A stretch of DNA of 64,000 bases from Nereocystis luetkeana (lineage: Eukaryota; Sar; Phaeophyceae; Laminariales; Laminariaceae): assembly GCA_031213475.1 (NCBI GenBank), contig JARUPZ010000017.1:10905561-10969560 (forward strand). The letters run 5' to 3'. The first letter of the stretch is position 1. The number at the start of each line of letters is the position of its first letter. This document shows, in pieces, positions 1 through 64,000 of the stretch. The notes under the pieces are model-generated. The model had not been told where the DNA came from and did not search any database. It was given only the letters and a program-made list of their open reading frames with translations. A program made the position numbers and the translations under genes.

Positions 1-208
1 CTCACCCAGACAGCTCAATACTAATAGTAACTCACCTCAAAACTTACTTCAGCAAAAATCAAATTGCATGCTGATGAATTATCGCATGCCCCAATAATAT
101 AAAAACGCCATTTTTCGAAACAAGTCAGCATCCCGACGATTTTGGGCTAAGGAGCCCCGTCATTCAGATTGTATTCGGCTGAAATGTGCTACCTCTGTTG
201 CAGAGCGC
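1..208 (-). mobile_element. MITE A copy 1 (partial at window edge)
   Basis: Non-coding element of the MITE A family, in the opposite orientation to the reference copy near 37.8 kb. It shares the internal blocks TTCAGCAAAAATCAAATTGC and TTTTTCGAAACAAG with the copy near 5.8 kb and ends in a decayed inverted terminus (ACCTCTGTTGCAGAGCGC, against ACCTCTATCGTAGAACGC elsewhere). The left terminus is absent, either cut off by the window or lost. No transposase is encoded. Confidence 0.6.
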
Positions 209-2199
209 GTCTTCTCTATACTATAGCCTTCCGTTAGGAGGTATTGCGCCGACCCAATCTATAGTACGTGTCAACCCCGGAAGGTGTGGCCTGGATCATT
301 CACATTTTACAGCTTCCCAACCATCTATATGTGATCTACCAGGAATTTTTCTATATGGATCGGGAAGTGGGAATTATCTATCTGATCTGTCGGATGTGTT
401 CAACGGTACATCCGTGTCTTCAAAGGGAAACAATCCTCGCACCTGCACCTACCATGCTCACGAGTAAATATCAAAAAGGATAAATAACGATGGACATCCT
501 CTCAGCCTGTGCGATACTCGTATCAATCACCGCACGCCAATAAGTATGCCAATAAATAGGCCCACAGTAGGCCAATAAATACTTCATAGGCTTGCGCGTG
601 GCCTCGCGAGATAGCGCCCTGTAGCAACGCCAGTCGAGGAGGGAAGAAAGGGGTGAAGTCTTAGCTCGATATAAGAGTGCAAGGTTTAAGTCGTGAACCT
701 AAGTGAGGGGGGGGGAGGAGAGCCTGCTATCAGACCCCGGATCGGAGTTACGACTATTCACTGGAGGGAGAGACGGAACAGGATAATAAATGGGGCGGGA
801 CAAAAAGAACGAAATAACTCTAGCCCGTCGCCCTTCGGGCCCAGACGTGCGCTGCAGGTAGGAAGCAACAACCTACAATTTATGAGGATTCTCACTTGAG
901 GAGCTGTATAGCCCACCCAGCAACCGCGGTTACATGAAAATTGTGAGCTAAGCACGAAACATCATCTAACGAATTTAATGGGCAATGGTACCTATCTACG
1001 ACGAATATGAATATATACTTCACGTCGGTCGTAGCTCCGAGCCCCGCCGTTGACATGTTTTTACTTTCGAAAGTGCAACCCCAACCACAGAACTCCTCCC
1101 TATCATGAGAAAGTGCGGGGAGGGACAGTGGGCTTCCAATTGTCGCATGCTAGCATAGAAAAGACGCGGCCGGTGGACCGTTCAGTGTATTATACATGGT
1201 TTTGGCCGAGGCATCAATCAGCGTGAAAAGCCGAGTATCTACCACTCAATCGATCGATCTCACGGTTGGCGCGTTCGGAATACCACCAACTAAATAAACG
1301 TATCTTGGTGATGCATGTATGGATTTTTTCGGCAATTGCCAACCCTAAGGTCGATACCTTTGTTTGTTATTTTCAAGTATGGTATCTGCTCTTACCTGCT
1401 CTTACCTGTTCTAACCTGCTCTAAAATGTTCACCTACCTGTTATCGGCGTCGATGCTCTGTATTTAATTATTCCATCCCATTAAATATCTTCGCCCAGCT
1501 TTTCTCGCTCCTTCCGCCGCATCTTATAGCCGGGGCGCACATAGTATTAATAGTGTAGTTTCTTTTCCCCCCTCCCACTACGGATATTGTCTCTTATTTA
1601 CATCGTGAGAAGACACCACCACTTCTTGTCTCGTCGACTTGCATCAAATGGCGCCTACACACGCTTCTAGGCGCTCTCTGCAGTCTAGTCTGTTTCAACA
1701 TTTATTTTTGGCACACAAACTCAACCGTTCGACCCACTGTGGTTTCTAACTCCAGCATCAACTTTTGGCAGCATTAAAGGGTACGACTGGCCCACCGGGG
1801 CTGCCGTCCATTGGCGGACGGCAAATTCAATACTAACAGCATTAGTTCAATGCCCTTGGTTTGTGCGTGATTTTTCAGGATGTGTTTCGGCTTGGAAAAT
1901 GGTATCATATACCGGTAAGTCATGTACCGCGCTACTTTCAACACGAACAATACAAGAGTATTTCGTACACTCTCATCAAGTGTAAACGCTGACGGTTTTA
2001 CTGTCCTGCACAGGTGGGAGCTTCAAGGAACGAGTTGTTCCCCCTTTCGTGCTGCCGAAGCTTCCCTCCAGAGTTTACGTTCGATTCGGCGAAGCGGTCA
2101 GTCTGCAAGGACTGGATAAGAGCGACAGGGAAGCCTGTCAAGAGATATACGAGCACGTAAAGGTGTAGTACCAGTCCACCGGTGTGTTTGTTTATAGAT
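209..2199. other. no recognisable gene
   Basis: Nearly 2 kb with only short, unremarkable reading frames on both strands. The only structure I see is a short tandem of CTGCTCTTAC-like units at 1386-1433. I do not recognise any RNA gene or mobile element. Confidence 0.4.
1386..1433. repeat. short tandem repeat, ~10-bp unit
   Basis: Four to five imperfect copies of a CTGCTCTTAC unit (later copies TGTTCTAAC, TGCTCTAAA) lie head to tail. Confidence 0.5.
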
Positions 2200-2460
2200 A
2201 CATATAGGCTACTGGTGATGCTATTAATAGTCTACTGTTACCGGTGGTCTACTGGCCTTGTTGATATACTGAAATGGTTAGTCTACCTCCTTAGGGTTAG
2301 GGTTAGTCTACTAATATTGATAATCTAGTTATATAGGGTTAGTCTACTAACATTGATAGTCTAGTTATAGGGTTAGTCTACTGGTGCCGTTAGCCTACTG
2401 ATACTGATCGTCTGTCGATGCTTTTAGTCTGCTGGTATTGCTATTCCACAGATATTGTTA
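2200..2460. repeat. TTAGTCTAC minisatellite containing telomeric units
   Basis: A degenerate minisatellite with a unit near 20-24 bp built around TTAGTCTACTGATATTGATA. At 2291-2306 the unit grades into TTAGGGTTAGGGTTAG, and two later units begin ATAGGGTTAGTCTAC. The unit may have evolved from telomeric repeats, or telomeric repeats may have been inserted between GGTTAGTCTAC copies at 2277-2287 and 2301-2311. Confidence 0.6.
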
Positions 2461-3993
2461 GTTCATTGATATTGTAGAGCAACGCTCCTGCAGTTGCACA
2501 CAGCGGAAACAATATCGATTAATCTTCGTGATATGCATCTTTCAAGGCGGATACTTTCCCGGTCTGCACGATCTCGCTCATGTTGCCGCGTGGAAGCTGT
2601 ATTGTCTGCATTGTGTAGGATATATTTCCTGGGTTGAATCTGTACTTTACAGATCCTACACGGCATTAGATAAATACAGGTTATGACCTATATGATCTAC
2701 ACAGTGATCTGTGCGATGTGTGAAAACACTTACGGTACAGTTGTCTGAGATAGATGTAAGGCCATACAGGATTTGCAACAAAGTCAGTACAGAGCACTTA
2801 CTGTCGTCGGGAAGTCAGAAGTGAGCATCCCAGCCTGCGTAGGATTGGCAAGAAAACATGCAGAAACCAGACAAGAAACACATTCTTCGCTGAGCCGACA
2901 CCCCTTTTTCTAACGATTGACGAGGTGCACAAATTAGGACGCACACTGGATGTGCTGAAGCCGTTGCGTAGGAAGAACGGTTGAACGTGAAGGTAGCGGA
3001 ACAGCAATTGCCCTTTTGCGAAATACCTCATGATCGTGGGTTGTGGTAATCCTACAACCACGGCCGTGGCATTGACCGGTGTGTTATTATTTCCCTGGCG
3101 TGTTTTAGGGCCGCTCTTGTCTAAGAGTTTTCCCATGTTTGTTCGTGAAACAATTTCCGAAATTTGTGAAATTTAACTCTCCTGATTTTCGCCCCTCTGT
3201 TGAATTTCGCACAGTAGTAGAAAACTACTCTATTTAATAAACAAGGAAATTCTGAAACACATACTCTCCGATGATGACGGCCGTTAGGTGTGCACTGGGT
3301 CGTGCTACGGAAAAAGGGTCACGTTAAAGACACATATTTTAGCGGCTCAGAACCACTCTGCCGAGTGACTACCCTTTTTTTTTTGCAGTCATACTTATAA
3401 GTTTTTATGCCTTTGTCGTTGGGGTTTGGTGGCAGGCACCGCATCACATTGAGTGATGAATGCTGGTGCTCGTTTCGCTGAGCCAACGAACAAAATCACG
3501 TCCTTTGGTGTGGACTATACAGGGCCACTCGTCCGGGTATATCCCGGTATGGCCTAGATGGTGTAGTGACAGTTGAAAGTTGGGGTAGCCCGCCCCCGCA
3601 AAACCAGCCCGACAGCCTTGTCCCCCGTAGTCGTTGGTTGTGTTCCAACTCAACCCTAGCCGACGTTTAGTGGTCATTCCGGTGTTGAGAACGTTTTTTA
3701 CCCTGTCTCTTTTGCTACCAAAGGTCTCATCAATAAGCAGTATTTTGATCAATATTGAGTTAGAGTACTACGATAGGGGTAGCACTGTTTGTCCAACATA
3801 CCGCACGTATGTCTGACGGGTTTTCTTCACGGCGCTAAGGAGCTACGTAATGTGACATGTATTATCGCTGGAGCACCATTGATTGGACAATCCGTTTCGT
3901 TGTAAACCTCGGCCATCCGATCGTATCTATCGTTGTATGAGTCAATTGTAGTTGTTGGTGTTGTGCGTGGTTGTGCAACCTAGTAAGAGAGTA
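2461..3993. other. no recognisable gene
   Basis: Only short frames. The longest (2798-3136, minus strand, 112 codons) has one stretch resembling a helix-turn-helix but nothing supports calling it a gene. A homopolymer T run lies near 3375. Confidence 0.35.
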
Positions 3994-4036
3994 CCTAACC
4001 CTAACCCTAGCCCCTTTAACCCTAACCCTAACCCCT
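3994..4036 (-). repeat. interstitial telomeric repeat
   Basis: About five CCCTAA units with degenerate spacing (CCTAACCCTAACCCTAG, then TTTAACCCTAACCCTAACCC), so the G-rich strand is the minus strand, opposite to the real telomere. Confidence 0.9.
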
Positions 4037-4398
4037 AGTGCGTGGGGGATAAGAGTTCCCCAATGCACCAACGTCCCTTTTATCAGATTGCATCAAACTT
4101 GGGCTTCACGTAAGCGACCTCGACGATCGTCCCCTAGTGAGCTGTTGAGTGTTGTCTCTCGCAGTACGAAGAAGTGGTGCGTGCATTAGCGGAGTCCCTT
4201 CTATACTCCATATAATAGTGTTTCCCCCTGTCGCGGAGTGGCTCGAAATTGGCTACATAACATACAGTGCCCGTCGAGAGCGGGTGGACCACTAAGCGTG
4301 TTACCGCAGGCATGATGTTCATATTGATAGCATGTATTGTTGCCATAAAACTATGGACTGAAGACTAATATTGCGCTTTTCAGGTTGGAACTTGCGGA

Positions 4399-4422
4399 TA
4401 GGGTTAGGGTTAGGGTTAGGGT
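4399..4422 (+). repeat. interstitial telomeric repeat
   Basis: Four TTAGGG-type units in the same orientation as the chromosome-end telomere. The flanks are non-telomeric; a short TGCG is shared between them. Confidence 0.9.
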
Positions 4423-5535
4423 GCGCTTAGTACTACGGGGGGCATACGAATCAGGACCCACGATGGGCCATAAAGTCAAGTATCCCCCTACCATATATTT
4501 TGACACACCATCTCTGGTTGTGATTGTTATGTTCCCCAGCAGTTGTGCAACTGGAGTGAATACGTTGGGGTACCCGATTGCTACCCCTGTGTTTTGTTCC
4601 TTCTCTTGTCATACGCGGGTATTTACCGGAGTATATACCCGTGTATCCACTGCTGAGAACACACAAAAATTAGTGTTGGGGCAATACAGCGAGTGAACAG
4701 ATAAATACGACTTCAAGCGGTACCGTCGAAACTATCAGCGCATACTGGCGAAATTATTTCTGTGCAAGCAAAGCTCCCTTCCTCACTTCACCCACTCCGT
4801 CCATCTTCCGTAAAAAAATCGAGCACTCTCGTCCCTCCCCTCGGAGGCAGGACGAACCGCCGCAACGAAGCGCGCTTGAACTGGCGAAAGTGTTTGTCGA
4901 CGAGAGAACCTTATTCCCCTCCCCCGATCTATCCCACTCCCTTCACCCCTCCCGCTTCCTGCTCCAAGCCTTGGGGCACATCGATTCAAACTATACCATG
5001 GTTGGGCGAGTTGGAGAGCTGCAATGGTTGAGGATCCCCGTCAGTGATGAATGCTTTTGAGCACAAAAGTGCCACTGCTACTGTAGACCCCGCCCCATAT
5101 CTCAAACGCCCCACCCCCTGGGGACATGATAGAAAAATGTGCCGATGTAACGTGTCACTCTTTCTGGCGAAACGATTTGTGCTCGAGATTTCCCCCCCCT
5201 GACCCCACGAACACCCCTACCCTCCCGCCCTCCGACACCTGAAGGGGCCATATCAGAAACTAAATCTACTCATTTGATGATGTTATCCATACTCGATAGC
5301 CGCCTCACATACGGTCCTTAGCAGGATGTGGGCCACCCTTTATACAGCTGTAGACCACCCTTTATGGAGCTCGCCCGGAACCTCACGGCATTTCAAACCT
5401 TTGTGCCAGCAATGTGGTCCTGGTTGGTAGAAGCCCGGCTTGCTCCGTCCCGGCATTGTAGCGATGCAAGTGTCTGTGATTATACAAGTACGGCCATGCA
5501 TGCCATGAGTACACCACCGACACCCCGACCACCCC
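4423..5535. other. no recognisable gene
   Basis: GC-rich stretch with C-homopolymer tracts and several open frames caused by low stop-codon content. I see no domain or motif in any of them. Confidence 0.35.
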
Positions 5536-5539
5536 CCCC

Positions 5540-5808
5540 CTGCCTCCCGCGCCCTACTTTCTCGGCAACTCTCGAGCCAGGACGAAGTGGAGTTAGGCAT
5601 CGATTCGTTACTGAAGGCTAGAGAGCAAGACCCTTACTTGAATCCGGCATCACGCCTGCTCTACGAACGCCTCCGGGGGAAGCCCGCTCCGACATTCGCT
5701 GCACCTGTGCTGGACGCCGCCGTCGTGAGAGCGAAGATGTCGCGCGACGGAAAGCGGCGAAGGCAATCGCGTCGTCCTTCTACTAATACGGGAAAGGGTT
5801 ATTTTTGA
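5540..5808 (+). pseudogene. unrecognised coding relic ending at MITE A
   Basis: I do not recognise this protein. The frame is open across about 90 codons and has the composition of real coding sequence: a helical stretch reading DEVELGIDSLLKAREQDPYL, then an Ala-rich segment, then a basic tail (KMSRDGKRRRQSRRPS). There is no convincing start codon; an upstream part in the same frame reads SRALLSRQLSSQ. The stop is within a few bases of the left end of a MITE A copy, so the frame was probably cut by that insertion. Another coding-like frame on the same strand begins about 75 bp past the MITE (6125-6343) and could be a continuation after frameshift. It could be a retroelement fragment or a host gene piece. 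Confidence 0.3.
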
Positions 5809-6052
5809 GGTGTTCTGCGATAGAGGTTCACCCTAATTTTTCTGAGGCTCCTCACGTTAGGAGCTCCACACCACACCCGAAAACGGATTTCAGCAAAAGC
5901 CAAATTGCATCCCGATGAATAATCCCATTACTCAAGTATACAAAAATGTAATTTTTCGAAACAAGACTGGCATTCTGACGATTAAGGGTTAATGAGACCC
6001 ATCACCCAGAAAGGAAACCACAGAGATGTGCTACCTCTATCGTAGAACGCGT
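5809..6052 (-). mobile_element. MITE A copy 2
   Basis: A full-length ~242-bp copy with inverted ends: TGTTCTGCGATAGAGGT on the left and ACCTCTATCGTAGAACGC on the right. Just inside the left end is TTCACCCTAATTTTTCTGAG, the reverse complement of the inner right end of the copy at 37.8 kb, so this copy is inverted relative to that one. It is non-coding. It lies between two coding-like frames. Confidence 0.8.
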
Positions 6053-6124
6053 CTTTTGTTACTCCGCAACATAATGAATTCGCTAGGCGGCAACGGAGTG
6101 ATTCTACTATAACACAATTCGAGG

Positions 6125-6343
6125 GTGATAACGAGCCGGTTGGAAAGGTGGCTGGGTAGTCGCATGTGTGTGACGTCGAGAGTAGATGATAAGCCAGTCA
6201 ACGGGACACATATTGCGCGAGAGGGCGATTCTGGTAGACCTCAACAGGAGCGATCCGCTAAACCACAAGAGGGGGGTTCTGCTGAAGCTCCAGAGGGCGG
6301 AAAGAGGTTGGTCGAGACGGTGGTTGTGGGATCTGCTGTGTGA
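6125..6343 (+). pseudogene. unrecognised coding-like frame
   Basis: A 72-codon open frame, rich in Gly, Glu and Arg, with segments reading REGDSGRPQQERSAKPQEGG and APEGGKRLVETVVVG. The latter looks like ordered protein but I cannot assign a family. It lies on the same strand as the relic interrupted by MITE A just upstream, and may belong to the same dead gene. The ATG has no supporting context. Confidence 0.2.
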
Positions 6344-6469
6344 AGTCGAGGGTGGGTAGCGAGTTGGCCATTTCGGGGGCCAGGTACAGCGGAAAGCAGC
6401 TCTACATATTGAAGGACTGAAGTCTTACCTGATTCGACTGTTCTTCCAAGAGTGCGCAGCTGAACGGGT

Positions 6470-6800
6470 GGTAGCATGCTGCATGTTCGTTTTGGTTTTG
6501 AGCGAGGTACGATGCGGCACATCCGTCGAGGTTTGTGCTTGGTATTTCATTGAGTCGCATAACTGTTGAATTTTGATCGTCGAATATCATTTTGCTGCAT
6601 TTTGGGCGTGACACCATGCCGCGAGATCGTTCCGTCGTTAGCGTGGTACTATCTCATGCTGTGCAATCATTGATATATGAGCATGTTGGTATATCATACT
6701 TCACAACCGTCGAGACGTGCGCGTGGTATCGTGCTGCACAACCGTTGAACTTTGAGCGTTGTGGTATATAATGGCAGCACAGAAGTCGAGGTCTGAGCGT
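6470..6800. repeat. degenerate minisatellite, ~48-bp unit
   Basis: Repeated variants of GGTAT-CATGCTGCACAACCGTTGAA-TTTGAGCG recur about six times with heavy divergence, for example CTGCATTTTGGGCGTGACACC and TGCTGCACAACCGTTGAACT. Open frames across it are by-products of the repeat. Confidence 0.6.
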
Positions 6801-7711
6801 GCATGTGGACACATACAGTACTAAATTGCTGCGCGTATGTCGCATCCGTGCATTGCTACACATAGTATTCGGAATTTAATTAATTAACCCCCCGCAACAA
6901 CAGCAGGCCCCGTCTTGTGTCGCAGGGACCGTGACCAATATTATTTTCGTTGTTGTTGTCAAATAAACGTTAGATCCTCAGGCGGCTTTCTGTCAGTGCT
7001 AAGGCATCTATCACAACGCGGTATCCGCTTCGGGCAAACAAGTGGGGCACGAGAAAACAACCGTAGCGTCGCCAGGTGGCACTAAGGCACGGGGGTCTGT
7101 TAGTTATTGAAACATTCCTGCGTTTTATGTTAGAGGGGGTAGTACCCGTAAAAAATATCTGCCTGTTCGCATCTGACGATCCCTACTCCGAATGCACAGT
7201 AGTGCGCACAGCGAGTGGTCTACAGCTACAGCCTTAGGCGAGATACTGACGATAAGATACCTGTCACTGGCTTAATTGCTTCCGGGAGTCCTATATTACG
7301 AAGTTCCGCATGATGAACACGTGGCACAAACATGCGAAGCCGCGCCGAGAAGAGTTTCTCGCTGTCTATTCCACGCTCGCAATGTATACCACGCTTTGGA
7401 CCTGTCGGAGATGTAATTTTGGTGGTCATTCCTGTTTTACAGGTGTGACGCGGGTGCAAGCTTCCCCCGCTTCAACGAAAGTGGTCATGTTCTTCCGCAG
7501 AACCTGCTTCCATGGAAGGTTCCACGGAAGTAGTGGGAGCTTCCACAGAAAATCTTGTTCACTTTCACGCAAGCTGCCGCCATCCCCGTTGACGGTGCTT
7601 CTATCAAAGCTTTCGGCTACGTCCATGAATCTGTTCCATGGATACTTACATATCTTCCTTCCATAAAAGCAGGTGAAAACTTTCATCAATTACCACCACT
7701 TTCATGGACCG
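6801..7711. other. no recognisable gene
   Basis: Several overlapping frames exist on both strands (the longest about 118 codons, 7310-7666 plus), none with recognisable features. A short motif GGGAGCTTCCAC near 7536 recurs at 7966 on the other side of the MITE A copy. Confidence 0.35.
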
Positions 7712-7955
7712 TTTGTACCATGATAGAGGTACCACATTTCCTCTATTTTGTTTCTGAAAGACGGGGTTCCTTGAGTCCAAATCGTCGGAACGCTAATCTT
7801 GATTTCGAAAAAAAACGTTTTCTAGACTCGGGCCATGGTATTATTCACCGCGATGCAATTTGATTTTTGCTGAAGTTAGTTTTTGAGTGAGGTATGAAGC
7901 TCCTTAATTGAGGAGCCTCAGAAGAACTAGGGTGAATCTCTATCGTAGCACGCCT
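7712..7955 (+). mobile_element. MITE A copy 3
   Basis: About 240 bp in the reference orientation. Its left end (ATGATAGAGGTACCACAT) is more decayed than its right end (CTCTATCGTAGCACGC). The interior shares TTTCTGAAAGACGGGG, GGCCATGG-ATTATTCA and AATTTGATTTTTGCTGAAGT with the copy at 37.8 kb. Confidence 0.8.
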
Positions 7956-9478
7956 CCATGGGAGCTTCCACCTGCTGAGGTTTTCTCCCACGGATGCATA
8001 CGCCACTAGTGACTCTAAAACTAATATTGCAGGAGACCGGCCTGTTGGCGCCTCATATCCTTGATTGCGTGAGTTGTACGTGGTTGCTTTCCACAAACTT
8101 GGCGTCTGCAGAGTCAAGCGAACGTAGGCTGAAGAGTGGCTCTCATTTCGTCGCAAGAGGTATCCACATGACCGCGGTGTGCCCCACTGATGTCGTCCGG
8201 TGATAATTTGATAAAGTTCAGCGGGATCGCCCGTCGAAGAATTTCTTTTTAGAGCACGTTTCAATAAGCACCTCGGATATCCTTAGAACACTGCGACAGG
8301 TACAAAGTGGAGATATGGATGAATATGCCGTTTTATTGTTGAATTTGAACTCAAAGTCATGTTGGGAATGATTAGCTTTTTTAATGCACGTTTCAATGCT
8401 CGCTTGAACGCGTTCTTGGTCACTGGCTTCAAAGCTTACGTTTCAATGCATGGTTGAATATTGCTTCTGTGAAGCAGTCAAATGAGAATGCGCCTTGTTG
8501 TCTTCACCCTCGTTTTTGTTTTGACGGAAAGGGGTATGCTATGCTATGCTATGGTATGCTATGGTAATGGAGCCTGAAACATCTAACCTGAGCAAACCTT
8601 AGAGCTTGATTGCAACACCATCGATCGTTGGATACTCTTGAGCTTATGATATTCGAATCCACCTTTCATAGCGTCATTGAAACAGTGATCCTTGTGTACG
8701 TTTTGATCTTTCTTTATCATGGGTCTATTATGCTGTACTCGTCACATCCGAGCTCGAGGGTTCGAGTTTGTGTGGAAACTCACTGTACTTGAAACATACA
8801 TCAGGCCTCTGTAGTTCGGATATCGAAGTATGTCAGGATTCTGGACCGCGGGTACTTATTTTTACGGGAAAAGATTCTAGTAGTGTCCGGACTCCCAGTA
8901 TGTCAGGGTTCGATACCCTTCGAATACTCTGTGTATTTGAGGTGGCTGAGGGTTCAGTCCAGTGGGTGCCCTCCACGTATTGGCAGAATATCTTGGCCCG
9001 TTTGCACTGTGAGTGCTCGCAGTAAAAAGCAACGTATCATGTCGGAAGATCCGATACCTCGGAAATCGCATCCGTGATCGCATCGGAACAAATAACGCCC
9101 ACCCGATATGAACTCCTCCCTTCTAGCGGGGAGGATTCTCGCTATACTGCCCCTCCGCACGTGTTGAGAGGTTAAAACGACAGGAGAGAAACGTGCTTGC
9201 CCATTCGGTAGTACCATTTTTGTTTCAAATACCACTTTCACTTCCAGCTTAATTCGTACCAGGTAGGAGTTTTTATTTACCACCAGCGGTCGTCCTTTGG
9301 GCAAGCCTTGGTCACAGGTGTCGTCCCTTCTTCCCTCTGGTACGTGTCTTCATTTTTTGTCGCGCATAGGGTTTAGCATTCCCGCTGCTCGTTGATTTCC
9401 ATCAACCTAGCTAACTTACGCTTTCGCGCTTTCCGCTAATCAATTTATTGTGCAAGAAAATGTCCTTAGGGCTAGGAG
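7956..9478. other. no recognisable gene; short dispersed repeats
   Basis: Contains three copies of ACGTTTCAAT (8257, 8386, 8448), a TATGC microsatellite, and two B-box-like strings (GGTTCGAGTTT near 8758 and GGGTTCGATACCC near 8908) without supporting tRNA structure. No reading frame stands out. Confidence 0.35.
8534..8566. repeat. TATGC microsatellite
   Basis: About six 5-bp units (TATGC with TATGG variants) in tandem. Confidence 0.85.
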
Positions 9479-9554
9479 TATGCACTCAGTGAAACTTGAA
9501 CCCCCGAAAGTGATCTTGGTAGGTACGCGGACCACCTACTAAGCCATCGAGGAT
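9479..9554 (-). pseudogene. tRNA-like relic or SINE head
   Basis: On the minus strand TGGCTTAGTAGG is a perfect match to an RNA polymerase III A box. GGTTCAAGTTT, 44 nt after it, matches 9 of 11 B-box positions, the spacing found in tRNA genes. Counted from the A box, the invariant positions G18-G19, U33 and TTC(A)A54-58 fall in place. The acceptor, D and anticodon stems pair poorly, so this is not a functional tRNA. It may be a dead tRNA gene or the head of a tRNA-derived SINE. I saw no second full copy. Confidence 0.35.
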
Positions 9555-10308
9555 ACGTTTATTCGCCTCGCATATTGCTCATCGTATCGGAATCGAAGTT
9601 GTCAGTGATCCGGGAGTGAGGGACATATTGAATCGGACTCGATTGTCGTTCCAATATATCCCCAACAGCTGAGCGCTCATAACGTTGTTTTCATATATTT
9701 CATACCGGTATCAGGTAAATTATGTTGCTAGTCTTATCGCCTTCCTATCTCGACACCTGTGGCCACCATCCATATACTAGGATATCGATCCTTTTCTCGC
9801 TCTTATCTAGTGTACTAAAGTCCTACGTGTCACATTCGTCGCTTTTCCTTGTATCGTCTCCTTCAAATACTTCCCGTTTTTCATATTCATAATAAATATT
9901 CTATTTATTTCATGGTTTCCTAACATGTGAGTTCTCCTCTCTGTCGCGTTGCCACACTAACACATATGCGATGTCACCCCCCCCCCCCCTGGCTACTGGT
10001 ATATGTGCCCCTTTATTCTTTCTGGCAGGTCCAGGCCCCTACAAGTGATCGCAGTTCCAGCGTTGTCTCGAAGTCCATCGCGCCCTGCAAATGCGTTTTC
10101 ATTTATATGTCTTCGCTCAACCCCCCGTATATCTCTATTAATAAGTGTTTCTCTGATTTCATTTTGGCAGTCAAAGCCGAATTTTTGGTCTCATAACAAA
10201 GTTTTTGATACACCTCAAAGTACTAGAAGCCCTATACCAGGTATTGGAAACCGCAGGAAGACACATTAAAGTTTCGGCCTGTCAGCTGTACGAGCGCAGT
10301 GAGGGTAA
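9555..10308. other. no recognisable gene
   Basis: T- and C-rich stretch with a C13 tract near 9978. The first TACCAGGTA palindrome of the window is at 10235-10243. Frames here are short and unsupported. Confidence 0.35.
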
Positions 10309-10848
10309 ACTCGTATGGGATCCGAAACCGGAAAATAGAACAGGACTTCCCCTGATGTTGTGAAACCCACACCTGCCACCGCCGATACTTCCTCGCCTCA
10401 CAGGGCACGAGATGACGTCAAACCGTCGAGGCCGTATGCTCTACTGCTCTCAGAGTTCGCGCTACCAAGTTCGAGGGTCATTGATGGTGTGTGGCCGGAG
10501 CTCTCGCTCGAGACATCGGAGCCGGATCCAGTTTTGACCGGCCTATTTTTAGACTAAGCTGGAGTGTTTCGAGCGAGAACTCCGGTCGCACAGCATCAGC
10601 GGACCCTCAAACTTGGTAGCGAGCACTCTTAGAGCAGTAGAGCTTACGGCCTTTATGGTTTGACGTCATCTCGTACCCTGTGAGGCGAGGAATCGGCAAC
10701 GGCGGCAGGCGTTGTGTGCTGATATAGGTTTTTTACTTTCGGGCAGTGATCGGAAATGGCTCATGCCTACCAAGGGCACTACCCTGGGGTTTCTACACGA
10801 CGACGGAAACTCCTGTCCTGTTTTTCGGTTTCTGGCTCCCATAAGAGT
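10309..10848. mobile_element. foldback (long inverted repeat) element
   Basis: The left arm (about 10309-10519) and right arm (about 10561-10848) are inverted copies separated by a ~40-bp loop. Matching blocks include CCTCGCCTCACAGGG, ACGAGATGACGTCAAACC, GCTCTACTGCTCT and CGCTACCAAGTT in the left arm, with their reverse complements in the right arm. The right arm has about 75 bp extra between its inner and outer parts. The outermost match is ACTCGTATGGGATCC against ACTCTTATGGGAGCC. TACCAGGTA palindromes sit about 70 bp outside on the left and 100 bp outside on the right. No protein is encoded. It may be a foldback transposon or a duplicated-inverted segment. Confidence 0.7.
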
Positions 10849-11710
10849 CAGCCTATAAATACCCCATAAACCCCATACCGGAAACATAGCGCGAGATGCC
10901 GAGAGTCCTGGGAGGGGATGATAACTAAACATCCCCGGATCAAACGATGTACCAGGTATCTTCCTAGCCTTTGGTTTATCGGCATGGTGATACGAATATA
11001 AACGATCACACCTGCATCGCCTCGTTTCTGCTGCATTTCGTTAGTGACTTGTATTTCGGTTTCTCCAGATCGGCCTTATATTTCGGCTCAGACTGGTACT
11101 AGTCTTTCCATTCTTTCTATCATTCTTCTCTCTTTACCGTGCACCTCCCAAATATCTCCACAGACACCATCTCTTCGTGGTTTTCTCCCATTAATAATAT
11201 ATCCTTCCACAATTTCTCAACCAATCCCACCTTATCGAGCTCTCTCTTTTGTTACTTTCTCCCATACATCTCTATCAACAATATCACCGGCAATCTCTTT
11301 ATTTATATTATAATAATAGAGAACACAAGACCAACCTCAAGTCTGGCCACGATCCAACCGAGTCGAGACGTACGTGCGCTCGCACGTGTTCCAGAGAGTA
11401 GAGGTAGAGCGTGCTTCTGGTGCTAGGGAGAAGGTCTCCCAGGTGTATAGATGGTAAACTGATTGTTTTGTGCCCAGGTCGATAGCGATGACCAAGGCAA
11501 CATGTAGGACCACCGAGAGGAGGAGAGGCAACCCACAAATCAGGGAGGTTCTGTAAATGACGCGGCGCCTGCTGATTGATACAAAAACACAGGTCATAGT
11601 AACTCCTGAAACGGTCCAAAACCGTAACACATAGTTCGTACATTGTTTGTGTAAACTTATATATGTGCACGCGGTCGTGAGGTGACCCTGTACCTGGTAT
11701 ATTTTCTCGA
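10849..11710. other. no recognisable gene
   Basis: Open frames up to about 120 codons occur on both strands (11308-11670 minus) but without recognisable motifs. TACCWGGTA sites lie at 10950 and 11691. Confidence 0.35.
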
Positions 11711-11736
11711 GTTAGGGTTTAGGGTTAGGGTTAGGT
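11711..11736 (+). repeat. interstitial telomeric repeat
   Basis: Four TTAGGG-type units, one expanded to TTTAGGG, in telomere orientation. Confidence 0.85.
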
Positions 11737-12775
11737 GATGCTCGGTGCGTGTAGGCCATTGAGACAGAGAGCCAAAAGTTACCGCAACTTTTGATGCAAC
11801 TTTTGATGAAATCCTGACTTCGCTGAATTACTTTTTCGCGTTTTTTTCAGAAATTTACCTCAAAAAGTTACCTCGGGAGTTTTTTTGGAGAAGTAAAAGG
11901 TAAAAAAAAAACAATCGCAAACACTCCGGTTTGGTAGGCTGGTGTCGAGAGTTTTATGTCGCCAGTTGGGTTGGGGAGTTGACTCGAGTACATACGGATG
12001 TTAGCGTGGGGTTGCCGATGGGGCAGCCCCGGGGGGTCACCCCCTCTTCAACCCCCCTTCTCCGGGCGGGGGGTTGCGCATTACAACTTCGAAAGCAAAG
12101 TAAGTGCAAACGTCCGGTTCTGAATCCTGCTTTCGGGTCCCGATTCTCGGAAGTTAATTATTTTTTGGGATCGGGAGAATCCATTTTGACCAAACCAAGC
12201 CGCCCAGCGAAGAAGAAGGCAGCAGCTCCCGCCACAGTCCGAAGTGAGCTGAATCCGTCATAACCACATCTTGGACCTGTCTTGACGACACTGCCTCGCT
12301 GCGTCTTCTCGACTGCGAGTCAACTGCTACTACAGCAGAGCTGGTCCCAGGTGCACGTATGGACTATTAATACATAAAATATTGACTACATGGGACAACA
12401 ACCCGTGTTGATCTGATTGGCCAACTTTTCCCCTACATACAAAATACATGTTCCGATCTTCGCAAACAATCGTGGAGGCTCCAGACGACAAAAAGACAAA
12501 CAGACACAACAGCACCACCGATACGACATACCAGGTAGCTGATAGCACATACCCTGTACTTGGCATATATTTTTCAAGCGAGAGAACGAGACGGCGGCGC
12601 TACCTACTCTGCTTCTCTGTCAAGACACGCACACAGGTATGACGTATGGCATTTGGAACCTCACTTGGTGTACAGTACTCCTACCGCTCGCTAGAAGCGT
12701 CATCACGGATTTTGTTCCCATCCTCAATCGAAGAAGAGAGCAGTCGGTAAATATGATGGTCCCCGCTCCTGCCCG

Positions 12776-12776
12776 T

Positions 12777-12811
<35 letters not shown>
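12776..12811. repeat. CTGC tetranucleotide microsatellite
   Basis: About nine uninterrupted CTGC units. Confidence 0.95.
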
Positions 12812-15800
12812 AGGTAGTGACCATAACCCGAGTACAACGATAGGAACTCACAATCATCATTGCATGCGTCCCCTGAGGTGCTCCAGCCTGCGCCCGCTTG
12901 TGCTACTCGTACGCGCAATAGCAGGCTCGAACCTTTCATGTCCTTTACACATGGAGCCAATGCTTATGTTTTTATACCAGGTATGTTTTTGTGCCCAGTT
13001 GTCAAGTTCGGGCGATTGATTCTCTTTGAGGCAGAAAGTCAGTCATCGCGCAGAGGGTTTTCTTGCCTGATCCTGCTTGCGCACCCAATAGTATAGAAGG
13101 CTGGATTAGTAAGCCTGCTTGTGTGAGCTCACGTGTATGTATGCGATACGTTGTACGTCTAGCTACGTCAAAGTTCATGCCAGAGGGCACAGCACACGGC
13201 AGAGTACCGTTTTTAGTTGGAACATTACGAGTCTACTGGAACACTTCCCAGAGGATTCTTCGTACACGTTGCACTGCTGTTAACAGTTACAAAAGTTGTG
13301 ATGCCAATACCAACAGCAAAACCACCACCACCAACAAGAGCAAGAACTGCAACAACAACCACAGTAGCACCTCAAACTAGTGCTGCACGAACTACTGCTG
13401 TTGATTCCAGGCCCGCACCAATAAGTTTGACGCGTTCAAGTCTCACTTCTAACCCTAAGGCAGGGACCTTCTGAAACCTGAGGTAAATCAGCAACCAGCC
13501 GACACCGCACGATCGCGCAGCTGGTAAACGACGAGCAGAGACGCGGTGTCGGCGTTACCAGTAAACCCCGCAAACCCCTACCAGGTACCTGGTGAAGTCT
13601 ACTGGCACGGACTGTAGTACATCGAGCAGTTTGATGTAGACTTTGACAAGGTATCATCTTAGGTTGCTGCTGCTGCGTCCTGATGGCTTTCAGAATCGAT
13701 CTTAGTTCGAGATACCTAGCATACGGTTACGTTGCGCTCAACTTTTCTGTTGTATGTACGGCAACAAACTGCAGTAGACACTACCTGGTACTGAAAATAC
13801 TGTCTGTAGTGAAAATCAGTCAATAGTAGTGCTGCTGTAGACTATAATAGCAGTGCGTCTACTCGAGACCTGCTCCTTGCTGTACATATAGGCCTACTAA
13901 TACCCATGTTCCGCTGTGCTCCTGTGCAAGACAGCTCCTGTGTAATACAGGTGTAAGTACAGCGGTAGACGTCATCCGCGGCTGTGCGAGTTAGTTTTAT
14001 TGTAATAGGGGCATTCCTGACCAGCAAAAATAAAACCCTATTCGTGAGGTTTTCGTTGTGAATCATGATGATTTTAGTCGTGAGGGTCGGTCCTAACGAG
14101 GAACCCCCCCTCGCGAAAGAGAACCCGAAATAAACGATCAGACTTTTGCTTTATATAGAAAAAACAGAGTAGATTGAGTTCTAACGAGATATATACCTGG
14201 TATTATATTATACAAAAATGAAAACAAGAACAAAAACAAAACAAAAACCGAGTCGAGTTCATATTATGCGCTACATATTTTTTTGGAAGACTCGACCGCC
14301 ACAGACAGCAGCACGTGGTTACCGGCGATAACGCTCTACAACGAGGGTGGATAGACCCAAACAACTCGCTCAAGCAGTCTTGTTCGTGCTATTGATTTCA
14401 ACCATTGCATCGCCTTCCTTTGTTCTTCAGAGTAGCAGCGACCAGGCCGTAGCGGCATTTAAGACAAAATCCAAGACCTGGACATAAACCACGACATATC
14501 TTATTTAAATAGAGACAAAAACGGTCATCGAGAAGAACACCCCTGTAGGCCTAACACACTCGAATTACACTGACATGGGCAACAATCGCCGTATTACAGT
14601 AGATGACAATGGATAATCTATCCAGGAAGACCTTCGGCGCCCGACCCACCCATGCCCCCTAACGAGCTACTTCGGGCCAAAATAAAATAGAGCACTGCAG
14701 TCATTTGAAACGTCAAATCCGTTTCGTTTTTTCAGCAATTCAGCTGCAATCATGTTTCTGGGATACTTTCGACTTTTCATGACTCCCTACCGAAGGCGGC
14801 CTTTCTCCAGTTCTAATGCTCAGACCATTGCCATGACGGCGATTTCTGAGAGATCGTATGTCGTGGGCGTCTGTTTCGTGTGAGACGCCGGATCGGTCCG
14901 ACGCCTAGCTCATCACGAAAATGGCCGCTTAATATACAACGGCTCCCCATACCTTAGGTACCCATCAATCTAGACGATTTTCAAAAAAGGAAGTTTCTCC
15001 GGCTGCTGATACGGTTGCAACAAACTTTTCGACGACTACGCCGGGCGCTTTTAATAGTTAGTTGGCAAACGTACCTGAGCCGCTAGTCCGACCGTTTGTA
15101 GCGTCCTGCACGACCAAGGCAGAGTGTAGATACCCAATAGGAGCTCCGGAAATATCAACGCTTTAGCTACTGCGTATTTTCGTTTCGTGATGCGGACACA
15201 GCAATGACCACCCTCCCTTGCAGATCCAAGTCCCCCCACACCTCCTATTATTTCTAGAGATATTGACGAACGAGCTATACGCTGGTCGGATGATTCCTCA
15301 AGGCCTAGTGATGGAGCTACGCCGTGTTCGTTAAGGAGCAATGGCTTGGCGTTATTGTTCCAGAGATGGTATTGCTGCTGTAAAAAAAAACGAAGCATGC
15401 TGTTAAACTTGTTTTGACCGAAGAGGCCCCTTGAGTAGCGTGGGGTGACCACTTGATAATTATTTCACACAACTGGTCCCAATCGCCAATCGCTCAATGA
15501 CACCGCTCCTCCTCAAACGGTGCTTCCAGCAAAAATATTTAATATTAATAGCTACGTTTCGCTAATGTCCGTGTGCTGTTGGTACGAAGCTACAGAGTTG
15601 AGATGGTACTTGGACGGAAGCATTTCTCGCACTGATTGGCACATGATCGAATTAGAAACACCTACCTGTGAATGTTCTCGTTATTAGCGGTCTTAATGTG
15701 GCTATAAGATAACCGACAATAATATGGGTTCCTCTTTATCCTCTCGAACCCTGAATTGCGTTTTCTATAAGCTATGGGAGGATATAGGATCACACTGCAC

Positions 15801-17230
15801 CCACCCACACTGCCTCCTGTACAGTACCCTTTACCTACCAGCAGGGCGACTTAGCCTGCCTAGGTTGTCGACGGCGTCATGAACATCTGACCGCTTTCGC
15901 CTCACGGATTTGGGCTCCCCCGAGAGAGCGAGTATCGCCCGGTATCGAAGACCCGTCTTTGAGTGGTTGGCGTACTGTAGTCTGCAATTCTAAATGTTAT
16001 AAAGGTTGCCCTGGGCTGGGTAATGGATCGATTCTTTACCCCTATATCCCAGTAGATCACCCCTTCGAATTTGACATCGTCAAGGGCACGAAATCGAGTT
16101 TCACTTCGACTGTTTCTTTTAAAGAAACACTTGCACGCGTCCCTGAAAATATCCATCTCTGGTTCCCACCGTATTGAAACGAAACGGATAGGTTAGTGTA
16201 CGGCTGTATACAGTGCCGACGCCCCAAATAACCCGCCGTTCAGAGGGGGCGAGTGATATAAGGATTACCACAGGGGTAAAATATCGATATATTACCCAAC
16301 CCAGGATAATCCGTGTACACTTCCCTCCCTCTGAACTGCGGAATCTGCGGATAAATTTCGGTTTTCTTCAACTTCCCACCACCGTTTCCGTGTGACTCCT
16401 ATCTGTGAAGGCCGCTGACCCGTGGTGCTACCGTATTTCCAAGTGAAGTAGTGCTCTTTCTGCCTGGGTTTTCCTGCCCCGAGTGCCTATTCGACACGTG
16501 CTTTAAGGTGTACATGCACGACTTCCAATATGTCCCCTACTTCTGTTGCAGTATGCCAGGCGTTTTTTCTTGAACCTCATGTCCGTGGCATACACACATT
16601 TTCTTCGATATAGCCGCCTTAAGTAATATATATATATATGCATGGTTACCTGTAGGGGCACACCTCGTTGTCCACCTCGAACTAGACGCCATAGGTCTGC
16701 CCACCCGAGTGACTTTTGGACGGTCTCTTGGGCGGCTTGATTCTGGTTGAACTACCTTGCTTCGTTTCTGGTGTTGTCCCCACTCTTCGTTTGCCATTCC
16801 AGAGTGAAACATTGTTCACTCCCCACAGACCCTAGCAAGTTCCCTGGATACAGTTCCAGGAACATTCATGATGGTCCTGCCGTACCCCCTCCGCTTTCCG
16901 TACTTCGTTTTTGGTGTTCTCGCTTACGTACCTCCATCGTATGCGCCAATATTCGATGGCCGGCCCTGCACTCGTATACTCTGAACGTATGAGTCCCCAC
17001 ACACACAGCCGTTCTCCGAGCTTTCCTTCCTCTCTCTCGGTATCTCTTTTGACTCTATTTGAGGTTTCTGCATCGTGCTTCTGGATGGGTCCTATTAAAT
17101 AGCGTTTCTTGTAGACTTTATTTCGGCTCCTGTCCTTTTTTTCTTTTCTTTTCTGTTTTACCCCCTCTTTTAGCGGGCGTTTATGGCAATAGCACTTGTC
17201 CGCGACGCCCAGGCCCCACTTCGAGGTGTG

Positions 17231-17325
17231 GGGATATATATATATATATATCATATATATTATATACCTGGTATATTATATACCTGGTATATATATATTT
17301 ATTATATATATATGTATATATATAC
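17231..17325. repeat. AT-dinucleotide block with two TACCTGGTA sites
   Basis: TA/AT-rich low-complexity DNA in which two exact TACCTGGTA palindromes are embedded 16 bp apart (17265 and 17281). Confidence 0.85.
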
Positions 17326-20300
17326 TCACTTCGTTGTATCGAGGAGCCTCATGTTCGACCTCTTTCTCTGATTTGTTCGGATGAGTTCCGTTGTCATCCG
17401 TCGACCGTCGTGTGGTCTGCACGTACGACTATCCAGGGTGAGCTAATATGATAGGAGTAGTATCGAATTATGGAAAGACCCTGGGATAGCCGTAGTACCG
17501 AAACACTGTATCATCCGAAGAGTATTCCGGGGCTTCTGAAGTTTCCCTTGCAGTACAATGCTTAGGACAGCCGATAGAAGAAGAATGGACAAAGCGCCCG
17601 GGGAAAGCTTTTCGGACAAGTGTCTTTACCCGTCTATCAATAGCGGAGAATCAGAGGGAGAGAAGCGTGGGCGCGATGTCTTGAATCAAGCCTCTATTTA
17701 ATCACGCTCAACAACTCTTCTTGTTCATCTCTCATTTTGAAGATAACTAGTACGACTACCCGAGAATTCTCATAAACAAGGCCGCATGTATTTGCGAACG
17801 GCTGTATCCTCGGGAACTGTTTTAAAGTGCACGCTAAAAAAATGGGAAATATGGAGAAAAAAAACTCTCCGATAAGAATGACCCTAAGGGGAAAACTGTC
17901 TGGAACGTTTGAAGTACAGCAGCAAACAACCCAGATATCTGACCGTTGCCTGAAGAGAAAGAAGTAGCCGCGCGCTGGTGAATACTTCGCCGTGAAATAA
18001 GAGCGTTATAGCCGCGGCCTGTTGTTAATGCGCGTGAAACACGGCCTCTTGTGCCGCGTTCAGCCAAGGTGCATCTGATTATCTACTTTCTATTTTATGC
18101 AGTGTCTATACGTTAGCCTTCACCCGGCGCTTGAAGATTGCGACCGGTGGGAGCAGCGCCGAGATCGGCGAGCACAATGACAGCGGAAATGTGCAGAACA
18201 AATGACGCGCCTGACTGCGAAAAGAGTTTAAGCATTCGAACGACAGCCGGCTTAGCCGTCCTGAACGTTTAGGCGTTTGCTTTGTATCTATTATATATCA
18301 ATTTGTCTTTTGGGTTCATATGCACTATTTTTCCAGCGCATACTCGATTATCGTACGTTCTATTGTATTTCGTTTGTCTAGTGTTGTGTTTAGAGGACCT
18401 AGGTGGGCACCCTAGGGGAAATAAAACACAGGAAACCAGATAACGAGGCGTTATTCTGAAAGCGAAAACCGGATAATACCGTTTTTTTTACCTGGTGTTA
18501 ACCGTTTTTCGGAAAGCCGGTGTAAACCGGATGTTAAAGTGAAACGCCCCCATATCATTGACGACAATTTTGCGTCCAATACAGCCTGTTTATGTGGATT
18601 CCGAGCTACTGGTGGCGTGCGACCATACAATGAGTGAGGTGGTGTGGCACTCACTGCCACCATAACAACAGCATGGACTGGTACGGGGTGGCGTGATTTC
18701 ATGGAATAAAATAAACCCTTGTCTATTTATATATGTACTGAAGTATACAGTAGTAGCACAGCAGTACCGTGCACCTGCCGCCTGGTACTCTATCATGTAC
18801 CAGGTATTTGTGTAGACCTTCAACTAGTATTGCAATCCTACAAAGCTATTATACTACTCTGGTGATGTGGCGATCTATAAAAATATATATTGAGGCATAT
18901 ATATTATGGGGGACGAACAGCAGGGTCGTGGAGCTCAGTTGAAATACCCTGATACATAGATACATAAATACAAGATTGGGTTTCTGGTATATCAAAGTGA
19001 TACCCTTATTGACATGGTTTTACACAACAAGTCGGCGTGGACCGTGGTCATATATCACAGGAGACCAAAAAGAGAACAAGAAAGTATTCGGGTCTCGCGA
19101 TGATGCACTGCGTGGGACAAAAAGAGACAACCGCCAGTGAATAATTTATCGCCTATTTCTTGTTTGACTTTGCATCGGTGCCCCCCCCCCCGAGACTACC
19201 GAACACCGAACAACAGTCAGCTGTTCGCGTGTAGTAACAAAGTAAAACACCCACCCCTACAGTACTAGTTACTTCAGAGCACCGACTTGGACATAATATA
19301 ACCTGTAAACGCCACTGGAACAAATCGGGGGGCAAAGTTAGCTATGGCAGCCCCCTAGCTGGCAGCGCCCACATCCAACACACTGAGAAGCTACGCCACC
19401 TGAACCAGCAGCACCCACATATATATTGACTATCCTGACATCCACGTAAAACAGCAAATCCTTACGGTCAGCGTGCAAATGCATTGAAGGAGTACAAAAC
19501 GGCAGTGCCACAATCTCACGGTGAGCACTTTTTTAACCGAAACCAAGCTGACAACTAGCTTTTGTCAACACTCGCACGATAAAATGCATCATCCTTCTTA
19601 CGTTACTAAGTTGTTATCTAGGATATTGTGCGGTGCGGAATTTGATAATGTTTTGTATCCCCTGGCATATACCACAGTCACTCTGTTTGGAAATATAATG
19701 AGTTTTAGATAGTTGTTCTTAATCTTAAAAAGTGTATCATAAGTCCGGATACATATATTTTTCTGAAGGTCAAGCTAAAATAGTGATCATATTTTAATAA
19801 TAATCTAGTGTTCGCTGTTGTGTAGCAGTATGTTGTCTGTATTAATTGCTGTCTTCCGGGCTTTGGTTGATGTAAACACTTACCAGGGATGTAATATGCA
19901 GCATGCTCTACTAATCCTAGTCCAGCAACTGCTTCTGTGCAGTCTATATAGTAAGCTTGTGATGTTTTTATTCTGTCGGAATCAATTAAAATTATGACGT
20001 GTTCAGCCGGTATAAAACGGTTTTTCGGTTTTCCCCGTTTTTTTCCGGCTTTTTCCAGTTTCCGGTTAAACCGGCAAAAAAAACAGCGATGTTTTTTTTC
20101 AAAACCGACTACTCGAACAAGCCTGCTGGTTGCCAAAAAACCGGTTTAAACCGTTTTTTTCTAAGGTGACCACCTCTATTACGGGTAGTGTTGGGACTCA
20201 ACTAAAAACATCATGATCAATAATCACGATCTAAAACAATCATGGATAATATATGGGCCCATCTTAACGGGGAACGCTATTTGGGAATGAAGTTTTAGTT

Positions 20301-21275
20301 TCAATTAATTTTAATTTGATTTCAAAAAACAATAGTGGTTGTGTCCTATTGGGGAACAACGTACTAGTCGTTAATGAAAATCAATCGGAGTAACCTGGAA
20401 GAACGCGCCGCGTCACAATACGCCCAGCCGACAAACAGCGACGCGCGGAGACGAGAGCGAAGGTTTGCGTTGTCGCGCGCGCGCCGCCGCCAACCTCTTT
20501 TTCTTTTTGGTCGCGCATGATAGGAAGCTATCACTCTCAGGGTGTCTTGGGTGGGCGGAGGGAGCCCCCAAGCACCACGCGCGGAACAACAGCGGTGATG
20601 CAGCTATCGAGGTCTCGAGCGTATCCTCCGTTTTTTTGTTCTCTTGCTCGGTTTTCGTGATTGTTGGCCGATCGAGCAGGCCGAAAAATTGGGATTGCGG
20701 CCGCCATGACTACTTTTGAGGCGCCAGCGCACGGGGTACGATGTGCTATGGTGTGTGGGCGCGGACGCGGCTATTGCTCCGGTCACCTCCCGTTGAGATT
20801 CGCTTTTTATCACCTCAATCGTGGTCAACGACGCGGCCAAGAATCGCCGCAGACTCCACCGAGGGTGTTGATCCACCATGAACATGCTACGTCAAGACCG
20901 AGGAACTCCCAAATTACAAATAATTGAAACTTATAAAAATCACACGAACAAAATCCTATAAGACGTTTCACTCAAATTCAAAACTTTTAATTTGCCTCCT
21001 TGGTCGTTCACTCTTCGACCAATCAGATGCAAATTGAATTAGAAAAAAAACAAGAAAATCAAATTGAAAAAAATAAAAGTCCCCGTCAAAATGGGCCCTG
21101 ATCATGATAAAAAATCATAATCACATCAACATGGCTTGATTTTTCTACATTATTATTATTAAAAAAATCAGGATGAATCAATCAACATACCAGTATATTT
21201 GATGATTTTTGGTTGTTTTTCGCTATATCAGACTACGAGTAATATGTTTCGTGCTATACCGCCGAGACACTGCTG

Positions 21276-21291
21276 TAAGGGTTAGGGTTAG
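21276..21291 (+). repeat. short interstitial telomeric repeat
   Basis: Two and a half TTAGGG units inside the inner hAT-like element. Confidence 0.75.
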
Positions 21292-21358
21292 AATGGCAGG
21301 AACAGCGGAGAACGCCCTTCTCGCTGTCGTCTACAACCTAGAAGCTGGATAGAAAGTA

Positions 21359-21847
21359 GTGTTACAGAGGTACATATCCAAATATATGCCACAGAAAACG
21401 GCGGTGCAGGTTTGTGCGGCTATGCCTAAGTTTCCGCGCGAGAAACCACCCATGCTCGACAACACCCCAGTCTATCTACTGACGATGGTGGCTGTTGGCG
21501 AAGCTCATCCCGGAGATCACGGCCCAGTTCACGGGACGCCAAGAATAAAGCCATTGCGCAATATAAAGTTCGTTGATCTCCGTCCATCTGCTTCTCAATG
21601 CTCGGCAAACACAATCACGTGTCTCGAGGAACTCAACTTTTATGGTGTCCCTCTAGCTTGTATACGACCAACATACCAACGACAGGCTTGCGGTAATTTG
21701 ACACACCACCGAAGTGGTTACAGCAAACTACCACAGGTTGTGTTTGATGCTCTCATGAAGGAATATTATACCTGCTGCTGTTTCCCCCGACATGGGATTA
21801 CGTTTCGACGTTACCACCAAGCCGGCCTCCTAGAAAAGACGTTCTGA
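21359..21847 (+). CDS. unrecognised 162-codon open frame
   Basis: I do not recognise this frame. It lies inside the inner hAT-like element between two telomeric islands. A segment reading ITCLEELNFYGVPL looks a little like the end of a BTB/T1 tetramerisation domain, but the rest of such a domain is not visible. The nominal start is not an ATG with recognisable context. No intron boundaries are evident. It could be a chance frame, a captured host fragment, or a shadow of minus-strand sequence. Confidence 0.15.
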   Translation: MLQRYISKYMPQKTAVQVCAAMPKFPREKPPMLDNTPVYLLTMVAVGEAHPGDHGPVHGTPRIKPLRNIKFVDLRPSASQCSANTITCLEELNFYGVPLACIRPTYQRQACGNLTHHRSGYSKLPQVVFDALMKEYYTCCCFPRHGITFRRYHQAGLLEKTF

Positions 21848-21990
21848 TGGTGCCGACTAGGCCTGGGTCGCAAGATACTTGCGAGCCAGCTAGGCGACGT
21901 GGGGGTACAACGGCTCATTCTTCCTCCACCACGCTAGAGGGCAAACTCGGCGCTCCACTGTCTCTTTGATGACCTCCGCGACTTTGCAGG

Positions 21991-22015
21991 CCTAACCCTA
22001 ACCCGAACCCTAACC
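21991..22015 (-). repeat. interstitial telomeric repeat
   Basis: Four CCCTAA-type units, one changed to CCCGAA. Coding-like sequence on the minus strand stops exactly at this island. Confidence 0.85.
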
Positions 22016-22593
22016 ACTCGTTCATGACTACCACTCGGGGAGACACTAATAATACTTTCTCCACTCTCCCTGGGGGCGGAGTTGCGCCGTCTGCTTTCTC
22101 GAGCCGCTTACGAGCAGCGGCATTCTAGATGAGACGCGAGAGCGAAAATCCAGCCCCGCTGTCCTTCGTTGAGTCGCCCTCTCTCTGTGTGCGCGGCAGA
22201 CGATCTGACGCCGTCGATCTTCTCCTCCGGTGAAGCTGAGTCTCCGTCATCCCCTGTCGTGCCCGCTGCCACGAGGATGTTATGTTCCTCCTGCTTGATC
22301 ATCAAGTCCAACTCATTTTCTATAGGTCCACAGAAGCACCTAGCGTTCAAGAAAGACCCGGATTCCGCGAGTTGCTCCGTCGTCGAGAGGCCAGAGAGCT
22401 GTTCATCGCCGGGCCTTTTGCTTCCCATCACCTCGAAGTCGCTGTCGCTGGAAGCATCATCACCATCGTAATATTCCCCCGAAGCTGGAGTTTCGAGCGA
22501 GGAGGCTTCAGATTATTCGTCATCGTTCGTGGCGCCCGGCGCCGTTACTGTGGCGATTGGTGCCGCCTCTCTGCGTTTGGCGACGATACTCAT
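22016..22593 (-). pseudogene. acidic protein relic, cut off at a telomeric island
   Basis: Reading on the minus strand from an ATG at 22593 gives MSIVAKRREAAPIATVTAPG, an in-frame TAA 27 codons in, then an acidic low-complexity region (GEYYDGDDASSDSDFEV), then about 108 more codons with protein-like composition (ENELDLMIKQEEHNILVAAG and others). After a likely frameshift near 22130 the frame continues as NAAARKRLEKADG and VEKVLLVSPRVVVMNEW, and it meets telomeric repeats at 22015. The acidic N-terminus is a common feature of transposon-encoded and nuclear proteins, but I see no domain that fixes the family. It could be the start of the transposase of the surrounding element or a captured gene. 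Confidence 0.4.
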
Positions 22594-23048
22594 GACAACC
22601 CGATTGAAGGAGGCACGGCTACCGTGGGCTTAAGGGGTCTGCGTCCGCGTGCTGTGTGTGCCAAGGTGGTGGTGTGTGTTGTGCCAAGGGTTTCGTGTGT
22701 TGTGGTCGCAAACAACGTTACCCCGGCATGGAAGCGCCTTCCATTTCTCTGAGAAAAACAAATATTCATGATTAATCAATCAGCTACCATTGCTCCTGAT
22801 ATAATCACGACCACTTGATTATAATAAAAAATCGTGATTAATCAAGCCAAAGTTAATCCCCAAGAGATATTATAGTCAAAACAATCCCATTTTTTACTTG
22901 ATTCCCACCTCTATTTCCAGGGGACCATAGTAAAAAGGACAACATATTGTTAGTAAAAATAGCAAAACATACCAGTTTTTGTGTGCACATACAAGTTTTG
23001 TGTGTACCGTGGGTCCTACCTTATATGGTCCCTCGTAGTAGTTGCGTG

Positions 23049-24261
23049 TTTGTTATCCCCGTTCGTTTTCTCCCATTTTCCGTATTGTTCATTTTGTTCG
23101 TTTTGATTGGTTGGGTTTCTCAGATTTATTGTTCTTTTCTGCACATTGTGTCATTTCTGAGATTGATTACCGCGCGAATCACGTTTTCATGACGACTACA
23201 GCTGTTCTGTCGATGTTGAGTTGAGGTCAGATTATCATCAAGCGCACGAACAACAATACCAACAACAATGCTTGCCGCAATAACGACAATTTCATCAATA
23301 TAAACCAATACAGACCAACTGAATTTCAGTATACGTATAGCTAGTCACAACTACAACCACCGAGAGACAGCGAAGACGTTAACATCACATCTACCACTAG
23401 CTCAGATTTCTCTCACGCAGGGAATATCTTTGTATTCCGTGTCAATGGGGAGGCAGGACATATATCGGCTGCTTCGCGGGTTTATTCCCGCTCTCCCCTC
23501 GTTTCTTGCAATCCGTTGAGTGTGTTCGGGTCGTATTTGCAAAGTTAGTATTGTATTATCGGCGTATTTGTTCAGTGCAACGAGTTTTGCAGAGCACTAT
23601 GGCACCTTGGCTGAACTTAAGAAATGTTGGGGCGTGGACGACAAGGATTCACATAAACATCCTGCCGGGAGTAGAGAACGAAACGAGCTAGACTGTTTCA
23701 ACTGGACTTGTAAAGTTGTTGTACGCACCAAGTATAGTAGTAGTCAGACTGAATGCCGACCAAGTACGTAGTAGCAGTGCACACACTGTCAAGAGTTATA
23801 ATGCTGAACAAGGACATGCAAAGAAGACAACAGTACGGACGGCGTAGGACCGAGATCCTTGCGTTGCTCTGACTTATCATCCTTCCTTCTTCTGGAAAAC
23901 CTAGAGTCTGCTCAATTTCCGCATACCACTCGTATTTTTAGCCAACTATATAATATACCATCTGTACCCGGTGAGGAAACATAGTCTACTCGCAGCCTAT
24001 TATGGAACAGTGAATAGGAAACGTGCAAACGTAACAACAACAAATATTAATGCCTCACGTTTATAACAAACAATAATTTACTCAGTTTGCGATGACGTGT
24101 TTCTAAAATACTGTCAAACTGGTAGGTCGCATTGTGATAGGGGGTTTCGCCTTTGGGTTGAGTGACTCTATGTGTTCGTCCGCCGATAGAACCCTAACCC
24201 CATCGATGTAGAGGTACCGAGAACGTTGTACTCTATTGGTAGTTGCACGACGAGTTACCCT
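23049..24261. other. no recognisable gene
   Basis: Short frames only. A degenerate CCCTAA-like stretch lies at 24190-24200. Confidence 0.35.
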
Positions 24262-24286
24262 AAGGGTTAGGGTTAGGGTTAGGGTT
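24262..24286 (+). repeat. telomeric insertion between 9-bp direct repeats
   Basis: About four TTAGGG units flanked by exact copies of AGTTACCCT at 24253-24261 and 24287-24295. The flank duplication indicates insertion at a staggered break. Confidence 0.9.
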
Positions 24287-24295
24287 AGTTACCCT

Positions 24296-25446
24296 CAGGA
24301 CGCGCTGATGACACGACTATGCGCAGTATTCACAGAGCCACACTCCCCTTGTTGTGGGGTATTTTGACCAAAATATAAATGCACCACTCGCGAATTTACT
24401 TATTTCACCTTATGCGAACAGGATGTCGGTGTGGAAGAATGTTGGGTGGGTTGCCGTGGTACTGGCGGTTGGGCACACATCGTCAGCTTCGACCGTGGTA
24501 CCTGACATATCAGGGCGAACCACAAGAGGTACGAGCCGGAGTAATAGAGTACACATAGTCAAGCGACTCGGGGTTGTGGCGTGGGTGTGCGTGGGGTGTG
24601 AACACGGGTGGCACGGAGTAAGGCCAAGAGAGAGTCAGGACAAAACCTGATTATACAGAATTTTACAGTAGCACTCCATTTTGTTTTTTCCCTTTACTAT
24701 TGCACAGGGCGTTTCCCAGACAGCTCCCGAGGCTGTATCGCTCATGCGTAAGCTGCGCTTACGTGTGGGGTGTGTTGCCAGGTAGGATGCACCCCACGCC
24801 AGCATAGCTATATATCCTTCGGGTCTATGGCGAGTCGTGCTTTACAGTATAACCCCTTCCTATTCCGATTATTATGATAATAATGTATACGTGACCTAGA
24901 CGTCGATTTACCCGAGGTGAATATTCTACTTCCGTAGACATCACGAAGGTTCATGGAAGCACTCTTCAGCGAAACAGAAATTTAGTCTGCTCACCCTCGC
25001 AAACAGCGCATTGGGGTGTCTTCGTCTTTCGTCTTGCTATCTTCAGCGTTGTTGTCTGCGGGTAACGTGTTACCACATGCTTGATACCTGAGGCCTCGCT
25101 CACCGCAGGCAGCCCTTGCTTGATGCGCATCAGAAAGGCCATCGCAAATTTAGTGTTCGTGTGCTGGCTCACGTTGCGGCAACTGCAAGCTATAGGTCAG
25201 CTGCTTTTCTTGTCACAATTAAATATAGGGTGCCATCGATATTTTGGCACACATTTGTTGTTCGTTTGTTCAGCCGATGTGCCGCCATCAAATGATGGAT
25301 TGTCCGACACGTATGCTGTGACGAACATATTCATCAGGATACAACGAAACTTACCTTAGGCTCCGTAATCACATCACTGAAAAGCCACTTATGCAAGGTA
25401 CGTATCGAGGTGTTACCGCGTGCCCCTCATTTCCCGTGCTTGGCAG
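24296..25446. other. no supported gene; weak coding-like frames
   Basis: A minus-strand frame at 24966-25172 has coding-like composition (a segment reads MAFLMRIKQGLPAVSEASG) but I cannot identify it. Nothing else stands out. Confidence 0.3.
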
Positions 25447-25590
25447 ATCTACAGGAAATCGACGCCAGGGCATCCGACAGCGATAAAGGGCTGTGCCAGT
25501 ATGCCGTCGAAGACGAGGGAGAAGCCGTAGCCAGGGGTGGAGACCCATCTATTCCAGGGACCACAGTCACGGTCACAAACTTGGATTATG
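25447..25590 (+). CDS. possible internal exon
   Basis: A 144-nt open block bounded by sequence that resembles good splice sites: TTTCCCGTGCTTGGCAG before it (polypyrimidine-rich, ending CAG) and GTAAGC directly after it. The encoded ~48 residues are acidic and ordered-looking (QEIDARASDSDKGLCQYAVE, then TTVTVTNLDYG). The exon would begin with the last two bases of a codon and end with the first base of the next. I cannot find the neighbouring exons or recognise the protein, so this may be a stranded exon of a lost gene. Confidence 0.3.
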
Positions 25591-26735
25591 GTAAGCTGGT
25601 CCTCGTATAGTACGTGTATCATCTAAGGTGATAGCTAGATAATCAATCACCGTTCGCTTCCAATCCAACCACCCCCTCCCTCCAATCGACAACGGGGCTA
25701 CACAACATTGCGCCGGGTTACGCTGTATTCCGGCTTGGCCGTTGTCATAAAATCCGAACGATCTCCTATCACAAGTTTAGTGACCCATCTACCACGAGCG
25801 TCTCGCCTCTAAACCGCCCTATCATATTTCACCCAAAGAAGGGGCTTATGTAGAGTTTGTCTGAGGGACACAGTATTATATTATATAGTTGTGGCAACCG
25901 CCTCTGACTTCCTGTAGGACGTGCGGTGGTGCAGCCAAGACAAGCTGGCCGCCCGACACTGCTTAAATTTGCACACAGGTCATTTATGCTGCAAAACAAA
26001 ACGTGGCCAGAAATGTGCGCTCGATAGGCGAATGATACTTTCCTACAGTATTTTTTCACGCTGTCAACGATAAATGAATGCAACTATTGGATTAGATGAG
26101 GCTTCCTGCTCTAGGGCAGGAAGGTCTCGTTCCGGATGAAGCCCCCGGTGAGTGCACTCTCTGCATGACGCCCATCTTCGGGATTGAAATGAACGTGCAG
26201 GAAAACGCACTACTAAGCCTGTAGGGTGGGGGGGGTACGTCCGATATTTTCCTGTGCCGAATACCCCGACCACGCAGGGTATATTAAGCTTCGACAGACT
26301 AATCGCTCCGTGCGTTCTAACTCTGAGTAAACCCAACAAATCTCGGATTCGTATCGCTCTACCCAACATTGGTTCTTTGGGTTGGGTTAGGATTCTACTG
26401 TAGGAACACTATAATTGTCGGCAGCCTGAAATATTACTGTCGGGATCCTCGTTCACCTATGGAGCGCACATTTCTCGACACGTTTTGTGTTGCAGCGTTG
26501 ATGACCTGTGTGCATGTTTATGCAGTGTCAGGGGCCCAGCTTGTTTCGGCTGCTCCGTACGTCCTACAGGAAGCCAGATAGATGCGGTTGTCCCAACTAT
26601 TACTATTAACATTTGTATGCGTATGTTCGTCGAATTTTCGTAATTTTGCCAACTTTTTTTTCTCTTCGTACGAGCACGTTTTCTTGAAACCACCACGTAC
26701 TCGGACATGGTTCAAGACTGGCCCATATCTCGGCG
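25591..26735. other. no recognisable gene
   Basis: Short frames on both strands; one plus-strand frame (26369-26581) has a hydrophobic stretch but no other support. Confidence 0.35.
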
Positions 26736-26787
26736 CCTAACCCTAACCCTAACCCTAACCCTAACCTTAACCCTAACCCTAACCCTA
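26736..26787 (-). repeat. interstitial telomeric repeat
   Basis: About eight and a half CCCTAA units with one CCTTAA variant; one of the longest islands outside the telomere. Confidence 0.95.
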
Positions 26788-26942
26788 GAGCCTAGGGGAG
26801 AACACAGACTATAACTTACGGATACGTACGTGAAAATAAGGCCTCTCGTACTAAACCCAGAGGCATCGCCTTGTCCACTCTCGCCGGGAAAAAACACTTG
26901 AGCGCCCGCTACGCGCTCCAGAGTGCACGGATCGCGCCGAGA

Positions 26943-26974
26943 TAACCCTAACCTACGTGCCTAACCCTAACCCT
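26943..26974 (-). repeat. pair of short telomeric islands
   Basis: AACCCTAACC at 26944-26953 and CCTAACCCTAACCCT at 26960-26974, separated by six unrelated bases. They lie 150 bp from the longer island at 26736 in the same orientation. Confidence 0.8.
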
Positions 26975-28259
26975 CATGGCTGTGAGCAGACAGCTCAGAC
27001 ATATACCAGGTACACAACAGACATCATGCCCAGACCCCATCGTTCCAACGCTGCCGTCCTCACGCGGTGCGTGTGCGACACACCCATAGGCGTAGTATTT
27101 TCTGTTGGCTGGTTGCGTCTGTCGGAGCCTGTTGTCCGTATTCCACCGTCTGCCAGATAGTGTTTCAGACGTATGTACCCAGGCTGATGTATGCCAGGTA
27201 TCCCTGTACATATTTTGTGTTGTTGCATGCGGAGCCCGGACCACAGTCCAGACAACAATAGCAACAGTGCACAGAGGGTGCTTACCTCTAGCTTCCTACA
27301 GCACCACAACCCGGCTGCCCAGCAGCAGCAGTGGGCACACCTTGCGCGTATGGAAGATCGTACGGCGGCTATCAAAGTTTAATTATCGGAGTTTTTGATC
27401 GATCTCTAGACCAAGCCACCAGCACACCATCATCCTTTCTCTCCCTGCATATTGCTGTGAGTGATCCACCATTGCCCCTGCTCCAGCTGTGCTCAGCACA
27501 GTACGCCAACAGCAGCAGCAGGTAGCGTACCATCCGCGTGTGGAAGATCCGCTCTGTACGCTCAGAACTAGTGTTCGCTATTGTTTGTGCCATCGGCATT
27601 GGCCTATGGTGCCTTCCGCATTGTGTGACTGGCATTCGCTTGGTACCGATCATCCCCGGATCGATTTCGCCGAGTCGAGAACAGCAGATCGTTCTTACTA
27701 GCATCGTGTACGGCACTATTTGTACTAAACATACATACAGCAGTCACGGAGTGCTGTGTGGCCTACACTGCTGACCGATAGATCCTAGAGCCAGCTGAAA
27801 GGGCGTCAGTACACGTTCCTTCCTCGCAGTACGCGTGCCTTCTGCTGTCGTATCATATCACATTCTGGCGTTTTTCAGCAGTACTGCTGTACATACAGTC
27901 GGGCCTGTACAAACTATTCTACTGTAGGAAATCCTTGAATGTGTTTTAAGTTGCGTAAAAAATCACAACGTGGCATTTGTACGAGCACTGCTCTAGCGTA
28001 GATGCCATACTGCGCTTAATTTGTTTTCGTTCTCCTCGGTTCGCACCATCGACGATTCGTTTTTTTCACTTTTGCCTTTTTTTGTACCAGTACATCCACC
28101 TTGCGTTTTTGAACGTATGCTATACTACAAGTTGTGTGTTATCACCCAAGGCCACGAAGATTTGGCGCGCTTACGTGTGGCGTGCGTTCCTACCTCAACC
28201 TTTCACAGCTACTCCCAATACTTGGGAGTAAAGCAAAGTATATTCGATAAAGTACTGTA
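26975..28259. other. no recognisable gene
   Basis: Many overlapping frames of 60-126 codons on both strands with no recognisable motifs. A TACCAGGTA palindrome is at 27004, and CAG/CAA-rich patches occur near 27250-27340 and 27480-27520. Confidence 0.35.
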
Positions 28260-28980
28260 GATACTTCGTACACTCGCAGTATTTCGGGTGTTTCGTTCTC
28301 CAGATACTGCGAGTCCTCGCAGTAGTTTTAAGTAGTGTACTACTCCTAGGAATACTTCAGATACGACTGCGGACACTCTCGGGCTCGCACTACTGTAGTT
28401 TGGGGTATTATGCTTACTGCTGCTGTTGTGGATAGTCCCGGTAGTGCTTCGAGCATCTCGGGGTTCTGTACCGCGAATACTGCGAGTGCTATTAATAGTC
28501 TAGCAGAATTTCGTCCGTTGATAGTGTTCGTACCTCTTTCGCGAGTACTCGCAGTACCGAAATACCTTCAATATGCCCAGTACTTCGAGTATGAAGTATA
28601 CTTCGACCGTCTGTGCACCGTGTCGACAACTCTCAGGCCCGTTGTTCGGCACAAAATACTCCCAGATAGTCCCACGAGTGGGGGCTGAAGCAACCTACTT
28701 TCGCTGGGGACAACTCGAGTAAGTAGACCACTGAGTGTTTCGGGAATACGCACTGTGAGTACTCTCACTATCTCGAGGTTCTGTACTACGGATTGCCTGT
28801 ACTCCAAGTTTTTCGTGTTTCGACACTGCGGGTGCATACGTTTCGCCTGTGCGCTCGAGGTTTCCGTACTGCTAATACTCTCAGTACTCTCAGCGTTTGG
28901 GCCTTCTCAGTTCTCGCTGTATTTTGGCCTCCAGTACTCCAATACTCTCAGTACTCGGACGACGATTTGTCCTTGAGAAT
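28260..28980. repeat. degenerate minisatellite of TACTGCGAGTACT type
   Basis: Imperfect variants of TACTGCGAGT, TACTCTCAGTACT and TTTCGGGGTTCTGTAC recur every 20-50 bp for about 700 bp. Similar strings appear at 8830-8960 and 32218-32285. Confidence 0.5.
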
Positions 28981-31618
28981 TTTTCTGTGAAGCCTCTATG
29001 TTTCCTCGAAATGTTTAGTCCACAACGTGGTCGTTAGCCCGCGGCCGGTGGTGTCTTGGGGTAGCCGCCCGTTGTCCCTAAGCGGCGTACGATATACCGT
29101 CCTTCGGATACCGTTGGTCCGCGTGGGTTGCGTAGTGCCTTGTTCAGGCGTATTTCGAGACACGACAATAGTCAAGAATCGTGATTGCTTTTTAAGGGAA
29201 AATCTAAAACATTGCCGTCATGAATCGTGATTTTTCGGAAATGAGTTACGGCCAAAAACAACACGATTCAACAAATAATGATCACGAATCGTGTTTGTTT
29301 TGTTGGTAGGCATGGCCCGTACCCTGACCACCTAGAACAAACATTTAGGTTTATGGATTTATTGAGTTTGTGCTGTATGTTACTCGGCCGGTCACGAAGT
29401 ATTATGGCACAAACTCGACCTCACGCTACTTTTTTGTACTTCCGTTCACGCCGCATGCATTAAAATGATCGCCGCGAGTAATCTGTTCAGGATCAATATC
29501 CACTTATCGGTACCCTATTTGAAGTTATTTTAGTAATGGTCTCACAGTATTTTCACAAACAGTATATAGTCTGTCCTCAAAAATGTGTGAGTGTGCTATT
29601 CACATTAATGGTGGGTGGATGCAGCTAGTATTTCTAAACAGGTGGGCAGGAGTTCATACGAGTAGCCTTGTTTGGCTCCAGCGTCATTCCCCCAGGCCTC
29701 TCCCGGATGGAAGCCTTGTATATTATACATTTTGTTTCTTGGACGAACTCTATAGAAGTCACTTCGCTGGGATAACTTGAGAAGGCGGTTTAGAGGCGGG
29801 ACATATGGCTAAAGTGTTATTTCACGCTTTCAACCACCATTCAGTGAGAGTACCGGATTGGACGAGGCCTCCTGCCCCGGTCGGCGGTCCTACCCATACT
29901 CCTTGTTTTGGTTTGCTCGTGATTAGCCACCTACCGGGCGGTGTGTTGTCTCACGCAAACGTTCTTCTTACTCGTATCTTCGTACTCGTATATTTTTAGC
30001 TGTGCGTCGGCGCGAATGTAGAGGAAACTGACTCAAAAGCTGGACACCTTGGCAGGTCGCTCGCGGTTAGGTGATAGTGGTCCCGTTTCGTCTTTGACGG
30101 TGGGGTCTGCGTGCAAGTGGTCGATCTGAGGTAAAAATTAGCTCCGTTTCCCGCCTTTCACATCCGGGTCTTTGTGATCTTCTCAACGGTCGTACCCGCC
30201 AACGACATGCTCTCCTTGACATGGAATGGGGTGCATGGTGGTCGGGCATGCCCACCGCTCACCGTGCGCCCCTCAACGCCACCCGGTTGTTCCCGTCGGC
30301 CAGTGTTTGCGCGCGCCACAAGGCACCAGGATGTCGCTTACCGGATGGACGCGATTGGGTATACCGCTCTGGTATATGTTTGCTTATGCTGCGACGCCCC
30401 ACCTCATCATACACCCGCGTACGATGCGCGCGCGGATTTCAGCGTCGGGGAGAATCGCCCCGGTTAGGCAAGCATTCCCACGGCATACTTTCATGCTCTG
30501 CGTGGGTCTGCTTCTTCTTCGGACGCTGACCCTGCTCCAGCAGTAATGCCCTCGAGTGCTTGGAAACAAACGGCGAGAAAGACCGGTCCCATCCCAAAGG
30601 TCCACGTGCTTTCGCATCAAGCTTGCCACATTCCTGTTCCCACTAGCCCCAAAGCCGCGTGCTAGGGCTTTTCTTCACAAACAGTTCCGCTCAGCAAACT
30701 ATTGCGGCATTTACCTACGAGACAAAAACATAAATAGTTCGAAACCTAGAAGAAACGAAAACATGCTTGATAAGATTTATTCCGCAGTACTGGCACGCTG
30801 GAAAACCCGTGAAATACTGCTTCCCTCGGTAGTGTAAACACTTGGGAGCAGTCGTTGACAATAACAGACGCTACAGCTGCCCCTGTCCAGACTGCCAGCG
30901 ATACTGCTTGAGCTGTTAGCAGCTTGGTGCGCATTTTTTCGCTGCTCAAACGACCTACGGTTCAACTGTTTTGTTCTGGTGTTGGTAACACCCGCTCGTT
31001 GCTATTCCGGCAGTACTGGTACTTTTTTCCCTGCTACCTGCTGCTGATGTTATTTACCAGGTATGTTTATATATATTGATTTTTTTATTCACTTGCTTAT
31101 CTACTATATTTATTTTTTTATTCACTCGCTTAGTAACTGTCTGAAACAAACGTGCTTCCTAAGTAAACCCTTCTGCTGTAGAAACCGTGCAGTCGGTGCT
31201 TTTCTCCTTCTATCATGTGTCAACATTGGCACCCAAGTAGATGTTGTACTCAATAACATGTGCAAACCATTGGGTTCAGTCCGGATTAGCGCGACGCCGT
31301 ATATTTTCTGCAGTTCCTTCGCATTGCTGCTGCGCGTGGCCGGTTCGAGCCAGCGGCCATCTTTGTGGAACCTCTGTCGCTGTTGCTGCTGTTGCTCGCC
31401 ACTGTTGTGTCTACGAGGAGGAAAATCTTCTGGGGTTGAAACTTGCTCATGAAGTTATAGAGCAGCTAAACACATTTCATACACCGCGGTACTGTAACTT
31501 CCGGCACTAAACAGGTAAACCAAGCTTTGTTCGTTTTTGCCTCGAATATGCTTACTGCGATAGTAGCAGCCTCTCGGATACCTCTCGTTCTCCGGTCAAG
31601 CTCGAAAGTTACTACACC
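28981..31618. other. no recognisable gene
   Basis: About 2.6 kb with overlapping short frames. Between 29158 and 29305 there is a cluster of AATCGTGAT motifs, described separately. A minus-strand frame at 30384-30629 has a faint retroelement flavour that I did not accept. Confidence 0.35.
29158..29305. repeat. AATCGTGAT cluster, hAT-subterminal-like
   Basis: Four copies of ATCGTG-type motifs in both orientations (AAGAATCGTGATTGC, CATGAATCGTGATTT, ACACGATTCAAC, GATCACGAATCGTG) resemble the subterminal motifs of the hAT-like element at 20.2-22.9 kb. No terminal inverted repeat is clear, so this may be a fragment. Confidence 0.35.
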
Positions 31619-31705
31619 GCGTTGTTTGTTTCGGTTTGGTTCGGTTTGTTTGTTTGTTATTTGTTTTGTTTTGTCTTGTTTTTGTTTTGTTTGTTCGTTG
31701 ATTTG
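31619..31705. repeat. GTTT-rich simple repeat
   Basis: Low-complexity (GTTTT)n/(GTTT)n tract with interspersed C. Confidence 0.85.
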
Positions 31706-32390
31706 AATATATTTTCATCGTCTGGCTGATGTGTGCCTTACGACCGTGACAGGGTATGTTGAAAGGATAAACGACCCTTCAAGACCCAACCAACCTTCGG
31801 GAAAACGTAAACCGTCCTTGCTGGCACCAATAAGACGACTAACCGTTCTACCGATGTGACTCTGATGCTGTGGATGGTGTGCCGCAACTGGTGGTTTTTG
31901 CCATCCATCACGTATACCATGGATGTTTTTATGCATACAAATATGTCACAAAGTATGCCAGGTATACCACAAGGGGGCCTTCACCGTGGCGGGCACACGC
32001 CAGCTACGGCTCGGCGTATGCCCGTCACGGCTGAGGGCGTGCCGGCAAGCAACTCGAGGTTGTCAGTGCGACGGTACTGCCAAGGGGTGCATTAAAACAA
32101 GAACACATCCATGCGAGTGGAGAGAAAGAAAACGCCGCAAACACAAGAAAAACAAACATTGCCGTCCGCCATCCGACACAACGAGGTGTAACTCGTTCGT
32201 ACAGTAGTAACCAGCACTAAAAAGTATTACATACGAGATACTTGGCGTCCGTACTGTATACTTCGTACACAGATACTTCGTAGTTACAAAACAGTCAGGT
32301 GAGCAGCTGTCGATCGAGCCAATCGACAGTACGAAGCGTCAGGGATTTTGTTGGTGCACCAAGAGCAGCAGCCGCATAGCGTACAGGTAC
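31706..32390. other. no recognisable gene
   Basis: Short overlapping frames only. Near-palindromes of the TACCAGGTA type occur at 31957. Confidence 0.35.
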
Positions 32391-32600
32391 ATGTCATATG
32401 AAAACTACGTTGGCACGAGACCTCCGCCGAGACGCCACATATATGGAAATTGGGAGAAGGTACTCGTACAGCTTCCGAAGCAGATGGATCCACCTTTCAG
32501 CTTTGAGATGCGGAAACGCATCACGGAGGGGTTCCCTTGCATAAGGACCATGCTCACGAGGGTCAGGAGTAAAAATACATCACAGACATACCAGCGGTAA
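32391..32600 (+). CDS. possible coding fragment, 69 codons
   Basis: The frame has a balanced, protein-like composition with segments YGNWEKVLVQLPKQMDPPF and MRKRITEGFPCIRTML. The ATG follows TACAGGTAC, so it could instead be the continuation of an exon after a CAG acceptor. I cannot assign a family, and flanking frames do not extend it. Confidence 0.25.
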   Translation: MSYENYVGTRPPPRRHIYGNWEKVLVQLPKQMDPPFSFEMRKRITEGFPCIRTMLTRVRSKNTSQTYQR

Positions 32601-32639
32601 AACAGCATGGCAAAAGCACAAATATAGCAGCACTACCAG

Positions 32640-33590
32640 ACGGCAGAAACACCACAGGAGCAGCTGCAGTAGGACACCATGAACGTCCGAGGCTGCCGCT
32701 GGCATAATAGTCGGGGCCGGAGAGCCCGGTGGGCCACGGGTAGGAAAGGCATCACAATATGTCTCAAGCGGCCATACTCCGTGAGGTAGGTTGCGTGGGC
32801 AGCAGCAGCAGCAGCAGCAGCAGAGCAACACAGCAGGTGCACGTAGCAACAGCATCAGAGCAGCAGCAGCAGAGCAGCGGGGGTAGTAACAGTAGCAGCA
32901 GTAGCTTGTCACGCAAGCCCGAGGCCGCGCTCGGTTAGGGTTAGGGAGCACGGTGGGACACGACGAGGAAAGGTCTCATGGCGGCCCCGATGAAGGGACT
33001 AAAAGGGTGTAGGAGGTTAACCTCGTCCCTATTAAAGGTCCGAGCCTCGCCGGGTGCGTACTTGTGTTCGTAGGGACTTTTTCTTACGTCAAATCGTGAC
33101 GAGCCGTAAGCGCAAGAGCGTGAGTTAGCAACATTTAATGAACAATCGACGAACCTTGGGAATGCCGAACCCTCTGCACGATCAAAATGAACGCATCTAC
33201 CTAGGGGGAGGAAGGAAGGATACCTGTGACCACCACGAAACAAAAAATTGGAACGTAAACGTGATAATGAAAACATAAAAAAATGAAGAACCACACCCTT
33301 AAGGTTCAGCAACGAAACATACTGGCCTAGTCCATGAGGGGAACTGCGTGAGCAGCAGGGACAGAACCGTGCAGCAGCGGCTGTACGTAGCAGCAGGAGC
33401 AGAGTAGCAGCGAAGGCAGCAACACCAGCAAGCAATACATCACGCGCGCCCGAAGCCGCCCCGGTACAGCAGTCGGGGCAGGGAAGCACAGTGAGGTACG
33501 ACGAGGACAGGCAGAGTCACACCCTCGAGGGTCGGCAACGAAACACATTGCAGACTGACCCCTGCCGTGAGGGGATCTGCGTGAGTTAGT
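32640..33590. repeat. CAG-rich long-period repeat, about three copies
   Basis: Blocks at about 32640-32745, 32745-33000 and 33313-33510 share a common order: CGTGAG-GCAGCAG, GTACGTAGCAGCA, then CGCAAGCCCGAGGCCGC-like, then GCACGGTGGG-ACACGACGAGG-like sequence. The start of another copy is at 33530-33590. The CAG tracts are impure. Poly-Cys and poly-Ala frames across it are by-products. Confidence 0.55.
32934..32947 (+). repeat. short telomeric island in the CAG repeat
   Basis: GGTTAGGGTTAGGG occupies the position that holds a TACAGCAGTCGGGGCAGGG-type segment in the neighbouring copy of the long-period repeat. Confidence 0.75.
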
Positions 33591-33983
33591 GAAATAAACA
33601 CGACGACATCGTCGTACCTCCTCGCGATCCTCACAAACACTCGTTTATATTTGTTTTCCTTGGCGGTTGCACGAGAAAGACAAAGAACGCGTTCACAACA
33701 CAAGCGAAACTCCACGCGTCTTGCGATACTACCTGCTTTAGTACGAAAAACGAGATCGTAGATATCGTTTGTATTTTCACCCCTTACGTTTGCCGCACTT
33801 ATACAGACGTTCTAAATCGGACCACATCGAATATGCTTTCAAACTCGAAACGGAACAATGTATGCATACACCCCGCATCATTATGCAAGCATGCTTAGAG
33901 CGGAACCGCGTCATCACATGCACCCTCATACATGGAACGCGGTCTAGCGACCTAACCTGGGAGCAATGCGATCATCACCATTC
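33591..33983. other. no recognisable gene
   Basis: No supported frame or repeat. Confidence 0.35.
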
Positions 33984-34640
33984 TTAGAAAGACGTGCCGA
34001 GGTACATTAGCACCATGCTGCTGCGCGCGCCGCAAATCTCTCTCGTGGCGATTCGTCGAGGCCCCCTCGCCCAGTAATTTGACCTGCACCATGGACGATC
34101 TGTAATCGTCGAATCTATGTATGTAATATACACCGGTATATTGTTTATGTATATACGTTTGACACCCCTCTCCTCTGGAAAACAGAAGGGGTAAGAAGCG
34201 GCACACTTTAGAGCTATCTGCGGTGTTGCTTGCTGGTGCTGGTCCATGTTGTCGGAAATCAGCGGTACATTTGCCCATGCTTCTGATCCCGTTGCGCATA
34301 CATGTTGGGATGCTATTGGTAATCTTGTTCTTGATTCGGTATGTACAGTTGCAGTCCCTGCAGCTGTCCGAACATTCAACCTATGCAAACAAGGCCGGTA
34401 GAACACTACAACGAGAGTGTGAGGAGATATTGATGCGCCGCGAAGCCAGCTGTATGCTGCCTCTTCAACACTGCTCAATGTGTGTCTTTTATTGGAATGC
34501 ACCTCTCGCTGAGAGTGATATGCACGCCATTGCAGGTACATCTCCACTGAAGTGTCGACAACTACGTAGAGAAGTGCGCGGGTAAACCCGGTATTACCAT
34601 CTGACCGTTCCCTTTCAAGACCCATAGGGATATTAACCAT
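33984..34640 (-). CDS. unrecognised 218-codon open frame
   Basis: The longest frame outside the telomere. Its composition is protein-like in places (EMYLQWRAYHSQREVHSNKR, MVLMYLGTSF) but I see no domain, and several shorter frames overlap it on the other strand. In this much sequence roughly 0.2 chance frames of this length would be expected, so it is somewhat unlikely to be random but far from proven. No splice-site pair or start context supports it. Confidence 0.15.
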   Translation of the reverse strand: MVNIPMGLERERSDGNTGFTRALLYVVVDTSVEMYLQWRAYHSQREVHSNKRHTLSSVEEAAYSWLRGASISPHTLVVVFYRPCLHRLNVRTAAGTATVHTESRTRLPIASQHVCATGSEAWANVPLISDNMDQHQQATPQIALKCAASYPFCFPEERGVKRIYINNIPVYITYIDSTITDRPWCRSNYWARGPRRIATREICGARSSMVLMYLGTSF

Positions 34641-34654
34641 GGCTTACCAAGAAC

Positions 34655-35236
34655 ATGAGAGCTACGTACTCCTACGCTGCTCACTGCTTAGCTACCCCTA
34701 TGGTTGCACGCGTCCGCGCCTGCTGTAAATGTTTGTGCAAGACATTTGGTAAATACCCACTACTCCAACCGCCCGGGCTGCGTCGTGTGGCCGAATACAA
34801 ATTTTGCAAGTGGATTACGTTTACACAATGTCCCGCTCGTTGCTGCATTGTTTGTCTGTACCAATATACCTACCGTACCATGCAACATTATCCTAGTATA
34901 CCTGGTACTGCCCTACATTCGGTTTGTATAGCACTGGTATACCTGGTATGCGCAGCATATCGTCCTTGTAAAGTTGTGTTGATCCGGGTAGCACACAGGG
35001 GAGCTACGAAACTACTGTATATCCCTATAAAGAGCGTGGACGGAAAGCAGAAGACGTGCGAACGGTTGACCTCACAATTTATCAAATTGAGTATCAACTG
35101 CTCCAACAGAAGTACATCGTATTCCCCATGTACAAACACCACACCTGCTCCAACAGTAGTTCATCGTATTCCCCATGTACAAACACCACAATATGAATGG
35201 AATACTATAGGGCCACGCGATTTCGCAGGTATGTAA
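34655..35236 (+). CDS. unrecognised 193-codon open frame
   Basis: A Cys- and Tyr-rich frame with no recognisable domain. It spans two TACCTGGTA palindromes (34899, 34940) and an internal 47-bp tandem duplication. The duplication changes the frame between copies because 47 is not a multiple of three, which argues against coding constraint. Probably a chance frame. Confidence 0.1.
   Translation: MRATYSYAAHCLATPMVARVRACCKCLCKTFGKYPLLQPPGLRRVAEYKFCKWITFTQCPARCCIVCLYQYTYRTMQHYPSIPGTALHSVCIALVYLVCAAYRPCKVVLIRVAHRGATKLLYIPIKSVDGKQKTCERLTSQFIKLSINCSNRSTSYSPCTNTTPAPTVVHRIPHVQTPQYEWNTIGPRDFAGM
35098..35190. repeat. 47-bp tandem duplication
   Basis: Two copies beginning CTGCTCCAACAG at 35098 and 35145 share CATCGTATTCCCCATG and TACAAACACCACA with only a couple of differences, so the duplication is young. 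Confidence 0.9.
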
Positions 35237-36608
35237 GTTGAGTATCAACCATTCAATCGGTCGAACTCACACCAGACGGACTTGAAATATGTTTATTTAT
35301 TCAATCGTCGGGCAATTCCGACCCCCAAAGGGGACAACAGTATTGACTTATATATACGAGTGCTATCTTCTGTGCTGTTTGCTGCTGCGGGCAGCTCCAG
35401 TTTATAACCTATATGTACACGTGGCATTCATGCACATGACCCAGCTCACTCCGCTGCATGAACGCTGCGATTGCGACTCGGTTGAGGATGCGTAAACCTC
35501 TCTCTGAGGATGCTATACACTCAGCTGTTCGTAGATATACCCGAGGTATCGGAATCAATGACGTGCGCGGGTACACCTGATATAGTCCAGTTCAGGCCTG
35601 CTTACTCGACCGATAGCATGAATTAGTGCCGGGTATGCTCGCGTCAGTGACCCGGACAGCCCAGGCTGAGTTTGCTGCGGCAAAGACGTCGTATCACAGA
35701 GTTGCAGCGTTCGCAGTATTGGCGTGTTGCTGCTGCTTGCTGCGAAGTGTGCTGCTTCCCTGCTGCCTGGCTGTCTTTCGTTTGCTATCATACTCGCACT
35801 CGCTCTCCACTACTTCTTGGTAAGACACAGGTTTGTTGTGACACACAGTTTGAACCCACAATAACGGGTAACTAACAACAAACCTACAAACAGTATACAA
35901 CGAATGGCGGCAACTGCCTAGTAGGGGAGGCGAAAATTCACGCGGTGGTGCGTACAGTAGAAAAGTACTCTTCAGCGGCTGCCATCAAGTCATTTTTGTT
36001 TTTGGCGTGAACCAGGCACCGCGGTGTTCCCAAAGTTCCACACCAAAGTAGAGTAGTAAAGTGTAGAAATTGGCCACCATCACTAACTACTACCTGGTAC
36101 ACAATACCACCACGCAGGCTCTCCGCCCCCCCGATGGGGTGGGGGGGATGCGGCTGAATCAACAGCTTCCCAGCCGTTCCTCGCGGCGCAATCGAACAAT
36201 TAGTTGACAACGCGGCAGATATCAAGTGTTTCTCATATCATCTTCCTGCGGCCAGCACCAACATGGTGCAGCTCCCAAACACAATTTCCCACAACAATTA
36301 ATTGTTGTAATAAATAACCCACCGAAAACATCGCAGTTCGATCTCAGTGAAGGCATTCGCGGCTGGCTCACTGCTCAATGACCGCTGACTGAGGGGCCCA
36401 GTGGTGTATACTTCAATATACCAGCAGCGTATTGCGAGCTTGGATACGGTTACTTCCGCATATCGCGGCTGCCGACAATGCATTTCGGCATAAATATCCA
36501 AATTTTGGCTTTTTTTGCTCACAACCACCTCAATTATGATATCAATACGCAAATGTCAAGTCCAAATGACTACGGAAAACACATACCCCGCGCTTGAGCG
36601 TCGTATAC
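35237..36608. other. no recognisable gene
   Basis: Short frames only; TACCTGGTA palindrome at 36091. Confidence 0.35.
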
Positions 36609-36610
36609 TA

Positions 36611-36715
36611 TTACGGGGGAACATAGTTAACAGGACCTATGGTATACATGAAAACCTATATGTTTAACCATTTTTACTAACAATATTTGGTCTTGTTAAC
36701 TATGGCCCCCCGTAA
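36611..36715 (+). mobile_element. MITE B copy 1 (clean, 105 bp)
   Basis: Terminal inverted repeats TTACGGGGG-ACATAGTTAAC and GTTAACTATGG-CCCCCGTAA flank a conserved core (TTTAACCATTTTTACTAACA). TA dinucleotides lie on both sides (36609-36610, 36716-36717). A TA target site and short non-coding body suggest a MITE mobilised by a Tc1/mariner-like transposase; that family assignment is inference. Confidence 0.85.
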
Positions 36716-36717
36716 TA

Positions 36718-37319
36718 GCGCACTTGTCCTTGAGCATAGTACCACCCGACGATAAAGCTTTGAATATTGCTGTATTCGAAGCTGCTCCGTAGTACTTTCA
36801 GCGAGCATTGGCAACCCCGACCTTTTCTTTTTCTCGACGTCTCGTGTACTGGTTGGCCGTCGTGTACGCGATGTGTCTACATTTATGTATCCATATATAT
36901 CCCGTGCCTAAGTGTTATTCCCATCAACACGGCGTTGGGCATTTGTTAGCCACTGTGACACCGAGCTTAGTGATCCTCTCTCAAGTCGGAAGGAGGTTGC
37001 CACTGTGTCAGCTCTCACTGTTCGAGCGGCATCTGGCTGTCGCACCCACGGTCGAGGCACTACCCATGCGGCCGGGATCTCGCCCTTTCATATCATGTTG
37101 TACTCACCCGGTCTCGACGTGGCGTTACCCCTCATACCCAACGCCGCGTACCCATCTCATCCTTTCTTCGAAGAGTTTGCTCCTCAGGCGGTGCCTATTT
37201 CTCTTTTGCTCGAGACCGAAAAATGATTATGACGAAAATAAAGCGAGAAGAAAAATAATATACTTGGAAGTATACATATATGTATAAAGTACAAACAAAA
37301 ACGCTAAAAATTGATAACC
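36718..37319. other. no recognisable gene
   Basis: Overlapping plus-strand frames (36808-37287 and 36912-37226) exist without recognisable content. Confidence 0.35.
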
Positions 37320-37787
37320 CTGACAATCCCTGAGAAAATTAACCGCTGGCCGCGATATCCAATCACTTCACTGGGATTGAGATATGGCTTTTGCACCGTG
37401 ACTTTGTCGCACCCCGACTCACCCTGGCATCCGTTTTTTTATCATCGCCTGCTGCACATGATATTATAGCCGCTGTCCGCGATATCGAAGCACTGCACCG
37501 TGATTAAGACATGCCCCCCGCAGTGTGATTTTGTCGCGCTCCGACTCACACTGGTAACCCACTGCTGTGCGCATCGCCACTACCCTTTTCCCGGTGTATA
37601 GCGTCTGTTTTCGCCCTGCTGCGTACCCTTGCACCGTGAATTCGTCGTGCTCCATCTCAGCCTAGGAATCGACGTTAAATCATCGCCTGCTACCCATGAG
37701 AATGGCACCGCTGGCCGCGATACCTAACCACTGCGGCGTGCTTGAGATAAGGCCCCTGCACTGTCGTTTCGTTGCGCTCCAACTTAC

Positions 37788-38142
37788 AGACGCGTTCTAC
37801 GATAGAGGTATTACGGGGGGGCATAGTTAGTAGGACCTATCGTATGGATAAAAACCTTTACATTTAACCATTTTTACTAACAAGATTTGGTCCTATTAAC
37901 TATGGTCCCCCGTAATAGCACATTCCCGCTGAAATATTTTCTGAATGACGGGGCTCCTTAACCCAATATTGTCGCGATGTCAATCTTGAAACAAGAAACT
38001 CCGTTTTTGTACGCTTGGGCCATGGAATTATTCATCGGGAGCCAATTGATTTTTGCTGAAGTCAGTTTTCTGGTGAGGTATGGAGCTCCTTAAGTGAGGA
38101 GCCTCAGAAATACTAGGGTGAACCTCTATCGTAGAACGCATC
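37788..38142 (+). mobile_element. MITE A copy 4 (reference), with nested MITE B
   Basis: Perfect 18-bp inverted ends GCGTTCTACGATAGAGGT and ACCTCTATCGTAGAACGC. The interior includes GGAGCTCCTTAAGTGAGGAG near the right end. After removing the nested MITE B and its duplicated TA, the element is about 241 bp, equal to the other copies. It sits in the satellite array, so the array is older than the element. Confidence 0.9.
37811..37915 (+). mobile_element. MITE B copy 2, nested in MITE A
   Basis: 105 bp, the same length as copy 1, with ends TTACGGGGGG-CATAGTTAG and TTAACTATGGTCCCCCGTAA and the shared core TTTAACCATTTTTACTAACA. TA flanks it on both sides (37809-37810, 37916-37917). Other MITE A copies have a single TA at this point followed by CACAT, so the empty site is known. 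Confidence 0.9.
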
Positions 38143-39520
38143 TACACTCGTAACCGAATTTGCGCATCGCTACTGCCCTTTTCGCGGTGAACGGCGCACT
38201 TTTACCCTGCCGCGCACACTTGCAATGTAATTTCAACGCGCCCCAGATCACACTGGTAACATGATTTTGTTCATCGGTGTGTATCGCCTTTTTGCCCTAC
38301 TGCGTACGCTTGCACACTCATTTCGTCGCGCCCACGGCTCACCATGGTCACCGGCCTTTTTTGCTGATCGTCTGGAACACATCATAATCAAACCGCTGGC
38401 CGCGATGTCAAACCACCGTACCGTGGTTGATATATGGTCCCTGCGCTGTCGTTTCGTCGTGCCCCGACTCACACTGGTAACCGACTTTGCGCATCGCCAA
38501 CACCTTTTCCCGGTGGATGGCGTCTTTTTGGCCTGCCGCGTACACTTGCAATGTGAGTTTATCGCGCCCTGACTCACCTTGGTAACCGATGCTTGATCAT
38601 CGTCTGCTACACTATAACAAAACCGCTGGCCGCGATATCTAACCACTGCACCGTGGTTGAGATATGGCTTATATACTGTGGTTTCGTCGCGCCCCAACTC
38701 ACACCTACAACCTGCTTTCGCTCATCGCCACTACCCGTTTCCAGGGGTATGGCGCCTTTATCCCCCGCCGCGTACCCTTTCACCGTGAGTTGGTCGAGCG
38801 CCGACTCACTCTGGTAACCGACGTTTGATTATTGTCTGCTTCACAGGATAATAAAACCGTTGGCCGCGCATCGTGATGTACAGTTCATCCTACGCTGTGC
38901 TTTCGTCGTGCCCCGACTCACACCGGTAACCTGCTTTTGTTCATCGCCACTACCCTTTTACCGGTGTATGGCGCCTTTTTTCTCTGCCACATACCTTTGA
39001 GCTGTGATCTCGTCGCGCCCAGGACTCGCCCGGGTCGCCGACGTTTGCTCATCGCCTGCCACACATGAAAATATAACCGCTGGCCGCGATATCTGACCAA
39101 TGCACCGTGGTTGAGATAAGGACCCTGCGCTGTGGTTTCGTCGAGGCCCCGATATGATATAAACGGGTAACCCGCTTTTTTTCATTGCCATTGCCCTTTC
39201 CCCGTGTATAGCGTTTTTTCCCTGCCGCGTACCCTTTCACTGTGAGTGAGTAGTCGCACCCGGACTCACCCTGGTAATCGAAAGTTCTCTCAGCTTTCCA
39301 CTACATCGTTATTGAGAGATTACCCCCGCACTGTGTATTCGTCGTGCCCCGACTCACACTAGCAACCGGCTCTTATTCATCGCCACTTCTCCTTTTCTCC
39401 GTGCCCAAGTAATGCGATTTTCCTTTTGGACCACAATTCTCGTTTGAGAGAACACACCACCTAATTAGAGTCAGATGCCAGATATGTGTTTAAGTACAGC
39501 AGTGAAGCACAGGTTTCTGC

Positions 39521-39568
39521 AACCCTAACCCTAACCCTAACCCTAACCCTAACCCTAACCCTAACCCT
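39521..39568 (-). repeat. interstitial telomeric repeat
   Basis: Eight perfect CCCTAA units. Flanks read TTTCTGC and TTTCTTC, a possible imperfect 7-bp duplication. The island lies 100 bp beyond the satellite array. Confidence 0.95.
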
Positions 39569-42500
39569 TTCTTCGTAACGACTGAGACGCGTATGTGGCT
39601 TTCTCCCGACTGGAGGCCGCTACAACTGTTGCAAAGCTAGGGCTCGTTGATGGGCGGAGGTGCTGCTCTTCGCGCATGCAGCCAAGGGTAGCAAGCTGGC
39701 CACTGTCGAAAAAAACGTATTTCAGTGTGATAGGCACACGCTTCTGCAGCACCGGCGGCCGTTGTTTAAGCTTGATACCTGGTGTTGTGTATCTCGTATG
39801 CACATACGAATACAGTCACGTAAAAATAAGCACAAACCTACCAGGTATATATATAGTACTGTTTGTCCCTTTTTCCAGGACATTCAACAGTGCTAAGGTA
39901 CCTCCTCGCCGAAATTAACACACATCATTTTTCGTTTCTACGAACAGTACATTCAGGCCGTCATGTGCACTGTCCTCTCTTCAATAATTCAAGCGGGTGG
40001 GAACGATGCTGTAAGTCTAAGCAAACCACCGCAAAAACACGGCGACGACGCAGATACAAGCACAGCAACTCCGTAGGGTGTTTTACTCACATATTGTCTA
40101 CTACCAGGAGGGTGTTACGTAAACAAGGAATTATACGAGAGTCGTGGTAGTGTCTACAATACTCAATGAAAATAATAGCGGTGTATCATGTGGTCAGCGC
40201 GGAGCCACGTGATGTGATGACCTGTACATATGGTACCTGGGATACCAAGGTTAAGGAGTGGACTACATAAACACAGCCAAAACCCAACTAATGTTTTGCT
40301 TGTCGCGTGGTCTGTCTTGCTACCTCGGTGTCAAAACTGCGATCCGTTTATGCTACAGCCTACCGAAGCTATTGAACAAACAGGGCGTTTTGGGACTCCG
40401 TCCCTTGTTTTCAGTTCTTCATCTGGGATCCATGTTTGCCTTGATACGTGTCTCTAATGAATCGAGGTTGGAAGTAGTACTGTCGTACTTTATATATCAA
40501 CTCTCTGAACATTTTTTTTCTGTCTCACAGTCGGGCCACACATTCAGTTTCTCTCTAAGATAGCCATTCCAAGTGGTGATGCACAAACATTAAGCTCGCG
40601 TGTTGACCGAGTGGTCCAGCAGGTATACGTTTAAAGTTCGTGGAATATCGTTGACATAGTAAACGTCATCTCCGGGGTCCCCCCCTCGATAAACGCTACT
40701 AATGTCTAGAGGCATGCTATCGTAATTATTCGTATTTGTTTTTTTTAATCCTCCGGCGGATTGGTAAAAATAAAGCTTAAGCTCACCACACTTCCACGTT
40801 CGTGTCGTGTGTCAATTTAGCCCAGTTGGGCACGTTGACCCGACCTGACCCCCGAGAGGAGCAGGTGCGGTGGAGATAGCCACCCGGGAGAGTCATCTCT
40901 CCCGGGTAGTGTGGGACTGACAATCCAGCGCACGCGCTCGAGAAGAGCAATTTACTAAGTCGACGAGATTACGACACATACATCCTTTCCTTGTTGGTTA
41001 GCACTACTACCTGCCTAAGACTATGCCGCCCTTCGGTAGGGTATAATTCATTTCAGGTCCCCATCAAACCGAATACGTGGTGACGCACGCACAATCACGC
41101 ATTAACCCCTTCACCACTGTATTTCCTATATTTGGGACGAAACACTATGATACAAGTCGTTTGCCCCCAAAGCGGGACTGCAGTATGAAAAGGTTTAAGC
41201 TGGCGTAAATATAAATAGGTTACACAGAATGAAGATATCCGGATGTATCATAGGTGGATTGTCACGGTAGATGGCAGATAATTCTTGCCGATTTGAGGCT
41301 CATTCCATTTTGCTCCCAGGCTATTCTGCTATGAGGCCGCCGCTGCTGATGCTGATGCTACTTGTGTTGCTTGCTGAAGCGTGCTGCTGTCTTGCTCTAG
41401 CAGCCATTTATGTGTGGACTCCGTTCGTAGTGATGGCGATGTAAACGAGTAGCCGTAGTATTACCGCTCCCCGATCTGCCCGTGCTACCTATTCCTTCCG
41501 GTATAGCCACGTAGTCTGTTTTGGGATCATGGTGATATTTCGGGGAAATAGAAGGGCATCAGCAGCAATATTCTGCTGTTTTCATATGCTGCTTGAAATA
41601 CGCAACGCATGTTTCTGGATCTAATCAACCCCCCTCAATCGCAGTGCGTTCCCTGTTTCATACCTCGTTGTTGGCGCGCTGCTGTAAGAAGTGTCGACCA
41701 TGGCCCAGTCCTCCATCGACACCCGCCTTGTACACCCCTGGCATAAACCCCCTCATCAAACGGCTCTTCGATGGGTGTCAGCGTGTGGTGGGCTGGGTTG
41801 TTGAAAATTAAAGTTGGCCGGGGTCCGATTCCGAGTCAGCGAGCAAGCGATGCCGTGGTGGCGCCTGGGCCAGCGCCAGGGCGTTGCTAGTCGATGGGCA
41901 AGGCCTGTATAAATCATCTATATTTTTACTTTACCTACCCTGTGCTCGCAGGATGGACTGGGCTTCCACAGCCTGATCGCTTCTTTCGTTCTAGCTATGA
42001 TTAAGTCTGACAAGTCCTGGATTCATATCGTAGTACAAAAAAATGATTCCTTAGATTGGGTCACAACTTTGTCAGTCGAGATAACTCCGGATGGGTAGTT
42101 CACGAAACCAATGTATAACAGAGCGATCGTTGTGAAGAGTAGGGATGGCGTACAAGCTTGGTGTAAGTCATACTCGCCCTGCACTGCCCTGCGATGCATT
42201 GTTGAATGTCGCGATGAAAGGTGTTTCATGCCATTTTGTTCGTCACGTGTTGCTCACCCCAAACAGGAAGACTTGGCAACCATTTCACGATTGCATCGCG
42301 GTTCTTGTCTCTTGGCTACTGCTGCAAGGCCAAGCTGGTGAGACGATGAAATACGATGCGTCCATATTTCGGTCAGCGAGAGTTGACAGTAAATAAGTTC
42401 TGACGAATTTGGTCGTGGAACGTTATCAGATGTAGCGAGACAGGTTTACCAACCACGTACCAGTAGATTGCCAGCTTTGATATTTCGCGAGAGGCGTGCT

Positions 42501-43199
42501 CCATGAGGGGACCGTTGTGGGATGTTCTTAGCAGTGGGACAACCGCGTGAAATAATCGTTCCTTGGATCGATCTGGCGCTTTAGCAACAATATTCTCTCT
42601 GCAACGCGATGTCCGGAGCTGGTTCCAAGCATCCATCTTGTTGTATCCGCGCAACGAATTACGGCATAAATATATTTCTCGGGGTTGTAAACGCCCAGCG
42701 CCAACGCTACGCATGTAAGAACCGAGTGGGCGATTGGCGTTGCCATGTTGGGACGATTGAGGTATGGGGTTCGATATAATTCATCATCGACCTGAACTGC
42801 CGACAACAATATCAAGCACTATCCACGGCGGCATTGGTGTCTACGAAATACCTGGCATTGCGGAACATTCATAGGACGTAAGGTATATATACTAAAATCA
42901 GGTGTGGAAGCAAGCCGTCGTCGTCGTTTTACTATCGACACGCATAACCCCTCGTGTAAGGTATATATTCTTTGTGCGGAGAGGCACTTCGATCCAGCCT
43001 CCGCAGATGGTATTGGAATTGAAGCACTTCTGACGTTGTCGTCGTCATTGGTACATACTAGAGGAGGTCTCAGTTAGCGTTCACGTACGACGGTGGTGTT
43101 GATAATACAAACCAAGACCCTCACCACAACTTCCAACGCCCCCTTCCACCTGCGCTGAGCAGCCTTTGTAACCCCGCACTTGACTGCCTCCGACCTTTG
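39569..43199. other. no recognisable gene
   Basis: About 3.6 kb. Frames of up to 113 codons occur (39595-39918 plus; 42373-42714 minus; 42528-42815 minus). The last has coding-like segments (ELYRTPYLNRPNMATPIAHS) but no family can be given. A leucine/serine-tRNA-like string near 40600 was examined and not accepted. A TACCAGGTA site is at 39839. Confidence 0.35.
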
Positions 43200-43446
43200 C
43201 AACCCCATCCTCCAGGTGAGCTTGCCACCAAAAGACTCCATACTTGCACCCGGGAAGTTCCAGGAAGGAGAGTCTGGGCCGCGTTACTTTGACTTTTCAG
43301 ACGCCCCCGACGTGCCAGGCTTTAATTCATCCTCGGAGTGCGTTGCAGACTACACTCTGGGGGGCTCCGAGGCGTACAAGGCGTTCTTGTCACAAGGCAA
43401 GTCGCCGACGATGGACCCTTACGTGGCACGACATAAAGGGTCGTGA
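43200..43446 (+). CDS. possible terminal exon or gene fragment
   Basis: An open frame ending at TGA (43444-43446) after about 80 codons, with an acidic, Gly/Pro/Ser-rich composition unlike the surrounding noise: GKFQEGESGPRYFDFSDAPD and ECVADYTLGGSEAYKAFLSQ. Upstream lies C/T-rich sequence with CAG at 43215-43217, which could be a 3' splice site. I do not recognise the family. The preceding exons, if any, are not evident. Confidence 0.3.
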
Positions 43447-44388
43447 GCCATGAGTGATAAACGGCTTGCGCATTCCTCAATGGTCATCGAGGAATAACAT
43501 AAAGTGCGGTCGCGTGTACTGAGCTGTTGTCGTAACCCAAGCTAGCTAGATGTTAGACGTTTTTCACAGTACAACGGCATGCACTGCATTGCAGCGCTTG
43601 CCGCACATATTACTAAGAGTAGATGAAAGCAGTCTCCCCTTATCGGTACTTTTTGGACCACAGAAGGTTCGGCGATGTACGAGTAGATAAAAATATACAA
43701 TCAATCAATCGCAGAATAATTCGAGTGATATTAATTACGATGTTTTCGTATATGTCAAAGGTGAAGTACAGACCAGGTACATATCAAGCACTGGGTAGTA
43801 GAGCTGATATTCGGATACAAATGCCCCATTTATTTAAACGGTTTCAAAATGTGTACTGTTGATTTCGCTACATACATACATGACTAGCTTTCTACTTTGC
43901 CGGGATGGAATGTTTGTGACTTAGGCTTGACGCCATAAACTAATAGCGGTTTGGACAGCAATAACAGAAATAGCTCAGAGGCCCCCATTCCGAATGTATG
44001 TGCAGCTGAATATGTGGGGTGTTTTTTCACGTTACAACGTTGTTACATGATGATCGAACAGAAACCATTGTCGCACTTTTTTGGAAACCAACGAACAAAA
44101 CAAAAACGCAGATCCTTTCGACAACAGTAGTGCAGGGCTTGAAAACAACCGTACATCGCCATGGTAATAGAGAAGGACAATTTGAATGTTGGCAAATCGA
44201 ATACCTGTGATGGTGAATCCTGTTGCGCCTGTTGCCACACTGTGTCTGCATTATCACTATCAGAGTCAACAAGAGAGAACCCATTGACAGTCTGGGCGTC
44301 GTCCTCGATTATTGCACGGCGTTGATGATACGTCTGCTTGCTGTTCTTTTTCGCCCCCGGGGTGGTGATCATTGGTTGGTCTCGCGCA
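43447..44388. other. no recognisable gene
   Basis: Short frames. A minus-strand frame (44043-44450) has an ordered-looking N-terminal part (RAIIEDDAQTVNGFSLVDSD) but overlaps the better-supported plus-strand exon. Confidence 0.3.
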
Positions 44389-44658
44389 TCATGATCTCCA
44401 GGTGGACGCCGGTACGGTGACATGGAACAGAAGGAGTTGGCACTATGCATTAGGAGCGTTCGCCTGTTGGAGTGCGAAGCTGCATACTATTTCCCCAAAT
44501 CCGAGGACGTTTGTAGATTTCCACACTCCTTCTCCGGTCACATGGAGACACCAGCGAGAGCAACGGAGTCCCACATCGAAACGGCTGGCAACCTCGTCAT
44601 TCACATACGATCAGGGGACATATTTCGTATTCGGAAAGCATACGGGACATACGGACAG
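44389..44658 (+). pseudogene. glycosyltransferase-like exon (H-x-R-x-G-D motif)
   Basis: The plus-strand frame reads through AYYFPKSEDVCRFPHSF, then NLVIHIRSGDIF, then TYGQ, where it meets CAG/GTGATA, a plausible 5' splice site; beyond it the frame soon ends in TGA. The H-x-R-x-G-D motif after a hydrophobic beta strand is the nucleotide-sugar-binding signature of fucosyltransferase-like glycosyltransferases (O-fucosyltransferase and FUT8-type fold), enzymes of the secretory pathway. The rest of such an enzyme, usually 300-500 residues, is not visible on either side, so this is a partial or stranded exon and probably dead. An in-frame stop lies just upstream of 44389. The substrate cannot be inferred. 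Confidence 0.4.
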
Positions 44659-46020
44659 GTGATATATACCCCCGAGTGAAGTTAACATGCGTTCCAGATA
44701 GGAGTACTTGTGTTTGGAACGTGGGACTCGTACTTCGATAATGGGTGTTTTCTTGAGTGGGGGTGGTGCTCGTCAATGACACTTTGGTACCACCTCTGGC
44801 ATTCGTTAGTGTTGCATTCTAGTAGCATCCAACTTACTCACACCATAAGATCATAAGCTTGCAACTGCACCGTCAGTAGTACTTCTCGCTTGCGGTCGTG
44901 CCCAAGTGTAGCGAAGGCACGGGCGGAAACATGCATGCAGACCTCATTGCTTTGTAAACCGCCAGTGCACAAGGGGATGGCGTCGACGGCAGCAAAACAC
45001 AACGCCCGCCGTGACATTTTGGGTTATTATGGTAGCTTATGCAGATGCACGTAGACGGCTGTGTTCATCAATCGACAAATCCACTGTGACACAAGGCGGC
45101 AGAGTGTACGTGCCCAGACAAGAGGCTTGCGTGTAGCCCTTTTCCTGATAGTATAGCTTTAGCTAGGAACTCGTGCAGAAGGATATTTGGAACTGCCGCC
45201 AACTTATTTGCGTTGGTTGCTGGACGGTAGACTGTTGTAATGTGATCGTTGTTCTTGTTTCATCGACTCTCCAATACCATATATTTCGCTTTATTAACAG
45301 TTGTGGTTGTCTGTTCGGTCCCAACCTAGAAGGCTTCGGACCAGGCTCCAATACTCTACTCCTACTGTACTGATACTGCTGTAGTACCCCACACAAGAGA
45401 GGAGACATGCGGATGAGGGATCAGGCTCAGATACGTTCCTACTGCTGTGTCATCTACGAGTAGTACGACTTACTTCTACAGTAGTACCAAACGGCACCAA
45501 CAGCATTTCTGCTGCATCGCGCTAGTATACAGAAGTGTGCGCAGTACTAAAATTATATTATTCTGTAGTCTGGAGTCGACCTCGAGTGGGGAAAAAAAGC
45601 AGAAACAGCGGGATGTTGCTCTTGCTGCAGCTGGAACTAGCTATGCTCAGGAAGGAGCGTTGCCGTCCTGGCTGCCGAGATGCAGATGCCTCGCCATGGC
45701 GCAACAACATAACAGCAAAAAACACACAAACAAGACGGAAACCAGAAACAAACCTCCGGTGGTTCCCCGCTTACCGCTCTGGGTGCACAGCGGTGGCGTC
45801 ACTGTTCAGCTTCTTGTCATTTGATCGATAGCTTCACTGTTCTTGCTCGTGTGTATGTCTTTTAGGTACCTCAGCGCCGGGGACACAAAACCCCATGTTG
45901 TTTTCCGGAAAACGCCAGACCATATACCACCAACCGTCACGGTGGGGGCTTCCCAATAGAGTTACACCCGCGCCTCGAAGTTTAGAACCGGGTACCCCAC
46001 CGCGTGTGGGGCGGGCTAGC
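44659..46020. other. no recognisable gene
   Basis: No continuation of the glycosyltransferase-like exon was found. Frames at 45447-45831 plus are unsupported. Confidence 0.35.
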
Positions 46021-46048
46021 CGGAACCGGAACCGGATACTCGGGTCTC

Positions 46049-46290
46049 AGCAAACACGGGTACCCGGGTTATCGTACATGTTTCGCCCCCCTTTTAGCGT
46101 CTGAGCGGCGGCGGGTAAGACGGGCACAGGTATTCGGGTACCCGGGTATCTGGGGACCAGGGCTTCCATACACTAATTTGTACCCTGCGTTTGAGCCGCG
46201 GCGTGGTAAGGCCGACACGGGTACCAGGGTGCCCGGATTACCATACACTATTCGCTCCCCTTTCAGCTTTTGGGTGGCGCAAAGCGGAAA
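46049..46290. repeat. ~80-90-bp tandem repeat, three copies
   Basis: Units begin near 46053, 46124 and 46213 with ACACGGGTACCCGGG-like sequence, continue with CATACACTA-TTCGCTCCCCTTT-like sequence and end with GAGCGGCGGCGGGTAAG-like sequence. Related GGGTACCCG strings occur at 47598-47620. Confidence 0.65.
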
Positions 46291-47033
46291 GTGGGAAGGC
46301 ATGACTTCATTTCGCCCCTCTCAGTGAATCAGGCCAAAGAAATAAGGCAGAAGGCAAGTACTCGTACAGAAGAAGGTAATAAGGGTATTTTGTGGGGGGG
46401 ATCGAATAAATAGAGAGGTTGAGACTGGGGAGTTGAAATGAAAGCGAGATCGTGGAATTTGCATTTATGTCTACCCTTATTTCGGTCGTCAAGCCATCGG
46501 AAAGATATTTCGTATATTATTGGTTGCATGAAACAAAGCATGGAAACAAGCACCCACACACACCCAAAACCAACGAAGGAAGTGAAACAAAATGCTGGGC
46601 ATTCGTTCATACGTAAATATCATAACTCAAAACAGACCTCACTGTGAAAGCCCCAAATATAAGCCCCAAGAACGATATCCGTCCAATCATCTCGTCAAAC
46701 ATCCAATATCAACATGGCGAGGAAACCACGGTGTACGATCTCATTGGCGCGATCGCATCGGTCTCTCTGCGAACGGCAACATCGAAACGTTGGAATTTAC
46801 TTCTGGTGGTTGATTTATCTATCTTCTGGTTCATGGTAAAGTAGGGCCGCTGAGAGTGTGTCTTAACGCCCCCCACCGAGCATTGGAACAAACCAAAAGG
46901 ACTAAAATTTGCCGCATGAATTGGTGTTGATTGGTTATGGGAAACGAATACATTCAGTGCAGCCCGAGAAAAACAGTATAATCTAGGAAGAGGAAGAAGA
47001 AGTGCTGCACCCCTTTTTCTTGTTTGGGATGAC
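46291..47033. other. no recognisable gene
   Basis: Short frames only. Confidence 0.35.
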
Positions 47034-47225
47034 CGAACGGCCCGACCGAACGGGAACAAATACAAGGTAGCAGATTATTTTATGAAGATGGACACCACCG
47101 AAGTGGACGTGGACAACAATTTGCCGTGGCGAACGGCCCGACCGAACGGGAACAAATACCAGGTAGCAGATTATTTTATGAAGATGGACACCACCGAAGT
47201 GGACGTGGACAACAATTTGCCGTGG
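47034..47225. repeat. 96-bp tandem duplication
   Basis: Two copies (47034-47129 and 47130-47225) differ at one base: TACAAGGTA in the first, TACCAGGTA in the second. The period is a multiple of three and the plus strand stays open through both copies (KMDTTEVDVDNNLPW, then NGNKYQVADYF repeated), ending at 47411. The duplication is recent. The frame is not recognised. Confidence 0.95.
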
Positions 47226-47310
47226 CATGTCGATGTGCAAAAGATGCCGTTCGTGCCGATTCGGCTGGCGGGGACCAGGTCTCTGCATGGACCCAATCAC
47301 GTTATTTTAC

Positions 47311-47328
47311 TTAGGGTTACCCTAACCC
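47311..47328. repeat. inverted telomeric insertion between direct repeats
   Basis: TTAGGGTTA followed directly by CCCTAACCC, flanked by exact TTATTTTAC copies at 47302-47310 and 47329-47337. The match extends to 11 of 12 if the next three bases are included. Confidence 0.85.
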
Positions 47329-47337
47329 TTATTTTAC

Positions 47338-48353
47338 GTAGGAACGGAACGAATGGCCACGAACCGCCTTGTTCCATTCCGCTCGTTCCAGTGCTCTCTG
47401 GGGGGGGTTAAGACACACCCTGACGCTGTTCGTGGTATCGTGGTATCGTGAGCGTGTAGTGTGTTGTGCGAACGCAGGTAGGGATATTCTTTATTCTCGT
47501 TCTGTAGTCTGCACGGGCGAGATGCGAAAGTCTAGGGGCACATGTATGTATAAATCAACGTGTACCCCAGTCTTGGGGGTTATCTACAGAACAAATGACG
47601 GGTACCCGAGTACCAGGTGTACAAATACCCGCGATTCTGTGAGTTGGACCGGGACGGTTACGGTTCCGGCAGTTCCGAGTGCCCGACACCGGTTACCTGT
47701 CAGGGGGCAACGCGTGTTCCAGGTAGTGCATCGCTCGACCTTGCCATGAGGAGCGGGAGTTAAAGAAAGGATGGTATTGTCGATATTACTATTATTGTCG
47801 TTGTAGCAGTTCTGAGGTTAAAGGGCCTCTCATCCCTCTTCCCCGTGACCCTGGAAAACCATCCGAAAAACAAATCATACTACCCATTCGGGGAAACATG
47901 AAACGCACCGCATCTTCTGGTAGGCCTATTGGCAGCTACATAAATCACCTCAAGCAGCCAATCAAAATGCACCAGACATACTAATGCGCGACTATGAGCA
48001 AGTGCTATGTCTTACAACCCGATTCTCACTCAGACGCGGTGCAACTCTGCTTCCCAGGCATTTTTGTAGCGACGCTATTTTTTTCAGGCCTTCCTCGGGA
48101 TTGTTTCAGTCGTGCAAGTACCGCCGGATTCCATGGGATAAGGGATAACCTCGTGATCCCGTGGAACATTTTGAACTTTCGGTGCCTTCCAAAGTAAATG
48201 TTTTACCATTTCGTTTGTTATGGTACCGCTTTGAATGAGGCTGAAAGGCCGATAGTGGCCTGGGTTCAGGCATTGGGATCACATTTGTAGTACATGGGAA
48301 GCATATCGTGAATGGACAACCAGGGGTTTCCCCAGCGATGCACGAGCCTTGCG
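47338..48353. other. no recognisable gene
   Basis: Frames up to 126 codons (47369-47749 plus) without recognisable content. Confidence 0.35.
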
Positions 48354-48604
48354 AGGCGGTTCCGCGATAGAGGTATCACATCTGAGAAAAACCTTCTGAG
48401 TCGCCACAGCGTCCTTACCCGGGCGGGAGTTGAAGGATAAATCTGTAAATTGTGCTCTATATGTTTGGGCGTATTGCGTACGTACACGTTCAAGAGGCGC
48501 GTAGCCTCTCGTATTAATATGCCTTCCCCGTTTCATTCCGTATCATACCTTGGGTGGACATTGGAGCCCTAGAAATTAGGGTGAACTTCTATCGTAAAAC
48601 GCCT
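48354..48604 (+). mobile_element. MITE A copy 5 (divergent)
   Basis: Left end GGCGGTTCCGCGATAGAGGT and right end AGGGTGAACTTCTATCGTAA followed by AACGCC. The spacing (~247 bp) matches the family although the interior is only weakly similar. Confidence 0.55.
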
Positions 48605-48776
48605 CTTGCTTTCAGTCTGTCATCGAGCACGAAAGGCGCAAAGCTGCTCTTCTTCTATCTCTAAGTAGACAACACACGTGAGTCCCAACGAGTACTCACT
48701 CACTAGGCAAACCTAGCAAGGGAAGCATGGTATCCCGACCTTGATTTGAACAAGTAGAGTTGACGGCAGGACCTGG

Positions 48777-49010
48777 GTAATCCTTTGAGCACGACACCGT
48801 CCCGTATGGTTTTTTCAAATGCTAATCCCGTGCAGTCTAGTCCCGCGATAGTTATGCTAATCCCGTGAAACCCGTGTACCGTCCCTTGCCAACTCGTGAA
48901 AGTTGTATTAACCACACATTCCGTCCAAACCAGTCCCGTGGTTTCGTGATCCTGAGGGATTTGTCGCATGATTTCTGATACAACGGAATTTTCCGTGATT
49001 TTTTCACGAT
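48777..49010. repeat. degenerate TCCCGTG minisatellite
   Basis: AATCCCGTG, GTCCCGTG and CCGTCCCGTA-like cores recur every 20-35 bp. The same family occurs near 48140-48170 and 53937-54240. Confidence 0.5.
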
Positions 49011-49094
49011 GGCTCGGCGTCTGGACTTGCTCAACCCTGAGCCAGGAAGTCATGATTCCGAACGTTGTCTGTAGTATTGGTACCTAAAGTTGCA

Positions 49095-49296
49095 ATATTA
49101 TCTGGATGTTTTCTATACTTATTTCATTTGGTTACAAGAGTTTTCGTTTGAACATGTCGTCGTTCCATGGGGTTAGGGTTAGGGTTAGGGTTAGGGTTAG
49201 GGTTAGTCTAACCCTAACCCTATATTATCTGGATGTTTTCTACACTTATTTCATTTGGTTACAAGAGTTTTCGTTTGAACATGTCGTCGTTCCATG
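49095..49296. repeat. 75-bp target duplication around telomeric repeats
   Basis: 49095-49169 and 49222-49296 are 75-bp direct copies with a single difference (CTATACTT against CTACACTT). They flank a 52-bp telomeric insertion. Confidence 0.98.
49170..49221. repeat. inverted telomeric insertion
   Basis: About five and a half GGGTTA units, then a switch at TTAGTCTAA to two CCCTAA units, so the insertion can fold into a hairpin with a very small loop. Confidence 0.97.
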
Positions 49297-50268
49297 CATA
49301 AAACCACTACATTTAAAAACGTTTCTTCGTGGCAAATACCCCAGTGAGATCACAACCGACACGAACACACCCCCCTGTATGGCACGCCGTCCATACAGTG
49401 CTGGTGATGATATTCCCACGTTGATTCACTTCGTCGAGTCCTGTCTGTGGTCACAACAATAGGAGGAGCAAAAATGCATATTGATGGGAGAAACCTAACA
49501 AGCACGAGATAGTGCGCACGGCAGTACCATTCCAGCCCGTAAGGGAAACGGTGCTCACGAGCTGTGGTATACCGTCACGTATCATCTGCGACCAAACAAC
49601 ACCAGTAACATATCCATGGTATTCTATGTACACTTGAAAATAAAGGGACAATTACAAAGAACATAAAAATACGGAGAGAACGATGAACGAAGAAATAAAC
49701 GGAGAATGAAATTATGAAACAAAAGAAAAAAAAATAAAGCAAACATTCGCTCAAATCGCGGAACGAGTCCCGAGGGCAAGCTTTCTGTCTGCTGGTGCGA
49801 TCATTGGTGTGATATATCCACCTGATGGACCAACACTAGGACGCGACAAGAAGAGCAGACGGAAGGCGAGAAGACGAGGAGAGGGCGGAGGCAAAGGGCT
49901 AACAACAACGCCAAACCAGTCCTATGTCCAGTTGGTGGGTCAAGGGCGACACAAACGACACAACAGAGAGAGAGACAGATGGACTAAAGAACAACGTGAA
50001 AATAATCAGAAGCAAAAGGATACGTAGCAAAGGGTCACGCAAATATTACAACCAGGTCACGCAACCGACGCAGAATGACAGGGTACGGGGGGAGGGGTAC
50101 CATCGGCTTCACAGGGAATTGGGTCATCACAACAAACGAACACAAAATAGAAACAAATATAACAGAGATTGTATCACGGCTTTAGATAGTAGACATTAGG
50201 CTTATTCACTGAAAAGACGGACAGTGCCAAGTTTCGGCAGGTTCCTTCACTTTCTTAGCCGGCAAAGC
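49297..50268. other. no recognisable gene
   Basis: A-rich DNA. Frames at 49809-50199 are basic and low in complexity. Confidence 0.4.
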
Positions 50269-50315
50269 TAACCCTTAGGGTTAGGCTTAGGCTTAGGGTT
50301 AGGGTTAGGGTTAGG
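50269..50315. repeat. telomeric island at the 3' end of the LINE
   Basis: AACCC followed by about seven TTAGGG or TTAGGC units. The first junction (AACCC/TTAGGG) is inverted. The island lies 14 nt beyond the LINE stop codon. Confidence 0.9.
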
Positions 50316-50328
50316 CTCTTGCTAGTCC

Positions 50329-53300
50329 TCATTTAACGTGGTCCCTCTCCCCCCCCTTCCTGGCATTAGTCCCAACGGCGTGTTGGATCAATTTCTGCGC
50401 ATGTTGTACCTCAAGCCTTCGTCGTTTCGCTTCATGTTTCTTCTCCTTCATGAACGAGCGCTTCATGTGACGCTCCACCGTTTCTTCAACACAACTCAAC
50501 ACTTTATGGACTTCGTCGCTGCCAGCGTCTATTGCTGATTCTCGATGGGCAAGTTGAACAACGACCAATCGGGTTCGGGACAACCCATCAAGTCCTCCTC
50601 TTGCCCTCCCAAGAAGCCCTCCGCCCCCCCAGTTCCCCAAACATTACTCATTGGGGTAGCCTTTCGTTACGTATAGGGGCGACGAACCCCGCGAAAAGTA
50701 TCCTCCGCTTTCGAACCGTCGTTACGACGTTCTCACAGCCAGATTTGTCTAGTGCGTCTGCGTATGAAAGTATATGGTAGCCGTGGCGACATCTGTTTTC
50801 CATCCGATCCATCAGAGACGCAATCGGTGGGGATCTATCCGCAGTATGGTGAGATGGGCAATGAGGACGGTCCACGTGGCACACCCGTATATCATGGTAT
50901 GAATTACCTCGGTGTTGAGCATCCGTACTTTGAGCCGGAGCGGTGCGGTGGGCTGGTCGTACAGTGGCAAACTACACCGTCTTTAAGGTAGGTTGGCTAG
51001 CCGGGCGAGCCGGTTGATTTCAGCTTTGAGGCCGGCGTTCTCGTATACAGTTGCCCCAAGGTCCACAAACTTGGTAGTTTGTTTATACACCTGGCCGTCG
51101 TTCCTCAGTAGCGAAAATGACTCTGTACATACGTTTTGCCACCAGCCACACATGGCCTCCGTCTTGGCTTCCGAAACGATCAATCCGAATGAACGACATA
51201 CTGCAACGATGTCTGCCGTTATCTTCGCAAGGCTGTTACTTGATCTGTATGCGATGCCCGCGACGTCTGCGTACTGCAATCATCAGACCATTCTAGGTTC
51301 CACCCCTGCTTCCTGGGGGTTATCTCGCTCTTTCTCCGGCCGAGTCACCCCACGATAGGGGTTGCACTTGGTGGGCCCGAGGTTTCTGACCAATTGAGTC
51401 CGTTAAGTGAAGAACTACCAGTTAGAACGAAATGTTTACTCGTATATTCGTCTTAGGACTAGCGCATAAAAATGCCGGTCGGGCGGCACAAACGAATTTC
51501 TTCCAAGTATTGTATCGAGTGAGATACTGAGCTCCTAATGTGAGGGACTCAGAAACGTCTGGTGCACCTCCACCGTGGGATGGCTCGGCCTCCCTCGCGC
51601 TTCCTACCCCCCCCGCGTTTCCTCTTTCACCACATCTGCATTCACCCTAACCGCTCCACCGCCACACGGAGTACGGGAGAAAATGACTGTTGAACGACAA
51701 CGGTGCGAGCAGTCATCCATGTCGTAGGCCCAGCATCACGCTGAACCAATCTAAATATTCGCCATTGTCTGTCCGGATGCGCGCAAGCCTTCGGTCGTGG
51801 ATGTGGTACGCCAAATAACCGCGAGCGTCTTTGGTGGTACGCTGAATCGAGCGAGCACGGTTCACAAGACAGTCCGGGCGACTGAATCGTATGCTTTGGT
51901 GAGATCAACAAAAGGTATAGAGGGGTACTCGTCTTTCGTGCCACTTCGTGAGGCCGGTGAATCACGAAGATCATATCAATCGTCGACCGTTGTGGTCTAA
52001 AGCCGCACGGGTCCTCTGGTAATATATCCTCCCGTTCCCAGTAACTGCTAAGACGATTGGCGATTATCTTCAGGAGGACCTTGCCAGCGTGTGCTACGAG
52101 CGAGATGCCACGCTAGTTACCGCACTCTGTCCGGTCCTTCTTCTTTTTTAGCACTATCGTCGGGGCATCGTTCCACTCTTGCCGTACGCCCCCGCCCTCG
52201 CGCATGACGATCCCAATGGTGAATATTTGTTTTGGTGTACGGCGGTTTCTATCGCGATCTCAATCTAAGGCGAGTTTGACTAGTTCAGCGGGAAGCTCAT
52301 CGGCTCCGACAGCCGTTAGGGGTGACATTCTCTTGATGGTTTCTTCCACCGCAAATTTTGAAGGTAGAGTACCGAGAGATGTGCACGCGGACCATACCTT
52401 GAACTATTCGACGATACCTGGGCCGAGCGTTGGCGACTTAGCGTTGAGCAAATAACTGAACCACTGTACCCACCGATTGTGAATGGGCCCCGCGTCACCA
52501 CACCAACTGCCCTCTGCATATTTCATGTATTGAGAGCTGCCAATTTCTCCCCTCGAAATACGTCCCCTTGTGGTGCTAGTAGAAACCAGGTTGGTCCCCA
52601 TCGTTGAAGCACACCTTGGGTTGACTGAAAAAATCCTCGGAGAAGCTCACCACTGCCTCGATTTTCACGCGCTTTAGGCGTTTCGCAGCTGCTTTCATGG
52701 ACTTTCTGAGTTGGCTCTTGCTTAAACCCGCGCGAAATACATCTCTCTCGGCTTCCCTCTCTTACCACACCGCAAGAATTTTCGCCTTCGTCTCCTCGCT
52801 AGCACAACACCCCGCCGTTGTTTTACTTCGCTTTGCACGTGTCGCGATGTTAGCAGCCGTGGACGGAATCGCTTCAGTGAACACCATTGCCATACCATCC
52901 TCATCCGTGCCAGGGGGTACGGATGTGCATCTCTTAATGAATGTCCTCCGCAGATAGGGTTTGCCGTCAGTTGTTGAGAGTCGGTGGCCCGTCTGCCCTT
53001 TATTACTCCCTTTCGCGGTCAGGGGCAAAGCGTCCAAGCAGCTGGATGCCAGGCGCTTCAGCAACAGTGCTGTGCGGCCCAGACAGAATGTTTGTCACGG
53101 ATTGATTTGTGACTATAAGTCAGAGCGTACGCAACGACAAAGGAAATCCCATTCGATTTCATGTTCAAGTTTAGTCGCACCTTAATAAGTCGAGAGCACG
53201 GATGTACTCCACAGCCAGTCCACCCTTCTCGAAATCCTGCAAGAAGTGAAACCTGCTGCTGGGAATCCATCCTGGTCATTCCCTCTCGTCTCTTGGCACC

Positions 53301-53460
53301 CAACAAATATCACAATGGCTTTGCATCCAGACCTCAATGACCTCCTCGGCATATCTAAGAGCGTTCTTGTCTTTGACGGTCAGAGTACGGACACTGAATG
53401 TCCCCACGGTCATCTCGCCCACTCGAGTCTTCAACCTAGCGGCCGTTCGTACCGCTCAAA
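50329..53460 (-). pseudogene. LINE (non-LTR retrotransposon), inactivated
   Basis: On the minus strand, 5' to 3': an endonuclease start (53460-53060) reading RTLTVKDKNALRYAEEVI and, after a frameshift, KSNGISFVVAYALTYSHKSI; then a linker with TAGCCASEETKAK; then reverse transcriptase pieces ECGN-stop-RGISLVAHAGKVLL (the stop replaces the expected tyrosine, near 52113), DPCGFRPQRSTIDMIFV and, past a MITE A insertion, YADVAGIAYRSS, where the catalytic YADD has become YADV. The C-terminal part contains LSYADALDKSGCENV, VRKRRILFAGFVA, and a basic tail ending at TGA (50329-50331). Most of the catalytic C-terminal half of the endonuclease appears deleted. Intact elements make an endonuclease/reverse-transcriptase polyprotein that copies its RNA into nicked DNA. 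Frameshifts, stops and the YADV change make this copy dead. Confidence 0.92.
51338..51588 (+). mobile_element. MITE A copy 6, inside the LINE
   Basis: Ends GGCCGAGTCACCCCACGATA and the reverse complement of its right end, GGCCGAGCCATCCCACGGTG, are inverted copies. The interior keeps GAGATACTGAGCTCCTAATG and TTGAGTCCGTTAAGTG, as in other MITE A copies. It separates the upstream reverse transcriptase segment from the YADV segment, so it was inserted into the LINE. Confidence 0.7.
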
Positions 53461-53936
53461 TAATTCGCCGCCTTTCTCTTTCCTTGTGCAGTTTTCACCC
53501 ATCAAATATGATTCCTGTCTTGGTTTTTGGCATGCTGCCAATGCATCGGATGCATCACTCGCGACCGGCCACATTCGCCTCCACCCTGTGCTGGCGGTTA
53601 CATACCCATGTGGGTTCTCCTGTCATTTCTACTCTTCATACCACGGAGCTCACGCTTTTGGTGACGGAGCCCCATCGTTGCTGCAGGCCTGAAAGGCCGC
53701 AGGGAATTGATTCCACTATTGGTGTGAACTCCCCCTCTGCGGGATCACGCCAGCGCACCGCGAGCAAGGCAGAACATTCACGAAGTCTGCGCCCCGCCAA
53801 TATCAGGTACCGATGCTAGGCACAAGGTACCAGGTACAGGTACATTCCTCTTGTCAGATCGAGAAAGCCAAGGAGGAGATGTACATACGAGCCTAAACTA
53901 CAAGCGGCATGCCTTTATGGTCTGCACACACAAGCT
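53461..53936. other. probable LINE 5' region, then anonymous DNA
   Basis: On the minus strand up to about 53690 there are weakly coding-like stretches (for example MGLRHQKRELRGMKSRN) that may be the 5' part of the LINE. The plus-strand frame 53337-53819 is its shadow. A TACCAGGTA site is at 53828. Confidence 0.35.
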
Positions 53937-54240
53937 ACAATCCCGGCCTATGCAACAAAGTGATATCGCAATCCCGTCCTGTGGAGTACCGTGTTTCGTG
54001 CGTCTCGAATCTCACAATATCTCAATTCCGTTCAGTGGAGCACCATGCGATTTTCGTCCGGGGAACTCCTTAACTCAATATCGTGTCTTGCACTGTCGTG
54101 AAATCTCAAACTCGCCCAAATATTTGCGTCCAATCCCGTGATGGTTCAGTCCCCTCCGGTACCGTCCCGTGCTTTGAATGCCCCTTGCTACCCCGCCCCG
54201 GGTAATCCCGAGATATCTTGATCCCGTGGGATCCCTTCCC
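53937..54240. repeat. degenerate TCCCGTG minisatellite, second locus
   Basis: CAATCCCGTCCTGTGGAG, CAATCCCGTGATGG, CCGTCCCGTGC, GTAATCCCGAG and TTGATCCCGTGGGATCCC recur within 300 bp, the same family as at 48.8-49.0 kb. Confidence 0.5.
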
Positions 54241-54479
54241 GAGACAAACATTTGGTGCCGAGGCAAGCCCGGACTTTGTTCGGCGTCGTCAAACTGTGAA
54301 ACTCGCATTCATTCGCAAAAAATACATACCGGAAATACAGTAGTTCCTAGTGTACACTTCCCGCATGAGTCGCACGTCTGCACTACTTGGTAGGACGCAC
54401 CTTTCGCCCCCCCCCTCACCACGCACGTCGTGTTCCACGGGTTTCATACTGCCGTTTTTCGCCCCGGCTGATTCGCAAC

Positions 54480-55110
54480 AACACACTTTGCTACAGCCCC
54501 CGCTAAGCTACTATATCGGGGTGATAAACAATCGCGACTGGAATCAAGTGGATATTGTTACGTACAGGGCCGACGAGCAGGACGAGAACCCTGTGGTGCC
54601 CGCGCTGAGGATGATGGCGAACATAGGGACGTGGCCGAGTATGGATATCAACATCCATGTGGTGAGAAAGCTCGTTGATGTTTGGAGGTGTATTGACAAG
54701 GCCCAATGGTATCCTACTGTAGTTGGGGCCCTGGACGTTGTCTGGGATATTGGATCATGCATGCTGGGCAGAGCACGTATACTGAGGTCATATTTGCACC
54801 AACACCGACCCCCCTCCTTTATCGGTTTCCTATAAATGGACAGGACCGCAGTATTGAGGTTGATCTGCAAGCCATGCTGTGCGCCGATGCGTTGGCAGCG
54901 TCAAGGTCAACGCTTGGAGAGCTCATCATGTATCACACGCGGGCGAAAACAATTTTCATGTCCAGCGAATGCGATGGACACGGGAGCGTGTTCGGCCATA
55001 CTTCAGGGCGTCTCATTGCCGCGAGGTCCTCTGGAGATGAGTATTTTGAGGTGGGTCTCACTACCGGGAACCGGTGCTGGCGTTATGTTCCTCTGTCCCT
55101 ATGTTGGCTG
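54480..55110 (+). pseudogene. unrecognised coding relic with a frameshift
   Basis: Two plus-strand frames appear to be parts of one protein. The first (to about 54780) reads NNRDWNQVDIVTYRADEQDE and MDINIHVVRKLVDVWRCID. The second (from about 54785, one frame over) reads EVIFAPTPTPLLYRFPIN and RSIEVDLQAMLCADALAASR, then SGDEYFEVGLTTGN. Both have protein-like composition, and a single frameshift near 54785 would connect them. I do not recognise a family. It may be a host gene fragment or an unlisted transposon protein. No start or end is convincing. Confidence 0.3.
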
Positions 55111-55259
55111 ACTCTGCGAATCTGGGCTTGCACTATAATGTTTTGATATGTAGAGGGATATATCAATGATCCCGCAGAAGTATCTCCGATACGAAATCAA
55201 GTGTGCGTAGCTCTGAGTGGTGCGGCCTTGCGTAATTACCTCTGATTTTTATAAACAAT

Positions 55260-55588
55260 GATGCGCATACTTACTTCAATGCCTCCGCTGCCCCTACATG
55301 ACAAGCTCGAGTATACACGTGCAGAAGTTGAATTAATAAACCAACTATCCTTCCTTACGCTCGATGCCGTGGCTGTCACTACCCTAGGTACAAGGCCTGA
55401 CGCTCCGACCTGAAGCACCATTGTACAAGGTGTACGATGCAGAGGAGTTCACCGACAAAGAGCGCTTAGAAATGCTGCAATACGCGGGTTTAGCCGGGAT
55501 GGAAGAGTGCACTTCTTCAGAAGTAGCTGTGGATCGCTGGGACAGCGCGTCAAGCTCCAGGGTTCCGTTGGGAAACCTTCCACCGTAG
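55260..55588 (+). pseudogene. unrecognised coding relic in two frames
   Basis: One frame reads MPPLPLHDKLEYTRAEVELI, then NQLSFLTLDAVAVTT, to a stop at 55410. A second frame continues RPEAPLYKVYDAEEFTDKER, then GLAGMEECTSSEVAVDRW, to a stop at 55588. The switch occurs near CTAGGTACAAGG, which could be a frameshift or a degenerate splice donor. The protein is unknown. It follows the relic at 54.5-55.1 kb on the same strand and could be part of the same dead gene. Confidence 0.3.
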
Positions 55589-56352
55589 CTCGCCGTCATT
55601 TGCCCTTAACGCTGCGTTGATGGTTGCAGCCAATAGTTAGCTTGCACCTTGATTTTCCGTACGTATATGAAGCGAGGGGAGGACGGGCACGCAGCCCGAG
55701 GCCATTGTATTGCCTTCGCCAAAGGTTGGCTTCTTATTGCGTTCAATGCGGAGTGCTCCTCGGGCTTCCTGTCTTTCCTTAGGCCGTATTTTGCCTGTAT
55801 ATGAAAGGCCTATCCCTACCGGGGTGCTTACAAACAGATAGCGCAGGGGTAACCGTGGGGCAAGTTGGCTTTCGCTCACACCCTCATCACCTTGCGAAGG
55901 TGGTGCCTCCATGTGCAGATAGGCAACAGTGCATGCGCAGAGTTGTGCGCGGTCCTCTTACTGCTGCTGCGAATCCCCCTTATATACGGTGACACCGCTA
56001 GGTTTAGAACATTAATGGCCGGGTACATTGAAACTTTCTTCGAAATTGTAGACTGCTTACTAGAGTTGCAACTGTACTTACACATCCCGGGTGTTAAAAG
56101 AGCTGTGTCGGTCTCATTTATACGGTAACGCAACCAGCACGGACGAGTTGCACTGTTCTTGCATACATTTCTAATCCAACGTTTCCCCTCCTAAATGAAA
56201 ATAAGGATAATGGGTGTCTTGCGAGGTTAGTACGTTCTGCCGCACTTGAAACTCACGCCCAATAAACACGCCGCGCTTTTCCTCCAAATATCCAAGAAAT
56301 GAACCCTCCGCAGAATAGAGGATTTACACGAGACGGGTTCCGCTCGCACGGT
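55589..56352. other. no recognisable gene
   Basis: Short frames. A minus-strand frame at 55637-55912 contains GLSYTGKIRPKERQEARG-like sequence but no known motif. Confidence 0.3.
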
Positions 56353-56613
56353 TCATGGCGTCACCACTCTGTCAATGCCATCACGGCGTCCGGGGACGCC
56401 CTTGCAGACGTCGCCTGCACCATACGCGAAGTGCCGGAAGATGTTCCGAAACTTGCAGTAATGACGAACTGCTTCCCACTTGTAAACGTTTGAGAGGCGG
56501 ACTTTCTTGTAGGATTTGGACGACAGGATCTCGAGCTTCCCTTCTGGTTCGGTGTGGGACCCCTTCCCGGCGGCAGCAATGAGACTGATGTCTGACTGCG
56601 ATTTGGGGTCCAC
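56353..56613 (-). pseudogene. unrecognised coding-like frame
   Basis: Minus-strand frame of 86 codons with protein-like composition (EILSSKSYKKVRLSNVYKWE, then HYCKFRNIFRHFAYGAGD). Two other frames overlap it on both strands and look less protein-like. No family is recognised, and no start context. Confidence 0.25.
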
Positions 56614-57221
56614 GTGGTTGCTTTCCCATAGACACTACTGGTACCCGATACGATTACTGACCTTGTGCGGAGTAACGTTTTCCGGGTGCGAGGGTCTATG
56701 GGCATACGACTACGGCCATGCATGAGATCGAATACATCTCTCCTATCGAGTATACCCTCTCTCCCCCCCGCGGAACAACGATATAACCCGGCCGCCAGTT
56801 GCGGAGACTACCACCAGAAAACACAGTCTACGAAACACAACGTATCCTAGTGGCCGACAGCTCACCTAATGAGCGGAGCGGCGTGTTTTACGGTGCCGTT
56901 GCCACCCGACGCCAACCGAACAATATATACATATATATATATAGTGTGTGGGCTATCATTAGTATGCGTGGCCGTAGTCGTTTGACTGGAACGTATTGCG
57001 GGGGGGTAGGGGCTATTGATATCGCGACGCGTACACTCTTTAGCATATAGCCTCTCAGTGTTGCTTCATGCGCGAGAGTATTAATACAAGTATACGTAGG
57101 AATGCTCATCATATATAAGGCTGCTAGTGACTATCCCTACCAGGCGTTCTCAATACAAACAATTGATACCAAAAACGCGTGACTATGTACCACACGTCGG
57201 CCAGAGCACGATCTAGGTCAT
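56614..57221. other. no recognisable gene
   Basis: Contains a short AT-dinucleotide tract near 56925-56943. No supported frame. Confidence 0.4.
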
Positions 57222-57722
57222 ATGCGTAGGGCTAGGGTTAGTGTTGGAGATATCCAGCAGGATTCGCATATGGCATATCCAAGCCAGCAGACCCTTACTA
57301 CATCACGTAGCTTGAGGTGGTTCAACATTATCTGGGTCGGGAATCAAGCTGAACATAATTATCTAGATCGTCAACGTCGAGAATGGTCTCTGTCCGAGGT
57401 CCCCAAGAGCTCCAAATGTACAGTGAAATGAAAGGGTGTATGGACTCCTAAATGGACTTACTCTTCGATCTTACAATTGAAGTTTGAGAAAATATCCCAC
57501 TGGTACGAGGTAGAGAGCTTTGTTTTCAAATTGTGTATGAGGGGCGTGATAGGAATCGATCCAATCAAACGTCACGTTTATGCAAAATACGTCAAAGAAG
57601 AATCTTTGCGAAGGATCAATGGTTCCCCTAGACATTACGTAGCCCACCCAACAGAAAACAATGCTGCTCACGCTCGATCGCTTTACCGCACAACAAACAA
57701 ACCAAACATGTGTTGCCACTGA
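57222..57722 (+). pseudogene. coding relic interrupted by one stop
   Basis: A single plus-strand frame runs for about 166 codons if one TGA at 57429-57431 is passed. After the stop it reads KGVWTPKWTYSSILQLKFEK and HWYEVESFVFKLCMRGVIG, then HVYAKYVKEESLRRINGSPR, with good protein-like composition. I cannot name the family. The in-frame continuation on both sides of the stop favours a decayed gene over a chance frame. Confidence 0.3.
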
Positions 57723-58506
57723 ACGAATGGTCGACGCACCATATGTGGTATTCCCCCAGCCCCCACCTTCCCCCGCCTGTGACATCGCGCGAACAGTGAT
57801 TCGAGTAACCAAGCGCACTCGTTATGCGTACAAAGCACGGAGTTTTCACTTTTCAGGAGTTAATTGCGTAGTAATATGTACACTGTTTTATTTCCGTACT
57901 TTCTCCGTTAAACAACGACCTCCGAAGGCGGGCGCGTGCACATCACGGCGTCACAATATCCAGGACAGGGGCGACGTAGTGCGAACCGCTACGCAGAAGA
58001 GAACGGCAATATTTAACATCAACCATCCAGTACAACCCCCCACCCCCACACCACAGGCGAAATAGGATAACGACAATCAATGGGTTTTCGTGGATCAATC
58101 GCTGAAGGTGGGGTGTTGTCCGAGTAACTTATCCTTCATCAGCACCAAGTTTCGCACCAATGCGTTCTGGTTGAGAGAAAACTGTCTCATTGCCCACGTA
58201 ATGTTCTTGGCTACATGACCGAAGCATGAATACTAGGGTTGGGCCCTGGTCCAGTATGTACTGTCAGTAGTGCGGTACTAGCCGAGAGGACTGCCAGGGT
58301 ACCAGTAGTTTGACGTTTTACGTACGTCCTACACTAACGCCTCATTAAACAGCGGAAACCCATTAAAACTCCCGGCATGAAGAGCAGAGAGGGCATGCCG
58401 AACAGCTAGAGAGGGAAGTTTGAGACGTCTGCAAAACATGGCCTTGAGTTGTTTTGCGCCGGCGGGCTGCCCGTCCGCATCCAATAACAACAACTAATCC
58501 CGGACA
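57723..58506. other. no recognisable gene
   Basis: Short overlapping frames only. Confidence 0.35.
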
Positions 58507-58926
58507 ATGGTGAACGAGTTCAAGTCTGTTCAGAAACGGACGGGTTGGTTTGAGTTCGCACGAGATGGGTCTCACCCTTTATCGTACCGCATGCACCTTA
58601 GCGCCGTGGTTGTTGATGAAGCGGCGACAAGAGATTCACGCTTCAGAATACCAAGCGAAGTCAGTGTATGTACCGTCGAAGAATCACGCAAACCATGTTC
58701 AGCAATACACCCCGCGTTAACACACAAAGTTGCGGGTAATGGCCTGCTCGCTCACAATGGTATGCCGTATAAATATCTGTTAACACCACCAACACATGAG
58801 TGCAAAGTAGGTCCGATTGCAGCCCGCGCGTGGTTCCAGGGTGACAACACCGCAACCCCAGCTAAACCGATGGTAGCAGCAGTAATGTACTGGAATGTAC
58901 TGGTGAATGCTTCGACAATGTCATAA
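58507..58926 (+). CDS. telomere-proximal 139-codon open frame, unrecognised
   Basis: Starts with ATG (58507) and ends with TAA after 139 codons. The composition is balanced, with segments SVQKRTGWFEFARDGSHPLS, RFRIPSEVSVCTVEESRKP and VGPIAARAWFQGD; the C-terminus is mildly hydrophobic. There is no signal peptide, and no membrane span long enough to call. I do not recognise the family. It is the last sizeable frame before the telomere, 1.2 kb away. It could be a small single-exon gene, an exon, or chance. Confidence 0.3.
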   Translation: MVNEFKSVQKRTGWFEFARDGSHPLSYRMHLSAVVVDEAATRDSRFRIPSEVSVCTVEESRKPCSAIHPALTHKVAGNGLLAHNGMPYKYLLTPPTHECKVGPIAARAWFQGDNTATPAKPMVAAVMYWNVLVNASTMS

Positions 58927-59800
58927 TTCTTCAAAAATACGTCTAAGAAGCACACCAACGTGTGTATTCGACAGTCGTCGTATCGTGCGTTTATGAGTGT
59001 AGAGTAGACGTTGTTACGGGAAGGGGGGAGTCTTGGGCTTTCTTAAGCTTCGCTCGTCGGTGAATTCCCGGAATACTGTGCCCCAAAGTTGCATACGAGA
59101 TCGATATTATGTGTTTGACAAGTATATCACGTCGATACATTACTGTCCAGCTCACAAGCGATCGTATAGAATATGGGGACAACATCGTCACACAAACCAA
59201 TAATAGGGGGTTTGCGACAGAACCTATCATGGTTGGGTCGCGAACCACAGACTACTCTCAAAACCAAAACATAATCGGGTTTGAAACTGCTTGCGGGAAC
59301 CCGAAACGATCATTTCGGTTTTGAACTGGAAAAACAATTCTTTGAATTTAGAATACAGCAACAAATAACAAATAACGAAATAAAAGTACGAAAAATGGAG
59401 CACCAACGGCTTCGCACGAGATGCTGCTCCCTGCTGCTGCTGCGTGGCTCGCTGCGTTAGTGTCCGCTCTGTGTGCTCTATGGCAGTCATGCGAAGAGTG
59501 TCAATCGATGCGACTGGGGCTTGCTGTGCAGTGCCTGCGTAGGCTTGCTGTGGACGTGCCTGTGGTGCGGTAACACACCCTAGAACCCAGACTATCGCTA
59601 CTTTGGGGCCGCACCGACAACAAGCAGAACAGCAGAGCAACAACTTCAGCAGCAGTCCACAACGCACACGGCGCCGTCAACGACGTTGAAGCTGCACCCT
59701 GCCCGCCCTCCGCCGCATATGGCCGTATTCCTTTGCCGGCCATAACGAGGGCTTGGCGTTGACTCGGACTCGTCGAATGGGCCGTGCGCTTCGATAGATA
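58927..59800. other. no recognisable gene
   Basis: Frames on the minus strand at 59227-59667 and 59501-59908 run through CTG/CAG-rich and telomeric sequence and are not credible genes. Confidence 0.4.
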
Positions 59801-59833
59801 GGTTAGGGTTAGGGTTAGGGTTAGGGTTAGGGC
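59801..59833 (+). repeat. interstitial telomeric repeat near the chromosome end
   Basis: Five TTAGGG units in telomere orientation, about 310 bp internal to the main telomere. Confidence 0.95.
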
Positions 59834-59956
59834 TCTAAGCCTATTTGCAAAAAAGACTAAAGGTCGATTATTTGAGACTAAGGTCGTTTCAAATAGGCCT
59901 AGAGGCACTTCAACTAAGTCTTTGCCCCTAAAAAAAGGTTTTCGCCCCTATTTCAC

Positions 59957-60146
59957 ACTAAAATCAAGTAATTTCAGTATCCGAGAGTAAAACCAAGTGT
60001 AAAATATAATACCATACTAAATCCAAGTCAGTTCTCGGCGACGATACTAAAAACAAGTCATTTCGACCTCACTGGGTGAAAACCACTTCACTTCGACCTG
60101 CCTTCACTGAAATCAAGTCACTCCAGGTGTAGATAGTAAAATCAAG
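59957..60146 (+). repeat. telomere-associated minisatellite
   Basis: About six degenerate units of ATACTAAAATCAAGTCATTT-type sequence with period near 32-38 bp (variants AAACCAAGT, AATCCAAGTCA, AAAACAAGTCATTTCGACCT, AATCAAGTCACTCC). The last unit, AAAATCAAGTA, runs directly into GGGTTAGGG. Confidence 0.75.
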
Positions 60147-63100
60147 TAGGGTTAGGGTTAGGGGTTAGGGTTAGGGGTTAGGGTTAGGGTTAGGGGTTAG
60201 GGTTAGGGTTAGGGTTAGGGTTAGGGTTAGGGTTAGGGTTAGGGTTAGGGTTAGGGTTAGGGTTAGGGTTAGGGTTAGGGTTAGGGTTAGGGTTAGGGTT
60301 AGGGTTAGGGTTAGGGTTAGGGTTAGGGTTAGGGTTGGGGTTAGGGTTAGGGTTGGGGTTAGGGTTAGGGTTAGGGTTAGGGTTAGGGTTAGGGTTAGGG
60401 TTAGGGTTAGGGTTAGGGTTAGGGTTAGGGTTAGGGTTAGGGTTAGGGTTAGGGTTAGGGTTAGGGTTAGGGTTAGGGTTAGGGTTAGGGTTAGGGTTAG
60501 GGTTAGGGTTAGGGTTAGGGTTAGGGTTAGGGTTAGGGTTAGGGTTAGGGTTAGGGTTAGGGTTAGGGTTAGGGTTAGGGTTAGGGTTAGGGTTAGGGTT
60601 AGGGTTAGGGTTAGGGTTAGGGTTAGGGTTAGGGTTAGGGTTAGGGTTAGGGTTAGGGTTAGGGTTAGGGTTAGGGTTAGGGTTAGGGTTAGGGTTAGGG
60701 TTAGGGTTAGGGTTAGGGTTAGGGTTAGGGTTAGGGTTAGGGTTAGGGTTAGGGTTAGGGTTAGGGTTAGGGTTAGGGTTAGGGTTAGGGTTAGGGTTAG
60801 GGTTAGGGTTAGGGTTAGGGTTAGGGTTAGGGTTAGGGTTAGGGTTAGGGTTAGGGTTAGGGTTAGGGTTAGGGTTAGGGTTAGGGTTAGGGTTAGGGTT
60901 AGGGTTAGGGTTAGGGTTAGGGTTAGGGTTAGGGTTAGGGTTAGGGTTAGGGTTAGGGTTAGGGTTAGGGTTAGGGTTAGGGTTAGGGTTAGGGTTAGGG
61001 TTAGGGTTAGGGTTAGGGTTAGGGTTAGGGTTAGGGTTAGGGTTAGGGTTAGGGTTAGGGTTAGGGTTAGGGTTAGGGTTAGGGTTAGGGTTAGGGTTAG
61101 GGTTAGGGTTAGGGTTAGGGTTAGGGTTAGGGTTAGGGTTAGGGTTAGGGTTAGGGTTAGGGTTAGGGTTAGGGTTAGGGTTAGGGTTAGGGTTAGGGTT
61201 AGGGTTAGGGTTAGGGTTAGGGTTAGGGTTAGGGTTAGGGTTAGGGTTAGGGTTAGGGTTAGGGTTAGGGTTAGGGTTAGGGTTAGGGTTAGGGTTAGGG
61301 TTAGGGTTAGGGTTAGGGTTAGGGTTAGGGTTAGGGTTAGGGTTAGGGTTAGGGTTAGGGTTAGGGTTAGGGTTAGGGTTAGGGTTAGGGTTAGGGTTAG
61401 GGTTAGGGTTAGGGTTAGGGTTAGGGTTAGGGTTAGGGTTAGGGTTAGGGTTAGGGTTAGGGTTAGGGTTAGGGTTAGGGTTAGGGTTAGGGTTAGGGTT
61501 AGGGTTAGGGTTAGGGTTAGGGTTAGGGTTAGGGTTAGGGTTAGGGTTAGGGTTAGGGTTAGGGTTAGGGTTAGGGTTAGGGTTAGGGTTAGGGTTAGGG
61601 TTAGGGTTAGGGTTAGGGTTAGGGTTAGGGTTAGGGTTAGGGTTAGGGTTAGGGTTAGGGTTAGGGTTAGGGTTAGGGTTAGGGTTAGGGTTAGGGTTAG
61701 GGTTAGGGTTAGGGTTAGGGTTAGGGTTAGGGTTAGGGTTAGGGTTAGGGTTAGGGTTAGGGTTAGGGTTAGGGTTAGGGTTAGGGTTAGGGTTAGGGTT
61801 AGGGTTAGGGTTAGGGTTAGGGTTAGGGTTAGGGTTAGGGTTAGGGTTAGGGTTAGGGTTAGGGTTAGGGTTAGGGTTAGGGTTAGGGTTAGGGTTAGGG
61901 TTAGGGTTAGGGTTAGGGTTAGGGTTAGGGTTAGGGTTAGGGTTAGGGTTAGGGTTAGGGTTAGGGTTAGGGTTAGGGTTAGGGTTAGGGTTAGGGTTAG
62001 GGTTAGGGTTAGGGTTAGGGTTAGGGTTAGGGTTAGGGTTAGGGTTAGGGTTAGGGTTAGGGTTAGGGTTAGGGTTAGGGTTAGGGTTAGGGTTAGGGTT
62101 AGGGTTAGGGTTAGGGTTAGGGTTAGGGTTAGGGTTAGGGTTAGGGTTAGGGTTAGGGTTAGGGTTAGGGTTAGGGTTAGGGTTAGGGTTAGGGTTAGGG
62201 TTAGGGTTAGGGTTAGGGTTAGGGTTAGGGTTAGGGTTAGGGTTAGGGTTAGGGTTAGGGTTAGGGTTAGGGTTAGGGTTAGGGTTAGGGTTAGGGTTAG
62301 GGTTAGGGTTAGGGTTAGGGTTAGGGTTAGGGTTAGGGTTAGGGTTAGGGTTAGGGTTAGGGTTAGGGTTAGGGTTAGGGTTAGGGTTAGGGTTAGGGTT
62401 AGGGTTAGGGTTAGGGTTAGGGTTAGGGTTAGGGTTAGGGTTAGGGTTAGGGTTAGGGTTAGGGTTAGGGTTAGGGTTAGGGTTAGGGTTAGGGTTAGGG
62501 TTAGGGTTAGGGTTAGGGTTAGGGTTAGGGTTAGGGTTAGGGTTAGGGTTAGGGTTAGGGTTAGGGTTAGGGTTAGGGTTAGGGTTAGGGTTAGGGTTAG
62601 GGTTAGGGTTAGGGTTAGGGTTAGGGTTAGGGTTAGGGTTAGGGTTAGGGTTAGGGTTAGGGTTAGGGTTAGGGTTAGGGTTAGGGTTAGGGTTAGGGTT
62701 AGGGTTAGGGTTAGGGTTAGGGTTAGGGTTAGGGTTAGGGTTAGGGTTAGGGTTAGGGTTAGGGTTAGGGTTAGGGTTAGGGTTAGGGTTAGGGTTAGGG
62801 TTAGGGTTAGGGTTAGGGTTAGGGTTAGGGTTAGGGTTAGGGTTAGGGTTAGGGTTAGGGTTAGGGTTAGGGTTAGGGTTAGGGTTAGGGTTAGGGTTAG
62901 GGTTAGGGTTAGGGTTAGGGTTAGGGTTAGGGTTAGGGTTAGGGTTAGGGTTAGGGTTAGGGTTAGGGTTAGGGTTAGGGTTAGGGTTAGGGTTAGGGTT
63001 AGGGTTAGGGTTAGGGTTAGGGTTAGGGTTAGGGTTAGGGTTAGGGTTAGGGTTAGGGTTAGGGTTAGGGTTAGGGTTAGGGTTAGGGTTAGGGTTAGGG

Positions 63101-63430
63101 TTAGGGTTAGGGTTAGGGTTAGGGTTAGGGTTAGGGTTAGGGTTAGGGTTAGGGTTAGGGTTAGGGTTAGGGTTAGGGTTAGGGTTAGGGTTAGGGTTAG
63201 GGTTAGGGTTAGGGTTAGGGTTAGGGTTAGGGTTAGGGTTAGGGTTAGGGTTAGGGTTAGGGTTAGGGTTAGGGTTAGGGTTAGGGTTAGGGTTAGGGTT
63301 AGGGTTAGGGTTAGGGTTAGGGTTAGGGTTAGGGTTAGGGTTAGGGTTAGGGTTAGGGTTAGGGTTAGGGTTAGGGTTAGGGTTAGGGTTAGGGTTAGGG
63401 TTAGGGTTAGGGTTAGGGTTAGGGTTAGGG
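60147..63430 (+). repeat. telomere, (TTAGGG)n
   Basis: About 540 TTAGGG units. The proximal ~210 bp contain TTAGGGG variants and two TTGGGG variants (60335-60340 and 60353-60358). From about 60359 to 63430 I see an uninterrupted array of roughly 510 perfect units. The G-rich strand runs 5' to 3' towards the right edge, as required for a right-hand chromosome end extended by telomerase. The Leu-Gly open frame of over 1000 codons across it is only the translation of the repeat. Confidence 0.99.
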
Positions 63431-64000
63431 GTTAGGGGAGGGTAGGGTTAGGGTAGGGTTAGGTTAGGAGGGTTAGGGTAGGGGTTAGGGGTGGGGGTTG
63501 GGGTAGGGTGTAGGGTTAGGGTTAGGGGTTAGGGTTAGGTTAGGGGGTTAGGGTTAGGGTTGAGGGTGAGGGTGAGGGTTAGGGTGAGGGTTAGGGGGTA
63601 GGGTGAGGGTGAGGGGGTGGGGTTAGGGTTAGGGTTAGGGGGTAGGGGTAGGGTAGGGTTAGGGGTAGGGTTAGGGTTAGGGTTAGGGTTAGGGGTGGGG
63701 TAGGGGGTGGGTTAGGGTAGGGAGGTAGGGTGTGGGTTGGGGTAGGGTTAGGGGGAGGGTGGGGGAGGGGTGGGTAGGGTTGGGGTGAGGTGGTGGGTAG
63801 GGGGTAGGGTGAGGGGGTAGGGGTGGGGAGGGTTAGGAGGTGAGGGGCTGAGGGGAGGGGTAGGGGGTGGGGTGGGGGGTGGGTGGGCTTAGGGTGTGGG
63901 GAGGGGGTAGGGGTTGGGTAGGGGGAGGGGTGGGGGTGGGGTAGGGGGTGGGGTAGGGTGGGTAGGGGGTGGGGTGGGGGTGGGGTAGGGGGTGTGGGAG
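63431..64000 (+). repeat. degenerate G-rich telomere tail
   Basis: TTAGGG units become increasingly replaced by TTAGGGG, TAGGG, TGAGGG, GGTAGGGG and GTGGGG, with units of 4-9 bp. Nearly all bases are G, T or A, as expected for the telomeric G strand. The pattern is most simply explained by low-coverage or error-prone consensus at the contig end. Confidence 0.85.

Follow-up and report, generated by a model that had tools for sequence, protein, structure and literature searches.

Short telomeric insertions at double-strand breaks are established in mammals (PMC2246262, PMC7215372). In the available parts of these reports, target duplications were counted for rodents (6 of 130 loci) and primates (4 of 25 loci; PMC2246262) and for the horse (3 of 66 loci), where two more occurred in complex events and staggered breaks were proposed; a head-to-head telomeric case in the horse arose by a complex rearrangement with inversion (PMC7215372). 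The insertions described here are similar to those of primates, rodents and the horse in their internal telomeric repeats, break-type changes of the flanks, in-register bases and, at some loci, target duplications; however, unlike the mammalian insertions as presented in those parts, the inserts surveyed here are convergent, many carry target duplications, which reach 75 bp, and they lie mostly near contig ends. Head-to-head repeats are also present in the human 2q13 fusion-type interstitial telomere (PMC6410037, PMC7215372), but by these sources, in the parts available, that locus joins two chromosome ends, whereas the same target is found on both sides here.

A second comparison is offered by mouse and human cells, in which paired nicks that leave 3′ overhangs of 43, 47 and 54 nt result in tandem duplications through CST and polymerase alpha-primase, which are also responsible for fill-in at telomeres (PMC8355091). 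These duplications are alike in that a stagger of tens of nucleotides becomes a direct duplication after fill-in of two ends and end joining; however, no telomeric repeats are described between the copies in the available parts of that report (PMC8355091). Telomeric insertion at breaks is known in mammals, sometimes with target duplication, but the recurrent two-ended form appears to be new, because a search of the openly licensed literature yielded no description of convergent inserts that recur and carry target duplications. For rice, work by Vaughn and Bennetzen from 2014 is said, by its title, to concern natural insertions that form tandem duplications during patch-mediated break repair, and by title only it is similar in linking insertions and tandem duplications through the repair of breaks.

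Anatomy and surroundings of the 49095–49296 site

The window, that is, the whole stretch of 64,000 nucleotides that was analysed, forms the end of the 10.97-Mb contig C17 in an assembly of 465 Mb and 1987 contigs. Direct reading and a repeat search placed two direct copies of a 75-bp sequence at 49095–49169 and 49222–49296 (both on the + strand); the copies are identical at 74 of 75 positions, the single mismatch being T at 49116 and C at 49243. The 52-nt insert between them (49170–49221) consists of a G-strand arm of six GGGTTA repeats and one G (49170–49206, + strand, also recovered by the repeat search), one extra T where the two arms meet (49207), and a C-strand arm, CTAACCCTAACCCT (49208–49221), which represents G-strand repeats on the − strand. 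These observations bear out the preliminary description, which had reported 75-bp copies matching at 74 positions around a 52-bp telomeric insert. The site had an edge-anchored duplication score of 71, compared with a maximum of 8.5 among 714 mispaired flank pairs. A flank change of the break-repair type is thus present at the site in the form of the duplicated target.

The contig ends in a (TTAGGG)n array (60147–63753, + strand, repeat search), which is taken as the telomere of the chromosome; this places the site about 11 kb inward of the telomere and makes its exact telomeric repeats non-terminal. Between 63476 and 63998 the end of the array degenerates to G-rich GGGTGG/GGGGT, which could be variant telomere or sequencing noise. 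At 59801–59900, a one-sided telomeric array is bordered by the subtelomeric sequence gcctatttgcaaa, and the same sequence borders a one-sided array on another contig (L085, C9:13036411). A 13-nt word, ATATTATCTGGAT, abuts the C-strand telomeric repeat both at the right copy of the window site (49222) and at a one-sided insert on C9 (C9:30955, L042 at about 1609); this adjacency could be accidental, or it could reflect preferential breakage at the word or a repeat common to both places.

A second, smaller convergent insert of 18 nt, TTAGGGTTACCCTAACCC, is located at 47311–47328 of the window and is flanked by a 9-bp duplication, TTATTTTAC, at 47302–47310 and 47329–47337 (both on the + strand), as read from the sequence and the duplication score. 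About 80 bp to its left, a 96-bp unit is present in two tandem copies that are 98% alike (47034–47226), and a 47-bp unit is present in two tandem copies, 95% alike, at 35098–35190. A separate contig, C921, carries the same structure as the window; it is 100% identical to 37258–58721 across 21,464 bp, and because of this identity it was ruled out as an independent allele and treated as a redundant copy. Pfam searches of 10 chosen open reading frames of the window returned one reverse-transcriptase (RVT_1) fragment at 51642–52112 on the − strand (E 8.7e-4) and two weak matches, all below the curated cut-offs. Searches of the window with Rfam, at the gathering score, and with a tRNA scan gave no matches, and 601 bases of the window gave no match in a phage collection.

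Recurrence, orientation and flanking duplications

The same design recurs elsewhere in the genome, with unrelated target sequences. A genome-wide pattern search that required head-to-head telomeric arms of 12 nt or more returned 30 forward matches, which correspond to 16 distinct loci plus the redundant C921. The mirror, divergent pattern with 12-nt arms gave 5 forward matches at three places, on C3, C1336 and C40; one independent divergent locus remains, because the C1336 locus is the same DNA as the C3 locus (3037 of 3037 bases) and the C40 match sits between two convergent inserts. The ratio of convergent to divergent loci is therefore 16:1 (two-sided binomial p 0.0003). With 8-nt arms, at least 30 convergent loci among the matches listed (67 forward matches) were found against 8 divergent loci, kept out of 10 after C1336 and C40 were dropped (two-sided binomial p 0.0005); convergent inserts on later contigs were covered by the 12-nt-arm search only, and the list of convergent sites is incomplete.

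To score flanking duplications, a script compared the left and right flanks at the insert edges with a threshold score of at least 8, and flanks paired across different loci served as the control. The 34 convergent inserts scored comprised 32 from the pattern searches and two met in passing, at 47311 of the window and at C9:99766. Direct duplications were detected at 11 of the 34 inserts versus 1 of 714 mispaired controls, none of which reached 9, and at 9 of 32 when the two inserts met in passing, found with their duplications already in view, are set aside. Four additions by hand (C3:106695, C3:44923, C1:21832842 and C26), which were not blind, bring the count to 15 of 34; both figures are given because the automated scorer mis-clustered C3:106695 and C3:44923 and penalised fillers. 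No countable duplication was present at the remaining 19.

The automated duplications are those of the window site (75 bp), C22:95254 (56 bp, 9 mismatches), C5:13536273 (41 bp), C21:10604969 (25 bp), C5:146618 (18 bp, 1 mismatch), C12 (14 bp), C3:17220495 (14 bp, 1 mismatch), C10:12325775 (13 bp), C40 (11 bp), C9:99766 (11 bp) and 47311 of the window (9 bp). Among the hand-added sites, C3:106695 has an exact duplication of 18 bp, and at C3:44923 (14 bp), C1:21832842 (10 bp) and C26 (11 bp) the arm is separated from the copy by a filler of 6 to 12 nt; a 7-bp duplication at C9:30847 was left out of the 15. The duplications at convergent inserts therefore span 7 to 75 bp, with the window site at the upper extreme of this wide range. 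The expectation voiced beforehand, that a filled-in stagger is usually far shorter, holds in this genome, where the other convergent duplications measure 7 to 56 bp. Because the mismatch counts differ among the duplications, they suggest that the scars represent events of different ages. A candidate old duplication of 13 bp with 2 mismatches, seen by eye at C14:27755, was not counted.

In an earlier pass with a threshold of at least 10, duplications were scored at 7 of 15 convergent clusters and at none of the 24 one-sided, 3 divergent and 1 mixed clusters, with 0 of 334 controls; 2 of the 24 one-sided clusters scored 8 to 10 by way of local telomere-like words. At C5:146618 (L021) and C40:3131970 (L029) three copies of the duplicated word are separated by telomeric stretches, a pattern that would result if one place had been hit two times or if the unit had been duplicated afterwards. 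At C17:10814665 (L067), a convergent insert has a short inverted word, CTGCATT / AATGCAG, on its flanks, next to a direct word of 5 bp.

Position was assessed relative to contig ends, two of which, the start of C1 and the end of C17, were observed to carry terminal telomere arrays. Of 34 convergent inserts, 25 lie less than 160 kb from a contig end, a limit that was picked after the data had been seen. Automated duplications were present at 11 of these 25 near-end inserts versus 0 of 9 internal ones (p 0.017), or at 9 of 23 versus 0 of 9 without the two inserts met in passing (p 0.035); C26 is an internal convergent insert with a hand-added duplication. One-sided inserts were sampled from arrays whose initial TTAGGG is preceded by A or C (130 forward matches and 111 reverse matches, about 100 of them listed). 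From these, 8 internal sites were examined, together with 20 sites located no more than about 220 kb from an end, one of which turned out to be convergent. Duplications were found at 2 of 19 near-end one-sided inserts (C3:17184519, 11 bp; C10:83141, 40 bp with 1 mismatch; controls 0 of 395) and at 1 of 8 internal ones (21 bp with 3 mismatches; controls 0 of 180). One-sided telomeric additions with duplication exist, and the near-end comparison of convergent with one-sided inserts (p 0.02 with all 25 loci, 0.075 without the two met in passing) weakly suggests that duplications are rarer at one-sided inserts.

The junctions were then scored for target bases in register with the repeat at 17 duplications, 15 convergent and 2 one-sided, with the diverged C22:95254 left out; 27 of the 34 junction ends were scorable and 7 were unscorable. 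At least one base was in register at 19 of 27 ends and at least two at 10 of 27 (p 0.005 and 0.006, respectively), against null expectations of 43.75% and 15.6% that allow chance extension on both sides. The ends of the window site have 0 and 1 bases in register. This excess fits priming by telomerase, but it is modest. In the insert centre, the two arms meet exactly as GGGTTAACCC at 7 of the 16 convergent loci with 12-nt arms, whereas arms joined blindly would do so in 3 of 36 phases (p 1.6e-4); the search pattern may contribute in part to this excess. TA is the sole self-complementary dinucleotide in the telomeric repeat, and two G-strand tails could therefore anneal at TA.

Relatives with one copy and no insert

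For the 41-bp sister site at C5:13536273, nine dispersed relatives were listed, and three were examined; they are dispersed relatives in the same assembly, not alleles. In all three, the left flank leads into one copy, beyond which 20 to about 70 nt of the right flank align, and no telomeric insert or second copy was present in any of them. Taken alone, the right flank exceeds shuffled sequences in 1 of the 3 relatives. When anchored behind the copy in the three relatives, the right flank gave a gain that was matched by 4, 0 and 2 of 300 shuffled sequences and, among 200 foreign flanks, by 1, 0 and 1, and the telomeric insert placed behind the copy instead gave gains of 0, 0 and 3.

A relative of the window site is located at C13:7203896, which matches the left flank and about 52 nt of the 75-bp unit a single time, with an identity of about 74%; the last 20 nt of the unit are unaligned. 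The right flank of the window site continues beyond a separate insertion of about 350 nt, and in the alignment a further copy of the 75-bp unit at this position scored below shuffled sequence. By its alignment, the C13 locus may partly qualify as an insert-free, single-copy relative of the window site. The insertion of about 350 nt (L014, about 1889–2228) lies between CTACTTTC on both sides and contains a telomere-like stretch, GGTTAAGGTTAGGGTTAG.

Two-ended repair model and competing explanations

The window site is probably a repair scar, left by a staggered break, the action of telomerase on both 3′ ends, joining, and a fill-in that duplicated the stagger. Cuts on opposite strands about 75 nt apart would have produced a staggered chromosome break, and overhangs that are 3′ rather than 5′ are favoured, because telomerase requires a single-stranded 3′ end. 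Telomerase, as the presumed agent, would have added G-strand repeats to both exposed 3′ ends, which would account for the convergent repeats. The two tails would then have been joined by a pathway that may have used the TA overlap at the centre of GGGTTAACCC at some loci and that left one extra T at the window site, and fill-in of the single-stranded parts would have placed the 75-nt stagger on both sides of the insert, because both overhangs would have been copied. A staggered break had already been put forward in the preliminary description, together with the convergent orientation that it predicts; that reading gains support from the duplications at 11 of 34 inserts versus 1 of 714 controls, from the 16 convergent loci set against 1 independent divergent locus, from the single-copy relatives of the C5 site and, in part, from the C13 locus.

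A ready-made telomeric fragment, for example one derived from a telomere–telomere fusion, or two pieces end to end, could instead have been captured into a staggered break while its ends were being joined, with no telomerase acting there. Capture would also duplicate the stagger, the window ends have only 0 and 1 bases in register, and it is named alongside telomerase as a source of mammalian inserts in the available parts of one report (PMC2246262); however, captured fragments are expected in either orientation, yet the loci are convergent by 16:1, unless the donor was always a fusion joint, and in-register bases at 19 of 27 ends also speak against it, so that we regard this origin as unlikely. 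Less likely still, a retroelement endonuclease of the LINE or Penelope type might have cut the stagger, with telomerase or a related reverse transcriptase using both nicked 3′ ends in a manner resembling twin priming. Target-primed retroelements leave target duplications of variable length, as is the case here (7 to 75 bp), and the weak reverse-transcriptase fragment of the window could point in the same direction; however, the inserts read consist of telomeric repeat and short fillers and hold no element sequence, and an 8-mer comparison of 124 junction flanks, a crude test judged by eye, revealed no common cut-site motif, although the 13-nt word noted above is shared by C9 and the window. 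With no element-specific sequence in them, the inserts read do not fit target-primed retroelement insertions, and a DNA transposon with telomere-like inverted ends was rejected because the duplication length is not fixed.

The order of events could also be reversed, with slippage during replication or a template switch creating a tandem duplication whose junction later received telomeric repeats. Small tandem duplications are common in genomes, according to the available parts of one report (PMC8355091), and the words present three times at C5 and C40 indicate that repeated events at one place occur; however, two events would have to strike the same junction at many loci, and the three C5 relatives examined have one copy without the repeat, which makes this order very improbable. 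An assembly error is the least credible of these explanations: a single assembly was examined and C921 is redundant, but the 75-bp copies differ at one base, and the same design is present on many contigs. The recurrence with unrelated targets likewise led us to reject an assembly artefact as the main cause. An interstitial telomere formed by chromosome fusion was rejected for the window site, where the same 75 bp flank the insert on both sides, and for the C5 sister site, whose relatives have the left flank, one copy and the right flank joined.

The favoured reading, repair of a staggered break with telomerase acting on both ends, has a further, more doubtful extension, namely that a standing two-ended telomerase pathway might operate near the chromosome ends of this alga, in which staggered cuts behave as paired new telomeres that are extended and resealed. 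If true, telomerase would be a stagger-duplicating insertion machine, and the scars would record the length and place of natural staggered breaks. The debate over whether telomerase itself acts at ordinary breaks, or scraps of telomere are captured there, has drawn mainly on mammalian insertions. In a two-ended insert with a target duplication, a single scar retains the two broken ends together with the length of the overhang and the bases used for priming; scars of this kind make the model testable in a protist and serve as a natural record of staggered breaks near chromosome ends.

The genome holds 68 matches to the chlorophyll-binding-protein family and, on C4, two neighbouring stretches of a telomerase RNA-binding domain (29.6 and 28.6 bits; cut-off 25), one of which has an internal stop. 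Because of these matches, the genome is read as that of a photosynthetic eukaryote with a probable telomerase gene. Between 42185 and 70343 on C10, telomeric arrays are found at 42185, 49617, 55456, 62890 and 70325, mostly about 7.4 kb apart, and these are perhaps tandem subtelomeric segments.
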